Notes under the pieces: model-generated
The model's input: the letters and a program-made list of their open reading frames with translations, nothing else
Told to the model about the DNA's origin: nothing
The model's database searches: none
In this document: positions 1-64,000 of the stretch, in pieces
How positions within the stretch are numbered: position 1 is the first letter of the stretch
Layout: every line of letters begins with the position of its first letter
DNA from: Hysterangium stoloniferum
Lineage: Eukaryota > Basidiomycota > Agaricomycetes > Hysterangiales > Hysterangiaceae
Direction of reading: 5' to 3'
Assembly: GCA_015178975.1 (NCBI GenBank)
Contig: WHVD01000285.1
Span: 1-64,000 of the forward strand
Length of the DNA stretch: 64,000 nucleotides
Made by a program: the position numbers and the translations under genes

Positions 1-2457
1 TATCCGTGACTGACCTTTGTACAGACTAGACTATCTGGACGCAATTGACTTCAGAACGCTTGCAGTTTATACCTCGAAGAACTGACGATGTACTACTGAC
101 GAGATGTACTATTTTGTTTAGCCCAAGGAACCCCCTCATACCTCTTTTATCTGCTCTTTTTGCCTTTTTCCCGTTGTCTTTATCTTGTACTAAATAGCTT
201 GTGTATATTGTAAAAACAAGCCTGCGCTGGTTGCCCGACTTCCCTCTTGTGCCACCTTCAAGAGGTAGAATTGGGACGTCACAGAGTTTGTTTCTCGGTT
301 CCCTCGTGCGGCTAAATGGAAAAAAATACTCTCGTTGTAATGGCTACGGTTGGGGATTAATATAGATATATTTCCTCCCAATACGAACCAACAGAACACT
401 AGGTGTAACTTCAACTTGTGGCTGCCAATGGATTCACAAATTCAAACTGCCTTCTGACATAGAAACACTATCTCTCTCTGGACATTACAGTTATGTAACA
501 GTGACTGAACAGTTCATTATTGATGTCTGATGGTCGATTGAATCCTTTATAGCCTGTTGAATGTGTACGCACTAATATGTATTTCTGTATTGGTCCTTTG
601 AATGATCTCGGAGACTTACAGGGCACATTGTATTCAAAACACAATGTGGCCATCAACTAGATCCGAAATATAAATCTCTGGTCTGAGTCATGGTGATATT
701 CACAACCTTATGATTAAGATGAATTTCTTTGTCACTGCATAACGTCGCTGACATCGGTGCAATAACGCTACACCTATTGTTTGCTGTGAATGCCGGAAAT
801 AATTAAATCTGCCTGGGATACATGGCTAACGGTCCTCACTGTGATATGAATTTGACAAGTCTGCGTTGATTGATCACCTCTAAGAAAGAATGAGTGCTGA
901 TGCGCATAATACCTGCATTTCAGGGCAATTATGGACTTAGTTTGAGATGCCACACCTATGATTCATCCCCCGATCTATGATGACTACTAGAATTCTAGGT
1001 ACCGTAATAGGGATCCTCATTTGCAGTATTTGATCCATGCCAGTGGCATCATCACATTACAATAGTACCCAACCCGACGACATGATCAAAGCGTCTTCGG
1101 CCAAATTTCTCTAAAAATGACTACGCTTACTCAGCCCTTCGCTCTTATATTATTTGCATTCTCTGTTCCGTTGGATGCCATCGAGAATCCAACGACGATT
1201 CATATTGACAATTTCCTGCCTACATACCCATCCCTGCTACCACTCTTACATTTGCCGCATTATATGACCGGTGAACCCATTGGCAATCAGGAGCTGTGCT
1301 AGTAAATCATACCTAGAAGTGAACTTGCATATTGGTGGGTATTTGTGTGCAACCTTCGATAGCTATTCCATAGCTTGATGGTCTCACAAGGTATTCATGA
1401 CTAAATAAACGAGCTTATCGCAGGGGAATATGTTGAGATTGTTACGTCGATATTACCATTGTTGAAATTTGTATAGTTCAGCCGGAAAGTGGCTTGGGAA
1501 AAACGCCCCTCTGGCATTGTTCGTTCAAAGAATATTATTGTTGCCAACTCAATGTCGCAACCAACAAATATTTTTCGTCAGCAGACAATAGAAGATTTGT
1601 AAATTGTAATGGTAGGTCGAACGACGTACATGATAGGCTACCTCAATGAAAGCCACTCCGAGGATAGCGCGCCTAGAGAAATTCCTCAATATTCCTATTG
1701 GACAAGTGGTCTATCTGTTAAGCCACCGTTCCCGGCTGATGTATCTTGTGCGATCTGTCAATGTCATTCCGGATCCGATTTGTGGTTGTGTACTCTACGT
1801 GTGCGAACAAGGGCTGATAGAGCTTATCGTTGTCGGATATAGATGATAATAGGAACCATCTATTATCAAAGCAGGGCTGCTGTGTACCGAATTCCGCACC
1901 CATTTATTAATTCTCGACAAATTGACTCGGAGAAGCCTTCAATTTGCAGATAATGTAGTTTCGTGTGTATAGCATTCCCGTGGCTTTAAACTACAGTCTT
2001 CAGGTGTATGTAACCGCTTACCCTATCTGCGATCAATTAATATTTGTGAATGCTTTCTGTAATGAAAAATGATTGACAGAAAGGTGTAGAAGATATGACT
2101 GCCCAAACGGGGTCGCGGCTTCATGCACACCGTGACGTTTGCTGAAAAATAAACATATCCCAGGGTGAAGATCATGCCTCGTCTTCATGTGTAACTCTTT
2201 GAAAGCCACAATTTCGCCTATTCTTAGTTCCGACAGATCGCTTCGGATCTGACTTCTTACCCATCGCCTGCAAGCTGTCAGCGAAGATGACTCATATTTA
2301 TTGTGTGAGAGGCACTGCCAAGGACCAGCTGTTTCGAGGCATGAGGTATTGGTAGAATTTCACACACACATATATATATGAGAAAAAACGAACTGCAAAA
2401 TTTGTACAGGCCTCTACAAGCCCACCACGAGTCTTTGACTGTCTGACGGCCTGAGCT
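1..2457. other. No gene assigned; intergenic or decayed DNA
   Basis: No reading frame here shows a family I recognise. The best candidates are short plus-strand frames at 1117-1302 and 1609-1846. The second codes for a hydrophobic stretch (around LNIPIGQVVYLL and LIELIVVGY) that could be a remnant of a membrane protein, but no motif supports this. The sequence is AT-rich with scattered stops on both strands. I see no long repeat shared with the rest of the window. Confidence 0.4.
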
Positions 2458-4055
2458 ATGTCCAAAACGGCGCATCTAACCCTCGTTGAAGAAGAAACGT
2501 GGATGTGAGTACGCATGCACAGGAAAATTGAGCTAGAACCAATGACGTTACTTCTTCCCTACGTCTAAGTCAGCTGTATTACTATATCCAAGTTGGAGTG
2601 TTAGGTATGAAGCTGTACAACCAATCATAAAAAGGTATCTGATGTTTGCAGCGATGTTCTGCTATGACTACACCCTTACCTTCGGGTTGGAATTTGACTT
2701 GATATGGCAGAGAAAAGTCCCAATTTCAACCGTTCTTTATTTTATGGCTCGTTATCTCCCACTTGGAGAGCTTCTCTTCCAGGTGGCAGCAACTTCCGCT
2801 ACTCCAAGGTATCATTCTATCTTACACCACCAAGGAAATTTATTTAGGCTCACAACTTGCAGTTGGTAGAATTTCAAGTTACAACAATAATATTTTTGTT
2901 CACCCACAGTTGTTTTTCAGCTGTGATTTCACCTATCAAAGCATGGCTGTTTTAGGGTTGCTTGGGCGAGCCGCAGTGACAGGTAATTTTCTCATTCGAA
3001 GTAATTTCTGTTTAACTTATTGTTATTAACAATGGTAAAGCAATTTTGGTTCTAAGAACATATGCTCTGTACAGCTGCAACAAAATGGTTTTTATATTTT
3101 TGGGTATTCTTGGGACTGCTGTAGTAGTTGTTGATGGTGTAAGGATTGACACCTTTCTCCAACGGATCGCATTATTTAACATTCTCAAGTTTCAAATCCG
3201 TTCATATACTTGTGCCAAGGCTGCGGATAGTAGTTCCGAGTGCGTAACCTCTCACAACTCCAGTCCAGTCTATTAAATGCGACAACAGATGTGGGAGCTA
3301 CACCTTCATCATTTGATTGCAATCTGGGCTAATGTACCTTTGTAGGGGGTTGGATTAACTCTCTAACTAGATTAGTCTTCGAAACAGCCGTCATATGCCT
3401 CAGCGGTTTTCAAATCCTGAAAACCTACAAATTCTGCAAACCATTAGGTGCCCGAGATAACAGCTTGACTGTTCTCATTTTCAAAAGTGGTAAGTACTGT
3501 TACATAATTACTATTCTACTTAACAAACATGTACACTGACCATCCCACACGGCTCTCAGGAATGATTTACTACTTGTAGTTGACTTCATCCTGATGTTGT
3601 AACATTTCTGACACCGATATAGAGCAATACTTACATCAGAAATATTGAATATCGTGTATTCAGTTGTGAGTTTTCTCAACATTCACTTTAATCGCCGCTA
3701 CAATCATTTGATTTCTCCAGGTTCCATATGTAGGTGGGAAGGCGTCTCTGGGGAACTGTTTTCTGATGGCAACACTTAGCTTCGAGATGTATGGGCCGGA
3801 CTTACTCTTCCGTGAGGTGTCGCTTTGCTGGCAAAGTCTCAAAACCTAATCTTAAATAGTCTGGCAGCAGTTTTAATTTCCAGATTCCTCCTGGATATTC
3901 GCCACATGAACAAATATCCCAATGGCCAAAGCACTGATTATATCTTAACCACAATTTGGTCCGTTGCTAGCGATCATGGAGCGATCTATACAAATTTTGG
4001 CCCATCGCTAAACTATCCCACCGGAAGGGAGGTGAGAAGCCATAGTGAGCCTTGA
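2458..4055 (+). CDS. DUF6533-family multi-pass membrane protein
   Basis: The protein belongs to the DUF6533 group, common integral membrane proteins of basidiomycetes with about seven helices and no settled biochemical role. It starts MSKTAHLTLVEEETW at 2458, which joins across an intron (GTGAGT...CTAG) to a segment ending QLYYYIQVGVL. After another intron follows the family signature AMFCYDYTLTFGLEFDLIW and then ARYLPLGELLFQVAAT. Later segments include AILVLRTYALYS, TRLVFETAVICL, MIYYLAILTSEILNIV and LISRFLLDIRHMN, each a hydrophobic helix or the typical turn after one. I count about seven or eight exons. Joining at GT/AG keeps the frame in most places; the junction near 3805-3840, before the last exon, is unclear and could mark a sequencing or coding lesion. 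The stop is a TGA at 4053-4055. The family is secure from motifs; the exact exon ends are less so. Confidence 0.75.
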
Positions 4056-5200
4056 CGTGGTCTGGGGTTACTTTATTCCGAGGGTAATGAATGCAGATTC
4101 TCCTGTTCTATTGCAGGAAGTTGAGGCCGCAATGCATCATCTTAGTATAGGTTAATTTCTTTAATATTCTTATTTCTCGCTTTCCAGTCTGTTGTAAGTT
4201 AGTAGTGATGTACCCTTGTTGTACGTTTAAAGAAAACGTGGACGTTCACTTTCGCTTAAGAGTCGAAATCAAGAAAGACCGATCCTATGCTGCCAGTGTT
4301 TTGGCAGCATAAATACGTAAACCTGGCTTGTCTTCCGTTAAAATTAGACGCTAGAATTCATTGAGGTATTAAGGCTTTAATTTAACAATGTATAGTACAA
4401 CCTATTGAAATCATGTCAAGTAATTTCTTAAACGTGGGACGTCTGTTTATTGTCTCCCCCCCGGTCCCATAAACGGAACTGTTGGAGACATTGATGGCTA
4501 GTCCTTTGATAAATGGCTGGCGTCATTGGGAATCAGACAATGCTCGTTGACAAACTTTATTTTATTTTGTGGAGCTTGAGAAGGTCCAAGGAGCCATACC
4601 ACTCGCTTCACCCCAGCTACGTTTTAACTGGCTTGTACCAGTCACGTGTAGAGTACAAGGCCCAGTTAGAGATGTTTCACTGCCTGTTGCAACATTTATC
4701 AGGAAAACCAATGAACCATTAGCCTCTAAAATAATTTTCTGATTTCTATACCTCCAATTGGTTACACCTTGACAATCTGTCAAGTCACATCAGGAAAATG
4801 TTTTCGGTACTTGATCTCCCTTATTGCACTTAATCATATTTAAGGTAAATAAGGTGAATAAGCCACCATTTCGCACTTGAAATGCACTTGAAACTTTTTA
4901 CTTCAAGTACAATTCATGTAATTTAAGGCAACATACCGATTTCAAGGGCTGCCAAGCTGGAGTAGGAAGAAAATGGCATATAATGTATATTTGATATGTA
5001 AGAGTGCTCAAGTACAGGTCTAAGGTAGAAGTTCAGGACTCATCAGCATGCATAAGGTATGTAAGTATATACATACAAAATGGTATGAAGGATGTTCACG
5101 CAGGTCTAGACCATGAAAACCAGACCAATCAAAATATCTACAGATGCACACAGTCAAAGACTGAGCATTGTCAAGGACATATATCATGTGCCTCCATCTT
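4056..5200. other. Intergenic stretch, nothing recognised
   Basis: Short open frames occur (for example 4513-4722) but none shows a domain, signal peptide or repeat I can name. The stretch is AT-rich with simple runs of A and T. Confidence 0.4.
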
Positions 5201-5234
5201 TTTTTTATTTAATACAGTTATATACCACATCACA

Positions 5235-5600
5235 TAACTAAGATACATGGCGGTTAGGGGAAAAAGAGCCCTAAAGGTAGGTAGAGAGGAGGGTGTGTCG
5301 GTGCTCCTCATAGAGGGGGCACTCAGAGAGGATGTGGAGGTGGGGCTGGATGTCCGCAGTGCTGCAGGGGTGGGAGGCGGAGAGGTCGGGGAGGAAACGG
5401 TGGTAATAGGTGCCATAGAAGCTGTGCCCGTGATCACCTGGATGATGCAGGGGTCTCCATAGGGTGGGGGGTTTATGAAGGGCAATGGCAGCTTGGCTGG
5501 TGTGGGGGAGGTGGCACCAGTCCTGATGCCAGAGTCTCAATGCATGGGACTTGGCATGTTTCAGGGCCCAGGAGATGGTGGAGTGGAGGATGGGGGGGGG
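5235..5600 (-). mobile_element. LINE (non-LTR retrotransposon) 3' fragment, RNase H end
   Basis: Read on the minus strand this gives the tail typical of fungal LINE polyproteins: a tryptophan-rich segment (RLWHQDWCHLPHTSQAAIAL), then a stretch ending HLHILSECPLYEEHRHTLL. That last pattern, H-L-x(4)-C-P-x-Y-x(3)-R, is the usual zinc-knuckle-like end after the RNase H domain of Tad/L1-type elements. One cysteine of the first pair is replaced (DLSASHPCSTA), so the copy is decayed. No reverse transcriptase is present. The fragment lies beside a run of G at about 5590-5602. It could be the 5'-truncated copy that LINEs usually leave. Confidence 0.6.
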
Positions 5601-5789
5601 GGAGGTTAACGGCTTCTTTCACAAGGGAGTCTGTCTGCCTCTTCATTTACATTAAATTTTCTTTTGTTCTTTGAAGGTAGCCAACGATCAAACACGACTA
5701 ACAACACATTGCGCTGATGCAGTATACAACCCTCCCAGGAAGAAATGCATTGATGCAGACCCAATCCACCAACGCCAAGTGCAAACCCA

Positions 5790-5905
5790 CTAAAACTCCC
5801 TGGTGGCTTTGTGGGATTTTAACTCACGATCTGAACAGGTGGTCGGCATAACGCGAGACCATGATTGACGACATATGCCACTTAGCTGTTGCACCCTCTC
5901 TTGTT
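5790..5905 (-). repeat. Possible tRNA-derived SINE-like remnant
   Basis: On the minus strand there is a tRNA-like layout: an A-box-like segment (AGTGGCATATGTC) followed after about 50 bases by a B-box-like segment (GAGTTAAAATCCCAC). The arms do not fold into a normal cloverleaf as far as I can pair them by eye, so this is not called a tRNA gene. It directly follows the LINE fragment, and LINE/SINE pairs are common, which makes a SINE the best guess. Confidence 0.3.
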
Positions 5906-6354
5906 TGATACACACCTGACATGTCTGAGAAGATGTATTATAAAGAAAGGAACGGATGGTAAAGACAAAGGATGCTTACCCTTCATTCATGATCATTGGT
6001 TTTTGGACTGCTCCTGTAGTTTTGAATATAAGCAAAAGGAATGAAGGGTTGACTCAAATGATACTCAGTTCATTTTTGTTCCTTGTTAGTTGGTTCCCCT
6101 GTAGTTTGAACAATAAGTGAAAGGAATGAACAGTCAACTCAAAAGATACTCGCCTTTTTTGAGCCATTTGGTGAGTTGCGAAGAACTACATGAGTAGGGA
6201 ATATTTTAACACAACGACTCCTCATCTCCAGTGCTTCAAGAACCATAGGTTGAGGAAACCCCATGCCAATCTATAATAAATAAGAAGCACACTATTAGAT
6301 AAACATAGCAATGGATAGGTTTTAGTACACGGCACCGGGAGTTCATTGAGGTGA

Positions 6355-6765
6355 CGAGGAGCAGCAGCTCAGTGCTAATCATATGAGTAATGAATTTAAG
6401 CAGACAGTCGAAGACTGTCAAGGGACAAGAGTGTACAGTATGAGGTCAGTGGAGCAGTGGCTCAGTGCTAGTCGTAGTAGTAATGAATTGAAGTGGACAG
6501 CCAACAACTGTCAAGGGAAAAGTGTGTCCAGCATGGATTTGGTGGTGTATCGGCTCGGTGCTAATGGTAGCAGTAACGAATTCAAGCGAACAGTCGAAGA
6601 CCGTAACTTTTATCCATTGATCCTCATCTATTCCATGTTATAGCGGTGCTAAATGTAGCAGTAATGAACTGAAGTGGACTGTCGAAGACTGTCAAGGGGT
6701 GTGTGTCCAGGATCGGGTTTGAAGAGCAGCAGCTCAGATTAATGAATTTTAGCGGACGATTACTC
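6355..6765 (+). repeat. Imperfect ~100-bp tandem repeat, about four units
   Basis: Units contain the phrase GTAGCAGTAATGAATT, then a GTCGAAGACTGTCAAGGG-like phrase, then a GTGTGTCCAG-like phrase. Copies start near 6360, 6460, 6560 and 6645, with a partial one near 6725. Where open, the plus frame reads a protein repeat of the form S-S-N-E-F/L-K-x-T-x-E-D-C-Q-G. The last units lose the frame. It may be a minisatellite or the decayed repeat section of a coding gene. Confidence 0.65.
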
Positions 6766-7859
6766 GATGGGCATAGGATGCAAAAAGTAGATGGAGGGGC
6801 CTACCCCAAGATAGACTGATAGAATCTGCATTACATGATGTGGACATTGCGAATGAATGTGAAGATTCAGCCAATGGCACAGCCAAAGAATGAAATGGGT
6901 ATGAGGCTACATGTATGGTATGTTAGGATCCGGGTTAGATGGTCTGAGACCTTCAGGTAAAGTTGGAGCTCCACTACATGGTAAGTAATCTCCGCTTTAA
7001 ATAATTTCTAATATCACCAAGTCCCACTTCATCACCATCATCAACTCCCATCCGGGGTTGGCCCTGTGCCATCATCCAGCACCATGCAGCTTACCATCTG
7101 ACTACCACAACGCCTAATACCAACCGTATTACAACCCCTCCTCGAAGTCCTCACCTCGTCCAAGTCATCACTCCTCCACCTCATCCAGCCGCGCTCCCAC
7201 ATCGTATGCATACTCTCTCTCCCCTTGTCAAATTTGCCAGCCACACATTCCCGATCCTCATCCACACCTCACACCTCAGCCACCGCCTGCCTCAGCACTA
7301 TTGATCTGGTCGATTGCTCACCGATATTCCATGCCTGGGTTGACAGCTTTAGCTCTAAAGCATACAATGAATGAGTGCCCGTGAGGCTTCTGTTTTGAAC
7401 ATACCATGACAATCCTTGTCACTGATCATTATATGACACAACCATCGAGTGCATTTCCATTGTTATTGGCATCCTCAAAATGGGACGATTTGCATGCACT
7501 AGTTGAGGTATGCCGCTTTTAGCCGGGTTGAGGGGTTGATTGACTGGAATTCACATGTATTTGACAGGATTATGTTGTTGATTACCAGCACTACTATAGG
7601 TATGTTTGGAGGTGGGAACCACATTGGTCTTCGAAGATATACAGAATGTGATAGCAGTGCAACATGAAACAACAGTGGGGATACAGTCTGTTCTGCTTGC
7701 TATTCATGACTTCGTCACTGACAAAAATTGTCCCAAGTGAACACAGCAACGAGCCATCTCAGCAGCCATTGTATTTCTGTTGTATAACATTTGTCATTTT
7801 CTTCTCAGTTCAGCATTAAATTTCTTCTTATAGAATTATCCATATACAATATAGCTTGT
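6766..7859. other. Gap between repeats; possible decayed coding DNA
   Basis: The plus strand around 7020-7380 has a long frame-like stretch of ordinary coding composition with a histidine-rich start, broken by stops. It may be the front part of the HEAT-repeat pseudogene downstream, but I cannot join the two. Nothing else is recognised. Confidence 0.3.
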
Positions 7860-8560
7860 GCACCTTACACGTGAATTGGCAGCAAGGGGCATTGTTGTTA
7901 GCATTTTTGAAACTGGGATATTAGGTCTGAACTTGATTGTTTTGACCTGGTGCAGAACATCATAATGGTTTGGAAATCTGGCTGACATTTGATCACAGCC
8001 GAATTTCGACCCGCCATTGTGCCCAACATTGTCATGCTTTTGAGAGACTCCAATGCAACTGTTCAATCAAATGGTGAATTACCACTGGTCAAACTTTCGG
8101 AACAAGGTACAGTGCCACATAATGGGACGGGATCCAAGTGACATCTGACCACAGTTGAGGTTCAGCCTGCCCTTTCGACCACAGCTGAATTTTGAACTGC
8201 AATTGTGGATACTATTCCTGAGATCACTACACTTTTGCATCACTGGGACAAATCCTTGCCCAGCTTCAACCCTTAGAGTGCATGAAGGAAAATTGGCTCT
8301 CTGAGTTGTACAGGTGGTCATTACTCTCCATGTGTTTCGTAAGTGTGCTGACTTAAGTTTCAGGGCAAATTTCGAACTGCCATTGCCATTCCTGACATTG
8401 TCATACTTTTGAAGGACACTGACGACTCCATTCAGCACAATGGAGTATTGGCACTGGTCAAGCTTTCAGAACGAGGTGGGATGTCTCTTAATGGGATTGG
8501 AATCCAGCTGACAATTGATCACAGCCAATTTCACAATATTTGACATGGTAGGTCTTTGAA
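7860..8560 (+). pseudogene. HEAT/ARM-repeat protein pseudogene
   Basis: On the plus strand two clear alpha-solenoid repeats remain: EFRPAIVPNIVMLLRDSN followed by ELPLVKLSEQ near 7990-8110, and KFRTAIAIPDIVILLKDTD followed by VLALVKLSERG near 8360-8475. This is the pattern of the many HEAT-repeat proteins in mushroom genomes (E-F-R-x-A-I-x(4)-I-P-x-I-V-x-L-L-K-D-S-D, then A-L-x-K-L-S-E-Q). Between and around these units there are several stop codons and frame changes, so the copy is not functional. The ~300-bp spacing suggests at least three units, the middle one badly worn (around 8150-8260). Confidence 0.65.
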
Positions 8561-9312
8561 AAATGCACACACAACATTATGAAACTTTCTGTTAATCCAA
8601 AAAGACCTGGCACCATTACCACTGGCGGCATCACTATTGGCATTGGTGCAGTTACCTAGTAGTACAATGGTTATTTAGGTTGAGTACACGAGCTTTGCGA
8701 CACCTTCGGTTTTTATATTCGTGCAATCCATCTACATTTAATTTGCCTTGTTAACTTACATAACAACGACTGTTAGAGTGATTGGTATTCTTTGATATAT
8801 ATGCAGACTAATCAAAAGAAACCAGCACCTAAAATATGTTATGATATTTCCGCCCTTCGTTGGAGGTCATCTTCACGTGCTTCTTTATGTAACGAGCTTT
8901 TGGAACGTGGCCGGCTGCTCATCTTATCTCGGGAAGTCTACGCATAAGATGATAAAGATCGTAATATTACGATTTGGTTGGGAGGTTAACCAAATTCACG
9001 CCGATTGACAGGACTGTAGCTAAGTCTATAACTTCAACAGAGACTTGTGGTAGCATGGGCCTAAATATATTCCAATCGTTATTTACATTAATTTCCAATC
9101 CACGTTATTTACATTGCTGACCAGTGTTGACACCATCATGATTGGGACCTGAGTTGTCGGCTCAATGGACTGTAGTTGATCTGTGTGGGCGTTACATGAT
9201 GACGTTGCTTTGCTGCCCGAATTCAGTTGTTGTCTGCACTGCAATTCCCTACGTCAAGAGACACGACGTCCATTGTCCTAATATCTTTATTGTTTGAGCT
9301 ATATTTATAGCC
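8561..9312. other. Intergenic region upstream of the 5-phosphatase gene
   Basis: AT-rich DNA without recognisable coding potential. It should hold the promoter of the gene starting at 9313; no sharp TATA or other element can be defended by eye. Confidence 0.4.
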
Positions 9313-12300
9313 ATGGAAAAACTTCAAGCTATAGTCAGCCTTTCTCTACGGGCCACAGAGTCCTGCACTGCAGCCGCCGAGGTACAGGAACTTACATTGG
9401 ATGGGTCGCTCAAGGATTCCAGGCGGATACTTGCCGTAATTACCCATATATACCCACAAAGTGGCAATGACGGTGAAACGACCCAGCGGAATGCAATAGA
9501 AGAAGGATGGTCAGTGTTCTGTGGTTTAATACAGATGACAATCATCAGTAATACGGTGTAGCCTGTTTCTCATGAAATACAAATCGTGGTCGTCACCCGA
9601 AATTTACCCTCAGCAACTATTTCCTATAGACTCTGATCTTGTAGCGTCACTAAAGCAGAGAAGCGGGTCTGATGATCCAGGTACTAAGTGATATCATTGT
9701 GTCTGTCAAATCTATTAAATAAAATATATCAATTCTCAGAGTTCGAACTCAGTCTTAAAGCACGAAGATTGTCTACCTTTCTCTTAAGCAAGGATATGAC
9801 CTCCTTATCCTCTGTCTTAGAGGAGACTCGTCGCTTAAAAAAGCAAGCTGGTGAGTAGCATCTACCGGCGATCGCTGGCAATTGGTTGATATTTCCCCTA
9901 GATCCATATTCAAGCTTGATCGCACCGACATCTCCAAAAACTCCATCCAGCCGTACAAATTTTCAGGCCTCGTTGGATCACGACAGTGAAGAAGAGGATG
10001 AGCTGGAGTATCATTGGAAGTGGTTACATTTTTATTTAAATCATCGATTTAGCCGTATCTGTGGGTCGTATTATTAATATGATATGTTAGAAAGTCACAT
10101 TGATCCTTCTCGCAGTATCGTTTGCCCTGCCAAAGCCACGAGGTTTGTTAGATTCACGGATTATATTTCTCGCTGTTTATTCATTCGTTGGGCTATAGAC
10201 ATACGTTACATTTCGAATGGTTATGATCTTTCGCCATCATCTGCTGGCCTTCCGGCTGATGAGGATGGTGATATTGAACTCATTCGAGACCATTGGGCTC
10301 ACCAACAGCTCATTGCGCGCAAAAATGAATACAGCACTCGTGAAAACTACCAGTCAGTATCCGATCCCTTATCCAAGCTCCTTGGAGGCTTAATTATCAT
10401 AGATTACGCATCGGCACCTTTAATGTAAATGGCAAAACGCCTTCTCAAAGCTTGGCATCTTGGATATGGAATGATCCGAAAATCATACAGACCGAAATAG
10501 TCGGACTATCCCCATCTACCCCTGGCAGTACCACTGAACACATTTACCCCCATACCGAACCAAATCCAATATCTGATGCCATGCCGCCGACTGCCGACTC
10601 ACCATTTTTGAAGCCGAACGCGCCAGTACTTTCAGCTGCGACTTCAGTGCATTCTCTTGATGATAATGAGAAATTACCCGATATACTTGTGCTGGGATTT
10701 CAAGAATTAGATCTTTCAGCAGAAGCTCTTCTGTATAGTACATCTACAGCCAAAGCCGATGTCTGGATTTCAGCTGTCTTTACCGCCTTAGGCAAGGCGG
10801 CGGATAATTACACGAAGGTAGGAGAGCTTGCGATAATTGAACCAGTCTGACGACATGCCGCATAGCTGCTATCGAAACAGTTGGTTGGTGTACTCATCCT
10901 TGTCATTGTCCGGAAAGACATCCAAGCTAGCATCAAGGAAGTTAGTGCCACCACAGCTGCAGTAGGAATCATGGGATTCATGGTAAGAAAATTATTTTCA
11001 TTATGTTCCATCTGTAACTTCCACCCCAGGGCAACAAGGGAGCCGCAGCTGTCCGACTCTGTCTGAATTCTACCGTTATTACATTCGTATGCTCACATCT
11101 AGCGGCGTTTGATGACCTTGTCGAGAAACGCAATAGTGATTTCAATGATCTTGCCCGGAAGTTAGAATTTCCTACCACATGGAGAGGAACACGGGGTATG
11201 AAAGTACTCAATGCCAATATATGGGAAACGGATATGCTGTTCTGGCTGGTGAGCATTCAAGCTTCGGATGTAGGGTTATGTTTTTCTGACATTTATATTC
11301 AGGGTGGTGAGGCTCCTGCTACTTATTATAACGTATGGTCACCGACTTACACTTATCACAGATCTTAATTATAGGATTGATCTCCCGGATCAGGAGATTC
11401 GGTCATTCCTAACAAACGAACCTCCTGAGTTAAATCTTCTGTTAAGATACGACCAGGTGACGAACGAAGAACCATCTCGGCCCGCTTTGATGGTTAATCT
11501 TGAACTTTCCAGCTTAAAACTGCTGCAGAGCATAAACGAGCTTTCGTTAATTTCACAGAACATGTCATCGACTTTGCGCCGTGGGTATCTATTGCTGCGT
11601 CTCTGTTGACTATTATAACCTTACCATTAGAACATATCGCTTTGGAGAGCCTGCAAAGGACAGCTTAGGATATGATGTGAAGTGAGTAACTGTGAACCTT
11701 ATCGGACATCTTTTAACTATCACAAAAGGCGAAAACCTGCTTGGACAGATCGTATACTCCACCTTTGTTCTGATGCCGGTTCAGTTTTCCAGAAGACATA
11801 TCGCAGTTGTACAACTATAACATTGAGTGATCATCGACCTGTTGTTGCCGACTTTGACATCTCGGTTGATACTTTTCTTTAATATCTTTTAATTTGAATT
11901 GACTATGAGTATTTCATAGGTTGATAATAACGATGAGAAGGTGTATTATCGAACAATGAAATCTATTTTCAATGACCTGGGCGAGCTGGAGGATTCGGAG
12001 AAACCTATAGTGGTGCTTGTAGATGGCCCAGAAGTTAACATTGGAGAAGTGTGGTAAGTCGATGGCTCTCCTGAAAACCTATTATTTATACCTTTAATAA
12101 TTTATCACTAGCTATGCTCGCTCGACAACGAGGTCATTTCGGGTGAAGAACGAAGGCGCAGTGCGTACTACTCAGCAAGATGATGATCTCTCCATAACAC
12201 CCTTTAGAATGCTTGCGCCTTTCGCTTCATACCATTGGAACCAGGCGGGTTGATCTGTGAGTCCCATACCTGTCAGTAGAAAATGGGAGTCCATGTCATT

Positions 12301-13507
12301 TGGCATCCAGGTAAAGAATGGATGCAGCTACAACCCACAAGCGTGAGCATGTTGTTTACAGCCTATCTATTGGTGTTCATACTTCTAAGATTAGGGTATT
12401 CTGTGTCCCGGAGAAACCATGTCAATTGAGTTATCGATCTACATTGACATGCGTTTTGCTTCATTTTTCAATCTCGGAAGCTATCGTCTCACCGACTACT
12501 TGGTCTTACACCTTGCGAAAGGAACAGACCATATAATCTCTGTTGTTGGGACATATCGTAGGACCAAGTATTGCCTGTATATCGCTGAGTTGATTGGCTA
12601 ATTCGCTTTCAGAGAGAACATGTTTTGCAAATAGTTTAGCATGGCTTGTGCGATCTCCGGGACCCATTCGATCCCACAGTGATGTTCCGCTGTTACCAGA
12701 AGCTAATACGTTAAGCGCTCCCCGCGAGTTTATGTTTCTTGTCGAATGGTTAATGACCAATGCTGTGGATGTTGTATGCGTCATCTCACTTGTTTCTATC
12801 CGTGAAACCTCATCAAATTTTTTCTAGCTCAACCTGTTTATTACACCTGCCGACCCAAACTTGGTTTTTATCATTCGCGAGGTACCTATCGTTGTATTTC
12901 TATCGATAAACATTTTGATGGAACGTAATGACGAATAGTATCTTGATACCCAAACTCTCGACTCCGGCAATGGCGTTGCATTCCCCGCGGATACAAATGC
13001 ACTAGATATCGCTCAAGCATATGGAGAAACACTCGTAGAATTCCTATGTTCCCTGACAGAGCCGGTTATACCATGGGCTATGCACCCACGCTGTGCTCTT
13101 GCTCGTGACCGAGAGCACGTATTTGAGGCACGCCTTATTACTTTGTAGTACACTTAAAAGACTGACCTTCTAAACATTAGATACTCGATGACATCCCTGG
13201 CTTCGCACGCAATGTAATGGTCTTTTCATGACATGCTTTCGTTTTTTCCGAGTCTGATATATCTTTCGTTATAGGTGTATGTTACGGTGACAGCATTTCT
13301 GCATTATGTCGTCTCGACAGGAGGAGCCGAAAGATCTACAGCCTTAGGTATGCGTACACCTTATCCTGCATTCATTTTCGGCTTACTTTCAGGATAGCGA
13401 GGGTTTTTGCGGATGTTCTCCTCCGAGATAACCCAAAAGCTCCACCAGGAATACCTGTTCTGACACCGCTACAGAAGCGGCAATTTGTGCTCTATTCGAT
13501 TATTTAG
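9313..13507 (+). CDS. Inositol polyphosphate 5-phosphatase, OCRL-like, with C-terminal ASH-RhoGAP-like region
   Basis: The enzyme removes the 5-phosphate from phosphoinositides such as PI(4,5)P2 on membranes. The start sits in a good context (GCCATGG) and gives MEKLQAIVSLSLRATES. An N-terminal region includes KSWSSPEIYPQQLFPIDSD and ELSLKARRLSTFLLSKDM. The catalytic domain follows with family motifs in order: IGTFNVNGKTP, PDILVLGFQELDL, MGNKGAAAVRL, FVCSHLAAF, LFWLGDLNYRIDL, RKPAWTDRIL and LSDHRPVVADF. After this comes an ASH-like segment (FRFIPLEPGGLIC, KEWMQLQPTSGILCPGET, HLAKGTDHIISVVGTY) and a RhoGAP-like end (FANSLAWLVRSPGPIR, EFMFLVEWLMTNAVDV, YGETLVEFLCSLTEPVIPW) to the stop TAG at 13505. 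About fifteen introns interrupt it. The region around 9520-9590 could not be joined with confidence. OCRL and fungal INP5-type proteins share this order of domains. Confidence 0.85.
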
Positions 13508-13916
13508 CTTTGCATCTCGGGCGTCCTAGGACGTCGTTCAGCTCTGAATTTTCGATCTGAAAATCCTGCTGAGGATGCTTCAAAAAACGTTATGTTTTGA
13601 CGGGGCTCGATATCCTTGAAGGCTTTTTCGTAACCCCTTAGCGCTGTGGGAAGGCCTTTTGTATCTAATCCTTATAACAACATATTTTTATTGGAGAACT
13701 TTTAATCAAGGTCTTTGATGTCCTGCGCATAAGTAATCACTGAAATTATTTACAGTGTATGGCTACAATATACCAAACTTGAAGTGCATGTGGTCGGAAA
13801 CTCAAGAGTCTCATTTTTCTCTTCATTTATCGTCCTCACGCGTAGTCAGATATGGCAAAATCACTGAGCTTCTTCATCTCTCCCCTTGAATTGATTATTG
13901 ATCTCACTTAAAGTAT

Positions 13917-15543
13917 CTACGCAAAAAGCCCCTTGAACGCCTTCTTCTCTTTTTCGCGGGCCGCCTTCTTGCGCTGTTTCACCTTCTCCAATTCAGCCAA
14001 GATGATAGCATCTCCTTTGACAAGATGACTGGCTTGTGTAAGGTCAGCCTGGGCTTCGTCGTCAGATTTCATTCCGCCGTAAGCGAGTGCTCGGCGATAT
14101 AGTGCTTTTGCTGTTGTGCGAAATGTAAGATGAAAACTCAACGGCTCTGTAATAAAATAATTACCCTTATCGGCGTCTGAAAGTTGGAGTCGATCTAAGG
14201 CCCTGGTTGTGTTTTGCACCGCTAACGTGTAGTTAGCAGGGGATGGCACCTTCAATGCAGCAAGGGCAGAGTTCAACAACAGTGGCGCCAACAGGGTTTT
14301 GTATGATTCCTCCAATTCAGGAGATGAACCATCCGGCATGACAGGATGAACATCCAGGTAGCGAATGGACTCTGTGAACAAACTAATGAGTAATGTCGTA
14401 AATGAGGCATCACTAAATACATACTCTGGTACTTAGACAAAGCCTCGACAGCCTTCCCTTCCTTGAAAAGTTTGTTTCCAATTTCTCTGATTTCTTTAGC
14501 AATAGAAAGAGCAATTTCAGGATTCTCAGTGTTGGAATCATCATCTTCGGGGAAATCCTCATACTTGTCGCCATCAGAGGACGACGCGCTTTCACTAAGG
14601 AATGGATCTGTAGGTTCCAAGACGCCAGACTTGGCAATTACCACAGGCTGTGTTGGTACATCACCTTCTAATGTAGGAAGGCGCTCAATTTGACGGACTA
14701 TAGATAAAATGAGATACGATACGACTAGCAAACGGAATATCTCACCAATTGATTTGCCTCTGATTACTTCGCCGAAGACGACATGCTTTCCATCAAGGTG
14801 TGGCGTAGGCGCAGCGGTAATAAAAAATTGACTAGAATGGATAAGTAGGTTTTTGAAGGGGAAGGCAATCCGCTCACCTGCCATTGGTGTCCTTTCCTGC
14901 GTTGGCCTGGAGAATATATGAATAAGTTGACACTCTTCGAAGAGAAGATCATACCATAGAGAGCTACATTGTCCGTCAGTACTATAACTTTTTACACGAG
15001 ATCAAGAAAAAAGCCCGACCAAAAATGGTTTGGTATGTTTCACTGTGAAGTCTTCATCGGCGAATTTTTCTCCGTAGATAGATTCTCCGCCTAGGAAATT
15101 ATCAGCTTGAGAAAATGACTGCCTTGACTAGGAAGCTAACCGGTTCCTATAACCAGAGTCATTAACATGCCTCTAGAAGAGCAGATGAGCAATGTATACC
15201 ATTTCCCTTTGTGAAATCCCCCCCTTGAATCATGAAGCTGTTTGGATGCAATAAAAAAGTGGGTACGGATTAGAATATAATATGCACGGACCCTTTAATT
15301 ACTCTATGGAATCCACTACCTTCATAGTGAAGAGGCTTCTCCGACTGTCCGACCCCCTTTTCACCAGTGCATAATGCGCCTGACACGTCGTTAGACAAAT
15401 ATAACGCGTTTTACCAGTGACTCACGAAAATTTTCTGCAGTTTTTGGAACAATATCTGAGTATAAACTAAACGCGATCCTTCCAATGGCTTGACCGCCTA
15501 TGGTTATATCAAAAAACGCAATTGCACGATCTGGGGTTCCCAT
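13917..15543 (-). CDS. Cyclophilin-40 type peptidyl-prolyl isomerase with TPR domain
   Basis: This is a cytosolic Hsp90 co-chaperone (CYP40; yeast Cpr6/Cpr7 group). It starts [17 protein letters not shown] at 15543. The cyclophilin domain has [84 protein letters not shown] and [19 protein letters not shown]. The linker is acidic ([13 protein letters not shown]). TPR helices follow ([40 protein letters not shown]), ending [12 protein letters not shown] and TAG at 13917. Exons read by eye include 15426-15543, 15292-15379, 15210-15247, 15141-15146, 15020-15090, 14955-14963, 14878-14906 and 14746-14831, then larger ones. The two smallest are 6 and 9 nt, and the frame and conserved motifs need both. 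All introns are about 40-75 nt with GT...AG ends. Length and domain order match the family. Confidence 0.93.
14955..14963 (-). other. 9-nt micro-exon of the cyclophilin-40 gene
   Basis: On the minus strand the sequence is AATGTAG, then CTCTCTATG, then GTATGATC. The nine bases code for Leu-Ser-Met and complete the invariant cyclophilin motif KPFL-LSM-ANAG. Direct joining of the flanking exons would drop three conserved residues. Confidence 0.85.
15141..15146 (-). other. 6-nt micro-exon of the cyclophilin-40 gene
   Basis: On the minus strand the sequence is GGTTATAG, then GAACCG, then GTTAGC. With the upstream exon ending AAATG and the downstream exon starting GCGGAG, the six bases restore N-G-T-G-G-E-S, a fixed cyclophilin motif. 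The other AG acceptor upstream (CTTCTAG) would shift the frame. Confidence 0.8.
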
Positions 15544-18214
15544 TGTGTTACCGTGCCGTGATAGTAGTTTTTAGGAGCTGCGAAAGGCAGACGCCGAAGT
15601 ATTTTTGAAGTCCCGACAGCCGCACTATACTTTGGCCGTCTAGAAATTCTTGCAATGTAAAACTTAGTTTTTTTGGGTCGCAAACGACTTTCGCCGCTAC
15701 AGCTAGGTTAGCTGGCTGATGCTATGACAGTTCACGACATAAAACCTATAGATGGGTACGCATCAAAATGTTTTGGCTGCAGCAGGGATATGGAACACGA
15801 GCAGATTAAAAAATATTTGATTCTTATTTCAACCAATTCTAATTTTACATTATAATAATGCATCGCTATTCAAATACCATAGCAATATGCAAATTTTCCT
15901 TGTTATACCCTGGACCAGAAGAATCGGCGAAACCCAAAGATGCTCCTTGATTCCATCTAGGAGTCAAGGCGATGCTGAACCAATAGCTGAAACTCCCTGA
16001 ATGCACGGTATTATTCGTGAAAGAGACCCAACGCGAAAAGGGGGCTAATCGAAATCGACACGAAATTCCAGAACGCCTCCAAAGGTGTTTTGGAAAATCA
16101 TTTCAAAACGAGTTTTGCGAATTGGACGTCAAAACATCTGCTCCGTAATGTTGGAATGCCTACAAATGTGATCACAGCTAAACTTTTTCAATGTTGGAAT
16201 ATCCTCCGAAAATCATATTATGAATTCTCTGGGACATTCCAAATGAAGTATATAAAATTCAATTCTGACCACCTTAGAATATATAAAATTCTCTGTGCAT
16301 TTTTAAAAATTCGAATGTTCTTAGAAGACTTTAAATTTTCTATGAATTTAAAGTTCAGAAGACATTCCAAGGTCGAGAATTTGAGTCTCAGCGTTGTGGA
16401 TAGGATAAGATAAGGGGTTCAATTTGGCCAAACATTATGCGATAGCTTTAGTTCAGCGATGGCAACAAGAAGGGCATACACCAATGCCCCAATAGCAAAA
16501 CTGACCTACAGGGTGTCGCGTAGTCATACCAACCCAGTTTTCGCACCACCTTACTGCCTTGACATGTACCAGCTACTGCCCTGTTTGTCGTCAACTATGA
16601 CCTCAAGGATCTACTAAAGGCCTTTGGAGATGATGACTGCACAAGTCGTCCCCTATGGCGTGGAACTAGAGAGAGCAGACATGTTCTCGATGGTCAATCT
16701 GGTGTCAAGGATGTGTTTATGCAAGCGAATTGAGTTTCGAAATATTGAGGTTTCGATAAGGAGGGGGCCGTAGCAAGTATGCAGGACAACGATTTGGACC
16801 CTACAGAGACACGAACATTCAAACTGCCATATTCCAGAATCGACTGCAATGGCGCTTTATCATCATACTTGATTACACAGGATACAGATGTCGAACCCCC
16901 ACCTACCCTGTATGCAATTCCGCTGTCTGCTCTGTGGTCTTTTATGAATGACTACACATCTCCAGTTAGATAAATTTTATATTACGGCAGCTAGTTAGTA
17001 GACGCCAGTTTCAATCTTAAACTCGTACTCTAAATTTGTCGTCAATCTGCCAATCATAATACATATATCCTTTCCAGCTTTTGTTGAAATTTAAAATTGC
17101 GCAACTTTGTCGGCAAGTGCTCAGTTTTATTGAGCAGTTCGTGCGCTTCGACTTTTACATTTTAGGTCGCCCCCTAACAAGAAAAATTAACAAATAAAAT
17201 GAAATATTATTCCCTGATTCCTCAATGCACCATTAAATACCTTCAGAAAATGCAGGCGCACCTTCACATCTTACAGCTGTACCTCGGGCGCACCTGTCCC
17301 CTATATTTATAAGCATATTCTATTAGCATATTAATGGTGGACATGTTTGTTGCTCTAGGCCCCATCGAGGTCAGCCTCTACGGCGGACTTTCAAATCATA
17401 GATTTGTGGATGGCAGCCTGCAGACGTGAACTCAAAAACCCGCTTAGTGAAATGCAGGTTCAAGCGACTGTCGAAGCAGGTTTGAAACGAGGGCGTTCAG
17501 GTTGACAGCCAGATTTAGATAAGAAATAGAAATGAAACACGAGCAAAACGAAGTCTTCAAGTCACAGGTCCACTGTGATCTCTCCTATTGATAGCAACAC
17601 ATTGAATTTGCGCACATGTCAAACCCTATCTAGGAATCGCAAGAGGCAACCTAAACAAACCACGACGGCCCGTTCAAGTCATCCTTTGCGACCTAGTTCC
17701 GCCCTCATCATATGTACTTATCTTTCACTTATTCATCTCGGTTTGCCACTTGAATAGGGGCAATCATAGTTTATTTGCGGTCATATGTGCGTAGCGGGGC
17801 CAAAATGCCATGAATGCGGGAAGAAACCGCGACGAAGATGGAATTGTGATAGAGAAGCCTTTTGTCGTCAGGTTGTCATTGATTAATACTCTCTTGAATG
17901 CAGAGGCACCTCTATCATTCCCTACATAGCGATTAGTCCGCTATGAGAGCCCATGAGGTGAAAAAAAGATCAGAAGTCATGTCATATTAATACGACAATG
18001 TGAAACTGCAAGGAAGAAGCCAATAATGGAGTCGAGGGTAGTAAAATTCAAGAATAAAGTCCAGTGACAAGAAGTCCTAGAAACCTAGTAAACTGTGGTA
18101 GATTGGAATCCAATATGGAGAGATGGTAAGTCCAATAGGTATTTACTCCAAAAGTTCCATTGAACGATCAATCAAGCAATTTGATGTCCATTATGAATGT
18201 CCTCTTATATTCAT
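15544..18214. other. 2.7-kb intergenic region
   Basis: No gene recognised. Short frames at 16090-16413 and 16779-16973 show no family signal. 16040-16420 is AT-rich with a small perfect hairpin around 16330-16355 (CTTTAAATT ... AATTTAAAG). The right part may hold the 3' end of the chitin deacetylase transcript. Confidence 0.4.
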
Positions 18215-19902
18215 TCAAGTATTGCAATTCCAGGCACTCTGCGAAAGGATGTATTAGTTGAGATAGAGAAAGGCGAGTGATGGACATACGGTGCGAGCTT
18301 GTGGAGCTGCAGTCCCTGTTGAAGAGCGACGATGATTAAAACCAAGTAGTGTATGGATGGATGGATGGTGGAACGTACATTGGTAGGGGTTGATTCCCAG
18401 ACATTCCGAAACAGTAACGAATTGGTAGCCTTTGTTCCGTAGGGTTGTGATGGCAAAAGGAAGGACTTGGTCACTGAAATGACGAGACACGATTAATTGG
18501 TTCAAATACAAATGGGAAGAAGCGAAACGAACGCAGTGGTTTGATATACTTCGTGGTTCAATGTCAGGATGTTATTGGGATGCCGGTTTGCAACGTCGGT
18601 GTAAGCCTGCTTGCTTTGAGCCACGCTAGATCCAGTGGAATCACCATTACTAAAAGAAGATCGTTTAATGTAGGATCAGAAAAAATGAGTAAAGAAGACG
18701 GCGGCATACTCGAAATCCCAGAGGATCACTGATATATCAGATATCAACAAATTCAGCATGCAAATTTTCCAGGAATGAAAATAAAAACGCGCGCATCAAA
18801 AGAAGCATAAAGACGTCCATGGCAGACATGGAACAACGGAAAGTGTAAAGCGGGCATGAAAAAGAAGCAACGCTTACTGCTCTGATTCCGGGCGAATGCG
18901 ACCCTCCTGACGTTGTCATTGTAACTCCCATAAGGCGGACGCATTATCGCTGGATTGACTCCAATAATACGTTGAAGTGCGACTGGTCACATAAGCAAAA
19001 AGACGAAACATCATGTTGAACGCCAGAGAGAGGGTTAGGCGGGAATGTCAGCAGGAGAAGTCAGCAGACACGGAAGAGGAGATGCTCACGTTCCGTACTA
19101 AAGTGATCAAGATGAAGGGGTAATTGCATTGTGGGTTTGTATTCCATTTTATTAATTTGAAAACATACCGAAACATCTCATCGTGAACTAGCGGACAGAA
19201 ATAATTCAACAGTCAATCAGATGGAAGCTTACAAAGAACCGAATACATACTACCGCCGGTACCGTCAACGGGAATTTTGGCTGAAAGAGATGATTAAGTC
19301 AACATACCCAAAAAGTGATGAGAGACATACCCAGATTGTAATGGTGCCAGGTGTGAGAACCAAATTCATGCCCGGCTAAAAGGAAGGAACGGCAGTGAGA
19401 CAGCGAACCTTTATCCGAAATAGCGTCTCAACTGACAAGCGAAGGCGTTTTTTATAGATGCGACCATAGCGGCATCATAAATACACTCCCCTACAAGAAG
19501 TTAGTTTATTTTATCTTTTATATTGGAATAGGCGCCGCTTACAATTGTTGCCATTACTGAATACGACCAAATGTCAGAGACAAACTTTCATTTCCGTGAG
19601 TCATGAGGTAGTACACACACAAAAAATGTTCCCTTGATGCCTGCATTGTTCAGTTGATTGACAACATCTGCGAGCAATAAACATTAGCTGAAAAGAGTTC
19701 ATAAAACTACAAGATGCCTACCTGTCTCGTAGATGTATGGACCATCGTCGAATGTCAGCGCAACTGCGTTTGCCTAGTGAAAAAAAGCATAAAAAACGTC
19801 CCGTGGACGACACGTGTAGCATACCCTTTTGCAGGAGCTATATAAAGTAGCGAGCTGAGCCGTCACTTGTGTAGCCAACAGAGCGAGTGTGACGAAGAGC
19901 AT
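18215..19902 (-). CDS. Chitin deacetylase (polysaccharide deacetylase, CE4 family)
   Basis: The enzyme converts chitin to chitosan outside the cell, using a metal-binding NodB fold. The start at 19902 gives a signal peptide (MLFVTLALLATQVTAQ). All five CE4 motifs are present across the exons: AVALTFDDGPYIYET; GHEFGSHTWHHYNLG with the H-x(3)-H pair; IMRPPYGSYNDNVRRV; VILWDFDNGDSTGSS; and NNILTLNHEVY. Between them lie GIKGTFFVNGNNWECIYD and DQVLPFAITTLRNKGYQFVT followed by VSECLGINPYQW. The last exon reads ARTSAWNCNT and ends with TGA at 18215-18217, like other fungal members whose tail carries a cysteine. About ten short introns are needed. With about 240-250 residues it fits the single-domain secreted form; no chitin-binding module or GPI signal is visible. 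Confidence 0.9.
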
Positions 19903-19995
19903 GGTTGGAGATGTCTACGAAACAAGCAGCTGGGAGGGGAGCTACGAGTTGACTTGCAAACTCCAGTAGGAGGTTCAAGCTTTTAAGTCTAAAAT

Positions 19996-20463
19996 TTATA
20001 TTATAGATACATCTTGTATTTGCAGATAAGATCGAGAAGCACACGCTTCATTTCGGTCTGGCCATTTTTGAATAGTCACGGCCGCCGGCGGAAAGTCGGC
20101 TAGGTTAGCGCGTATTATTTTAATCTTCTCAGCCATGCGGTCGTCGAGCCCGACAACGCGGAAAGGCGCAAAACCCCAAAGCCTATTATTACATAGCGTC
20201 TTATTAGGTAGTAGAAATTGTCTGTATACTTGCTCTGGTTCCCTTCTTTCCTCAGCCATCATACCCAACCAATCAATCATGTAAGCTACTAAATAAGGAA
20301 ATTTTATGTGATCCCAACTTATCCTGGTGTCCTGTAACCTTCTGTGCAGTGCCATTGCTTGGAATATTTGAAAAATATCCTTCAAATGCAGGGAGACTGT
20401 TAAAATAAAATAATTATAGCATGATGTATAATCAAGAACATGGTAACTGGCTAACACATCCAT
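19996..20463 (-). pseudogene. Unrecognised protein gene, 5' part probably lost to a transposon
   Basis: A minus-strand frame of about 155 codons. From about 20400 it has the look of a real exon: an acceptor TTTTAACAG is followed by LHLKDIFQIFQAMALHRRLQ, then ISWDHIKFPYLVAYMIDWLG, and later ADFPPAAVTIQKWPD. I do not recognise a family. The C-terminal end is polar and short. Upstream, beyond about 20464, the sequence is retrotransposon material, so earlier exons are missing or displaced. The gene may be a truncated copy, or the first ATG at 20463 may be chance. It is 5' of the chitin deacetylase on the same strand. Confidence 0.45.
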
Positions 20464-20640
20464 ACTTCAGGAACATGGATGTACAAAGTATTTTAGCTTA
20501 GTGCTTACTAGCACTCAGTGGAGTTACCACTCACTGAGAGGTACAAATAGCTTGTTATTACATGTGATGATAGATACTGATTATCTTCACAGTCTTTTAT
20601 TAGATATATAGAAAGAAATACATGTACTCAGTGGAGTTAC

Positions 20641-20854
20641 TGTTGAGATGAGATGGACTTTAACCTCACCTGAATATAGTAGGGGCCATCACAAACATGC
20701 AGGGAGCTATATTCACATGTAGCTATGTATAACCCTAAGAACGATAGAATGCTATATAGGGAAGACAATGGGAATGTGAAAAAGGAGGGAATAATGGAAC
20801 AATAGGGGAAGGGAACAAAGGAATATGAGCTTGAATGATGCTCAAAATCCAACA
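20641..20854 (+). mobile_element. Short solo LTR, 214 bp, TSD GTTAC
   Basis: Starts TGTTGAGATG and ends ATCCAACA, flanked by GTTAC at 20636-20640 and 20855-20859. It splits a sequence (CAGTGGAGTTACCACTCACT) that also occurs intact at about 20514-20535, which shows the unbroken target. Confidence 0.8.
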
Positions 20855-21384
20855 GTTACCACTCACTGGTCTTCTATTAGAACTGTGCAAATAATATTAA
20901 CAGGTTATGGCCCCCACAGGTCCTAGTATCAAGAGCTATGTTGTTCGAAAACTTGACCAAGATGGATCAAACTGGTTACCTGGAAGAACCAGACACTGGT
21001 GGTACTCAGACTGGCAAAGGTCTAAAACATCATCTTGAGGGAACTGCAGGGGAGTTGCCACCACCATTGACTTTCAGGACAAAGCACATGATGACTGGAG
21101 ATGATTGGATGAAGGTCAAAGCTGCAGAGCAATGATAAGATTGATTCTATCAATGTGAGGTACAAATCAAAGCCCAAATCTTCATGTCTATGAACTGAGC
21201 CTTCAGATCAAAATCCAGAAGCTGAAGACTGCAAAAGAAGTGTGGGACACACTATATACAAAACACAAAGGGAAAGCACTATCTGTAAAGATAGACATGG
21301 GGCACTGAATGTATGAAATGAAGGGTGAAGATAATTTGGCAGTCAAGATTGAAGATGCAGGCCCAGCTTGAGAGCATGGATGCT

Positions 21385-22258
21385 GGTTACAACCAGAAAA
21401 CCTGCCGGACTCCGGGCACTAACTTATATGCACCTGCACCCTACACGCACTAATTATCAGTTTACCAGAATACCTGCTGGACTCCAACATCAGACCTGTC
21501 CATGCTTGACCTTCATCACTTCATGTATCAGTCACTGGAATACCTGCCAGAACATGTTCCTGTCTATCTCCGACCCTGTCCCACATACCAGTCACCAGAC
21601 TCCACTCAGAAAACCTGACAGCTCTCTAACTGAGATGTGTTCCCATTATGGTCAAATGACCTGTCACAATTCGGACTCTGTTCCCACCCCATTCCTGTTA
21701 TGGTTTAACTACCTGTCACAATTTGGACTCCACTCTGCTCCATTCCATTCCTAACACCAAATCTGGTGTTTACTTATCTTGTTTCATGTTTGCTAGTTTA
21801 GATTTCATTATTACTGGATTTGGTATGTTATACATTCCACAGTCTATATAGTCTGGCAGATGTTGTACATATATACAATCCAGTCAGAAAATCAGCTTAG
21901 ATTCTCCCCAGTAATCTCAGTATATTTTCTGCTCTATTCTCCTCTTTGAAACACACCGTTCTTACTCATCAGAGCCCACGGGCTCCAACCCATCTATCTC
22001 ACAACCTCCAACCTATCATTACTCAACCTCTGACTCATCACCACCCAACCTCTCGACCTCCGTGGAATTTCCACAGTCAACCCTCTGACCTCTCAACCCA
22101 CCAACTACTCCCGGACTTCCCAGGATTCCCATCTGTCCATCTGAAATTGGATGACATGATCTTGTGAGGGTGCAGCCTATAAGCTGAAGCCAAGTCCTAC
22201 CAGCTTTCCTGTGGGTTTCTCCAGAAACCCTCCGATAAGCTCTGCATGCAACTTAACA
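21385..22258 (+). mobile_element. Solo LTR, family A, inside Copia gag; TSD ATGCT
   Basis: 874 bp, starting GGTTACAACC (the usual first base T is mutated) and ending ACTTAACA. It is flanked by ATGCT at 21380-21384 and 22259-22263. Its body is related to the copies at 28234 and 41449, with the shared phrases CCGGACTCCGGGCACTAAC and AAGCTGAAGCCAAGTCCTAC. Removing it rejoins the Copia gag reading frame across ESMDAGH-SDND. Confidence 0.85.
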
Positions 22259-22616
22259 ATGCTGGTCATTCTGATAATGATCTAGTTACAGTCATACTTA
22301 GATCATTGCCAAAGTATTACTGGCTCCTCATCAGCACAATCTCAATATCTGCAAAATTCTCCAGATTACCCCCAGAACCAACAAAACTCATCAGTACATT
22401 GATGGAAGAATACAAGAGAATCATTATTGATGAAAAGAAACTCAAGAGCTCTGAGACTGCTATGGCAGTGCAAAGACACCATGGGAAGCACAGCAATTAC
22501 TGTATCAGAGATCTGAAAGGCTTGCTGCAGATTCAGAATGTTGGAACTGTAGGAAGATGGGTTACATTTCAGTGGGATGCTAAAAACTGAAGAAAAAGGA
22601 CCAAGGGAAGTGTGGG

Positions 22617-22815
22617 CAAACATCAGGGATTTGGGAATGTCTACACCCATTATGTAGACTCCCTAGTCTCCCTAGATTTATAGTAAGCTTTAATACTGAC
22701 TATTAAATAGGGATTTTGCAAAGTAGTGTGTCTAACTGAGTCTAACTGAGCTAGCTAGCTCTCCTAGATGGCTCTAGACAATGTACATAGATGGTGTACT
22801 TACTGATCTTCCCAC
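22617..22815 (+). repeat. ~200-bp repeat, inverted copy at 25255-25465
   Basis: Runs from CATCAGGGATTTGGGAATGT to about CCCACTTTCCTGAT. Its reverse complement is found near 25255-25465 with roughly one difference per ten bases. It contains the local repeat TCTAACTGAG twice. The two copies sit in opposite orientation in the Copia remnant, about 2.4 kb apart. They could be two insertions of a short non-autonomous element; no TSD was found. Confidence 0.7.
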
Positions 22816-24092
22816 TTTCCTGATAAAAAGGTGGGAAACCAAGAAAAAATGCAGCAACATCAAGTATAGAATTTGCATTTACAACAACACTTTCTGGACC
22901 CACATTATTGCACAAAACAAGCCCACACAGACACACCAAAATTGATGTGTAGGATTCAGCAGCCATATGTCCCTGAGCTGCCATTGATTTGTCACATTTT
23001 AAAAAGAAAACTGCACCAAATAGAAGCTGCTAATAAAACAATTTTTCATGTAACTAAAATTAGAAATATGAAGGCCTCTATACCCAAGGGCAAATCAATG
23101 GTGGACATAACATTGAACAATGTGCTGTACTCACTTGAATTGGTGTTCACTCTCATCTCCCTCACTGCTGTGGTGGGTCCAGTTACTCTGCATTGCTAAA
23201 AGACCAGCAGTGCACATTCAGAGAACCAAACAGCAAACTTGGAGGTGAAGTTCTACTTACCAGTAATGGATTGTACAAAGTTGAGCACAAGAGCAGCAAT
23301 ACTGCCAACACTGAAAAAAGGATGTTAATCAATGATGCTCACCATTGCTTAGGCCACATTGAACTATGTACATGCAGTAAAGAAGTCCATATTAGATGGA
23401 CATGTCATTGGCATTGATCTTAACACATCCAGTGAGCCAATGCTATGCATTCCATGCATGAAGGGAAAAATCACATGTATGGTAATACCAAAGGAACAAA
23501 CTAGTGACCTAGCCAAAAACTTTGGGGATAAGATTCATTCAGATGTATGGGGATCCTCAGATCCAGAAAGCTATGGTGCAAAGAAGAACATTGCTACCTA
23601 TATGGATGATAAGACATGGTGGACAACAATTGCCATGATGACTATACCACTTGACCTGCACTATCATCTTTTCATTTCACAATCACCTGGTACACCTGAC
23701 ACAAAATGGATTTCTCTCTATCAAGTTGAATAATATTCTGCAAATTGAGTGCAGAAGCCTTGTTCAATGAAGTATTAATGTATTAATTTGTCCTGCTGAT
23801 AAAGCATGAGGCAAATATAGGATACAAAAGCACATGAATAATTAAGTTGAAGATATTATGAATAGAAGTCAAATTAATAATACAATAGTAATGATACAGA
23901 TTATGGTACAGGTTTTCTGACTGATTTCCCTTGCTCCTATCATAGCCCTTTTATGCTATTTATCATTTACCTATGATGCTAATATGATATCAGAATGAAA
24001 TCATCAATGATGTCAAACTGAGACAAGTTGAAGGTTAGTCAAATATTGAATTGAATAATCTTGAAAGATAGTTGAGTTGGAAAGTCAAAGGA

Positions 24093-24821
24093 TGTTAGGA
24101 TCCCAGTCATTTTTGGACCCCCATGAGCTGTTTTAGCCTCATAACCCTCTGTTGTCACTATCAGTACCACTTACAGTAGCACTGCCTGCAGTGCCCCTGA
24201 CACTTGTTTTCTTTGTATCTCTGCACCTTAGCCATCTGTCCCACCTCCATTCTGTTCACTCCCCCATCACCATTTGCCACCTCACGCCTTTTAGTATACT
24301 TTCTTATATTGTATTTAGTCTCATTTGCATCCCTGTTCATTTCTCTACTTCCTTTTGACCCATCATCACTCTTGCTTCTCTGATTGGCCTTCCAATCATT
24401 CATCTCCCTGTAGTATAAAGTTCTTTCATGTATGCTACAGTTTCTTCAGTTCAAAAATCAACTTATATTACCCCTCTTTAGTTCTCAAGTCCTATTACTC
24501 CTATCTAATACTCTCAAAGGTGTCTTTGGCAAGCCCCAACCCTTTACCTCATGACTCTTAGTAATTTGGCCCTCCCATTGATTGAGCTAAGTATTGATCT
24601 TCATCTCCTATCATACTATTTGGTCTGTTTGAAATACTGGAGCACCCTAACAGTTTGTACAAGGGCACAACACATATGTTGAAGCCAAGCTCTACTACAT
24701 TTATAGAGTTGGACCTCCTGACTAGTATGATCTCTATCATTGGCTCCCCAACTGACTTAGTTACCATCATCAGCCACCCTGAATAGAGCCTCCCTTCTCC
24801 CTTTTAGCTTAGATGTTAACA
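24093..24821 (+). mobile_element. Solo LTR, family H, TSD AAGGA
   Basis: 729 bp, starting TGTTAGGATCCC and ending GATGTTAACA. It is flanked by AAGGA at 24088-24092 and 24822-24826. It is inserted in the Copia remnant between the integrase and RNase H parts. A second, truncated copy lies at 46673-47220. Confidence 0.85.
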
Positions 24822-25254
24822 AAGGAAAGTTGAATTAAATATTATTGGAATTTTGTATTTTCATGACAACACCCCAGCATGTCAAAGATATACACAATGT
24901 TCCCTAGTGAGAGACCATAGGTTCATTAATATATGTACATGGCACTCAGTACCTGTCTGGACATAGCATTCACCATATCTCTCCTCATGCAATTCATGCC
25001 AAATCCTGGTTGCCCACATTGGGAAGCCATAAAAGGGTGTTCAGGTACCTGAAAGGGAACAAGAGATCATTGGTTAGTGCTTGGAGACAGGTGAAACCAT
25101 TCACAGAATGCATTGGATGATTTCACTGATGCAGATTAGGGATCTCAGGAGCACTGCCACTCAACCTCAGGCTATGTCTTCACAATAGATGCAAATGCCA
25201 TCTCCTAGAGCTCAAAGAAGCAGCCTATTGTCATGTTCTCATTGATAGAAGTGG

Positions 25255-25465
25255 AATACACATTAGGAAACTGAGAGGATCAGTAGGTATGCCATCTATA
25301 TTGTCTAGGGCCATCTAGGAGAGCTAGCTACCTTGGTTAGACTCAGCTAAACACACTACTTTCACAAGATCCCTATTTACTAGTCAGTATAAAAGCTTAC
25401 TATAGATCTAGGGAGGCTAGGGAGTCTACATAATGGGTGTAGAAATTCCCAAATCCCTGATGCAT
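25255..25465 (-). repeat. Inverted partner of the 22617-22815 repeat
   Basis: Reverse complement of the 22617-22815 repeat, carrying the shared phrases TCTCCTAGATGGCCCTAGACA and CATTATGTAGACTCCCTAG. It overlaps the end of the Copia RNase H remnant, so the exact left end is not sharp. Confidence 0.7.
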
Positions 25466-26444
25466 GACTGTGACTCATGCTATGAAGGAAGCACTTTAGA
25501 CACATGCATTCCTGGCCAAGTTTGCCTGTCCTCTTGCTCTTCCTATTGTGATAATCAATCCACAGTCACCATCATCACAGATGATGAATTTCATATCTAC
25601 ATGAAACACATCAATGTCTGATACCACTTCATTTGTAACATCTCAAGCAAACAGTTGGTGTCAATCCACTATACAGTGGGGACAAACTGTTCCAATGATT
25701 TTTATATGTCAAGGAATGTTGAATAACTCAATGAGTACTTGACCAATTGACCTGAAATTTTTAATTTAGGTAGTCATATATGTTGGCTATATACCCTAAT
25801 AATTCTATGACATAAGCATTATTTGTCATCAAACTATAAATCAGATACTAATGCAATCTCATTGGAACAGTTTTGTCCCTGGTATATAATCCAATACAAA
25901 TCATATAATCTAGTACTTGGTGTAACCCCTCTTGGCATCCAGAACTGCTGCAATCCTTCTAGACATACTCTCTATCAAATTCTGACAAATAGAAGCAGGA
26001 ATCCTGTCCCATTCTGTCTGGACCCTTTCCCATAACTCCTGAATACTCTTAGGCTCCACTTCATCCTCTAGTAGCCTCTTCTTGAGGTAATGCCAAAGGT
26101 GTTCAATTGGATTAAGATCAGCAGATTGAGGGGGCAATATCATGACATCAAAATCACTGCCATTAAGCCAATTGGTGGCCTTCTTGCTCTTGTGTTTGGG
26201 ATCATTGTCTTGCTGAAAGACAATATCCCCAGTCTTCTTCTTGTAATACTTGAGAGATTCTTGAAGTTCATCCTCCAAAATGCTAACATGAAGTTCAGCA
26301 TCCATCCTCCCATCACTCTTGGTGGCATATCCTGGTCCTTCCCAGAACATACAACCCCACAACATCAGATTCCCCCCTCCAAACTTGACTGTGCCCTCAA
26401 CCAGCCTATCACTGAGCCCCTCTCCTGCTTTTTCCACATCCACT

Positions 26445-26741
26445 GTTAAATGTGACCTGTGACTTACTGTGACACGTGACACACACAAGTCTGAGGAAAG
26501 TTGTTACCATTCAGGTCACTAACTACAAGCTTATATATGTTATACATCAGTAGGCTTGTCAGCTGTCATAAGTAACAGCTGATTGACAGCTTGAATGGAA
26601 ACTGACAGCTGATTGACAGCTGGAATACAAAGTGACAGCTGATTGACAGCTGTCATGGGAAATGAACTGGGAATACCCTGGAACATGCTGGAAGCTTCTA
26701 GAAGCTTCTAGAAGGTTTTGGAGACAGTGGGGGCAGTTTTA
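26445..26741. mobile_element. 297-bp MITE-like insert with 9-bp TSD and internal tandem repeats
   Basis: Flanked by the same nine bases, ACATCCACT, at 26436-26444 and 26742-26750. The ends read GTTAAA on the left and TTTTA(A) on the right, a very short inverted match. Inside, a unit carrying ACAGCTGATTGACAGCT occurs three times (about 26575-26660), followed by GAAGCTTCTA repeated. A 9-bp duplication is typical of Mutator-like (MULE) elements. It has no coding capacity. Confidence 0.75.
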
Positions 26742-27047
26742 ACATCCACTTCCTCCCATCTGACCCCAAATGATTGATTTTAGTCTCATCTGACCAAACA
26801 ACCCTCTTCCAGTCCTCCAGAGACCTGTTCTTATATGCCAATGCAAAGTCCAGCCTCTCCCTTCTCTGTCTTTTTGTGAGTTTAGGCTTTTCCTCTTCAC
26901 CACAGCCAAATTCCAGCTTTCTTGAGTTCCTTATGAATTGTTCTTGCAGAGATAGACTCCCCATTCATATCTTGTAGGACCTTAGAGGCCTGAGTGGCAT
27001 GGTCAATCTTCTGGGAAGTGATTTGTTGGATGATGTAATAGGTATCA

Positions 27048-27388
27048 TGTAAAGGTACGCTGGTTACATTTCCAAACCCTGCTTTCCTATGCTAGTACAA
27101 GCACCTAGTTAGCACACATCCCCTATGTATGATCTCCATCACCTGGTTAGTTATTTAGAGTTCAATAGCTAAAGATATCCTCCAATTACAGGATGATTGA
27201 TGGATCCGATCCATTGATCCATCTCCATAACTCGGGCTCCGGCACTACAATAGTTTGTGGCTATTTCCGTGCTCCCTAGATGCCTTAGAGGTGTATATAG
27301 GAGTAGCTAGCTCATGTATATTCGCTAGCTTGATATCAACTAGGTTTTCTGTCCTATACCTTAGTCCGAGTTATCTCGTCCCCTGACA
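27048..27388 (+). mobile_element. Short solo LTR, 341 bp, TSD TATCA
   Basis: Starts TGTAAAGGTACG and ends CCCCTGACA, flanked by TATCA at 27043-27047 and 27389-27393. It sits in the N-terminal part of the Tc1 transposase. Without it the minus strand reads KLSPSD directly into TYYIIQQI, as expected for the family, which confirms both borders. It resembles no other LTR in the window. Confidence 0.85.
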
Positions 27389-27633
27389 TATCAGAGGGGG
27401 AAAGTTTGCATGGATGACCTCCAGCTGCCCTGGAGAGGGAGGAAGAATGTTTAGAGTGAATTCTGGATATAGTAGAAACAGAACAACCAGTGGTAGCAGC
27501 TACTTCATGTCCAGATTTGCCTTTGTCAAGTAGAGTAAGAACATGATCAAGTTGAGCAGGAGTGAGAACTCTCATGATGTAAACTGATGGGTTGTTGGGA
27601 TGCTATCGCTTGGAGAAGTGAACGATTGTATAT

Positions 27634-29234
27634 TGTTAAGAACTGAAAACTGACTGATGTTGGTTGGCCGACAGGGACTGATCAGAAGGACTTGGCTTCA
27701 GCTTATGTGCTGCGCCCTCGCAAATGTCCGTTGAGTGTCCTTAAATTTCAGGTGGGTGAAGACTAATCCTAATGAGTTCCTTTTGGTGAGATACCGATCG
27801 GGACTGAAGGTTAAGTCGAGTGTCGGGCCAAGGGTCGGTGACCGAGAGTGGATGAGCGCATGCGAAGGCAGATGAGGGGATTCTTAGTACAAGACTGCTA
27901 GAGGCGTAAGAGGGTATTCTGAGTCGATATTCTGATTGCCTAATAACTACAACTACAGTGGGTTCATATACAAGTATCAGGTGTCTAGAAAATACTAACT
28001 AGGAGAAGAGTGGAACAAGGTATTGACAATAAGCTTGACTAGGAATGGGAGGTTTATGATTAGTTCGGAGGCTGAAGAGATTACTGAGAGTGGAATTACG
28101 GGAAAAGGAAATAGTTCAAGGGTTACAAGTATATATAGGCATATGTGAAACATAGGATAGAACAGATCATGATAATAAAAGGGACATACATATCAAAAGT
28201 TTAACCAGATAGTACAAGTATATTTTGATGTGGTGTTACGACCGGACAATCCCGCCGGACTCCGGGCACTAACCCGTATGCCCCCATGCGCTACAAGCAC
28301 CAATCGTCTGTTTATAGGATTTCCCGCCCGGACTCCGTTACATCAAGACTAGTTACGTTCGACCTCAATATGACACATATCAGTCACCGGACTTCCCCTG
28401 GACTCCGTCTCTGTCTATGTCTGTCTTCGTCCCACGCACCAGTCACCGGACCCCGCTTAGAATCCCGTCACTGCTCTAATCGAGCCCCATTCCCGTTTTA
28501 GTCAAATGACCTGTCACAATTTAGGACTCCGCTCCCGCTCCATTTCCCGTTATGGGTTATGCTTTGTCATGATTTGGACTCCGCTCCGTTCCGTTCCGTT
28601 CCTAACACCAATTTGGTGTTTACTATTCCCGTTTCATGTTTTGTTAGTTTCATTTCGCCATTACTGGATTTGGTATGTCATTCACTCCATGGTCTATATA
28701 AACTGGCAGATGTTGTACATACAATCCAGTCAGAAAATTAGCTTAGATTCCTCCCAGTAATCTAATAATATTTTCTGCTCTAAAACCTTACTCGATTCAC
28801 ATCGCTCACACTAGTCAGAGCCCACGGGCTCCGGCGCATCTACCTCTCTCAACCAACTCGACTTACGACCCACGACCCCCGACCCACGACCCCCAACCCA
28901 CGACCCACAACCTCCGACTTATGACCTACGACCCACGAACCCCACCCGGACTCCCCGGGATCCCCGTCCGTCTGTTTGAAATTGGACAACACGATCTAGC
29001 GAGGGCGCAGCCTATAAGCTGAAGCCAAGTCCTACCGGATATCCCGTGGGTTTCTCTGGAAACCCGGCCTGTGTGTGTATCCTAACATGTGGGTGTAAAC
29101 GGAGTTTGATCACCATGAAAGCATACATCAGCATCGGGGGCGATGGTTTCCGATGTGGTAACTTGAGCAATAACTTGAATTGTTGATAGGTGGCGATAAC
29201 CTCGGGGCCGAATGGCTGCGACATGGTCATAACA
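27634..29234 (-). mobile_element. Solo LTR, family E, TSD TATAT, carrying a nested LTR
   Basis: The two outer parts (27634-28228 and 29088-29234) form an LTR of about 742 bp in minus orientation. Its ends are TGTTAAGAACTG and GGTCATAACA, flanked by TATAT at 27629-27633 and 29235-29239. A plus-strand copy of the family lies at 45637-46369. It is inserted in the 5' non-coding part of the Tc1 element. Confidence 0.87.
28234..29087 (+). mobile_element. Solo LTR, family A, nested in the family E LTR; TSD TGTGG
   Basis: 854 bp, starting TGTTACGACCGG and ending TATCCTAACA. It is flanked by TGTGG at 28229-28233 and 29088-29092. The open-looking frames within it (for example 28286-28501 and 28506-28760) are chance, because the same DNA occurs as LTRs elsewhere. 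Confidence 0.92.
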
Positions 29235-29443
29235 TATATATACACAATTTGAACAGGTCACATGATTTTATTTGCATTTATTTGTGGATAATCAATAAGG
29301 TTATATGCTAATCATGTGACAGGGACAAAACTGTTCCAATGAGATTGTATTAGTATTTGATTTATAGTTTGATGACAAATAATGCTTATGTCATAGAATT
29401 CTTAGGGTATATAGCCAACATATATGACTACCTAAATTAAAAA

Positions 29444-30283
29444 GCCAGGTGCTGTCATTTTTTACTACCTAGATACATGTAAAACAACATATCACAAGCT
29501 CATTGGGATTGACACATCTGTTGGCTCATGAATTGGTTGGCAAGCTCAAATGGACTGCGATTTTGGGAAACATGCTGTAGGTCAAATTTTGGAGTTGTAA
29601 AATAATAATATACTAGATATATAGCAGTAAAATACGTATATGAAGTTACAAGACAATTGCTCAATTATTGAGAAAGCTACGAGGTTCACAACTTTCAGCA
29701 ATATTTCCGCGAAAATCTAGCACGTGCCTTACGTAATGCAAAGCGTTGTAACTCGGTGTGAGGAGTATGCTTTTACCACAGTATCATTGTGGTAAAACAC
29801 TCCTTTTATTTCATTTATATTTTACATATTCTATTCATATTTTTCTATCTTTCATATTCTTCGAATATTGCATATTTCATTAGTTCGAAGCATTGTGTAT
29901 ACTTGTGGGTGCACTCAGCACCAATTAGAACTCAGACACACTTTAACCCAAGAACCACCACTCGTAAGACACAAACTAGGTCTACTACGAGCAGTGATCA
30001 GGGTAACGTGTCAGCTACTACATAGGTAGCATTATCTGAACTACTGAATACTTCTGGCCTCGAACTATAACAGTTGAGGCCTCCACTCAAACCATCGCAC
30101 TCGTTGACTCCTTCGTCATCTCGTGCTCTTTCTCTCACTTTCTCTTATATTGCACTGAATAGGTCAATATCTTTCCTTTCTACTCATTTCTTCGTATATA
30201 GAATGGTCTGAACTTCCGCCACTCTTCACACTCGGTTAAGGATCCAATGAGTGATTGGTGGAGTTCATAAAATAAGCCTCTAT
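29444..30283 (+). mobile_element. LTR retrotransposon 5' remnant (LTR plus leader), family F
   Basis: 29452-29620 matches, in reverse, the stretch 61610-61800 next to the Gypsy remnant (shared phrases CAAATGGACT and GGTCAAATTTTG). 29800-30240 is related to 39950-40330, with shared phrases TTAGTTCGAAGCATTGTGTAT / TTAGTTCAAAACTCTGTGTAT and TCAGCTACTA..AGTAGCATTA. The phrase near 29915 resembles a primer-binding site after an LTR end. This suggests an LTR end plus internal leader. The borders are not clear. Confidence 0.5.
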
Positions 30284-30980
30284 TACAGCTGTTCCGAGTA
30301 CCGATGGTGGTGTTCAAAATTATTTAAAAAAAGTTCCGCTTTTGACCTACAGACAAATTGTGCTATATGTCAGGAATGGGACCCAATTAAGACACAGTAT
30401 TTTGGGGTGTATATGATATAGTAGAGATCTATATATTTATGTATATATTTGGCCTTATGACATCCTATTTAATATTCAGTGAGATATCAGTGCAATGGTT
30501 CCCCTGCATTCAATTATTCATATATTGGCATATAGGTTGGTTGAACTAATACAATCTATTGTATGAGAATATTACCTGAGTTGTGAGGCTTAATACCACC
30601 TTTTGAATAAGTTGTGCTACTTACTGTATGCACCCTTGATAGTGAGTAGTGTAACTTGTTCAAAAGGTAGCATTATGCCTCACAACTCAGGGGATATTTT
30701 CATACAATAGATAGTATTAGTTCCACCAACCTATATGCAAATATATGAATAATTGAATGCAGGGGAACCATTGCACTGATATCTCACTGAATATTAAATA
30801 GGATGTCATAAGGCCAAATATATACATAAATATATAGATCTCTACTATATCATATACACCCCAAAATACTGTGTCTTAATTGGGTCTCATTCCTGACATA
30901 TAGCACAATTTGTCTGTAGGTCAAAAGCGGAACTTTTTTTTAAATTTTGAACACCACCATCGGTACTCGGAACAGCTGTA
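30284..30980. repeat. ~700-bp near-perfect palindrome (foldback/MITE), flanked by TA
   Basis: The left arm (30286-30630) and right arm (about 30640-30978) are reverse complements with only scattered differences. Outer ends are CAGCTGTTCCGAGTACCG and CGGTACTCGGAACAGCTG, each next to TA at 30284-30285 and 30979-30980. The loop is no more than about 20 bases around 30632-30648. It has no coding capacity. A TA duplication and such arms fit a mariner-type foldback element; any transcript would form a ~330-bp hairpin. Confidence 0.9.
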
Positions 30981-31195
30981 AGGATCCTAAAACCATTTGG
31001 AGCTAGGGCTTTTCTCGGTGATAGGCACGATAATCACGGAGCCATGGCCGTTGACAGTCATCTGCTACATTAGGCCTGTATCCGCAAACATGTCATCTTC
31101 ATTATCACTAAGTTCTCAAAGGAGAAAATGTGGCCACTTGCCCTTTCTTGATTGTGTGGATGGCCCCGTTGTAGAACTAACCACCGCTCCATGAA

Positions 31196-31640
31196 CTAAA
31201 ATGAATTAGCTTCTGAATTAGAAGAAGGAAATTTGTCCGTACCACCTTCTGCACATGTCACGGCATCCTCCTGAAAATCCGCTGACCAGTGCTCCTTGAA
31301 ATATCTCATCTTCTCCTTTGGATTCAGAACTACAAATGTGTCAGTAAATTTTGGGCGGTAACGGCAAGGGTTCATACTCGTCATGTAACATGATGTACGG
31401 AGGAGACTCCGTATTTTCTCATTCTCATCAATCTTCGTACACGCAACGTGTAGGGCGGGGGCAAACCGCCTATATTTTGGACGGTCAGCCTGATTGGACC
31501 ATGCCTTGTAAAGGGCTTGAAGGGCTGGGTTGTTAGACGAAAATGTTTTTTGAGCATTGTATGGCAAATGAGCGCAAGAGTAACGGGCCGGGGGATGTAC
31601 CAGGGTGCACATTGTGCATCGGATTCCATGGACCTTGCAG
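31196..31640 (-). pseudogene. hAT-type transposase fragment (probable)
   Basis: A minus frame contains APALHVACTKIDE, then LNPKEKMRYFKEHWSADFQE and DAVTCAEG. In fungal hAT transposases the stretch before the C-terminal dimerisation domain has the form KIDEYY...A-x-x-L-(D/N)-P-x-x-K-M-x-Y-F-x-x-x-W-S-x-D-L-Q. No zinc finger or catalytic core is visible here and the flanks have stops. The assignment rests on this one motif and is from memory of the family. Confidence 0.45.
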
Positions 31641-31824
31641 GTAAACTTTGTAGTATATGCTTCTCAGCTGTCGCCGGGTACTCTCTAAGAAGGGGCCATA
31701 AATCTTTACATGCAAGTGAAAAATAAAGGCCTCATGACTTGATTATCCAGATAATACAGATAAATGGTCATATATCAATCATTATAGAGATATCGTTAGC
31801 TCCAAGAAATCCCTACAGGCATCA

Positions 31825-34800
31825 CTACTTTTGCTTTCTCCAAGAAATCAGTTTGCCGTGCCTCAACTGCCCACTGATGTTAACCTTGGCTCCAGTTTTT
31901 GTGTAAACCCTCAAGCCCATCAGTAGTGTATTGTTCTCGCCTGGATAGTACTACATAACAGAGTTAGCGAGCAGATATTATGGTCAGCGAAGACGACATA
32001 CCACCTCCTTCAGGTCTTCTGCATCAGCTGGCGTTTCAATCCTAAGCATTTGATGCTCGGATGGATGAGCAGCCGAGAAATGGCAACTATCACATAGATC
32101 ATAATCATAACAGACAAGACACTTGTACCGTGGACCGATGATGGGATTAACCTTGCAGCCGTCGCATATTATTCCGTCATGAGAGGCCATGTTCTTGTCA
32201 TCTGAAAATCAAGTTAATATATTGATAGATATTTCCTTGATCCGGGGAGATATAAATTACCACCAGGATTCTCAATGCGTAGCATCCGATGAATAACAGC
32301 ATGGTTGTTAGTGGCTTTTCCAGATGACCGACAACCCGTACAGAGGTTATAGTTTTCGCAAACTAAACACTTCCAACAATCACCGATAATGGCAGGCAGA
32401 CCACAGCCTTGACAACTAATATTAGTGTGTACGACTCCATCGACGACAGGCACGGATTTGACATTTTCCGTCACAGAGAGCGGATGTGGAATCTCGTCCT
32501 TCAACCCATTTTCGACTGGACCACCGATATCCTTTTCCCCTTCAACAACAGCTTCTCTTTCTCCGGTAGCTTCACCCGGAGGTTGGGGAGTTGCGGGCGC
32601 GGCCTCGGTGGCCTCAACCATAATACCAACGGTCCTACCCGCCTCCTCAGTCTTAGCGGAAGGGAAGAAGCGAGCTGTGAGCGACTTCCTTTCTTCTGTA
32701 GCAGCTTGAAAATTCTCCACTTCGAGTTGCAGAAGATCTCGGCCGGCAAAACTTTCCGGTGGAACGGCCATTTGGCTCCTCCATGCTCTAAGAAAAAAGA
32801 ACAGGTCAGCGATTAAGGAGTGGTCAGGAAATAAAAGTGCGAACCTGTGGTTATAATTGCTCGCCATGGTATTACTCTTGGCAGCTTCACCCCCGACACG
32901 TGCCAATTTTCGATTATCCCACTTGGGTAGATTGGATGGTATGTAATCCTGTTGTTTATTATTATTATTTTGAATAAGAGACACAAGAGAGTTACTGGTA
33001 GAAAATAACATGACGTACCTTTGGACGAACATGATCCCGATCAAGTCGTACCTGATAGTGATATGAACGAGGTTAGATATGATTATTGATAAGATGTTTG
33101 TCTTACGTGCAGAACGTAGTCACCCTCGTCGAGATCTTTGATTAACGTGACACTACGGGGCCACTGGTCCGAGCATTCTGAGCGTCCCAAGATCTTTTGG
33201 CTTCCCTTCTTATATAGGACGAAGTCGAAGGCCCAGAGCGAATACCCTGAGAGCTCATCCCAATACCTGATATCGGCTTGGGACAGCATGATGATAGAAG
33301 GTGAACTTTTGGGGACAGTGAATGAAACTAGGTGTCGTGTAGCAAAAGATCAGTTCCCAACGCCACCACAAGAATAAAACACCCACATGAAACATCGCCG
33401 TATTGCCATGCGCATGGGAAGGTCCGCGATGTAACATTGAGCCAGTGAGAAGATTGGATCCAGTTATCATCGAACAGGTGTGTCCTTTCAACGGTAGACC
33501 AAGTCTTCAAAAAGTCGGAATATTCCATAACAAAGCATCCGTCGTCACCAAATTCATGATCAAGGTGTTCCAATGCGGGACGCCACTCCTTCGTCCACTC
33601 TTTACTTCCATCACTCCATCGACCAGTCCATTCGCTTTTACCCCACGGATTACGGATTTTCAAGAAGCGTTTGCCATTATATTCCAAAGCTAAGAGAATA
33701 CTGTACGCATGGGAACTGAAGAGACCTTCGCAACAGTGTCAGTATCAAATCTAACTCGCAAAGGGGAAAAGTACCTTCTGTCTTAAAGTCGTCGTCAATC
33801 GCAGGGGCTGGAAGAGTATTTGACGTAATCTAAGCTCACGGCTCCGAGGATTAGGGGAATGTGGCGGTGCCCTTACCTGCGGGTGAGTCTATATAGCAAC
33901 CGAAAAGTCTGTCTTTGGTGGCGCGCATCAGGTCATTGTGCCAAAATTCCTCTGTATCATAAATATCCTAACAGAATCTTCAGTATACGACATCAGCCGA
34001 GAATATTACGAATATTCACATTCGTGCAGACGAGCTGGGAGACACCGCTTTTACTTTGCTTCAGCATTTTCACGAGGTATTCTGTTGGTAAAGAACGCAC
34101 CCCGTCAAATCTTCCAAAGCTTCGCATGCAGATCCACCATCCAGTGCGGCATAGTCGCCATGCAATTTAGCAAAGGCCTTTTCGAGGAGCGGCCTTCCAA
34201 CGACGTGTCAGTGACGATATTGCATACAAGAAAGACTTACACCCAAGTCTCGTTTTCTTGAGAAGAGTGTGCGAAATACAGGGTTTTACTACCCCTCCGT
34301 GCTACCTTGTCGTACAAATCCTTGTCTTTGTGGTATAAATTTTGGGTCTATGAATCGATGAGCGACAAAAATGTTTTCATGAGAATATCGTTTGACCTCT
34401 GGGACCAATGTCTCATACTTCGGTACAGTGGTGAAAAGTTGACTGAATGGTTCATGATAAATTAGAAGAAAAGCGACGGAAAAAAAGGACATGTGTACTT
34501 ACTCGTCAATAATAACATCCACCCACTCTCCATCCCGACAGAAGATAAATCCATAAATCCCGACCTTTTCGTCTCTCTAGGTTTGAGGTCTCGTTTAGAG
34601 CAATATTCACTCATGAAACATATGACTCACTGCCACGCAAATTTGCTCTATCAAATCAGGCATGGAAGAGAGTGTGGCCACGGCGCCCAGAAACCAACAG
34701 TCCCCCAAGTTACCTTGTACAATATCGCTTGATTGCGTACCATCAACGAAGAATTGTGGGTCATCAAATATTTGTGACACTCTCAGAACGTCCACCGGTT

Positions 34801-35241
34801 TGAGCTTTTTATCGTCAGGTCTGAGGTAGTACCGTAAATTTGGAGTGACGCGTAAGCACGTTTTATCTATCACGTACGTCGACAACGAGTGAAGACATTG
34901 GTCTTGGTCCTTTCCAAGATCAAACTCAATATCACTAAGTTGAAGAGTGAGATAAAAGTGAGATGTTTCGCGTCTAGCACATACCGGAACTTGCGATTTC
35001 TGCTGCGACACTCCTCAGCCAACTCCTCCACCTTCGTTTTGCATCTCATGATAGCTTTGTCTAACTCATCTGTCACTAGCAATCCAGCTCGGAAAGCCTC
35101 CTGTTGGTACACATGTGCTGCGGACTCTGCGGGCACTGATTCTCCACTCTTTGTTTTGCTTTGAGGCATAGGTGCAGCTTCAGGCGCGAGAAACGGAATG
35201 CGGGCCTTTAACTCAGTTGCAAGATCGCTCAGAAGAGACAT
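31825..35241 (-). CDS. Calpain-like cysteine protease with two C-terminal ZZ zinc fingers
   Basis: This is a papain-fold protease of the calpain family (C2). It starts [20 protein letters not shown] at 35241, with a charged helical N-terminus. The core opens [20 protein letters not shown] and carries the catalytic Cys in [15 protein letters not shown], the His in [15 protein letters not shown] and the Asn in [15 protein letters not shown], so the triad is complete. A C2-like beta-sandwich follows ([36 protein letters not shown]). A low-complexity linker leads to two ZZ fingers, one from [19 protein letters not shown] and one from [19 protein letters not shown]. The last exon reads [20 protein letters not shown] to LISWRKQK and a TAG at 31825-31827. 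About fifteen introns break it. ZZ domains bind short peptides or N-termini and may recruit substrates. Family certain; a few middle exon borders (about 33850-34480) not resolved. Confidence 0.9.
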
Positions 35242-36036
35242 GGGGAAAGAGAGATCGGCATCGATAGTCCAGATTCCAACCTAGTCCTTATACTATCCCA
35301 CAAAAATATTGAGCGATGATGGCCCTTGCTTGTTTGACAGCGCAAATCAGGCTGGCAAAGCGTATGGAAGCTGGTGCCATTGTAGAGTTGATTTCAAATG
35401 TGTAATCGCAGTTTTCGCGAAGAAATCGGAGGAACCCGATAAAATTGAGCTTCGCATGCGTAACAGGATCAAATGCAATGCCTGAGCGGCTTCAAGTCTT
35501 AAAATATAATTTTAATAATTCCGGTCGCGCCTAGTCCGTAAAATTTGACGAATAAAGGTACTTATTCCCGACGACCCTCCGACATTTGCTAGAAACCCGT
35601 ATGTTTAGCCTAATATTCTGGTTGAATATAAACTGACAGTCTGGGAACGATCCGTTAGTCATGACACGCAACGAGTGCCCACGAATACTTCACAACAATC
35701 ATTGCCAGGGACATCCATGAACCATCGCTCATTGTAGTCCTATTCGGGACACGGCACACCTAGTGGGAGCGCCGTCCGAGGCTTTCCGAGATTGCGAGCA
35801 ATGACCCATACAAGCGACAAGTGTATAACATTCCATTTCAGCTGACGTTTCTCTATTTAATATTGACGCCGCTTATAGTAAAACTGTTCAAAATGATATG
35901 CCTATATTCTTTATCCTAGTCTCATAATTGTAGTACAATCTGACTCCTTAGTTACGTATGTCACACTGTGGGCTCCTGTGGGCCCAAATACACAGTTGAT
36001 ACAGTGTAACGGGAATTAGAACGACGCGGCAACAAG
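35242..36036. other. Intergenic, between calpain and P450
   Basis: About 800 bases with no recognisable gene or repeat. It contains the calpain promoter side and the 3' side of the P450 gene. Confidence 0.4.
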
Positions 36037-38525
36037 CTACAACGCGGCAATTGTGATAGGGAGCTCCGTTTTTCTCGTCTTTGAGCCTTTCACCCTGCAT
36101 AAAAGCAATAGTCAATAAAATAAATATAAGAAGTGTAACAACATACATCGGTGCCATAAAACCTGTTGCGACCCTGAGTATTTCGACATTCCCAGGCGGA
36201 GGAGACAATTCAAAATTCTCGAGAATTTCGATCATCACAGATTGCATTTCGAGTATGCTATGAGATAAAAAGCATCAATGTGGTTATGACCATATACGTG
36301 GGGAGCGACTACATACGCGAACCTCCAACTACCAATGAGAACAAGAGCAGTGAAAAACATCAATGGTTAGACGGAACGAGTTGAAAAATACATAATTACC
36401 CTATACAGCCTCTTGGTCCGCTACTAAATGTTGCGCTGAAATGGTTTTAACGTCAAAGAGAATACCCAAGAAAAATGATAGTTGTTTGCATACATATTCG
36501 AAAGTAAACCGAGAGTAATGTTCTGCATATCCACTATATCATCCTCGAGGAAACGTTCCGGTCGCCATTGATCTGCGTCCTCCCCCCAAATGGCTTTCAG
36601 TCTGACAAACAGTAGGTCATATAGATCATATATTGAGACGACAACCTAGTGTCAACCTGTGATATGCAATAAAAGAAATGAACACCCGTTGTCCTCGACT
36701 AATAGTGATGCTACTGATTAATCTTCCTGATTCGGTCTTCACAGGTTTCGTGAGAGGGATGATGTCATCCCTCATGGCATCTCGGGGTAGGCCGGGGACA
36801 ATACAATGAAATCGCAGGGTTTCCTGTAGAATATCGACGAACTCACAACTTGCAAAATGAATCCAGCTATTTTTATCTTACTTTGATTAACGCCAACATA
36901 TATTTCATGGTGTCCAGATCGGCAATAGTAATTTCATTGTTTCCTCTCTGCGAGATTTGTTCTTTGATAGCTTTGATTTCTTCTCGTACGAGTGCCTGAT
37001 ATTCCAAATGCCTCGACAGCTCGTACAAAGCCCATGTAAGAGTCGCGGCGATGGATTGATGACCCGCCAAGAACATTGTTCTGGATGAGGTCGCTCAGGT
37101 CTGTACATAAACTTCAGATTAAGACGCCTTACGTCAGTTGTGAAAGAACTTCGTCTTCGCTAAGATTTTCTTTCGGATCTGTAGCAATATTTGCACGTAC
37201 TATTAGATAACCATAAAATCATCAGAGATATCAGGAGAGATTGAATAGAATATGTGTACCAAGAAGACTCATAGTGTCTTTAGAGTGCGCCTTTCCATTT
37301 ATATGTGACGTAGTCTCTCTATCGACAAGATCTTTTGCAATGCCCCGAGCAATTGTCATGTAGCTGTGCAGCCGCTTTAATCGCGCACTGGGTGCCGATA
37401 GCAAGAGGGAGCTAAGCCATTCCGGGACTATCCCTAATATTGATTCGAATACTATCATTGAATCAGGGCGATCTAGAAATGCGTCAGTGCTACGAAAAGC
37501 TCTCAGCATGTGGTATTGTCGCCAATGATATAAGTCGCACAATATATTTTTATATGCTTTAGAAAGGTTATCTTCCCCCTCAAGTTGGTCAATGGCACCG
37601 AATTGATGATCGAATACCGCTGATGATATTTTTTTTTTAAGCCCATGAAACCTGCTCATTAGACAACCTACCTGCACCAATTGCATCCAAAGTCACGCGA
37701 GACATCCATGGAACAATATCTACAACTGTTGAAACCTCTCCGGACTGGGAAATATCCTCCATCAGTTTGGCCACTGTAAGACAGGTTAATCAATTTCAGC
37801 GTGTCTCCAAACCAGATACGACATGATTGATACCCGTTGAGCTGTATGTCTAAATATAGGCAGAAATCCACGCAGTGATGCGAATGAAAATGCGGGATTC
37901 AGAACTTTTCTCTGTCTGACATGCTGAGCACCTATCAGGAGCATTTATTCTGTTGCGTGAAAACCGCAACCGACCTCCAGACGTAAATTTGTTCCTAACC
38001 TTCTGCCCAGGAAAGTCCTCGGCCAGTAACTATCGTAGCCAGCGCTCTATTACTCGCAATCTTAGAGAAGTTAGATGTCGCAGAGTTGAGAATGTGCTTC
38101 AATCCCTGTTTTAATGAGGATCAACAGTACGTCTCCATTCCAATCTTGTGAGCATTAAACCTTTGGATCAGACAGGAACAGGACATCTTGCTGTGTAGCA
38201 CAAGTCTTCGTTAATTACCAGTGACTTCAAAATGGAAGAACTGACATTGAATGTCCCCTTAATTCGAAGTGCCGTTCCGTACTCATTCGTCCAAGCGATA
38301 TCCGCATCCCCAACCTCTTTCGGCCGGATTAAATCTGGCATACTCCCTTAACCTTACTGTCATTGAAAATACAGGATTCCCACAATTCTACAACATACCG
38401 ACTAACCATGACTCTGACTTAGGCCCAGGGAGATATGCAATTGAGTGTCTTCTTAGATGCCGGATAAGCAGGCGAAGGACCAGCAGGAAAGCTACACAAG
38501 GGACAGTGAGATATGGGTAATACAT
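36037..38525 (-). CDS. Cytochrome P450 monooxygenase
   Basis: A membrane-anchored haem monooxygenase of the fungal multi-exon type. The start at 38525 gives a hydrophobic anchor (MYYPYLTVPCVAFLLVLRLL), then the proline hinge IAYLPGPKSESWLVG. Next come ADIAWTNEYGTALRIKGTF and a C-helix region (RQRKVLNPAFSFASLRGF on the minus strand near 37870-37925). The I-helix reads FLAGHQSIAATLTWALYEL, where the acid normally found in AGxET/AGxDT is Gln. The K-helix E-T-L-R lies near 36825, PERF near 36555, and the haem loop FSSGPRGCIG near 36400-36440 has the Cys ligand. The C-terminus MVKGSKTRKTELPITIAAL follows an intron and stops with TAG at 36037-36039. More than ten introns. Substrate unknown; no biosynthetic cluster is visible around it. 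Confidence 0.9.
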
Positions 38526-39325
38526 TGGCTTATCACATATATAGCGATGACGACTGTATTGTTTTATGCAACTCTGTTGTCGGATTGTAAAGTAAATAAG
38601 CTAAGTATCTTTCTTGAAGTTGGAGGTGATACTAAATGATAGCGATCTATCTTTAGCGATCCTTACATAACACTCTGTTATTCAGGGTGAACCCACAACT
38701 TTCCTGTGTTAACAATTCTGAGTATTTATCCGGGGCATGTGATCTAACTTAAAAACTTATTTAAGTTTTATTAATTATTTATAATTCTATACTTTCATTA
38801 AATTCACTGAACCAAGCAAAGTGTTATATTTTGGTCTTTATACATATATTAATCTCTGTCTTTGAAATATTGGAGCACCTGAATAGTTGTGTGAGGTGCA
38901 ATAGATAAATTGAAGATATGCTCCACTTGTCCTAAGCTGTTAGGGCAACACTAACAAGGCTACCAAAACACAAAGAGGAAACAAGAGATAAGACAAGGAT
39001 AAGGAGGAAAGGAAGAGAGGTTCTAATGACTTGAGAATATCACACTTGTGTTTAGTGGAAATCCTAAGAGATTGAAACTGGGGTCTAGTTATGTACATCC
39101 TGAAGTATGTATACTAAAGAAAAAACTAAAACAAAGTTTTAAAAATTAAACTTTAAAGAAAAAACTAAATAAAGTTTAAACTTAATATTTTGACACATGT
39201 GTATCATGTGACATGTGACATCACACATTATTATGCATGACACATGACTAAATAAACTAGACTAAGACAATTTTAAATTGAAATAAAAAACAAGACAAAT
39301 ATTTAGAGCCTTGACATAAGCCAAC
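38526..39325. other. AT-rich intergenic and repeat-derived DNA
   Basis: 38690-38860 is strongly AT-rich. Around 38870-38960 there is an LTR-end-like phrase (GAGGTGCAATAGATAAATTGAAGATATGCTCC) related to the shared motif of the LTR families. 39120-39190 has repeated AAAACTAAA and TTTAAA blocks. Confidence 0.45.
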
Positions 39326-39680
39326 TGTCAGGGGACCTCTGTCACAGACCCCAGGAAATACCATTTCCTCATCTTATTGGAGTCCCTGAGTCTATAGTCC
39401 AACCCCATGCCATCCATCACTTTCCCTCTCCTTCTCATAGTAGTAGTGTTCCATTGGGGGAAGGCCCCCTGTTCTGTAATAGGTAGAGTTATATTTAGAC
39501 TACTGGGTGCCTATGGGTCACACCTTGCAGGGAGAATTCCTTAGACTGTTTCTCTTCGGATTCCCTCCTGCTAGGTGAGTTAGGTAGTTACTTGTATATA
39601 TATATCAGATCTAATATTACTTCGGATTCCCTCCTGCTAGCCTAGTGTGAGTACCACAGGCTGCAGGGGTTGCCCTTACA
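39326..39680 (+). mobile_element. Solo LTR, family G, TSD CCAAC
   Basis: 355 bp, starting TGTCAGGGGACC and ending GTTGCCCTTACA. It is flanked by CCAAC at 39321-39325 and 39681-39685. It contains the phrase GGATTCCCTCCTGCTAG twice. A partial copy lies at 47226-47403. Confidence 0.88.
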
Positions 39681-39939
39681 CCAACTGGAATTGCCAACTG
39701 TTTACACATGTATTAACATCCTTGAGTCTCAGTTTATAATAGTTCAGTTATATCTGTTGTCTTAGTCTTTTCCCATGCCATGATTTAGTTCTTTATAACT
39801 CTTAGTATCCAGAGCCTCTGGTAATTCCACTGGCAGGAATTCAATGATTTTAGAGGAAATATGACCAGGAATGGAGTTGATTTGATTTTCCAGGATTTTA
39901 TTTGGATTAACTGTAATTGATTGGGAATTTGTCAGTGTG

Positions 39940-40620
39940 AAGGGTATGCACATATTATGGTTGGACTATTTTCTATATTTTATCTCTATGTTTCTATTTT
40001 GTATACTCTTCGAGTATAGCCCTATTTCTTTAGTTCAAAACTCTGTGTATACTTGTGCGCACACTTGGTGCCAAGATAGACAGACACCACCTCATAACGA
40101 CTCAGAATGTTGAACAGTGAGAGGTGTCCAGGGTGACATCTCAGCTACTAAGCAAGTAGCATTACTTAACATACCGTTAGCTTCAGGACTTGAACCACGA
40201 AGGTCGAGTCCTTCACTACTGCACTCATCGATACCACTATCAATTTGCACTGTTCTCACTCTTCCTTAGATAATTGATATCTTGTTGATTATCTTTCCTT
40301 TCTCACACAGTGAGTTGTACCAGAACAGTCAACTCCCCTATTCTCTTCACTAGCCATCACGAGCAACTGCACAGTTGCTCTAGTGATGTGTATTGTGTCT
40401 TTCTACTAGTACTATTAGTCTAGTAAGCTCTAGTGTCGTACTCGATAGTTGATACTTGCTCGTCGTGCTTGAATAGCCAATATTCTTCATATATTGAGCA
40501 GTCAGAATCCAATGACTCTTCACAGTTAGATTTTATTTCAATTTATAGAGAGTTGTTTACTGCAGTGGATTTAGAATCTATCTGAGTGTATGTTTACATT
40601 CTGGGCTCATTAGAGATTAA
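39940..40620 (+). mobile_element. Family F retrotransposon remnant (LTR end plus leader)
   Basis: Related to 29800-30280. The phrase ACTTGGTGCCAAGAT near 40065 has the position of a primer-binding site just after the LTR end. Downstream the leader shares TCAGCTACTAAGCAAGTAGC with the other copy. Coding sequence is absent. Confidence 0.45.
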
Positions 40621-41448
40621 TGTAAATCAGTATGGTCAAGAATGGCAGCATTGTTTGACTACCTTTTATCTGATGCAGGATATTTATTAATATTTTCCCA
40701 TTCTCCAGAGTATCATCTGATGGACTGGATCTGAATGAAATATTAATTTGATGTCAAACAATATAAATATATATACTTAATTGAGTAGATAAATTTTAAA
40801 GTTTTTGGTTATCCTCCACAGCAACCACCTTGCTGGAGATGCTGCAAGGCCATATTGGGAACTTATTCCAGAACTATTGGGAAATAACTGGGAACTCAGA
40901 AACTTCTGGATAGGATCAGGATGTTGGCTTCAGCTTATGTACTGCACCCCTACACAAATGCTTGGAATGTCCTCAATTTCAGAGAAGGGATTTATGCCAG
41001 AAGAATACAGATATTCTGAATTCTGAAGAGTTCTGAATATCAAGCATACAGAAAGAAAGAAGGAATAAGAAACTAAGTCAATATCAGATCTAAGTGTTAT
41101 GACCTGTTCCCAGATATTTCAATATCTGATCCCTGACTTCCAACTACGGAACATCATAGTTCCCGTATCTTCCGTAATCTTCCCTTGTTCTGCATTTGGT
41201 AACTTGTCCATTGACAAGTATTCACTCATTTGTTTATTATATTCCCATTTCAGAATAATATCTCCCTAATCTGTCTTATTGTATTCCATTTCAGAATACT
41301 TCCGTTTCCATCTTATTGTGGTCTTACATAGTTTGTAGTACAATAACAAGAAGACTTATATTAGTTTCCATGAATTTGTACTTTACTTTAGATCTGATAT
41401 CGACTTAGTTTCTTATTCCCTCTTCCATCTTTCTGTATGCTCGATATT

Positions 41449-42357
41449 TGTTATGACCGGACAATCCTGCTGGACTCCGGGCACTAACCCGTACGCCCCC
41501 ACGCACTACAAGCACCAATTGTCTGTTTATAGGATTTCCCTCCCGGACTCCGTCACGTCAAGACTCGTTACGTTTGACCTCATTACGACACATATCAGTC
41601 ACCGGACCTCCCCCGGACTCCGTCTCTGTCTATGTCCGTCTTTGTCCCATGCATCAGTCACCAGACCCCGCTCAGAATCCTGTCACCGCTCTAATCGAGC
41701 CCTGTTCCCGTTTTAGTCAAATGACCTGTCACGATTTAGGACTCCGCTCCCGCTCCGTTTCCTGTTATGGGTTATGCTTTGTCACGATTCGGACTCCGTT
41801 CCGTTCCGTTCCGTTCCGTTCCGTTCCGTTCCGTTCCGTTCTGTTCCGTTCCGTTCCGTTCCGTTCCGTTCCGTTCCGTTCCATTCCTAACACCAATTTG
41901 GTGTTTACTATTCCCGTTTTATGTTTTGTTAGTTTCGTTTCGTTATTACTGGATTTGGTATGTCATTCACTCCATGGTCTATATAAACTGGCAGATGTTG
42001 TACATACAATCCAGTCAGAAAATTAGCTTAGATTCCTCCCAGTAATCTAATAACATTTTCCACTCTAAAACCTTACTTGATTCACATCGCTCGCACTAGT
42101 CGGAGCCCACGGGCTCCGGCACATCTCTCTCTCTCAACTATCTCGACTCATGACCCACGACCTCCAACTTACAACCCACGACCCCCGACTTACGACCTAC
42201 GACCCACGAACCCGCCCAGACTCCCTGGGATCCCCGTCCATCTGTTTGAAATTGGACAACACGATCTAGCAAGGGTGCAGCCTATAAGCTGAAGCCAAGT
42301 CCTACCGGATATCCCCTGGGTTTCTCTGGAAACCCGGCCTGTGTGTGTATCCTAACA
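41449..42357 (+). mobile_element. Family A solo LTR, innermost of a three-level nest; TSD ATATT
   Basis: 909 bp, starting TGTTATGACCGG and ending TATCCTAACA. It is flanked by ATATT at 41444-41448 and 42358-42362. It is longer than the 28234 copy mainly because of an expanded CCGTT run. Confidence 0.92.
41796..41880 (+). repeat. (CCGTT)17 microsatellite inside a family A LTR
   Basis: Seventeen pentamer units with one C-to-T change (CTGTT). The sister LTR at 28234 has three units at the same place, so the run expanded after the copies separated. Confidence 0.93.
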
Positions 42358-42640
42358 ATATTTGGAACTCTTTGGAACTCTGAATATCCATAACTTCCAG
42401 TGTAAGTCCTATCTTTGAAATTAAGGACTTCTGAGCATTTGTGTAGAGGTGCAGCATATATGTAAGCTGAAGCCAATGTTCTGACCCTATTTGATAGTTT
42501 CCAAGTTTCCAGTGACTTTCCCATAGTTCTGGAATAAGTTCCGACATGGCACTTAACACTAAGGTAAAGTACCAAATACATGGAAACTAATATAGATTCT
42601 TTCATTATTGTACTACAAATTAAGATCATAATAAGATGCA

Positions 42641-43547
42641 TTAGGGGGTGAGCCAAAAAAGACAATGGCTTTGATAGTATAGATCAGGAGGCAATGATGG
42701 TGGGATTTGAGGAAAGGGAATGGAAAAGACCAAAAACAATAGAAATAATATAGAGGAGAAAGCAGAAGGTCCAGAGCTAGAAACATTGGAGTAGGCAAAT
42801 AATATTTTCGTTAAAAATACTTAAAAGTGTGAAGACTAAGGAATTGGAAGGCTGAAAAATCCAACAACAAAGAAACAAAAAGAAAACCATGGATAAAATG
42901 ATGAGTGGGATCTAGGGAAAAAGATGCCTTGGATCCAAAAAGTGGAAGGCTAATAACCACATTCTTGTATGTTTCTTGAACAAGGACCATAAACCTAGAG
43001 AAGAAACATAGGGAAACATAGGGAAACATAGGGTGACAAGGAATAATAAGATAAGTCCAGAGAAAGGATATCAGTGGGCTGACCATTTTTGGTGTGCTCG
43101 CTGTGTTTACAAACACGGGATCGTCCGTAATCAGTGACATCCTTTGATGAGAAAGCCGTATATAGATGAAAACGAAATGAAGTTCGTTCATTGTATATTT
43201 ATATTATATATCACGCTACACGGCAGAGAAATCTGGAAAATGAGACTTGCAAGAAGTCAAGACTAAAACCTGATCCGAGGGCATTCTTTCGACGTATCCA
43301 TCACATGATTGGGGTCGAAAATTCTAGAACAGAAATTAATTACCAGGCACGTGTGGTGCGCACTCTCGAACAAACTTTCAACAAAAACGGCAGTGGGTTT
43401 ATGACGATATACAAATACATGATACACTATCTTACTTGCTTGGACTGGGCATTGGTTGACCGACTTTATGACTTCTTCCTTCTGACGCTCCTGAATATTT
43501 GATAACTATAATTTAGGGGAGGACGCCGGTCTATGGAAACAGGTGAA
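42641..43547. other. Purine-rich intergenic DNA
   Basis: 42810-43080 is rich in GA and contains a small tandem run of AGGGAAACAT (three units at about 43008-43037). No gene recognised in 43191-43500. Confidence 0.4.
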
Positions 43548-44200
43548 TTAATAACAGCACTTCGAGAGGCATAAACAACCGCATACTGTAGCGTCGGTTG
43601 TAATGGTGACCGTGGAAGATCTTCGAGGAGAAGTGGACACAGCAGCGGAAGTTCGGGCAATGGCACCCAAATCGGCTTGCAGCGATAATACATGAGTCAG
43701 GTTCTAAGAATGATTAAACATACTCACAACCATCCTTAAGAGCCTTAGCCCTGAACTGCCTTGCCTCCTGCCATTCTTGGTCGTTGAGACCTACGGCGCT
43801 CGCACTCGCCCTCCTTTCGTTCAAGCTGCCATCATGCGACAGGCTCTGGTCTGGAGGACCAGCTTCAGCCAGTACAGACGTGTCTGAAAGGATAGATGAG
43901 GTGCTATTTAGGCCGAATCATGATGTAAGTCGACTTCGGCAGGCACCTTCTTCGTCAACACTCAGTTCTTCGTCCTCATTATCTTCCTTTGCGAGCAACT
44001 CCAAATCTTTCTCATCGTTCAAAGCACCCCAATTATGCGCGCCTGCACCTCCTTTACGGTCAGACTTGTCAAGGCCGCTTTTCGACTCAGATCTAAGATA
44101 GCACATGAGTCAAACGGGACGCTATGAAGAGGCAAAGGTGACTAGCTAACCTATCACGTAAGATAGCGCGTTTGGTAATGTTGCGCTCAGTGCGAGTCAT
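43548..44200 (-). CDS. Stm1/HABP4-type RNA-binding protein (hyaluronan/mRNA-binding domain)
   Basis: The first exon reads MTRTERNITKRAILRDR (start at 44200), joins across an intron (GTTAGC...TCTTAG) to SESKSGLDKSDRKGGAGAHN and continues WGALNDEKDLELLAKEDNED. The block K-S-G-x-D-(K/R)-(S/R)-x-x-x-G-x-G-x-x-N-W-G is the signature of the HABP4/PAI-RBP1 domain, found in ribosome-associated proteins such as Stm1. A further exon reads SVLAEAGPPDQSLSHDGSLN ... LNDQEWQEARQFRAKALKDG. The last carries DLGAIARTSAAVSTSPRRSS and ends with TAA at 43548-43550. It is small, about 160 residues, and lacks the long N-terminal part of typical Stm1 proteins, as other mushroom members with this short form seem to. 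Role in translation is an inference from the family. Confidence 0.72.
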
Positions 44201-45636
44201 TTTCAAGCAAGTACTGGTGGTGGGTTGCAGTGGTTGTAGTAAAGAAGAAAGGTGTGATCCCTGCGCTTACTGTGGAACTCGCATTTGTAGTTGCCAAGTC
44301 TGGGTAGTCACGCGACATGACATCACTAACTCTACTGTCAATTCTTAGTCAAAAATATTTCTTTTTCGCGGTCATTCAGGCCGTCAATTGCTTCAAATTT
44401 ATAAGAGCATCACCAAATAAATAAAGATACAAAGGCATGGCTGAAGGACGACGATGGGGTGTTGTAAGGTCACGCGCTTAGTCAATAAGGAACATTCTAG
44501 TCCCGTGGCCAGTTCAGTCTCACGCGTCCCACATACTAATCCATTGGTGCCTCGATGCGTGGATCGGATATCCAAGTTGAACAGCGATGCATTAGAGTGG
44601 TACGCATCGTTCTGAATTAGACAGACGGTCTGTCTGTTAGCGAAGTGCAGGACGTTGCCAATACATCTGTGTTCCTGTGCATGAAATGCTTAAAATGCGT
44701 TCATTAGAAGGAAATTACTTGTAAATATTTCCTTCATCATGAGATTGTAAAAGGAGACAATAGACATAGAGGGCTGTGCTGTCCACCTTAATCAAGGCAA
44801 TCGTGTGAAAAAATTCAGGTCTTTATCTCATATATTGCACACAATCATAACGTTTTAGGGCCTTTTAATCACAGTCTGAATATATAAGGTCTATTGTGAA
44901 AGCATTGGCTGATGAAAGCATGACGAGCCAGAAGAATCGTCCTCTAAATAGGTGAGATTAATGAAGAGGCGAACATTCCAAATTGGGATTAGTTCATCTA
45001 TTTTGGGACAATCAGCAATTCCAATCAAAAGGACTTAGGCTGGCATGTCATGGCTTGATTGGGGGGAAGTAATTCTCATTTTCCAGGTTAGCTAGTAATG
45101 TGAGTCAGTGAGAATGGCCCAGGCAATGTCTGTTTGTGTGATTAAATCAAAATTTAATTAATTGTGACAGGGTGCAGGGGCCACAGAATAAATGAGGCTT
45201 CAAAATACTTAAATTCACGAATTTGGAATAATAATAAAGTACAGTTATGCTATTGCTGCACATTATGCACAAAATATCAAAAAAATACAACAATTTTTGT
45301 ATTATAAACCACATGACCTGATCCTTGCCTCTCAAGTTGCCCCCATACCAATGATGAAAAGGCCATTGAATATTGCGCCAGAGAAATGCTCTCTGAGTTA
45401 TCATGTATCAATGTTAATTGACCCCATCTCAGCCTGGAATCACCTTCCAAAGTGAAGTGCCCAAAGCCCTTGATGAATTGTGAATGAGGTCAGAGGTTCA
45501 GCATGGTGAAGGTGCTTAAGAAAAAAGATTCAACAGTGTCTTATGTGTATCAATTCATTATTTAGTAACTTGGGTCAGGGCCCAAAACATTTATAATATC
45601 CCAGTCAATACAAAGTAGGAAAATTGAGTGAGGGTA
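44201..45636. other. Intergenic DNA with small palindromes
   Basis: No gene recognised. A short palindrome lies at about 44616-44637 (ATTAGACAGACGGTCTGTCTG). 45150-45400 is AT-rich. Confidence 0.4.
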
Positions 45637-46369
45637 TGTTATGACTGTGTCGCAACCCGACGGTCCCTGAGGTTATTGCCACCTATCAACGATTCAAGTC
45701 ATCGCTCAAGTCCTCACATCGGAAACCGTTGGTATCCCGACGCTGATGTATGCCTTCGCGGTGATCAAACTCCATTTACGCCCCCGTCAAAATATACTCA
45801 TGCCATCTGGTTAAACTCTGATACATCCCTTTTCATTATGATGATCCGTTCTACTCTATGTTTCACACATGTCTAAAAATACTTGTAACTCTCGGACTCT
45901 TTCCTTTTCTCGTAATCCCGCTCCCAGTTAATGTATGGCCTCCAAACTAATCGTAACCTAGTCAAGCTTATTTGTCAATACCATTTTCCGCTCTTTTCCT
46001 AGTTAGTATTTCCTAGATGCCAAATACTTGTATATGAACCTGCTGTAGTTGTAGTTACTAGGCAATCCGAATATCGACTCAGAATACCCTCTTATACCTT
46101 TAACAGTCTCATACTAAGTACTCCACTATCCGCCTTCACATGCGCTTGCCCACTCTTGGCCTCCAACCCCTTGGCCCGACACTCGACTTACCCTACATTT
46201 CCGATCAGTAGTTCCGCCAAGAGGTATTCGTTAGGACTAGTCTTTGCCCACCTGAAATTTAAGGACACCCAACAGAAAGTTGCGAGGGCGCAGCACATAA
46301 GCTGAAGCCAAGTCCTTCTGATTGGTCCCCATCGGCCCACCGACATTAGTCAGTTTTCAGTTCTTAACA
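45637..46369 (+). mobile_element. Family E solo LTR, plus orientation
   Basis: 733 bp, from TGTTATGACTGTG to GTTCTTAACA. The flanks share GGTA (45633-45636 and 46370-46373), a shortened duplication. It matches the reverse complement of the 27634-29234 copy along its length. Confidence 0.85.
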
Positions 46370-46508
46370 GGTAGCATATTGTATAGCTAGTAATTATGTA
46401 TACTAAATCAAAACAGTGGGGAACCAGAGGAAAGAAAAAATGATGTCTCACATATCTGAGAACATACATCTCAGTATCTTGGGTACACATTAGGCTTGAT
46501 CTATAACA
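46370..46508 (-). mobile_element. Copia LTR (family I) remnant, minus orientation
   Basis: Reverse complement of the LTR at 54107-54290: shared phrases AATATGCTACC, GTTCCCCACTGTTT and TGTTATAGATCAAGCCTAAT. The family E LTR is inserted at or near its end. Confidence 0.75.
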
Positions 46509-46672
46509 AAATTTCAGCCTTTTTGATTAGTTTGTCATTTCATCAAATAGCTCATCATTTATGTGTTTGCTTTCTTTACCCACCCTTTGAATTTGTAACA
46601 TATCCAACATTTGTGCCTAAGCACACAAACAACCTAATATAAATACAGTATCAACAACTATCAATAACTCCC

Positions 46673-47220
46673 TGTTAGGATCCTCACCCTTTCAGGCCCC
46701 CACAACTTGGTCTTACCTTATAACCTTTCCGGGGCCCTGACATCAGTGCCTTGGGATCCAGAGCCATTACCTCAGGACCCCAACACTTGTTTTATATTGT
46801 TATCCCTGTCTTTCAGCCCCTGCAACTTGTTCTTGCCCTTGTAACCACCCTCTGGTACTCTGACATTGGAGCCCCTGGGACATGACACCACTTCCTTGGC
46901 ACCCCAAAACCTGTTTCATTGTGGAATACCCCTTTAGGCATTCTGTTCCATCTCTGTTCCAATGCTCTCCCTTCATCCATTCTACATGTAACATTATTTG
47001 CCACCTCATAGCTTTTAGAATACTTTTGTTACATCACATTTAGTTCTAGTTTGTTCCTTGTTCCTTCCAGTACTTCTTTTGACCTGTCATGACCTCTCAC
47101 CTCTCTAATTGCCCTTCCAATCATCCCTCTCACTGTAGTATAAAGTCTTTCTCATGTATGCTATAGTTCTCTAGTTTGAAACTCAACCTAGATTACCCTC
47201 TTCTTGTTTAAGTCCTCTTC
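46673..47220 (+). mobile_element. Family H LTR, 3'-truncated
   Basis: Starts TGTTAGGATCCTC like the 24093 copy and follows it through TTTGCCACCTCATAGC, TTGACCTGTC and AGTATAAAGTCTTT to about 47220, where family G sequence begins. The end of H is lost. It contains a diverged internal repetition of CCCC.AAC.TGTT phrases. Confidence 0.75.
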
Positions 47221-47225
47221 ACATT

Positions 47226-47403
47226 CTTCTTGGGTGCCTATGGGTCACACCTGGCAGGGGGAATTCCTTAGACAGTTTCTCTTTGGATTCCCTCCTGCTA
47301 GGTGAGTTAGGTAGTTGTTTGTATATATAGCAGTTTTAATATAACTTTGGATTCACTCTTGCTAGCCTAGTGTGAATACTAGGTAGTAGGGGTTGCCCTT
47401 ACA
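47226..47403 (+). mobile_element. Family G LTR, 5'-truncated
   Basis: Shares TGCCTATGGGTCACACC through GGGGTTGCCCTTACA with the 39326-39680 copy. Confidence 0.8.
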
Positions 47404-47449
47404 GAAACCTTATTGCTCACAAGGCCCATTTGGTTGCAAAGGGATTTAC
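47404..47449 (+). mobile_element. Sliver of Copia reverse-transcriptase region
   Basis: The plus strand reads NLIAHKAHLVAKGFT, matching the conserved K-A-R-L-V-A-K-G-F-T of Copia polyproteins. It is only 46 bases long, caught between two LTRs. Confidence 0.6.
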
Positions 47450-48032
47450 TGTTAAGTTCCAGATTTTCAGGTGGATTTCCTGGTGGATATTCTGGACACT
47501 TCCTGGAACATGTCCATGGAGTTCCCAGGGATTAGTTTGGGGAGTATTGGAATATTACCAGAGAGTACAGATTGGACTTGGCTTTAGCTTATGTGCTGCA
47601 CCCTCATGCACTCACTCAGGTGTCCATATTTCAGAGGGCAGATATATCTGGAGTGTTTACAGATACTCAGAGTTCCACAGGGCTCTGGATGTCCAGAGTC
47701 TGGAGAGTTCCAGATATTGAGCAGACAGAAAGAACACAGGAGAAGGTTAAGTTGAGATTAAAACTAAAGAGTAAGTACATGACTATGGAAGACTATATAG
47801 ATGTTCCAATTATTGTACTACAAGTCTGGGAGTATAATAAGACTTATTTGGGACTGTTTCCAAACTAAGGATATAATAACAAGTAAGATATGTTCCTCAT
47901 GATGGACAGATCAGGGAACAAGAGCAAGAACAATAAGAACATCTGTCAACCAGTCAGTTACCAAATGTGGAACAAAGGAAGTGAGTCAGAATATCCATGG
48001 ACATCTGATACTATCCAGAAATGGATCCCAAC
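47450..48032 (-). mobile_element. Family B LTR, minus orientation
   Basis: 583 bp, starting TGTTAAGTTCC and ending about GGATCCCAACA. It is related along its length to the two family B copies near 41-42.5 kb. No clean TSD was found, so one border may be altered. Confidence 0.75.
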
Positions 48033-49239
48033 ACTATAATGACTAAGTCCCCTTAGTTGGGATATTTTAAGCGTTTTGGTCTTAAATTTCGCGCCTCGCT
48101 TAAATTCGGGATAGTGTGGGATTACATCTCAGCAGCTGCCGTGAATGGATATATGTCCGGCTCAGGCTCAAAAGCCATTACACATATGTTGATTTATTCC
48201 TCAAGGAGGGTAGAAAAGAGGGTTATGGCTAATGGCCAGAAATTTAAATATTGTGACCTTGACTCCCTTGGGGGCGAGATACTGGGTGTCATTATGTAAC
48301 AACTCAAAGAGACCTTCCAGGAATGGGATTGCGCGAAATAATATAGTAGCCACTGGGGTGTTTGAATTTCATTTACAGTAATGTAAGCTGGCAGCTTAAC
48401 CCCAAAGGCAGTTGGTGGCAAGTAGTCAAGTAGTGCTCCAGATGGAATCCATGAAATAAAATGTTGAAGAATTCTTTTTTTTTTTCTTAAAAAAAGAAAA
48501 GTTCAAAATACAATAAATAGAACACTTTGCATCTGGACCACTCCTAGAATGTCAGTCAGTAATTCATGAATGGCTAAGTGAATATTCTTTTTTTTTTTTT
48601 TAAATAAAAAAGCCTATAGTTTTAGCGATACACTTATGTAAACTAATAATGGCAATGAGAACTTTCACATTTTGAACCTCTCCTGGGCCTTAAAAATATT
48701 GCGAATCGTGGCGTATATTCTTTTAAGATGTATTGAAATATTCTACAAAAATTCCTACGCAACTATATGGTCTAGTTGGGTAGTTTGAGCCCTTAAATTT
48801 GCTTAAAATTTGGCTTAAAACTAAGCTCGGCTAGCTTAGTTCGGCCTTTTTGCGAACTTAGTAATCACTTATGCCTTAAATCTAGCTTAATAAATTATTA
48901 CTAGCTTAAATAACTTGATAATACTTATTGTGTGATATTTTTATTCTTTTCTACAAATTTCCTCTTAATTAAGGCTAGCAGATGGCAGCTTGGCCAATAC
49001 TTTTGTGGAGGGCAGGTGGTATATGCTCTAATTACCCTGTCGGCTATAACCTACATTATATAAATATCAAACTGAAATTATTTTGTGTTCAAATATCAAA
49101 GTGATTGATTTTTTCAGCTCACACACAACCAATCACCAAATATTCATTGCACACCCTTAGAACTGCACTTGATTATGTAAGTGACAGCAACGAATATGGC
49201 AACCACATTGTGTCTTCCATTCTTGGCAGTGTACCATTG
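48033..49239. other. Non-coding AT-rich stretch
   Basis: Holds two T-runs followed by A-rich DNA (near 48473-48500 and 48588-48610). A TTAAGC/GCTTAA-rich part lies near 48790-48920 (several short forward and reverse copies of GCTTAAAT, AAGCTCGGCTAGCTTAG). No gene recognised. Confidence 0.4.
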
Positions 49240-49691
49240 TCAGTTATCGAACCAGACTCCTGAGTGTGAGTGTACTTTGACATCTTTTTTTTCAGGGTCA
49301 TGATTCATGCATGGCACTGGGGACGATAACGACATCACCTCCTCGTGAAATATTACATCTCTCACTTTCTTGATTCACCTCGCCCGGGCACCCACACCAA
49401 ATAATCTGAAGAATACAACTCATAACCCACCATGTAGCCTATTTTTGACCGTGAGTCCCATTTCAGTTGTTTTTGCTTCAGAACTGCCATACTAACAGGA
49501 CTTCTGAATATACGTAGATGTGACAAATTCGGTTTCTCCCCCTGTGATGCATTCAAATGGTGTATGTCTGCTATTCGTGTGAGTAAGGCTACAATTTCTA
49601 AGGTACACCATAGTTTCCACCATGATAGACCACAAAAACTTAGGAAGCTTTGATGCCTGATCACACTCCTTCCATTATTGTCTGTATACAT
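49240..49691 (-). mobile_element. Copia integrase C-terminal fragment
   Basis: The minus strand reads EKPNLSHLRIFRSPVSMAVL, QKQLKWDSRSKIGYMVGYEL and later REVRDVIF. This is the usual end of Copia integrase (KKPNLSHLRVFGC, K-W-D-x-R-S-K-K-x-x-F-V-G-Y, S-R-D-V-x-F). The Cys in the usual F-G-C/S motif is Ser, and the frame breaks downstream. It is in opposite orientation to the Copia part at 52.4-54.1 kb. Confidence 0.75.
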
Positions 49692-52379
49692 GTTCAGGTG
49701 CAGGCTGGATGAGCATGTATGCAGATTCAGACTCGTCCTTTCAGTCCCATTTCAACTTACTGCAATTTTGTCGCCATCCACTTCTTTCGATTCTGCCAGT
49801 CAACATCTTCTGTTGTCCGTCCCTTCGTGCCATATCCCATCTTGCCAGATTCTTCTCCAGCACCATCATGCCACTGTTTCTAGCCCATGCCATTGCACCA
49901 CCACTTCTGCACTATCCACCCGAATACACGGTTCTCTCTCTGCATGCAATCGCCAGGCTACCTCTTCAGTGGAGGGAGTTTGTATGTGAGGAGGATGGAG
50001 AGTGCCAGGACTGAAAACAAAAAAACCAAGCTGGAGATCGACAAAATCATCTCGTTTGTGCTATAATAACCTCTTCCCTCACTGCTCATCCCCCACCTAC
50101 ACACACTCCCCTCTCGATCTGCACTGATGGGTATGCTTGCGCGGCTTAGTCTCGAAGAGGCATCTTGTTTCGAAACCCAGTTCTTCGACCTTATCGTCAT
50201 TATCAACAATAACAAGCTGAAACACGCCGCTACCTATGACGAAGACGACTTTGGAACAGAATCCGAATCTGCAACCACCAAAGGATTTGGTCTCGCCTTG
50301 ACAAATTATCATGCTCCAGGGCCTGCCTCCAACCTCGCACTGAAGGGTCTTGGAAACACACCCTGCCCTGCTCGCTATTCTTTTGAGTGGGGTTAGTGGA
50401 TTGGGAGGCTGCAAAGGAGTTGTTTGACATGTGAGTGGCTTGTGATCCTAGGTTTTTTGATATTCAGTGTTGACTTGTTCTTTTCCAATGGGAAAGCTAA
50501 AAGGATCATAATGGACTATTCAGCAACGATCACATCAAGAATAGATCTGGGCATACATATGTGAGCTCACTCTTCCTGCAATAACTCAATTGATTCCAGT
50601 CTTTATGAAGAGAATTGTGCAAGTGCCGTGTGTTCATGGTTCATGCCCAGCTCAACTCAGATGGAACAATAGTTATGTCAATTTTTTTCAACAATATTTA
50701 TTGTCAAACAGCAAGCACCTCATCACTGCCTCCGACCCATGCCTCCCTCACCACCATCCCTGCTACTTCTCGGGCTCCCTGTGCCAGGTTGACCGGTCCT
50801 GCCTCCACCAATGGCACTCCACATGTTTCCGGCAGCACTTGTCACATTTGCAATCGCCTGATCATGTCGTGTTAACGGTGCTTAATGGAAAAGAGAAGAA
50901 ATGAGTATGATGTAAGCGACAGATAGGGGTTAGAAAATGTTTACCTTTCTCCAAACTTTGCTGCATTCCATCCATTGGAACCGATGCGAGATTATAGCTG
51001 GAGGAGGAAGAATGCCTACAAGTATTGTAGATGCAAGCAGGGCAACTGATGGTGGGGAGGATGATTGTATGAGAGGAAGGAGCTAATAGTTATATAATGG
51101 TATGATTATTTGAAGAACAATTGAAAGGATTAATTAAACGTACCTCAGTGACCGCAAGTAAAACGGAGTCCATAGGAAGTCCCTTCCGCCATGATTTGAC
51201 CCATTCTTCTGTCGCCACAATCTGCTGGCACTCTAGTAACTTGTATATCCCAATATCTCACTGTCACTACCATCTAGAGAAGGGCTTCGCGCACATAACT
51301 TTCATCTTGCCTTTTCACTCAGAGGAGGGGGATACATTGTGGGAACAAATGGGGAGGGTGTACCAACTCTTCAGTAGAAGGATCAGTCGATAAAGTGGCT
51401 GCACTAGCAGCTAAAACATCTTCGTGATCTTTTACACAGTCTTTTCTGTTGCTGCAGATATTGCTACCTGTTCTTCCTCTGCAGGCGGAGATGAAGAGTC
51501 TGGTGAAATTGATGATTTCCTGTAAAATTAGCTAATTGGAATCAAATGTGTGGTTTCACAAATATATAGAACCTTTGCAACCAATGGTCCCATCATTTGA
51601 GCGGTATTTCTGATTACCTTAGCTCCACCTAATCCCAGTAAATGTCAAGACTGTATATACGAAAAAAAAAAAACGTACCACTGATTCAAAACTGCCAACT
51701 GAAGGTGTTGTTAGGAGCCCAAGCAAGACTGGCCTCTTGGTGACTCCAATTGTCAACATAAATCGTATACTTCACTTGCCACCCCCGCAGTATCCCACTC
51801 AATCCCTTCACAGCCTAAAAGCATCTATTATATCAGTGATATGTTTATCTTTCCCTTTCAACTAGCATCACTGAATTAACGGCGAAGTGCAGTTTCAGGT
51901 ATACTCAAGTAGATGAACAATAGAAAGGTGTCACCATCACCACCGCCACCGAAAACTTTGCCTTGGAAGACACCTGGTTGGTATTTATTGAACATCAGCA
52001 TCAGCGTCGGTCATCGTCCTCGTCGAGTGCTGACGATCCCTCGTCTTTCCTATATTATATTACGTTTTTTTTTTTCCGATCAACCACAGGAACCCAACAG
52101 CATGGGAAAAACCGTCTCATTACATAATACAAAGAGGCGCCTGCACGGGATAGCAAGATAGTAGTGTGATCGTCTAAAAGTATCCCGTGAGGGCGGACGG
52201 AAGCAAAATGCCTTAAATTTGGCGAACTAAGTGTGTGTATTTCTGGGAAAGCCACAGGTTTCAGGTAAGTCAGAACATTGGCATAGAGAGATGACAAGGA
52301 TGATCTGGTGAAGGTTGGGCCACAGACCAAAGTATCTAGAACAAATGCCAGGAGTCCAGCCATAGTCTGATCTGGGAAA
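49692..52379. other. Unresolved region with possible coding remnants
   Basis: Fairly GC-rich parts at 49700-50420 and 50590-51400 carry open frames on both strands, for example MGMLARLSLEEASCFETQFF at 50127 (+). I could not match any to a family, and neither strand gives a consistent chain of exons. This may be a decayed host gene or an unknown repeat. Confidence 0.3.
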
Positions 52380-54085
52380 TGACCAAGGACACTTGGAGAT
52401 ACTAACTGGGGAAAGGTGGAGTCTGATGGGTCCCAGGTGGTAACAGGAGGTGTCTAGTTGAGGGCAGAATACCAGAATGGGATGTGAAGGGTACTTGAGG
52501 GATAAGGGTCGGGTTCTGGTGGATTCCAGATCTTGATACTAGTCTGGAATATAGTTCAGAACCTGATATGATTTCCAGGAAATACTCTGTAGAGTCTCCA
52601 GGAATGGATCTTCACATTTACCAAGATCCCTGGGGTAGATTTCTTTGAAACCTATACATCAGTTGTCCACTATGGATCCTTGCATATGAACCTTGCCATG
52701 GCAGCACCATGGATATGGAAGCTTGGTAAATAGACTACATTGCTGCATATCCAAACTCACATCCCCAAGTGATCATGCACATTGAGCTACCTGACAGAGC
52801 AAAGTGGGAAAGGTTGGGCAGCTTAACAAGACTCTTTACAGGACTATGGATGGTGTATGCAGCTGGCTGAGGCTCTGAAGGAAGAGATGGGGGAGTTGGG
52901 TTACTGTGGATCCAAGGCTGATCCTGTAGTACATTTGAGACACAATAATGGGAATGTTACTATCACCAGTACAAATATGGACAATATGACAGGCCTTCCA
53001 TTTGGAATCTAAATCTGCTAATTCCTGAAAAATAGTTCTGAAAAGATTGCCTGCATGTATGTATGTTGTATCTCTGATTGAGAGCAATCAAAGGCAATAT
53101 GAAGATCCAAATTGTTTGGTTTCACGAAACTGTCTGGCAATTGTATGAGTGATCTCATCTTCTAGGGAGAAGACACAGAGGGCTAAGGGGGAGTTAAGGT
53201 GGACTTATGGGATGAAGGATTTTGGGGATGTGAATCTGGATTTGGGAATACACATCAACAGGGACAGGACTGACAGAACTATCAGTATATCTCAGCATGC
53301 ATACTTGGAATGAGTGCTTGACAAGTTTGGAATGTCAGATTGCAATCCTAGAGGGACACCACACCCTGTGTAGTTGTTACACAGGACATGGCATCAACAA
53401 CACCAGAGGATTGTGCCTTTATGACAGAGAAACCTCATTTTGAATTGCTAGGATCCATTATGTACACTCAAATTGCTAAATGGCCTGACCTCTCCTATGC
53501 AATTCTACACTCAGTAAGTTTTCACCTAATCCAGGCCATGCTCACTAGAAGGATCTCACACATGTACTTCACTACCTTAAGGGTATTCTTGACTATAAAA
53601 TCACATATGGGGGAGGGCACAGGGAGCTCAGGCCAGTCAACTACATCAATGCTGATTATGGTGGGCACTGTGATATTCATCACTTGTGCTCTGGGTAAGG
53701 AGGGCTGACTGCTTGGGGAACTCAATATCAACCTACCATCACACTTCCAACAACTGAGGCAGAGTACATGGAACTCATCAGGATGATGAAGCAGATACTG
53801 TGGATGTACTTGGCAATGGATGAAGTCAGATACCCTCAGCCACAGTCTGTGGTTCTTTGGAATGATAATGCAGGGGCTGTGTCACTAACTAAAAATGCCA
53901 ACACAACTCTCAAGCCAAACATATTGATATCTGCTATCAGTACATTCATGAATGGATCACAGATGGCAATGTTGAAGTATGCCTCTTTGCATCCTCCAAT
54001 AATTCACAGACATGTTCACCAAACAACTCCCTCATCTTGCACACATACAACAATGTGTTGCTCTCCATATTTGTGATTCCACCAA
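52380..54085 (+). mobile_element. Copia retrotransposon, reverse transcriptase and RNase H half, decayed
   Basis: Recognisable pieces in order: DFFETYTSVVHYGSL-like near 52645; AAYPNSHPQVIMHIELPDRA; LNKTLYRTMDG and GYCGSKADPVVHLRHNNGNV; a worn catalytic stretch (TNMDNMTG instead of Y/V-x-D-D); MKDFGDVNLDLGIHINRD; FELLGSIMYTQIAKWPDLSY; and the RNase H end VVLWNDNAGAVSLTKNAN. Frameshifts separate most of these. It is followed by a polypurine-like AGAGGGAT and an LTR. No 5' half is attached. Confidence 0.82.
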
Positions 54086-54106
54086 GCATGCTTAGCCAGA
54101 GGGATT

Positions 54107-54292
54107 GTTATAGATCAAGCCTAATCCATGCTCAAGATACCAATATGTCTCAAGGCTAATGTGTGCCTATGCATGCTCAAGATACTGATATATCAGATAC
54201 ATGTCTCAGATACATGAAACATCATTTTTTTTTTCTCTAGTTCCCCATTGTTTCAATTTACTATAATTACTAGCTACGCAATATGCTACCCA
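54107..54292 (+). mobile_element. Copia 3' LTR (family I)
   Basis: Starts TGTTATAGATCAAGCC just after the polypurine stretch of the Copia element and ends near ATGCTACCCA. It is related to the minus-strand remnant at 46370-46508. Confidence 0.75.
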
Positions 54293-54950
54293 GGCGATTT
54301 TGTTCATATCGACTGAGGTATGTTACGAATAGTTCTTCTTTCGTTATAATCGATTACTCACCTCCATGGTAGATACCATACTTGTTATAAATTTGTCTGA
54401 ACAACTGGTACCCTCAAATCTACTCTGGGCTATTCAGTTCTCATCTATTCAGACTTCGACTAAACGGCCCAAAACGCTGTGAATGTTCAGGTTAGAGAAC
54501 AGCATAAATCCAACCGCACGGACAGTAATAGCGATCAAGATTTTAAAGCCTTTTGGCTTATTTTTCACACAGCAATCCATTACCTCATGGTTCTGCATCC
54601 AGTCCGTACATATTTTTCTTTGTGGAGCATTATTAATAGGATGTACACAGCGATGGGGCTCAACTTCTCAATCTTGGAATATCTTCTAATATTCTATGAC
54701 TTGAGTAGCATGCAACTTCGCCCTATCTAAAACTCGATATACCTCAAGGAAACTGAGCCTCCGTCAGTGTCCTCCTAGCGGAATGTAAGAAGTACGGCAT
54801 ATTTTGGGCAAAAAAATGACAATATTGCATGTTGGCTTCTAAAAAGTGTCGTCAGTACTTGATACATTCAAAGACTCACAGATTTACTGAATATCACTGA
54901 CGAAGGGTTATCTACATAGTGCGTCTCGCATTTTTTTTGTAGCTCTTCAG
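54293..54950. other. Intergenic, nothing recognised
   Basis: Short frames only (54479-54730); no motif seen. Confidence 0.35.
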
Positions 54951-54961
54951 AACAGTGGAGC

Positions 54962-55195
54962 TTACACGGTATTACTTTCAGCCAACCAAAGCGATCCACA
55001 CCCATACGCCATCCTTGACGGCATCACAACTCGGGTCAAAGTTGACAACTTGCGACCTATGACGGAAATTATTGGTCGGGTTATATATCTATCAATACTG
55101 ATACACATCTTTCTTTGGCAGACCCTGGTATCCGCGCCTGAGAGCACTAGACGGTGTGCAAAACTGGCCGCCAACAACAGACTAACAGACAGCAT
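54962..55195 (-). CDS. Possible small secreted protein, partial
   Basis: A minus-strand start at 55195 gives a signal-peptide-like opening (MLSVSLLLAASFAHRLVLSG). A GT...AG intron (GTCTGCCAAAG...GATAG) would let the next exon read in another frame as RSQVVNFDPSCDAVKDGVWV, which looks more like a real protein than the unspliced frame. I do not recognise the family. The right end of the gene is not found. Confidence 0.3.
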   Translation of the reverse strand: MLSVSLLLAASFAHRLVLSGADTRVCQRKMCISIDRYITRPIISVIGRKLSTLTRVVMPSRMAYGCGSLWLAESNTV

Positions 55196-55529
55196 GGCCT
55201 GAGGTCACGTTTAGGCCATGGTTGTCTGTGGCTCTGATTGATAGTGCTATATACATATATTATGAGCCTTAATTAGAATGCCTGCCAGTCGTGTGATGTC
55301 GCATGTGCTTCGTGTGTGAACAGAACTACTAGCCGATGTTCAATTATACCTATCCGACCAGTGTAAGTACACTCTCGACATCAGGCCTGATCAGGCGTCA
55401 CTGGGGCTTGTGTAACCTCACAGGGTTCGCTACAGTGCACTATTCTCGTGACCTTGCTCATCATGTATATGAAAGACCCTATACTTCTCAAGATCGACAA
55501 ATTTTATTTCTCCGCTGAGTACGTCAACA

Positions 55530-57596
55530 ATGCTGACGGCTACCGTCCCGGTTTCTTGGATAATTTTTACAGTAGCCAGTCTCGTTATCCTGCCCTGGGC
55601 ACAGAGACAGTGTGTTGAAGCTAGACCATCTCAGCCGCCCCCGTGTAGATGGGCTTCTCGCTACACCACCAAGTCCATTCTCGAAGACCCCGCTAGATTT
55701 GAGAATGATCTACTTCAGTGGGAAGGGATGTTTCACCAGGACAATGTCTCGTACAACGCGTTCAATGGTATGACGTTCGATGGGACTCTCTTGGATCCAG
55801 TCACTGGCATACATGTAAATTCGGGTTTACACACCTTCTCAGCCGCTAGCAAAGAGTCCTTGCACATGATGCTTCTTGCACACGTTGTGAACGGGCACCC
55901 TGGGGCCGCCCAATGGATTCTCGCTGCTCACGGTGGTGGATCGGACGTCGAGAAGGCTCGCTCTCTCGCCATTAACATTTTGCAAACGAAGTGGAATACC
56001 TACTTTGAATTCAACGCAACATATCCCGGGTTTGGTGGCTTCTTGCCGTGGTTGGCGAGATTTTCTTCCTCATTCTCTAGTTATGCTTATTTTATTACAG
56101 GTTTGCGCATAACGGCTCTGCCCCCCTCGCTCCTACTTGGGATTGGGTTAATCGAGTTCCAGGTCTTGATAACGGCGAGAATATATGGGCAATATCAGCC
56201 GTCATAGAGGCACTGGAGTTGACCGGAAGGAAGAACTATCAGCAGCTGGCAAACAATTGGCAAACGTACCTTGACTTCCTGAAGACTACGGCACTAAAAG
56301 TAAATTGTCCTACATAGTGCATTATATATTGACAAAAGGGTCGCACAGATATTCTACCGCGGAAATGGTCATATTTGTGCCGTTACAGACATCGCCAATC
56401 AATCTCTCCCAGTGGATCATCCTTCTCAATCTTACGTGTGCGAAGGGGCAAATGGTCCGGGAAATCCTTATCTTAATGATCCGTACGAAGGTATACGTTA
56501 GTTTCCTTATAATATACCAGTAACTATAACTTGTCAAGGTCAACAATTCATGTGGTTCCTTTTCTTCTTCGGTGGCCTCAGTCAGACAGAAAAGGACGCT
56601 ATATGGGCTTTCAAACGACCTCAGCTCGTCTCTGTGGATTGGACAGAGCCTGGATTTTCCCCGGTTACTGTTCAAAAGGGTATCGTACCGCCTTATTCCC
56701 GCGTCATGTAAGCCATACTAACAAATTTCGGACAGGATTCTGGTTCTCATCCCATGAAAATTGGGGATTTATGGAATTGCCATACACCGATGTTCCTCTG
56801 ATGAAGTTAGCATTTTTATTCCTTTATCATTGTCCGGTTTTTCAGTCTCCCCCAGAAACCTTTATACCAATATGGAACGCGCTCGTACATGCGACTCGTT
56901 TTCAAAGCAGAATCCTGGAATGTACGCAAGCGTCAACAACTCAACGGATTCGAACGGACAGATTATCGGATGCGAGCTATATTTTCTCCTTTTTTTCTCA
57001 TTTTATTTTAACGCTGGCAACTATCAGATATTTCTAATGCTGGTATCCCCGCCATCGCTAACCAAACGATCCAAGAGCATGACGGTAGGTTCAAAACGTT
57101 TCCGAGCCATATCGAACCCTGATGTGATGTTCAGTCATCACGCCATATTCTACTATGAATACGATGATTGTGAATAAGCCTGTCGGTCTGGCCTGGTGGC
57201 ACAATATGGTTGTGGCGAAGCGAATGCAAAGTAATGATTCTCTTTGGCACCACCCGAGCATCCCATCTCCCTCCGCTATCTCCCCATCTCATTAAACTTA
57301 TTTCAGATCCCTATGGCTCCTCGGAAAGTACCCGTATGGACGGTACTGCAACATCTGCTTTCGTTTCCTGGGATAGTAAAGTAACCACCGTGAACGGTAT
57401 TCTTGGCGGCGTCTCATTTCTTGTTCGCTCAAAAATGCAGCGCGAAGGGATCTACGACGAGTTTATCGAAGTCGTGCAAAGAGAGTGGGGTGCGGCATTT
57501 GGCAATGGGGCACTGAGAGGACAAGAGGCTTTGTTTTGTTTGCCTGCCGTCACAGTGCCCGATGGGGGCTTGCAAGATTTTACGGCGTGCGCGTGA
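55530..57596 (+). CDS. Secreted alpha/alpha-barrel glycoside hydrolase-like protein (GH162-like candidate)
   Basis: The start at 55530 gives a hydrophobic signal or anchor (VSWIIFTVASLVILPWA). The body has many aromatic and acidic motifs: ENDLLQWEGMFHQDNVSYNA, HTFSAASKESLHMMLLAHVV, YPGFGGFLPWFAHNG, TWDWVNRVPGLDNGENIWAI, EALELTGRKNYQQLANNWQT, GFWFSSHENWGFMELPY, YGSSESTRMDGTATSAFVSW and ending TVPDGGLQDFTACA with TGA at 57594. The GFGGFLPW and RVPGLDNGE pattern recalls endo-beta-1,2-glucanases of GH162/GH144, which have an (alpha/alpha)6 barrel; I give this from memory and cannot confirm it. At least six introns of about 50 nt are needed. The protein probably acts outside the cell on a glucan. 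Confidence 0.6.
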
Positions 57597-58299
57597 ATTG
57601 ACGGTAAATTATAACAAGCTCTCGAGAAACGGAGTACGACCTCACTCTTATTATTTACTATTTACTTTAGACAGGTGTTTAAGTCGTGTTGAAGGTTCAA
57701 GCCCGTGTGCCGGAGATGTCAGACTGTCCCAACCATCGTTATTAACATGTACCAATTTCTCCTTACACAAATATTACAAACGACGCGCCTTTAGGTAGTA
57801 TTCCACCGATTGCAGATGGGACGAACCTATTGATATTTAAGATACCTTTTTGCCATTAAAGCCCATAGAAGGCTCAGTATGACCTCGATATGACGGAACT
57901 TAATGCACCAGTGATGTGAGAAAGCTATTGCAGTCTGCCCTTAAACCATATTCTCAAGTCTTCGGTTCACTTTCCCACTTTGGTACTGCTTTGAAGGCCA
58001 CACTGGCCCCAATTGCAAGTAGATTAAGGACTAACTTGAAAGGAAGCATCGAGATCATCCAGATAACGAATCGTGTCGTATGACAGTGGATAGAAAAAGA
58101 AGGCTCCATTACAAGGTATATAGCCATTAATCAAATGTAATGCCAGACCCGAGTCTGCAATACCTACATGTCTATGAACGAATTGCGTCGGGAACGAAAA
58201 ACCTATAGCTCCCATGAATGATCAGTGAACAGGCTGGAATGGATGAAATACGTACTGGGTGTACATGCAGATCATCCTTTCCTACTTGCCCCCTGGAGC
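57597..58299. other. Intergenic, between convergent genes
   Basis: No gene or repeat recognised. The two neighbours converge here, so it should contain both 3' ends. Confidence 0.4.
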
Positions 58300-60436
58300 T
58301 CACGACTGGCCATAGAAATACCTCAGCATACCCCTCGCATGCGTAACGGTGAGATTAAATAATGGGTGTGTTGCGTTCTGGAAAGGTTTAATGAAAACAA
58401 AAATCATGATCAGTAACTTTAGGCAACCAAGCACGAGCACAATGAGGACCGAAAACTGAAAAAAAGAGAAAAAAATCATAAGGCAAAAATGCAGGAACTC
58501 ACAACTCTGTTCTTCATGCCACCCAAAACGCGGCTCTGACTCTCAACTTCTTTCCAATAATACGCTGTCTCATATACTTTTCGACGTCGTGTATCACGCT
58601 CGGTAGATGATTCGTCGGGAGAGATTAGGAGGGGGTCGTCTGTGGGTAGACGGGGGGCAGGACGACAGAGGGGTTGGTATTCGTGTAGTGGGAAAGGCGA
58701 GAGCAAGCATCAGAGAACGAGTAACAAAAAACGGGCAGAAAGGATGAAATACCAACCTAGCTGAAGAATCCACTCTTTATCCTTTCCCCCCTTCTGATTT
58801 TCTTTCCCACCACTCATCGAAGCGTACTCCGGCTCCACGATCCGTACCCGATGTTGGGCTGTTGAGAGACCGGCGAGGTTATATGATGTGTGATAGGCAT
58901 CTGGGTTTCTATATGATGGGAAGTTTAGAGAGTGGTTCGTTGGTGAGAAGCAAGCGGATATGGATGGAGGGTGGTGAGCTAGACACGGGAGTAGTAGTGT
59001 ACGTGACTTACTTGGGCGGTTTGTCTCTCAATCCCCCTGACGATACCTGCGCCGCGATGAGAATGTACTCCTGTAGCGCCTTGGTGTTATACAACTCGTC
59101 TTAACCGGAGAGAAAAAGAAAGGAAAGGGGGGAAAAACGTCATCAATCCCTCAAAGACTCAAAACAACACAACCGACTCACCCTCAATATCATCCCACTC
59201 CGCATCCGCATCCGCATCCGCGCTCTCTGGAACCGACGCTGACTGCGGCTCTCCATCGATCGCTGACCAGTCGTGTTTCACACCTAAACCCTCCAAAAGG
59301 GCAAAACATCCACCAACCCACCACGAATAGCAGCCGTCTACAAGTTTATTCGTGCGGCCGCGGAAGCCGCCTAAATCCATTTCACCGCCTGAGAACGTTT
59401 CGAGTAAGCATAGAGTGCGACGAATGAAAACCGAGAAAACGCGCGCACAAGGCACCCACCTTGCATCTTGGCCAACCACCTCACAACATTCTCCTTTAGG
59501 ATGCCCTCCCTCCCCTCCCTCTCCTCGTCGCTCATAACCGGTTTTAAGAGCATCCAACTCCCCAAGGCGCACGCCGTATACCCTCCATGTGCCTCTCCTA
59601 ATGCGGGCCGGGGAGAATGCATCAGATTCCCGTCGGGATCGTAATATGGCTGTGAGGCGCTTGCGAAACCGCCTTCGTATGTCTGGCAGGAGCGGATGAA
59701 ACCTGGGATGTTGGCTGTTAGGGTCGGGGTGAGGAGGTTGAGGAGCGTTGCAGTTGCAAGGAGGCAGTAGGTTCCGCTGGATATGGAGTAAGATAATCAA
59801 TAGGTAGGGACTTGGGTGAGTATGCACCGGATGTCTACTTCGCCGTGTTTTGAGACGTGGAATGAACCGTCGGGTTGTTTGAGGGATAGGAAGAAGTCGT
59901 ACATCCCTTTTCTAAGGAAAGATCAACATGGTTTTTATGATTAATGCGGTATTACTTACCTATTTATCTGGTCCCATCCTCCTCCCTCCCCTGGTCTTCC
60001 TACGATGGCTAATGCGGATACCGCGGCATATGTAGGCAACAAATGGGGCGCCTGCTTCGGTCCTCCACCGAATCCACCATCTGGATGCTGGGCCTTCAAA
60101 ATGGTATCGATCGCGCTTTCAAAAGAAGTCAGGGTCGAAATAACCAGGCATGACGATCACTCACCGCTGCTTATTTGCCGGATCTAATCCGGCACCAAGA
60201 ACGTTAAAAGCCTGGAGTAGCCAGAACATGAACCATGGCTGACTTGCATCTTGGGCTGTGTAATGTTTTGGAAAGCCTTGGAATAGTGCCCTTGCGAGGA
60301 AGTTGAGGTGAGTATTGCGGTTAAGTGTGGGAGGGTAAGGTGATTCGGAAAGGAGACTTGATAGGATTCGTTCGGTTTCGCGTTGATCATAGGACGTTGG
60401 GGTTGGGTGATTATCTATCGGTGTTGGTCTTAACAT
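58300..60436 (-). CDS. RAM1: Protein farnesyltransferase subunit beta
   Basis: The catalytic subunit adds farnesyl to the Cys of CaaX proteins such as Ras and mating pheromones, working with an alpha subunit. Start at 60436 (MLRPTPIDNHPTPTSYDQRE). Family features in order: ASQPWFMFWLLQAFNVLG; GGFGGGPKQAPHLLPTYAAV (minus strand, 60020-60075); MYDFFLSLKQPDGSFHVSKH; GEAHGGYTACALGSWMLLK; GGFRGRTNKLVDGCYSWWVG with the zinc ligands Asp and Cys; ELYNTKALQEYILIAAQVSS; the zinc His in DAYHTSYNLAGLS; and the C-terminal HPLFNLTVTHARGMLRYFYG with TGA at 58300-58302. An insert rich in Ala-Asp (ADADADAEWDD) sits in a loop. A long linker exon near 58480-58690 (RPAPRLPTDDPLLISPD) is larger than in most homologues. 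About eight introns. Confidence 0.9.
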
Positions 60437-60730
60437 TATGGAGATTATTCCGCTGTTAAACCGTTTAGTTCAGCTGAGACCGCAACCCTTTATAGTCCAC
60501 AATAACCATTAGAATTTTAACTCTGTCACGCCTGTCACCATGACTGTTTGCCGCCTAAATGGTTAGGTCGCGAGTGCTTGAAATCATGAAACCTATTCAA
60601 CATGGGAAAAATGGTATAAAATATAATGCGCGCATATATTGGACAGATAAAACCAGCGCAGTCGTTCATGTATTATTGTGTCAATAATCGTTATGATTGT
60701 TAGAAAACATGAGTAATGTAGAAAATGAAT

Positions 60731-60802
60731 AGCCAGACTGGGGATTGAACCCAGGATCTTTCGATTACATAACGAAGGTGTTAACCACTACACCATCTGA
60801 CC
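60731..60802 (-). tRNA. tRNA, probably Thr(UGU)-like, unusual anticodon loop
   Basis: Seventy-two nt on the minus strand fold as a cloverleaf. The acceptor is GGTCAGA/TCTGGCT (with two G-U pairs). The D arm GTGT-AGTGGTTA-ACAC carries the A box, and the T arm is CTGGG-TTCAATC-CCCAG with the B box GGTTCAATCCC. The anticodon stem is TTCG/CGAA, closed by a T-T mismatch, leaving TATGTAA as the seven-base loop. That reads anticodon TGT (Thr) but puts A at position 33 where U is nearly invariant. It may therefore be a pseudogene or a variant; the identity is uncertain. Confidence 0.65.
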
Positions 60803-61078
60803 TAGGTTTTGGTCTTACACTGTACTTAAGGATATAACCCTAAGCGCCATTCCTATTAGATCATATACACACTGAACTCAGAGCTGTACACCATATGGTC
60901 CCAGTTGGAACAATGGTTGGTATTATATAATCTAACAATGATAACCCGTATCAATTTCTTTTTTTATAGTGAGAACATGCAAAAACTTCTGAGCTACTTT
61001 AAAAATTACAATTCGTGCCCTGGCTATTCTGTCAAGTAATTTTACAGCAATTTGCATTACATAAGGTGTGTGCTAGAA
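60803..61078. other. Flank of the tRNA gene
   Basis: No gene recognised. AT-rich, with T-run at about 60958. Confidence 0.35.
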
Positions 61079-61510
61079 TACCCAGAAATTGTCACGAACA
61101 TACAAGATCAATTCCAACAATACATATTTGGACTCGATATTCTTTTGACTTTCCTTCAACTTTTCTTTGACACTTCAATTCAACTATTGTCAATACTATT
61201 CAACTCAACTTCCAACTTGCCTCAGATTGACATCATTCATGATTTCATTCTTATATCATATAATAGTCATTGATTCACATTGAAAGGCATAAAGGGGCAA
61301 CAAAAGGAGTGAGGGTAGTCAGTCAAAAATCTGTAACATAGTCCATATCCTTACTATTGTATTACTAGTTTGAGTTTTATTTATAATCTCTTTGACAAAC
61401 AGTATCTATTTGTGAGCCTTTGTATCCTATTATAGCCTCACATTTCATCATCAGGATGAATCAATACTTTGTTGAATGAGGCATCCTGTAACTCGAGAAG
61501 AACTTTGGTT
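61079..61510 (+). repeat. LTR-like repeat, family J, left copy
   Basis: Related to 63590-63980 in the same orientation. Both have TTGTCAC.AACAT near the start, a TATA-like box (GGCATAAAGGGGC here, AGCATAAAAGGGC there) followed by GGAGTGAGGG.AGTCAGTC, and ...GAATCAATACTTTGTTGAATGAGGC / ATATACTTCGTTGAACGAGGC near the end. Two such copies bracketing coding remnants would normally be the LTRs of one element. Confidence 0.7.
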
Positions 61511-61849
61511 ATAATTTGACAAGTGTTGAGAAAATTTGATTTGTGTCAGAAATATTGCATGAAAATTGCAAACCTCTCAGCTCCTTCAAATGTTAACCCA
61601 TCACCTTGTAGTTTTTGTATATATATTTTGATACTACATATCTAGTGAATTATCATGTTATGACTGCAAAATTTGACCTGTAGCATATTTCCCAAAATTG
61701 GAGTCCATTTGACCTTGCAAACTCATTTGTGAGTCAACTGCTGCATCAAACCAAATGGAACTATGTATATATTATTGGGCATGTAGTTAGGTAGTAAGAA
61801 ATAACCTCTCCCAAACTGTTTCAGTCCAAATACCACCCATAAACCCACC

Positions 61850-62700
61850 AGGTAAATGCATACAAGCCAGCTTCATTCAGCTCCATGGCTGGGATTTGGA
61901 CCATAACAGCTGAGAGTGGTCATTTTTTTATTATATACATAGTTGTGTTATGAATCAAGGCTTGCACATACTCTTAAGCACTGTGGACAGAAACATAGAA
62001 GACTGGGTGTACCACATACATGGCATCAGGAAGCTGACGGGTGAATCAGTGTATACCAATCTCATATGGACCAAGATACTTTTCAGAAAGCTTTTTTGTG
62101 GGTCAGGTAGTCCAAAAAAAAACTCAGCCTTGACAAAGACCTGGTCTCCAACTTTGAAATGGGTGCTTGTAGACATCAACAGTCTGCTGTATACAGTATG
62201 CTTGAGTATCAAGTATTGACTGCCAAAGGATGTAGTGGAGTTCATCTAAATCAGTGACAAGCTCTTGAGTGTGAGCAGAGGCTAGATCATGTTCTGGGTA
62301 GACTGTAATGTTTGGGTTGTAGCCTTTGTTCACAAAGAAAGGGGAAATGCTGGTGGCAGCATTTGGGGCATTATTGTAAGCAAATTCAGCTAGAGGCAGG
62401 AGGTCCAGCTAATTGTCCTGTTGATAATTGCCATAGATACATAAGTATTGTTCCAATGTTTGGTTAACTCATTCAGAGCCCTGATCTGAAGTGATATGAG
62501 ATGGAACACCATGTTTGGAAAAAACATGGATGATAAATAGTTTTTCAAGTTCTTGAGAGGTAATTGTATCATATGTTGGTATAAAAATGCTCTCCTTGGA
62601 GAATCTGTCAACAACAACTAGGATGGAAGTGAAAAACTGTGAAACAGGGAGGTGCTAAATGAAATCCATGGAAATTGAATTCCATGGGAACTCTGGTATG
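61850..62700 (-). mobile_element. Gypsy (Ty3-like) retrotransposon integrase region, decayed
   Basis: Minus strand, in order: the integrase core start PWNSISMDFI, VVVDRFSKESIFIPTYDTIT, VFSKHGVPSHITSDQGSEFV (second catalytic Asp), LEQYLCIYGNYQQDN, NKGYNPNITVYPEHDLASAH, DLDELH and the C-terminal FKVGDQVFVKAEFF. These match the common mushroom Gypsy polyprotein. Between GSEFV and LEQYL the segment carrying the third acidic residue is deleted. No reverse transcriptase or gag is present. Confidence 0.82.
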
Positions 62701-62850
62701 GGGCTTCTAAACTCTGTATTGGGCACTCGACAGTATCAGAAATTTGCTCCCAACTCCCTGGTCCACTTCCAACACCTTCCAGAGGTTGTCCTCCCAAGCT
62801 CTCCCCTAGGGATCATTGCCACCTGGCTCATTCTATCACCTCTGGACAGG

Positions 62851-63586
62851 TTTCGTGTTGTCCAATTTCAGACAGGTGGATGGGAATCCCGGGGAGTCCA
62901 GGTGGGGGTTGTGGGTCGAGGGGTCATAGGTCAGAGGTCGTGGGTTGAGAGATCGTGAGTCGAGATTTGTAAGAGAGATAGATGCGCTGGAGCCCATGGG
63001 CTCCGACTAGTGTGAGCAGTGTAATTCAAGTAGGAGTTTAGAGCGGAAAATGTATTAGATTACTAGGGGGAATCTAAGCCGATTTTCTGACTGGATTGTA
63101 TGTACAACATCTGCCAGTTTAAATAGACCGTGGAGTGAATGACATACCAAATCCAGTAATGATGAAACAGAACTAGCAAAACATAAAACAGGAATAGTAA
63201 ACACCAAATTTGGTGTTAGGAATGGGATGGAACAGAGTGGAGTCCAAATAGTGACAAATCAAAAACCATAATGGGAAACAGAGTGGGAGCGGAGTCTGAA
63301 TCATGACAGGTCATTTGATTAAAATGGGAACGGGGCTCTGTTAGAGGGATGACGGGTTTTACGAGCGGGGTCCAGTGACTGATGCGTGGGATGAGGTCGG
63401 ACATAAACAGGGATGGAGTCCGGTGGGTTTTCCAGTGACTGAAACACAACGTAATGAAGTCGAACATAGACAAGTCTGACATACAGAGTCTGGGCAGGAA
63501 TTCCGGTAAACTGATAATGGGTGCATATAGGGCACAGGTGTGTATAAGTTAGTGCCTGGAGTCCGGTGGGATTTCTGGTTGTAACA
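62851..63586 (-). mobile_element. Family A LTR, minus orientation, 3'-truncated
   Basis: The right border reads GGTTGTAACA, the reverse complement of a family A start (TGTTACAACC). The sequence follows the family (GGAGTCCGGTGGG, CCAAATCCAGTAAT, GAGCCCATGGGCTC) down to GTTGTCCAATTTCAGA. The last ~100 bases including the polyadenylation-like motif are missing. It lies just upstream of the Gypsy integrase in the same orientation, so it could be the 5' LTR of that element after a large internal deletion. Confidence 0.8.
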
Positions 63587-64000
63587 GTACCCTCTGTCAC
63601 AACTGTCACATATCACAATATTGTCACAAACATTCAAAGGTAACTTTCGACAACTCTTCGACCTATCCAATTCAACTTGACAAAAACGAACATTATTCGA
63701 CACCATCGAATCTCTTTCAACATGTCTCATTTCGACGTCATGTATGATTTCATGATTAGTTCATAACATAGTCATAACGATATGATGAAAAGCATAAAAG
63801 GGCTACGAGAGGAGTGAGGGAAGTCAGTCGAAATATCTGTATATTAGTGATATTAGTAATCTATCTTGTCGTAACTTCTTTGACAAATACTTCCGTGAGT
63901 TCTCGAGGGTAATAGCCTCTTACTTTATCGACAGGGCGAATATATACTTCGTTGAACGAGGCTTTTGAATTCAATTAGTAGAATATTATTCGACTTTATT
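63587..64000 (+). repeat. LTR-like repeat, family J, right copy (runs off the window)
   Basis: Related to 61079-61510. It begins near TGTCACAACTGTCAC and continues to the window end, so its right border is not visible. Confidence 0.65.

Follow-up and report, generated by a model that had tools for sequence, protein, structure and literature searches.

Are exons of only six and nine nucleotides genuine parts of a basidiomycete gene, or do they merely appear so when conserved protein motifs are pieced together from genomic DNA? This question is raised by a cyclophilin-40 (CYP40) gene of the truffle-like fungus Hysterangium stoloniferum, which lies within the 64,000-nt stretch of DNA analysed here (referred to below as the window). 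The gene is intact, runs from 15543 to 13917 on the minus strand, and is made up of 11 exons (118, 88, 38, 6, 71, 9, 29, 86, 273, 207 and 194 nt, in order) and 10 introns (46, 54, 53, 50, 56, 48, 46, 48, 53 and 54 nt, in order; GT-AG throughout). Its joined coding sequence of 1119 nt has no internal stops and codes for a protein of 372 amino acids. A first-pass annotation of this DNA had placed a 6-nt and a 9-nt exon in the interval 14955..15146; these coordinates proved to be exact, with one of the two exons at either end of the interval, and the additional exon of only 29 nt that had been described is exon 7, at 14906-14878. The parts of the gene on which the argument depends are listed here.

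15426..15543, minus strand: CYP40 exon 1, 118 nt, with the start codon at 15543; identified by CDS reading and spliced alignment.
15292..15379, minus strand: CYP40 exon 2, 88 nt; CDS reading and spliced alignment.
15200..15237, minus strand: CYP40 exon 3, 38 nt, with a 3' end, AATG, that represents Asn and the first base of Gly; the spliced alignment agrees.
15147..15199, minus strand: CYP40 intron 3, 53 nt, gtatac..ttatag, 5' of the 6-nt exon; weak acceptor (9th percentile).
15141..15146, minus strand: CYP40 exon 4, the 6-nt micro-exon GAACCG; CDS reading, spliced alignment and shuffles; absent from the public record P0001.
15091..15140, minus strand: CYP40 intron 4, 50 nt, gttagc..cctag; the public record translates its final 15 nt (15105-15091).
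15020..15090, minus strand: CYP40 exon 5, 71 nt; CDS reading and spliced alignment.
14964..15019, minus strand: CYP40 intron 5, 56 nt, gtcggg..atgtag; the weakest donor of the gene, and a CTGAC branch-point-like site.
14955..14963, minus strand: CYP40 exon 6, the 9-nt micro-exon CTCTCTATG; CDS reading, spliced alignment and shuffles; present in P0001.
14907..14954, minus strand: CYP40 intron 6, 48 nt, gtatga..ctccag.
14878..14906, minus strand: CYP40 exon 7, 29 nt, coding for ANAGKDTNG and part of Ser; the spliced alignment agrees.
14746..14831, minus strand: CYP40 exon 8, 86 nt; CDS reading and spliced alignment.
14425..14697, minus strand: CYP40 exon 9, 273 nt; CDS reading and spliced alignment.
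14165..14371, minus strand: CYP40 exon 10, 207 nt, C-terminal (probable TPR) region; CDS reading and spliced alignment.
13917..14110, minus strand: CYP40 exon 11, 194 nt including the stop codon at 13919-13917, C-terminal (probable TPR) region; identical in the spliced alignment up to the last codon.

Internal coding exons of at most 30 nt with a GT donor and an AG acceptor were counted as micro-exons, a definition that takes in the 6-, 9- and 29-nt exons of CYP40, the first two of which also lie below the limit of 15 nt used for small micro-exons. Exon 4 (acceptor ..ttatag, donor gttagc) is in phase 1 on both sides and contributes the Gly-Thr-Gly part of NGTGGES, and exon 6 (acceptor ..atgtag, donor gtatga) is in phase 0 on both sides and codes for the Leu-Ser-Met of LLSMANAG, so that the joined translation contains both NGTGGES and KPFLLSMANAG. 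Skipping of exon 4 or exon 6 keeps the frame and gives N-GGES or KPFL-ANAG, respectively, which bears out the earlier claim that both micro-exons are needed for these motifs, while retention of any one of introns 3 to 6 leads to an early stop. A direct join of exon 3 to exon 5 would amount to the removal of a single intron of 109 nt, and a join of exon 5 to exon 7 to the removal of one of 113 nt; the longest intron seen in 16 other cyclophilin stretches of the genome, using an automatic alignment that allowed 130 nt, is 82 nt.

The product possesses a cyclophilin-type PPIase domain (PF00160; residues 11-173, 165.2 bits, cut-off 21.7), together with TPR_2 and TPR_1 matches of 18.9 and 17.4 bits that lie below their cut-offs of 27 and 27.8. 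The solved cyclophilin 40 structure 1ihg, presumably that of the bovine protein, aligns to residues 4-372 of the query (E 2.5e-97), a full-length match that supports the first-pass identification of the gene as CYP40. Many records from basidiomycetes, under the names 40 kDa cyclophilin, cyp40, cpr6 or isomerase D, match 93-100% of the query, and some of the protein matches listed are other cyclophilins, which cover 41-49% of it.

Both the 6-nt and the 9-nt exon are more than chance matches. In a spliced alignment that allowed exons of any size, both were chosen at intron penalties of 3, 5, 7 and 9; the profile comprised 119 related proteins and excluded both P0001 and the window's own translation as rows, although its columns follow the window's own protein, which makes the alignment mildly circular. 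The real alignment score of 138.7 was reached by none of 1500 dinucleotide shuffles of the sequence that the flanking exons enclose (mean 111.7, maximum 129.6). When both introns had to be at least 40 nt long, a 6-nt exon coding for exactly Gly-Thr arose in 4 of 20,000 shuffles and one coding for Gly-Thr or Gly-Ser in 22 of 20,000; with introns of at least 30 nt, the count for Gly-Thr was 8 in 20,000. Under the same 40-nt minimum, a 9-nt exon coding for Leu-Ser-Met was never found (0/20,000), and the looser pattern [LMI]S[MI] was found four times in 20,000.

The introns that flank the micro-exons are of ordinary length and have signals that are mostly below the median. To score them, we used a splice-site matrix built from 54 introns, taken from 10 of the 16 other cyclophilin stretches and from six of the ten CYP40 introns; L010, L012, L016, L023 and L024 were left out by choice, and L018 as dubious. 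All 54 training donors outscore that of intron 5 (GTCGGG), introns 3, 4 and 6 have donors at the 20th, 33rd and 24th percentile, and no donor beside a micro-exon reaches the training-set median. Among the acceptors, that of intron 3 (1.7 bits) ranks at the 9th percentile of the training set and that of intron 5 at the 24th, and those of intron 4 (7.7 bits) and intron 6 are good, at the 74th and 78th percentile. Branch-point-like sites were identified in intron 3 (TTAAT), intron 4 (CTGAT) and intron 5 (CTGAC), and the same simple pattern finds none in intron 6. Thus, while the four flanking introns all have the GT and AG ends that the first-pass annotation had called clean, that description is too strong for two of their sites, the intron 5 donor and the intron 3 acceptor.

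The public CYP40 protein of H. stoloniferum (P0001, 375 aa), which is the best database match, differs from this reading at the 6-nt exon. A model without exon 4 in which exon 5 begins at 15105 reproduces P0001 letter for letter: the 6-nt exon is omitted and 15 nt from the end of intron 4 (15105-15091) are translated instead, so that the junction reads AATG-CTGATAATTTCCTAG-GCGGAG, where the micro-exon model has AATG-GAACCG-GCGGAG. The 9-nt exon, which the micro-exon model joins as TTTTTG-CTCTCTATG-GCCAAC, is present in P0001, since this record contains LSM. At the 6-nt exon, the Gly-Thr of NGTGGES is replaced by five residues that are found in none of the other 119 records listed. It is very probable that the deposited protein misstates one of its best-conserved loops.

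The records of relatives were compared at the same site. These were the best 120 CYP40 records listed, ranked by likeness to the query and divided, by their source column, into genome-derived or EukProt records and environmental ones. Hysterangium belongs to the order Hysterangiales in the subclass Phallomycetidae, which is represented among the 120 records listed by P0001, P0003, P0004 and P0091. Between N and GGES, Ramaria has NG-I-GGES, Gautieria NG-SP-GGES and Sphaerobolus N-GGES; in all, four of four Phallomycetidae records are odd at this site, versus two (P0086 and P0119) of the 82 remaining genome-derived or EukProt records (Fisher 7e-6, within the 120 listed). A stricter pattern flagged 12 of the 120 listed records, of which P0023, P0034, P0056, P0067 and P0096 have a one-residue substitution at full length and were treated as right in our counts. 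Also treated as right were P0099, which the pattern used for the counts had flagged but which is intact (NDGTGGKS), and P0105, in which the break lies a few residues before the site. LSM is present in all four of the listed Phallomycetidae records, and both motifs are of full length in all 34 environmental records among the 120 (using a pattern of Gly-Thr/Ser/Arg and LS(M/S)). Since the four listed records are all odd between the same two residues, we infer from the protein records that the 6-nt exon is probably common to Phallomycetidae and has been missed differently each time. The first-pass expectation that this gene is probably misannotated wherever it occurs is therefore half supported: it fits the 6-nt exon, which is missing from P0001 and at whose site all four listed Phallomycetidae records are odd, but not the 9-nt exon, the residues of which are found in all four.

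A second protein search, using the cyclophilin domain alone, returned P0091, which was already known, as the only named Phallomycetidae record among the 120 listed; 105 of the 119 new records listed have both GTG and SMAN, 13 lack GTG (all having GRG or GSG) and one lacks SMAN. Viral contigs were also searched for the DNA of a fungal relative, and no relative was found there. In the CYP40 record of Panaeolus cyanescens (P0050), an extra NLVQ lies between LSM and ANAG, at the junction that follows the 9-nt exon. This insertion is perhaps due to a misplaced acceptor, and suggests that the intron after the 9-nt exon may also be present in Agaricales.

Several other explanations for this locus have to be weighed against these data. 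The public model, which does without the 6-nt exon and uses an acceptor farther upstream, has the standing of the deposited annotation, and CTCAAG, the acceptor on which it relies (3.2 bits, 20th percentile), outscores the intron 3 acceptor by a small margin, though it lies below the 7.7 bits of the intron 4 acceptor. That it is right is nonetheless very improbable: its five extra codons, which stand in place of Gly-Thr in no other listed record, are the last 15 nt of intron 4 and include the CTGAT branch-point-like site, and the three nearest relatives are each differently odd at the same spot. It is also hard to see the gene as a decaying or mis-assembled copy in which the micro-exons are accidental. 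The weak donor of intron 5 is what such a copy might show, but the frame is complete across 11 exons, the protein is 80% and 82% identical to the Gautieria and Ramaria records over 100% of its length, and a DNA search of the 111-Mb assembly for a CYP40 paralogue or a second haplotype gave a single match, the gene itself; we regard this explanation as close to untenable.

A different possibility is that one or both micro-exons are regulated cassettes, yielding in-frame isoforms without Gly-Thr or Leu-Ser-Met that would perhaps be inactive as isomerases and yet bind partners via the probable TPR region. Both exons are multiples of three with symmetric phases, so that skipping keeps the frame, some of the flanking splice sites are weak, and a regulated fungal micro-exon has been published, in the excerpted report on Xlr2 of Trichoderma virens (PMC11121469). 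However, nothing in our data points directly to regulated skipping, the composite introns of 109 and 113 nt would be unusually long, and the 34 environmental CYP40 records listed, though from other species, have both motifs at full length without exception. We consider regulated skipping unlikely.

The explanation that we favour, with high confidence, is that H. stoloniferum possesses an intact CYP40 gene with introns of 46-56 nt, in which, at two places, neighbouring introns are separated by exons of just 6 and 9 nt, both exons being constitutive. What was observed directly is the anatomy of the DNA, the unbroken frame, the return of the conserved motifs and the error in the public model. Intron definition, the recognition of an intron as a unit, applies to introns of about 50 nt, and exon length then matters less. 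Each short CYP40 intron would be recognised in this manner, and the two introns beside a micro-exon would be removed in turn, one after the other, because a 6-nt exon is unlikely to have room for both sets of factors at once. The earlier statement that exons this small are hard for the spliceosome to define is therefore doubtful for this gene, as all ten of its introns, at 46-56 nt, are in an intron-definition setting. Both micro-exons would accordingly be kept constitutively, an expectation that we hold strongly on the basis of intron lengths, because skipping needs an intron of 109 or 113 nt when the longest found elsewhere is 82 nt. As for how the micro-exons arose, the simplest route would be the gain of an intron near an existing one.

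Exons of this size are not without precedent. Excerpts of published reports describe exons down to 6 bp in the P450 genes (P450ome) of Phanerochaete chrysosporium (PMC1184071), short exons called frequent in basidiomycetes in work on Laccaria bicolor (PMC2897884), Phlebia radiata gene models that include exons of two or three nucleotides (PMC6540522), and very short exons of Ganoderma lingzhi that are hard for Iso-Seq (PMC11590231). A further excerpted report has it that functional micro-exons in filamentous fungi were undescribed before the regulated Xlr2, and that fungal examples are few (PMC11121469); in plants, conserved micro-exons are described as pervasively misannotated (PMC8831610, likewise in excerpt). 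The first-pass view that such exons are rare in fungi is thus doubtful, given that short exons had already been published for basidiomycetes (PMC1184071, PMC2897884, PMC6540522), even though PMC11121469 calls examples few. In basidiomycetes, exons of 6 and 9 nt are not very unusual; micro-exons are known in this group, and CYP40 of H. stoloniferum adds a further case. Among the papers on micro-exons listed, including those retrieved together with cyclophilin, none on a fungal cyclophilin gene was evident from titles and the openings of abstracts.

Other cyclophilin genes of the same genome have internal exons of 13-30 nt, as sized by an automatic aligner without GC donors (L018 was corrected by hand). 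Three cyclophilin paralogues (L019, L020 and L021) have, at the same place, a 13-nt exon coding for FM(I/L)Q plus one base, again by automatic alignment. L022 and L023 are further copies close to L019/L020, of which L022 aligns over part of the domain only and L023 has disrupted motifs (NATDGRS); some of these copies (L022, L023) may be decaying. Within the window, the only Rfam match at gathering thresholds is a tRNA gene at 60730-60802 on the minus strand (51.8 bits).

The cyclophilin-H gene of this genome (L018, G000:C1:70333-71393) has a likely exon that is smaller still.

G000:C1:70686-70688 (L018:887-889): likely 3-nt cyclophilin-H exon AGT, tttcag/AGT/gtgaga, between introns of 60 and 50 nt.

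This exon would split an arginine codon. With it, the protein reads FHRVVKDFM, without gaps relative to the solved cyclophilin H 1mzw (FHRVIKDFM), and without it FHRVKDFM, which is the reading in the public record P0277. An exon of this kind arose by chance in 135 of 20,000 shuffles, or 280 if isoleucine was also allowed; the shuffle test alone is weak, and the DNA of one species is modest evidence next to the stronger evidence of the records. The residues encoded by the 42-nt exon 2 (L018:683-724, G000:C1:70482-70523) are likewise absent from P0277, which has YCALINKYYNFS in their place; judged by eye, this is the translated end of the intron that comes next. A GC-AG intron, gcgagc..aaaag, lies at L018:963-1026 (G000:C1:70762-70825), where it is the second one downstream of the 3-nt exon.

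For cyclophilin-H, the relatives were again the best 120 listed by likeness to the query, which itself held the residue of the 3-nt exon. They were split by source column into genome-derived records and transcript-like or environmental ones; jgi/lgn contigs that are short (965-2513 bases) and carry a full frame free of introns were presumed to be cDNA. Within these 120, the codon of the 3-nt exon is intact in 30 of 30 transcript-like records versus 39 of 90 genome-derived records (Fisher 2.6e-9). The remaining 51 genome-derived records comprise 32 that are exactly one residue short and 19 that differ otherwise, and over alignment positions 4-165 a gap or insertion in at least four genome-derived records occurs solely at 62-63. 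The short records include Auricularia, Hydnum, Serendipita, Sistotremastrum, Sanghuangporus, Lactarius, Suillus, Pleurotus and the dacrymycete Calocera (Dacrymycetes). Arg is kept in 27 of the 32 and changed to Ser in five, a change that follows when an NGT exon inside the AG/R codon is skipped and the next exon starts with T or C. In Pleurotus ostreatus, P0247 and P0281 are identical save for a missing Val, and in Agaricus bisporus, P0296 (var. burnettii) and P0328 (var. bisporus) are distinguished by a single residue close to the start, by Arg->Ser and by the missing Val. As these same-species pairs differ at the codon, the difference lies in how the gene was read and not in the species.

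A 3-nt slip of donor or acceptor, in place of an exon, was rejected for Hysterangium by reading the DNA, and for the five Arg->Ser records by reasoning, as the loss should be in phase 2, where a lost N-G-T triplet cannot have AG at its end or GT at its beginning. Such a slip is possible for the remaining 27 short records. Taking these genes together, we think it likely that the CYP40 exons are part of an under-recognised set of old, constitutive ultra-small mushroom exons. The clearest case would be the AGT exon of cyclophilin-H, extending from Dacrymycetes to Agaricales, the loss of which would cost many published basidiomycete records one residue of FHRVVxxF. We put this no higher because the cyclophilin-H DNA comes from one species only.

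Comparisons that make use of P0001 and the CYP40 records of its relatives would show false changes in a conserved loop. Tiny exons can be spotted at places where errors recur across many public proteins, and a signature consisting of the lack of one residue, in some cases with Arg->Ser, would, if true, reveal such exons from protein databases alone. If DNA confirms the cyclophilin-H case, an old, codon-sized exon has been lost from many published basidiomycete proteomes. They also offer naturally occurring genes for studying how exons of 3-9 nt between introns of about 50 nt are dealt with by the spliceosome.

As a protein, the Hysterangium product resembles the cyclophilin 40 of 1ihg in having a cyclophilin domain and, probably, a C-terminal TPR region, the alignment running through to residue 372 with no gap at either micro-exon; there is nothing notable about it, and it is only the structure of its gene that is unusual. 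The micro-exons reported, in the excerpts available, for P. chrysosporium, L. bicolor and P. radiata are similar in being exons of a few codons between short introns. Those reports treat gene families or whole gene sets, whereas in Hysterangium CYP40 both tiny exons belong to conserved motifs and one is linked to the error of a named record. The plant micro-exons of PMC8831610, as excerpted, are likewise very small, conserved, coding and often lost in annotation, but belong to another kingdom and were studied with RNA-seq. Finally, Xlr2 of T. virens (PMC11121469, in excerpt) offers a fungal micro-exon that was also missed by the original gene model; it acts, however, as a glucose-dependent switch, whereas CYP40 bears no sign of regulation.
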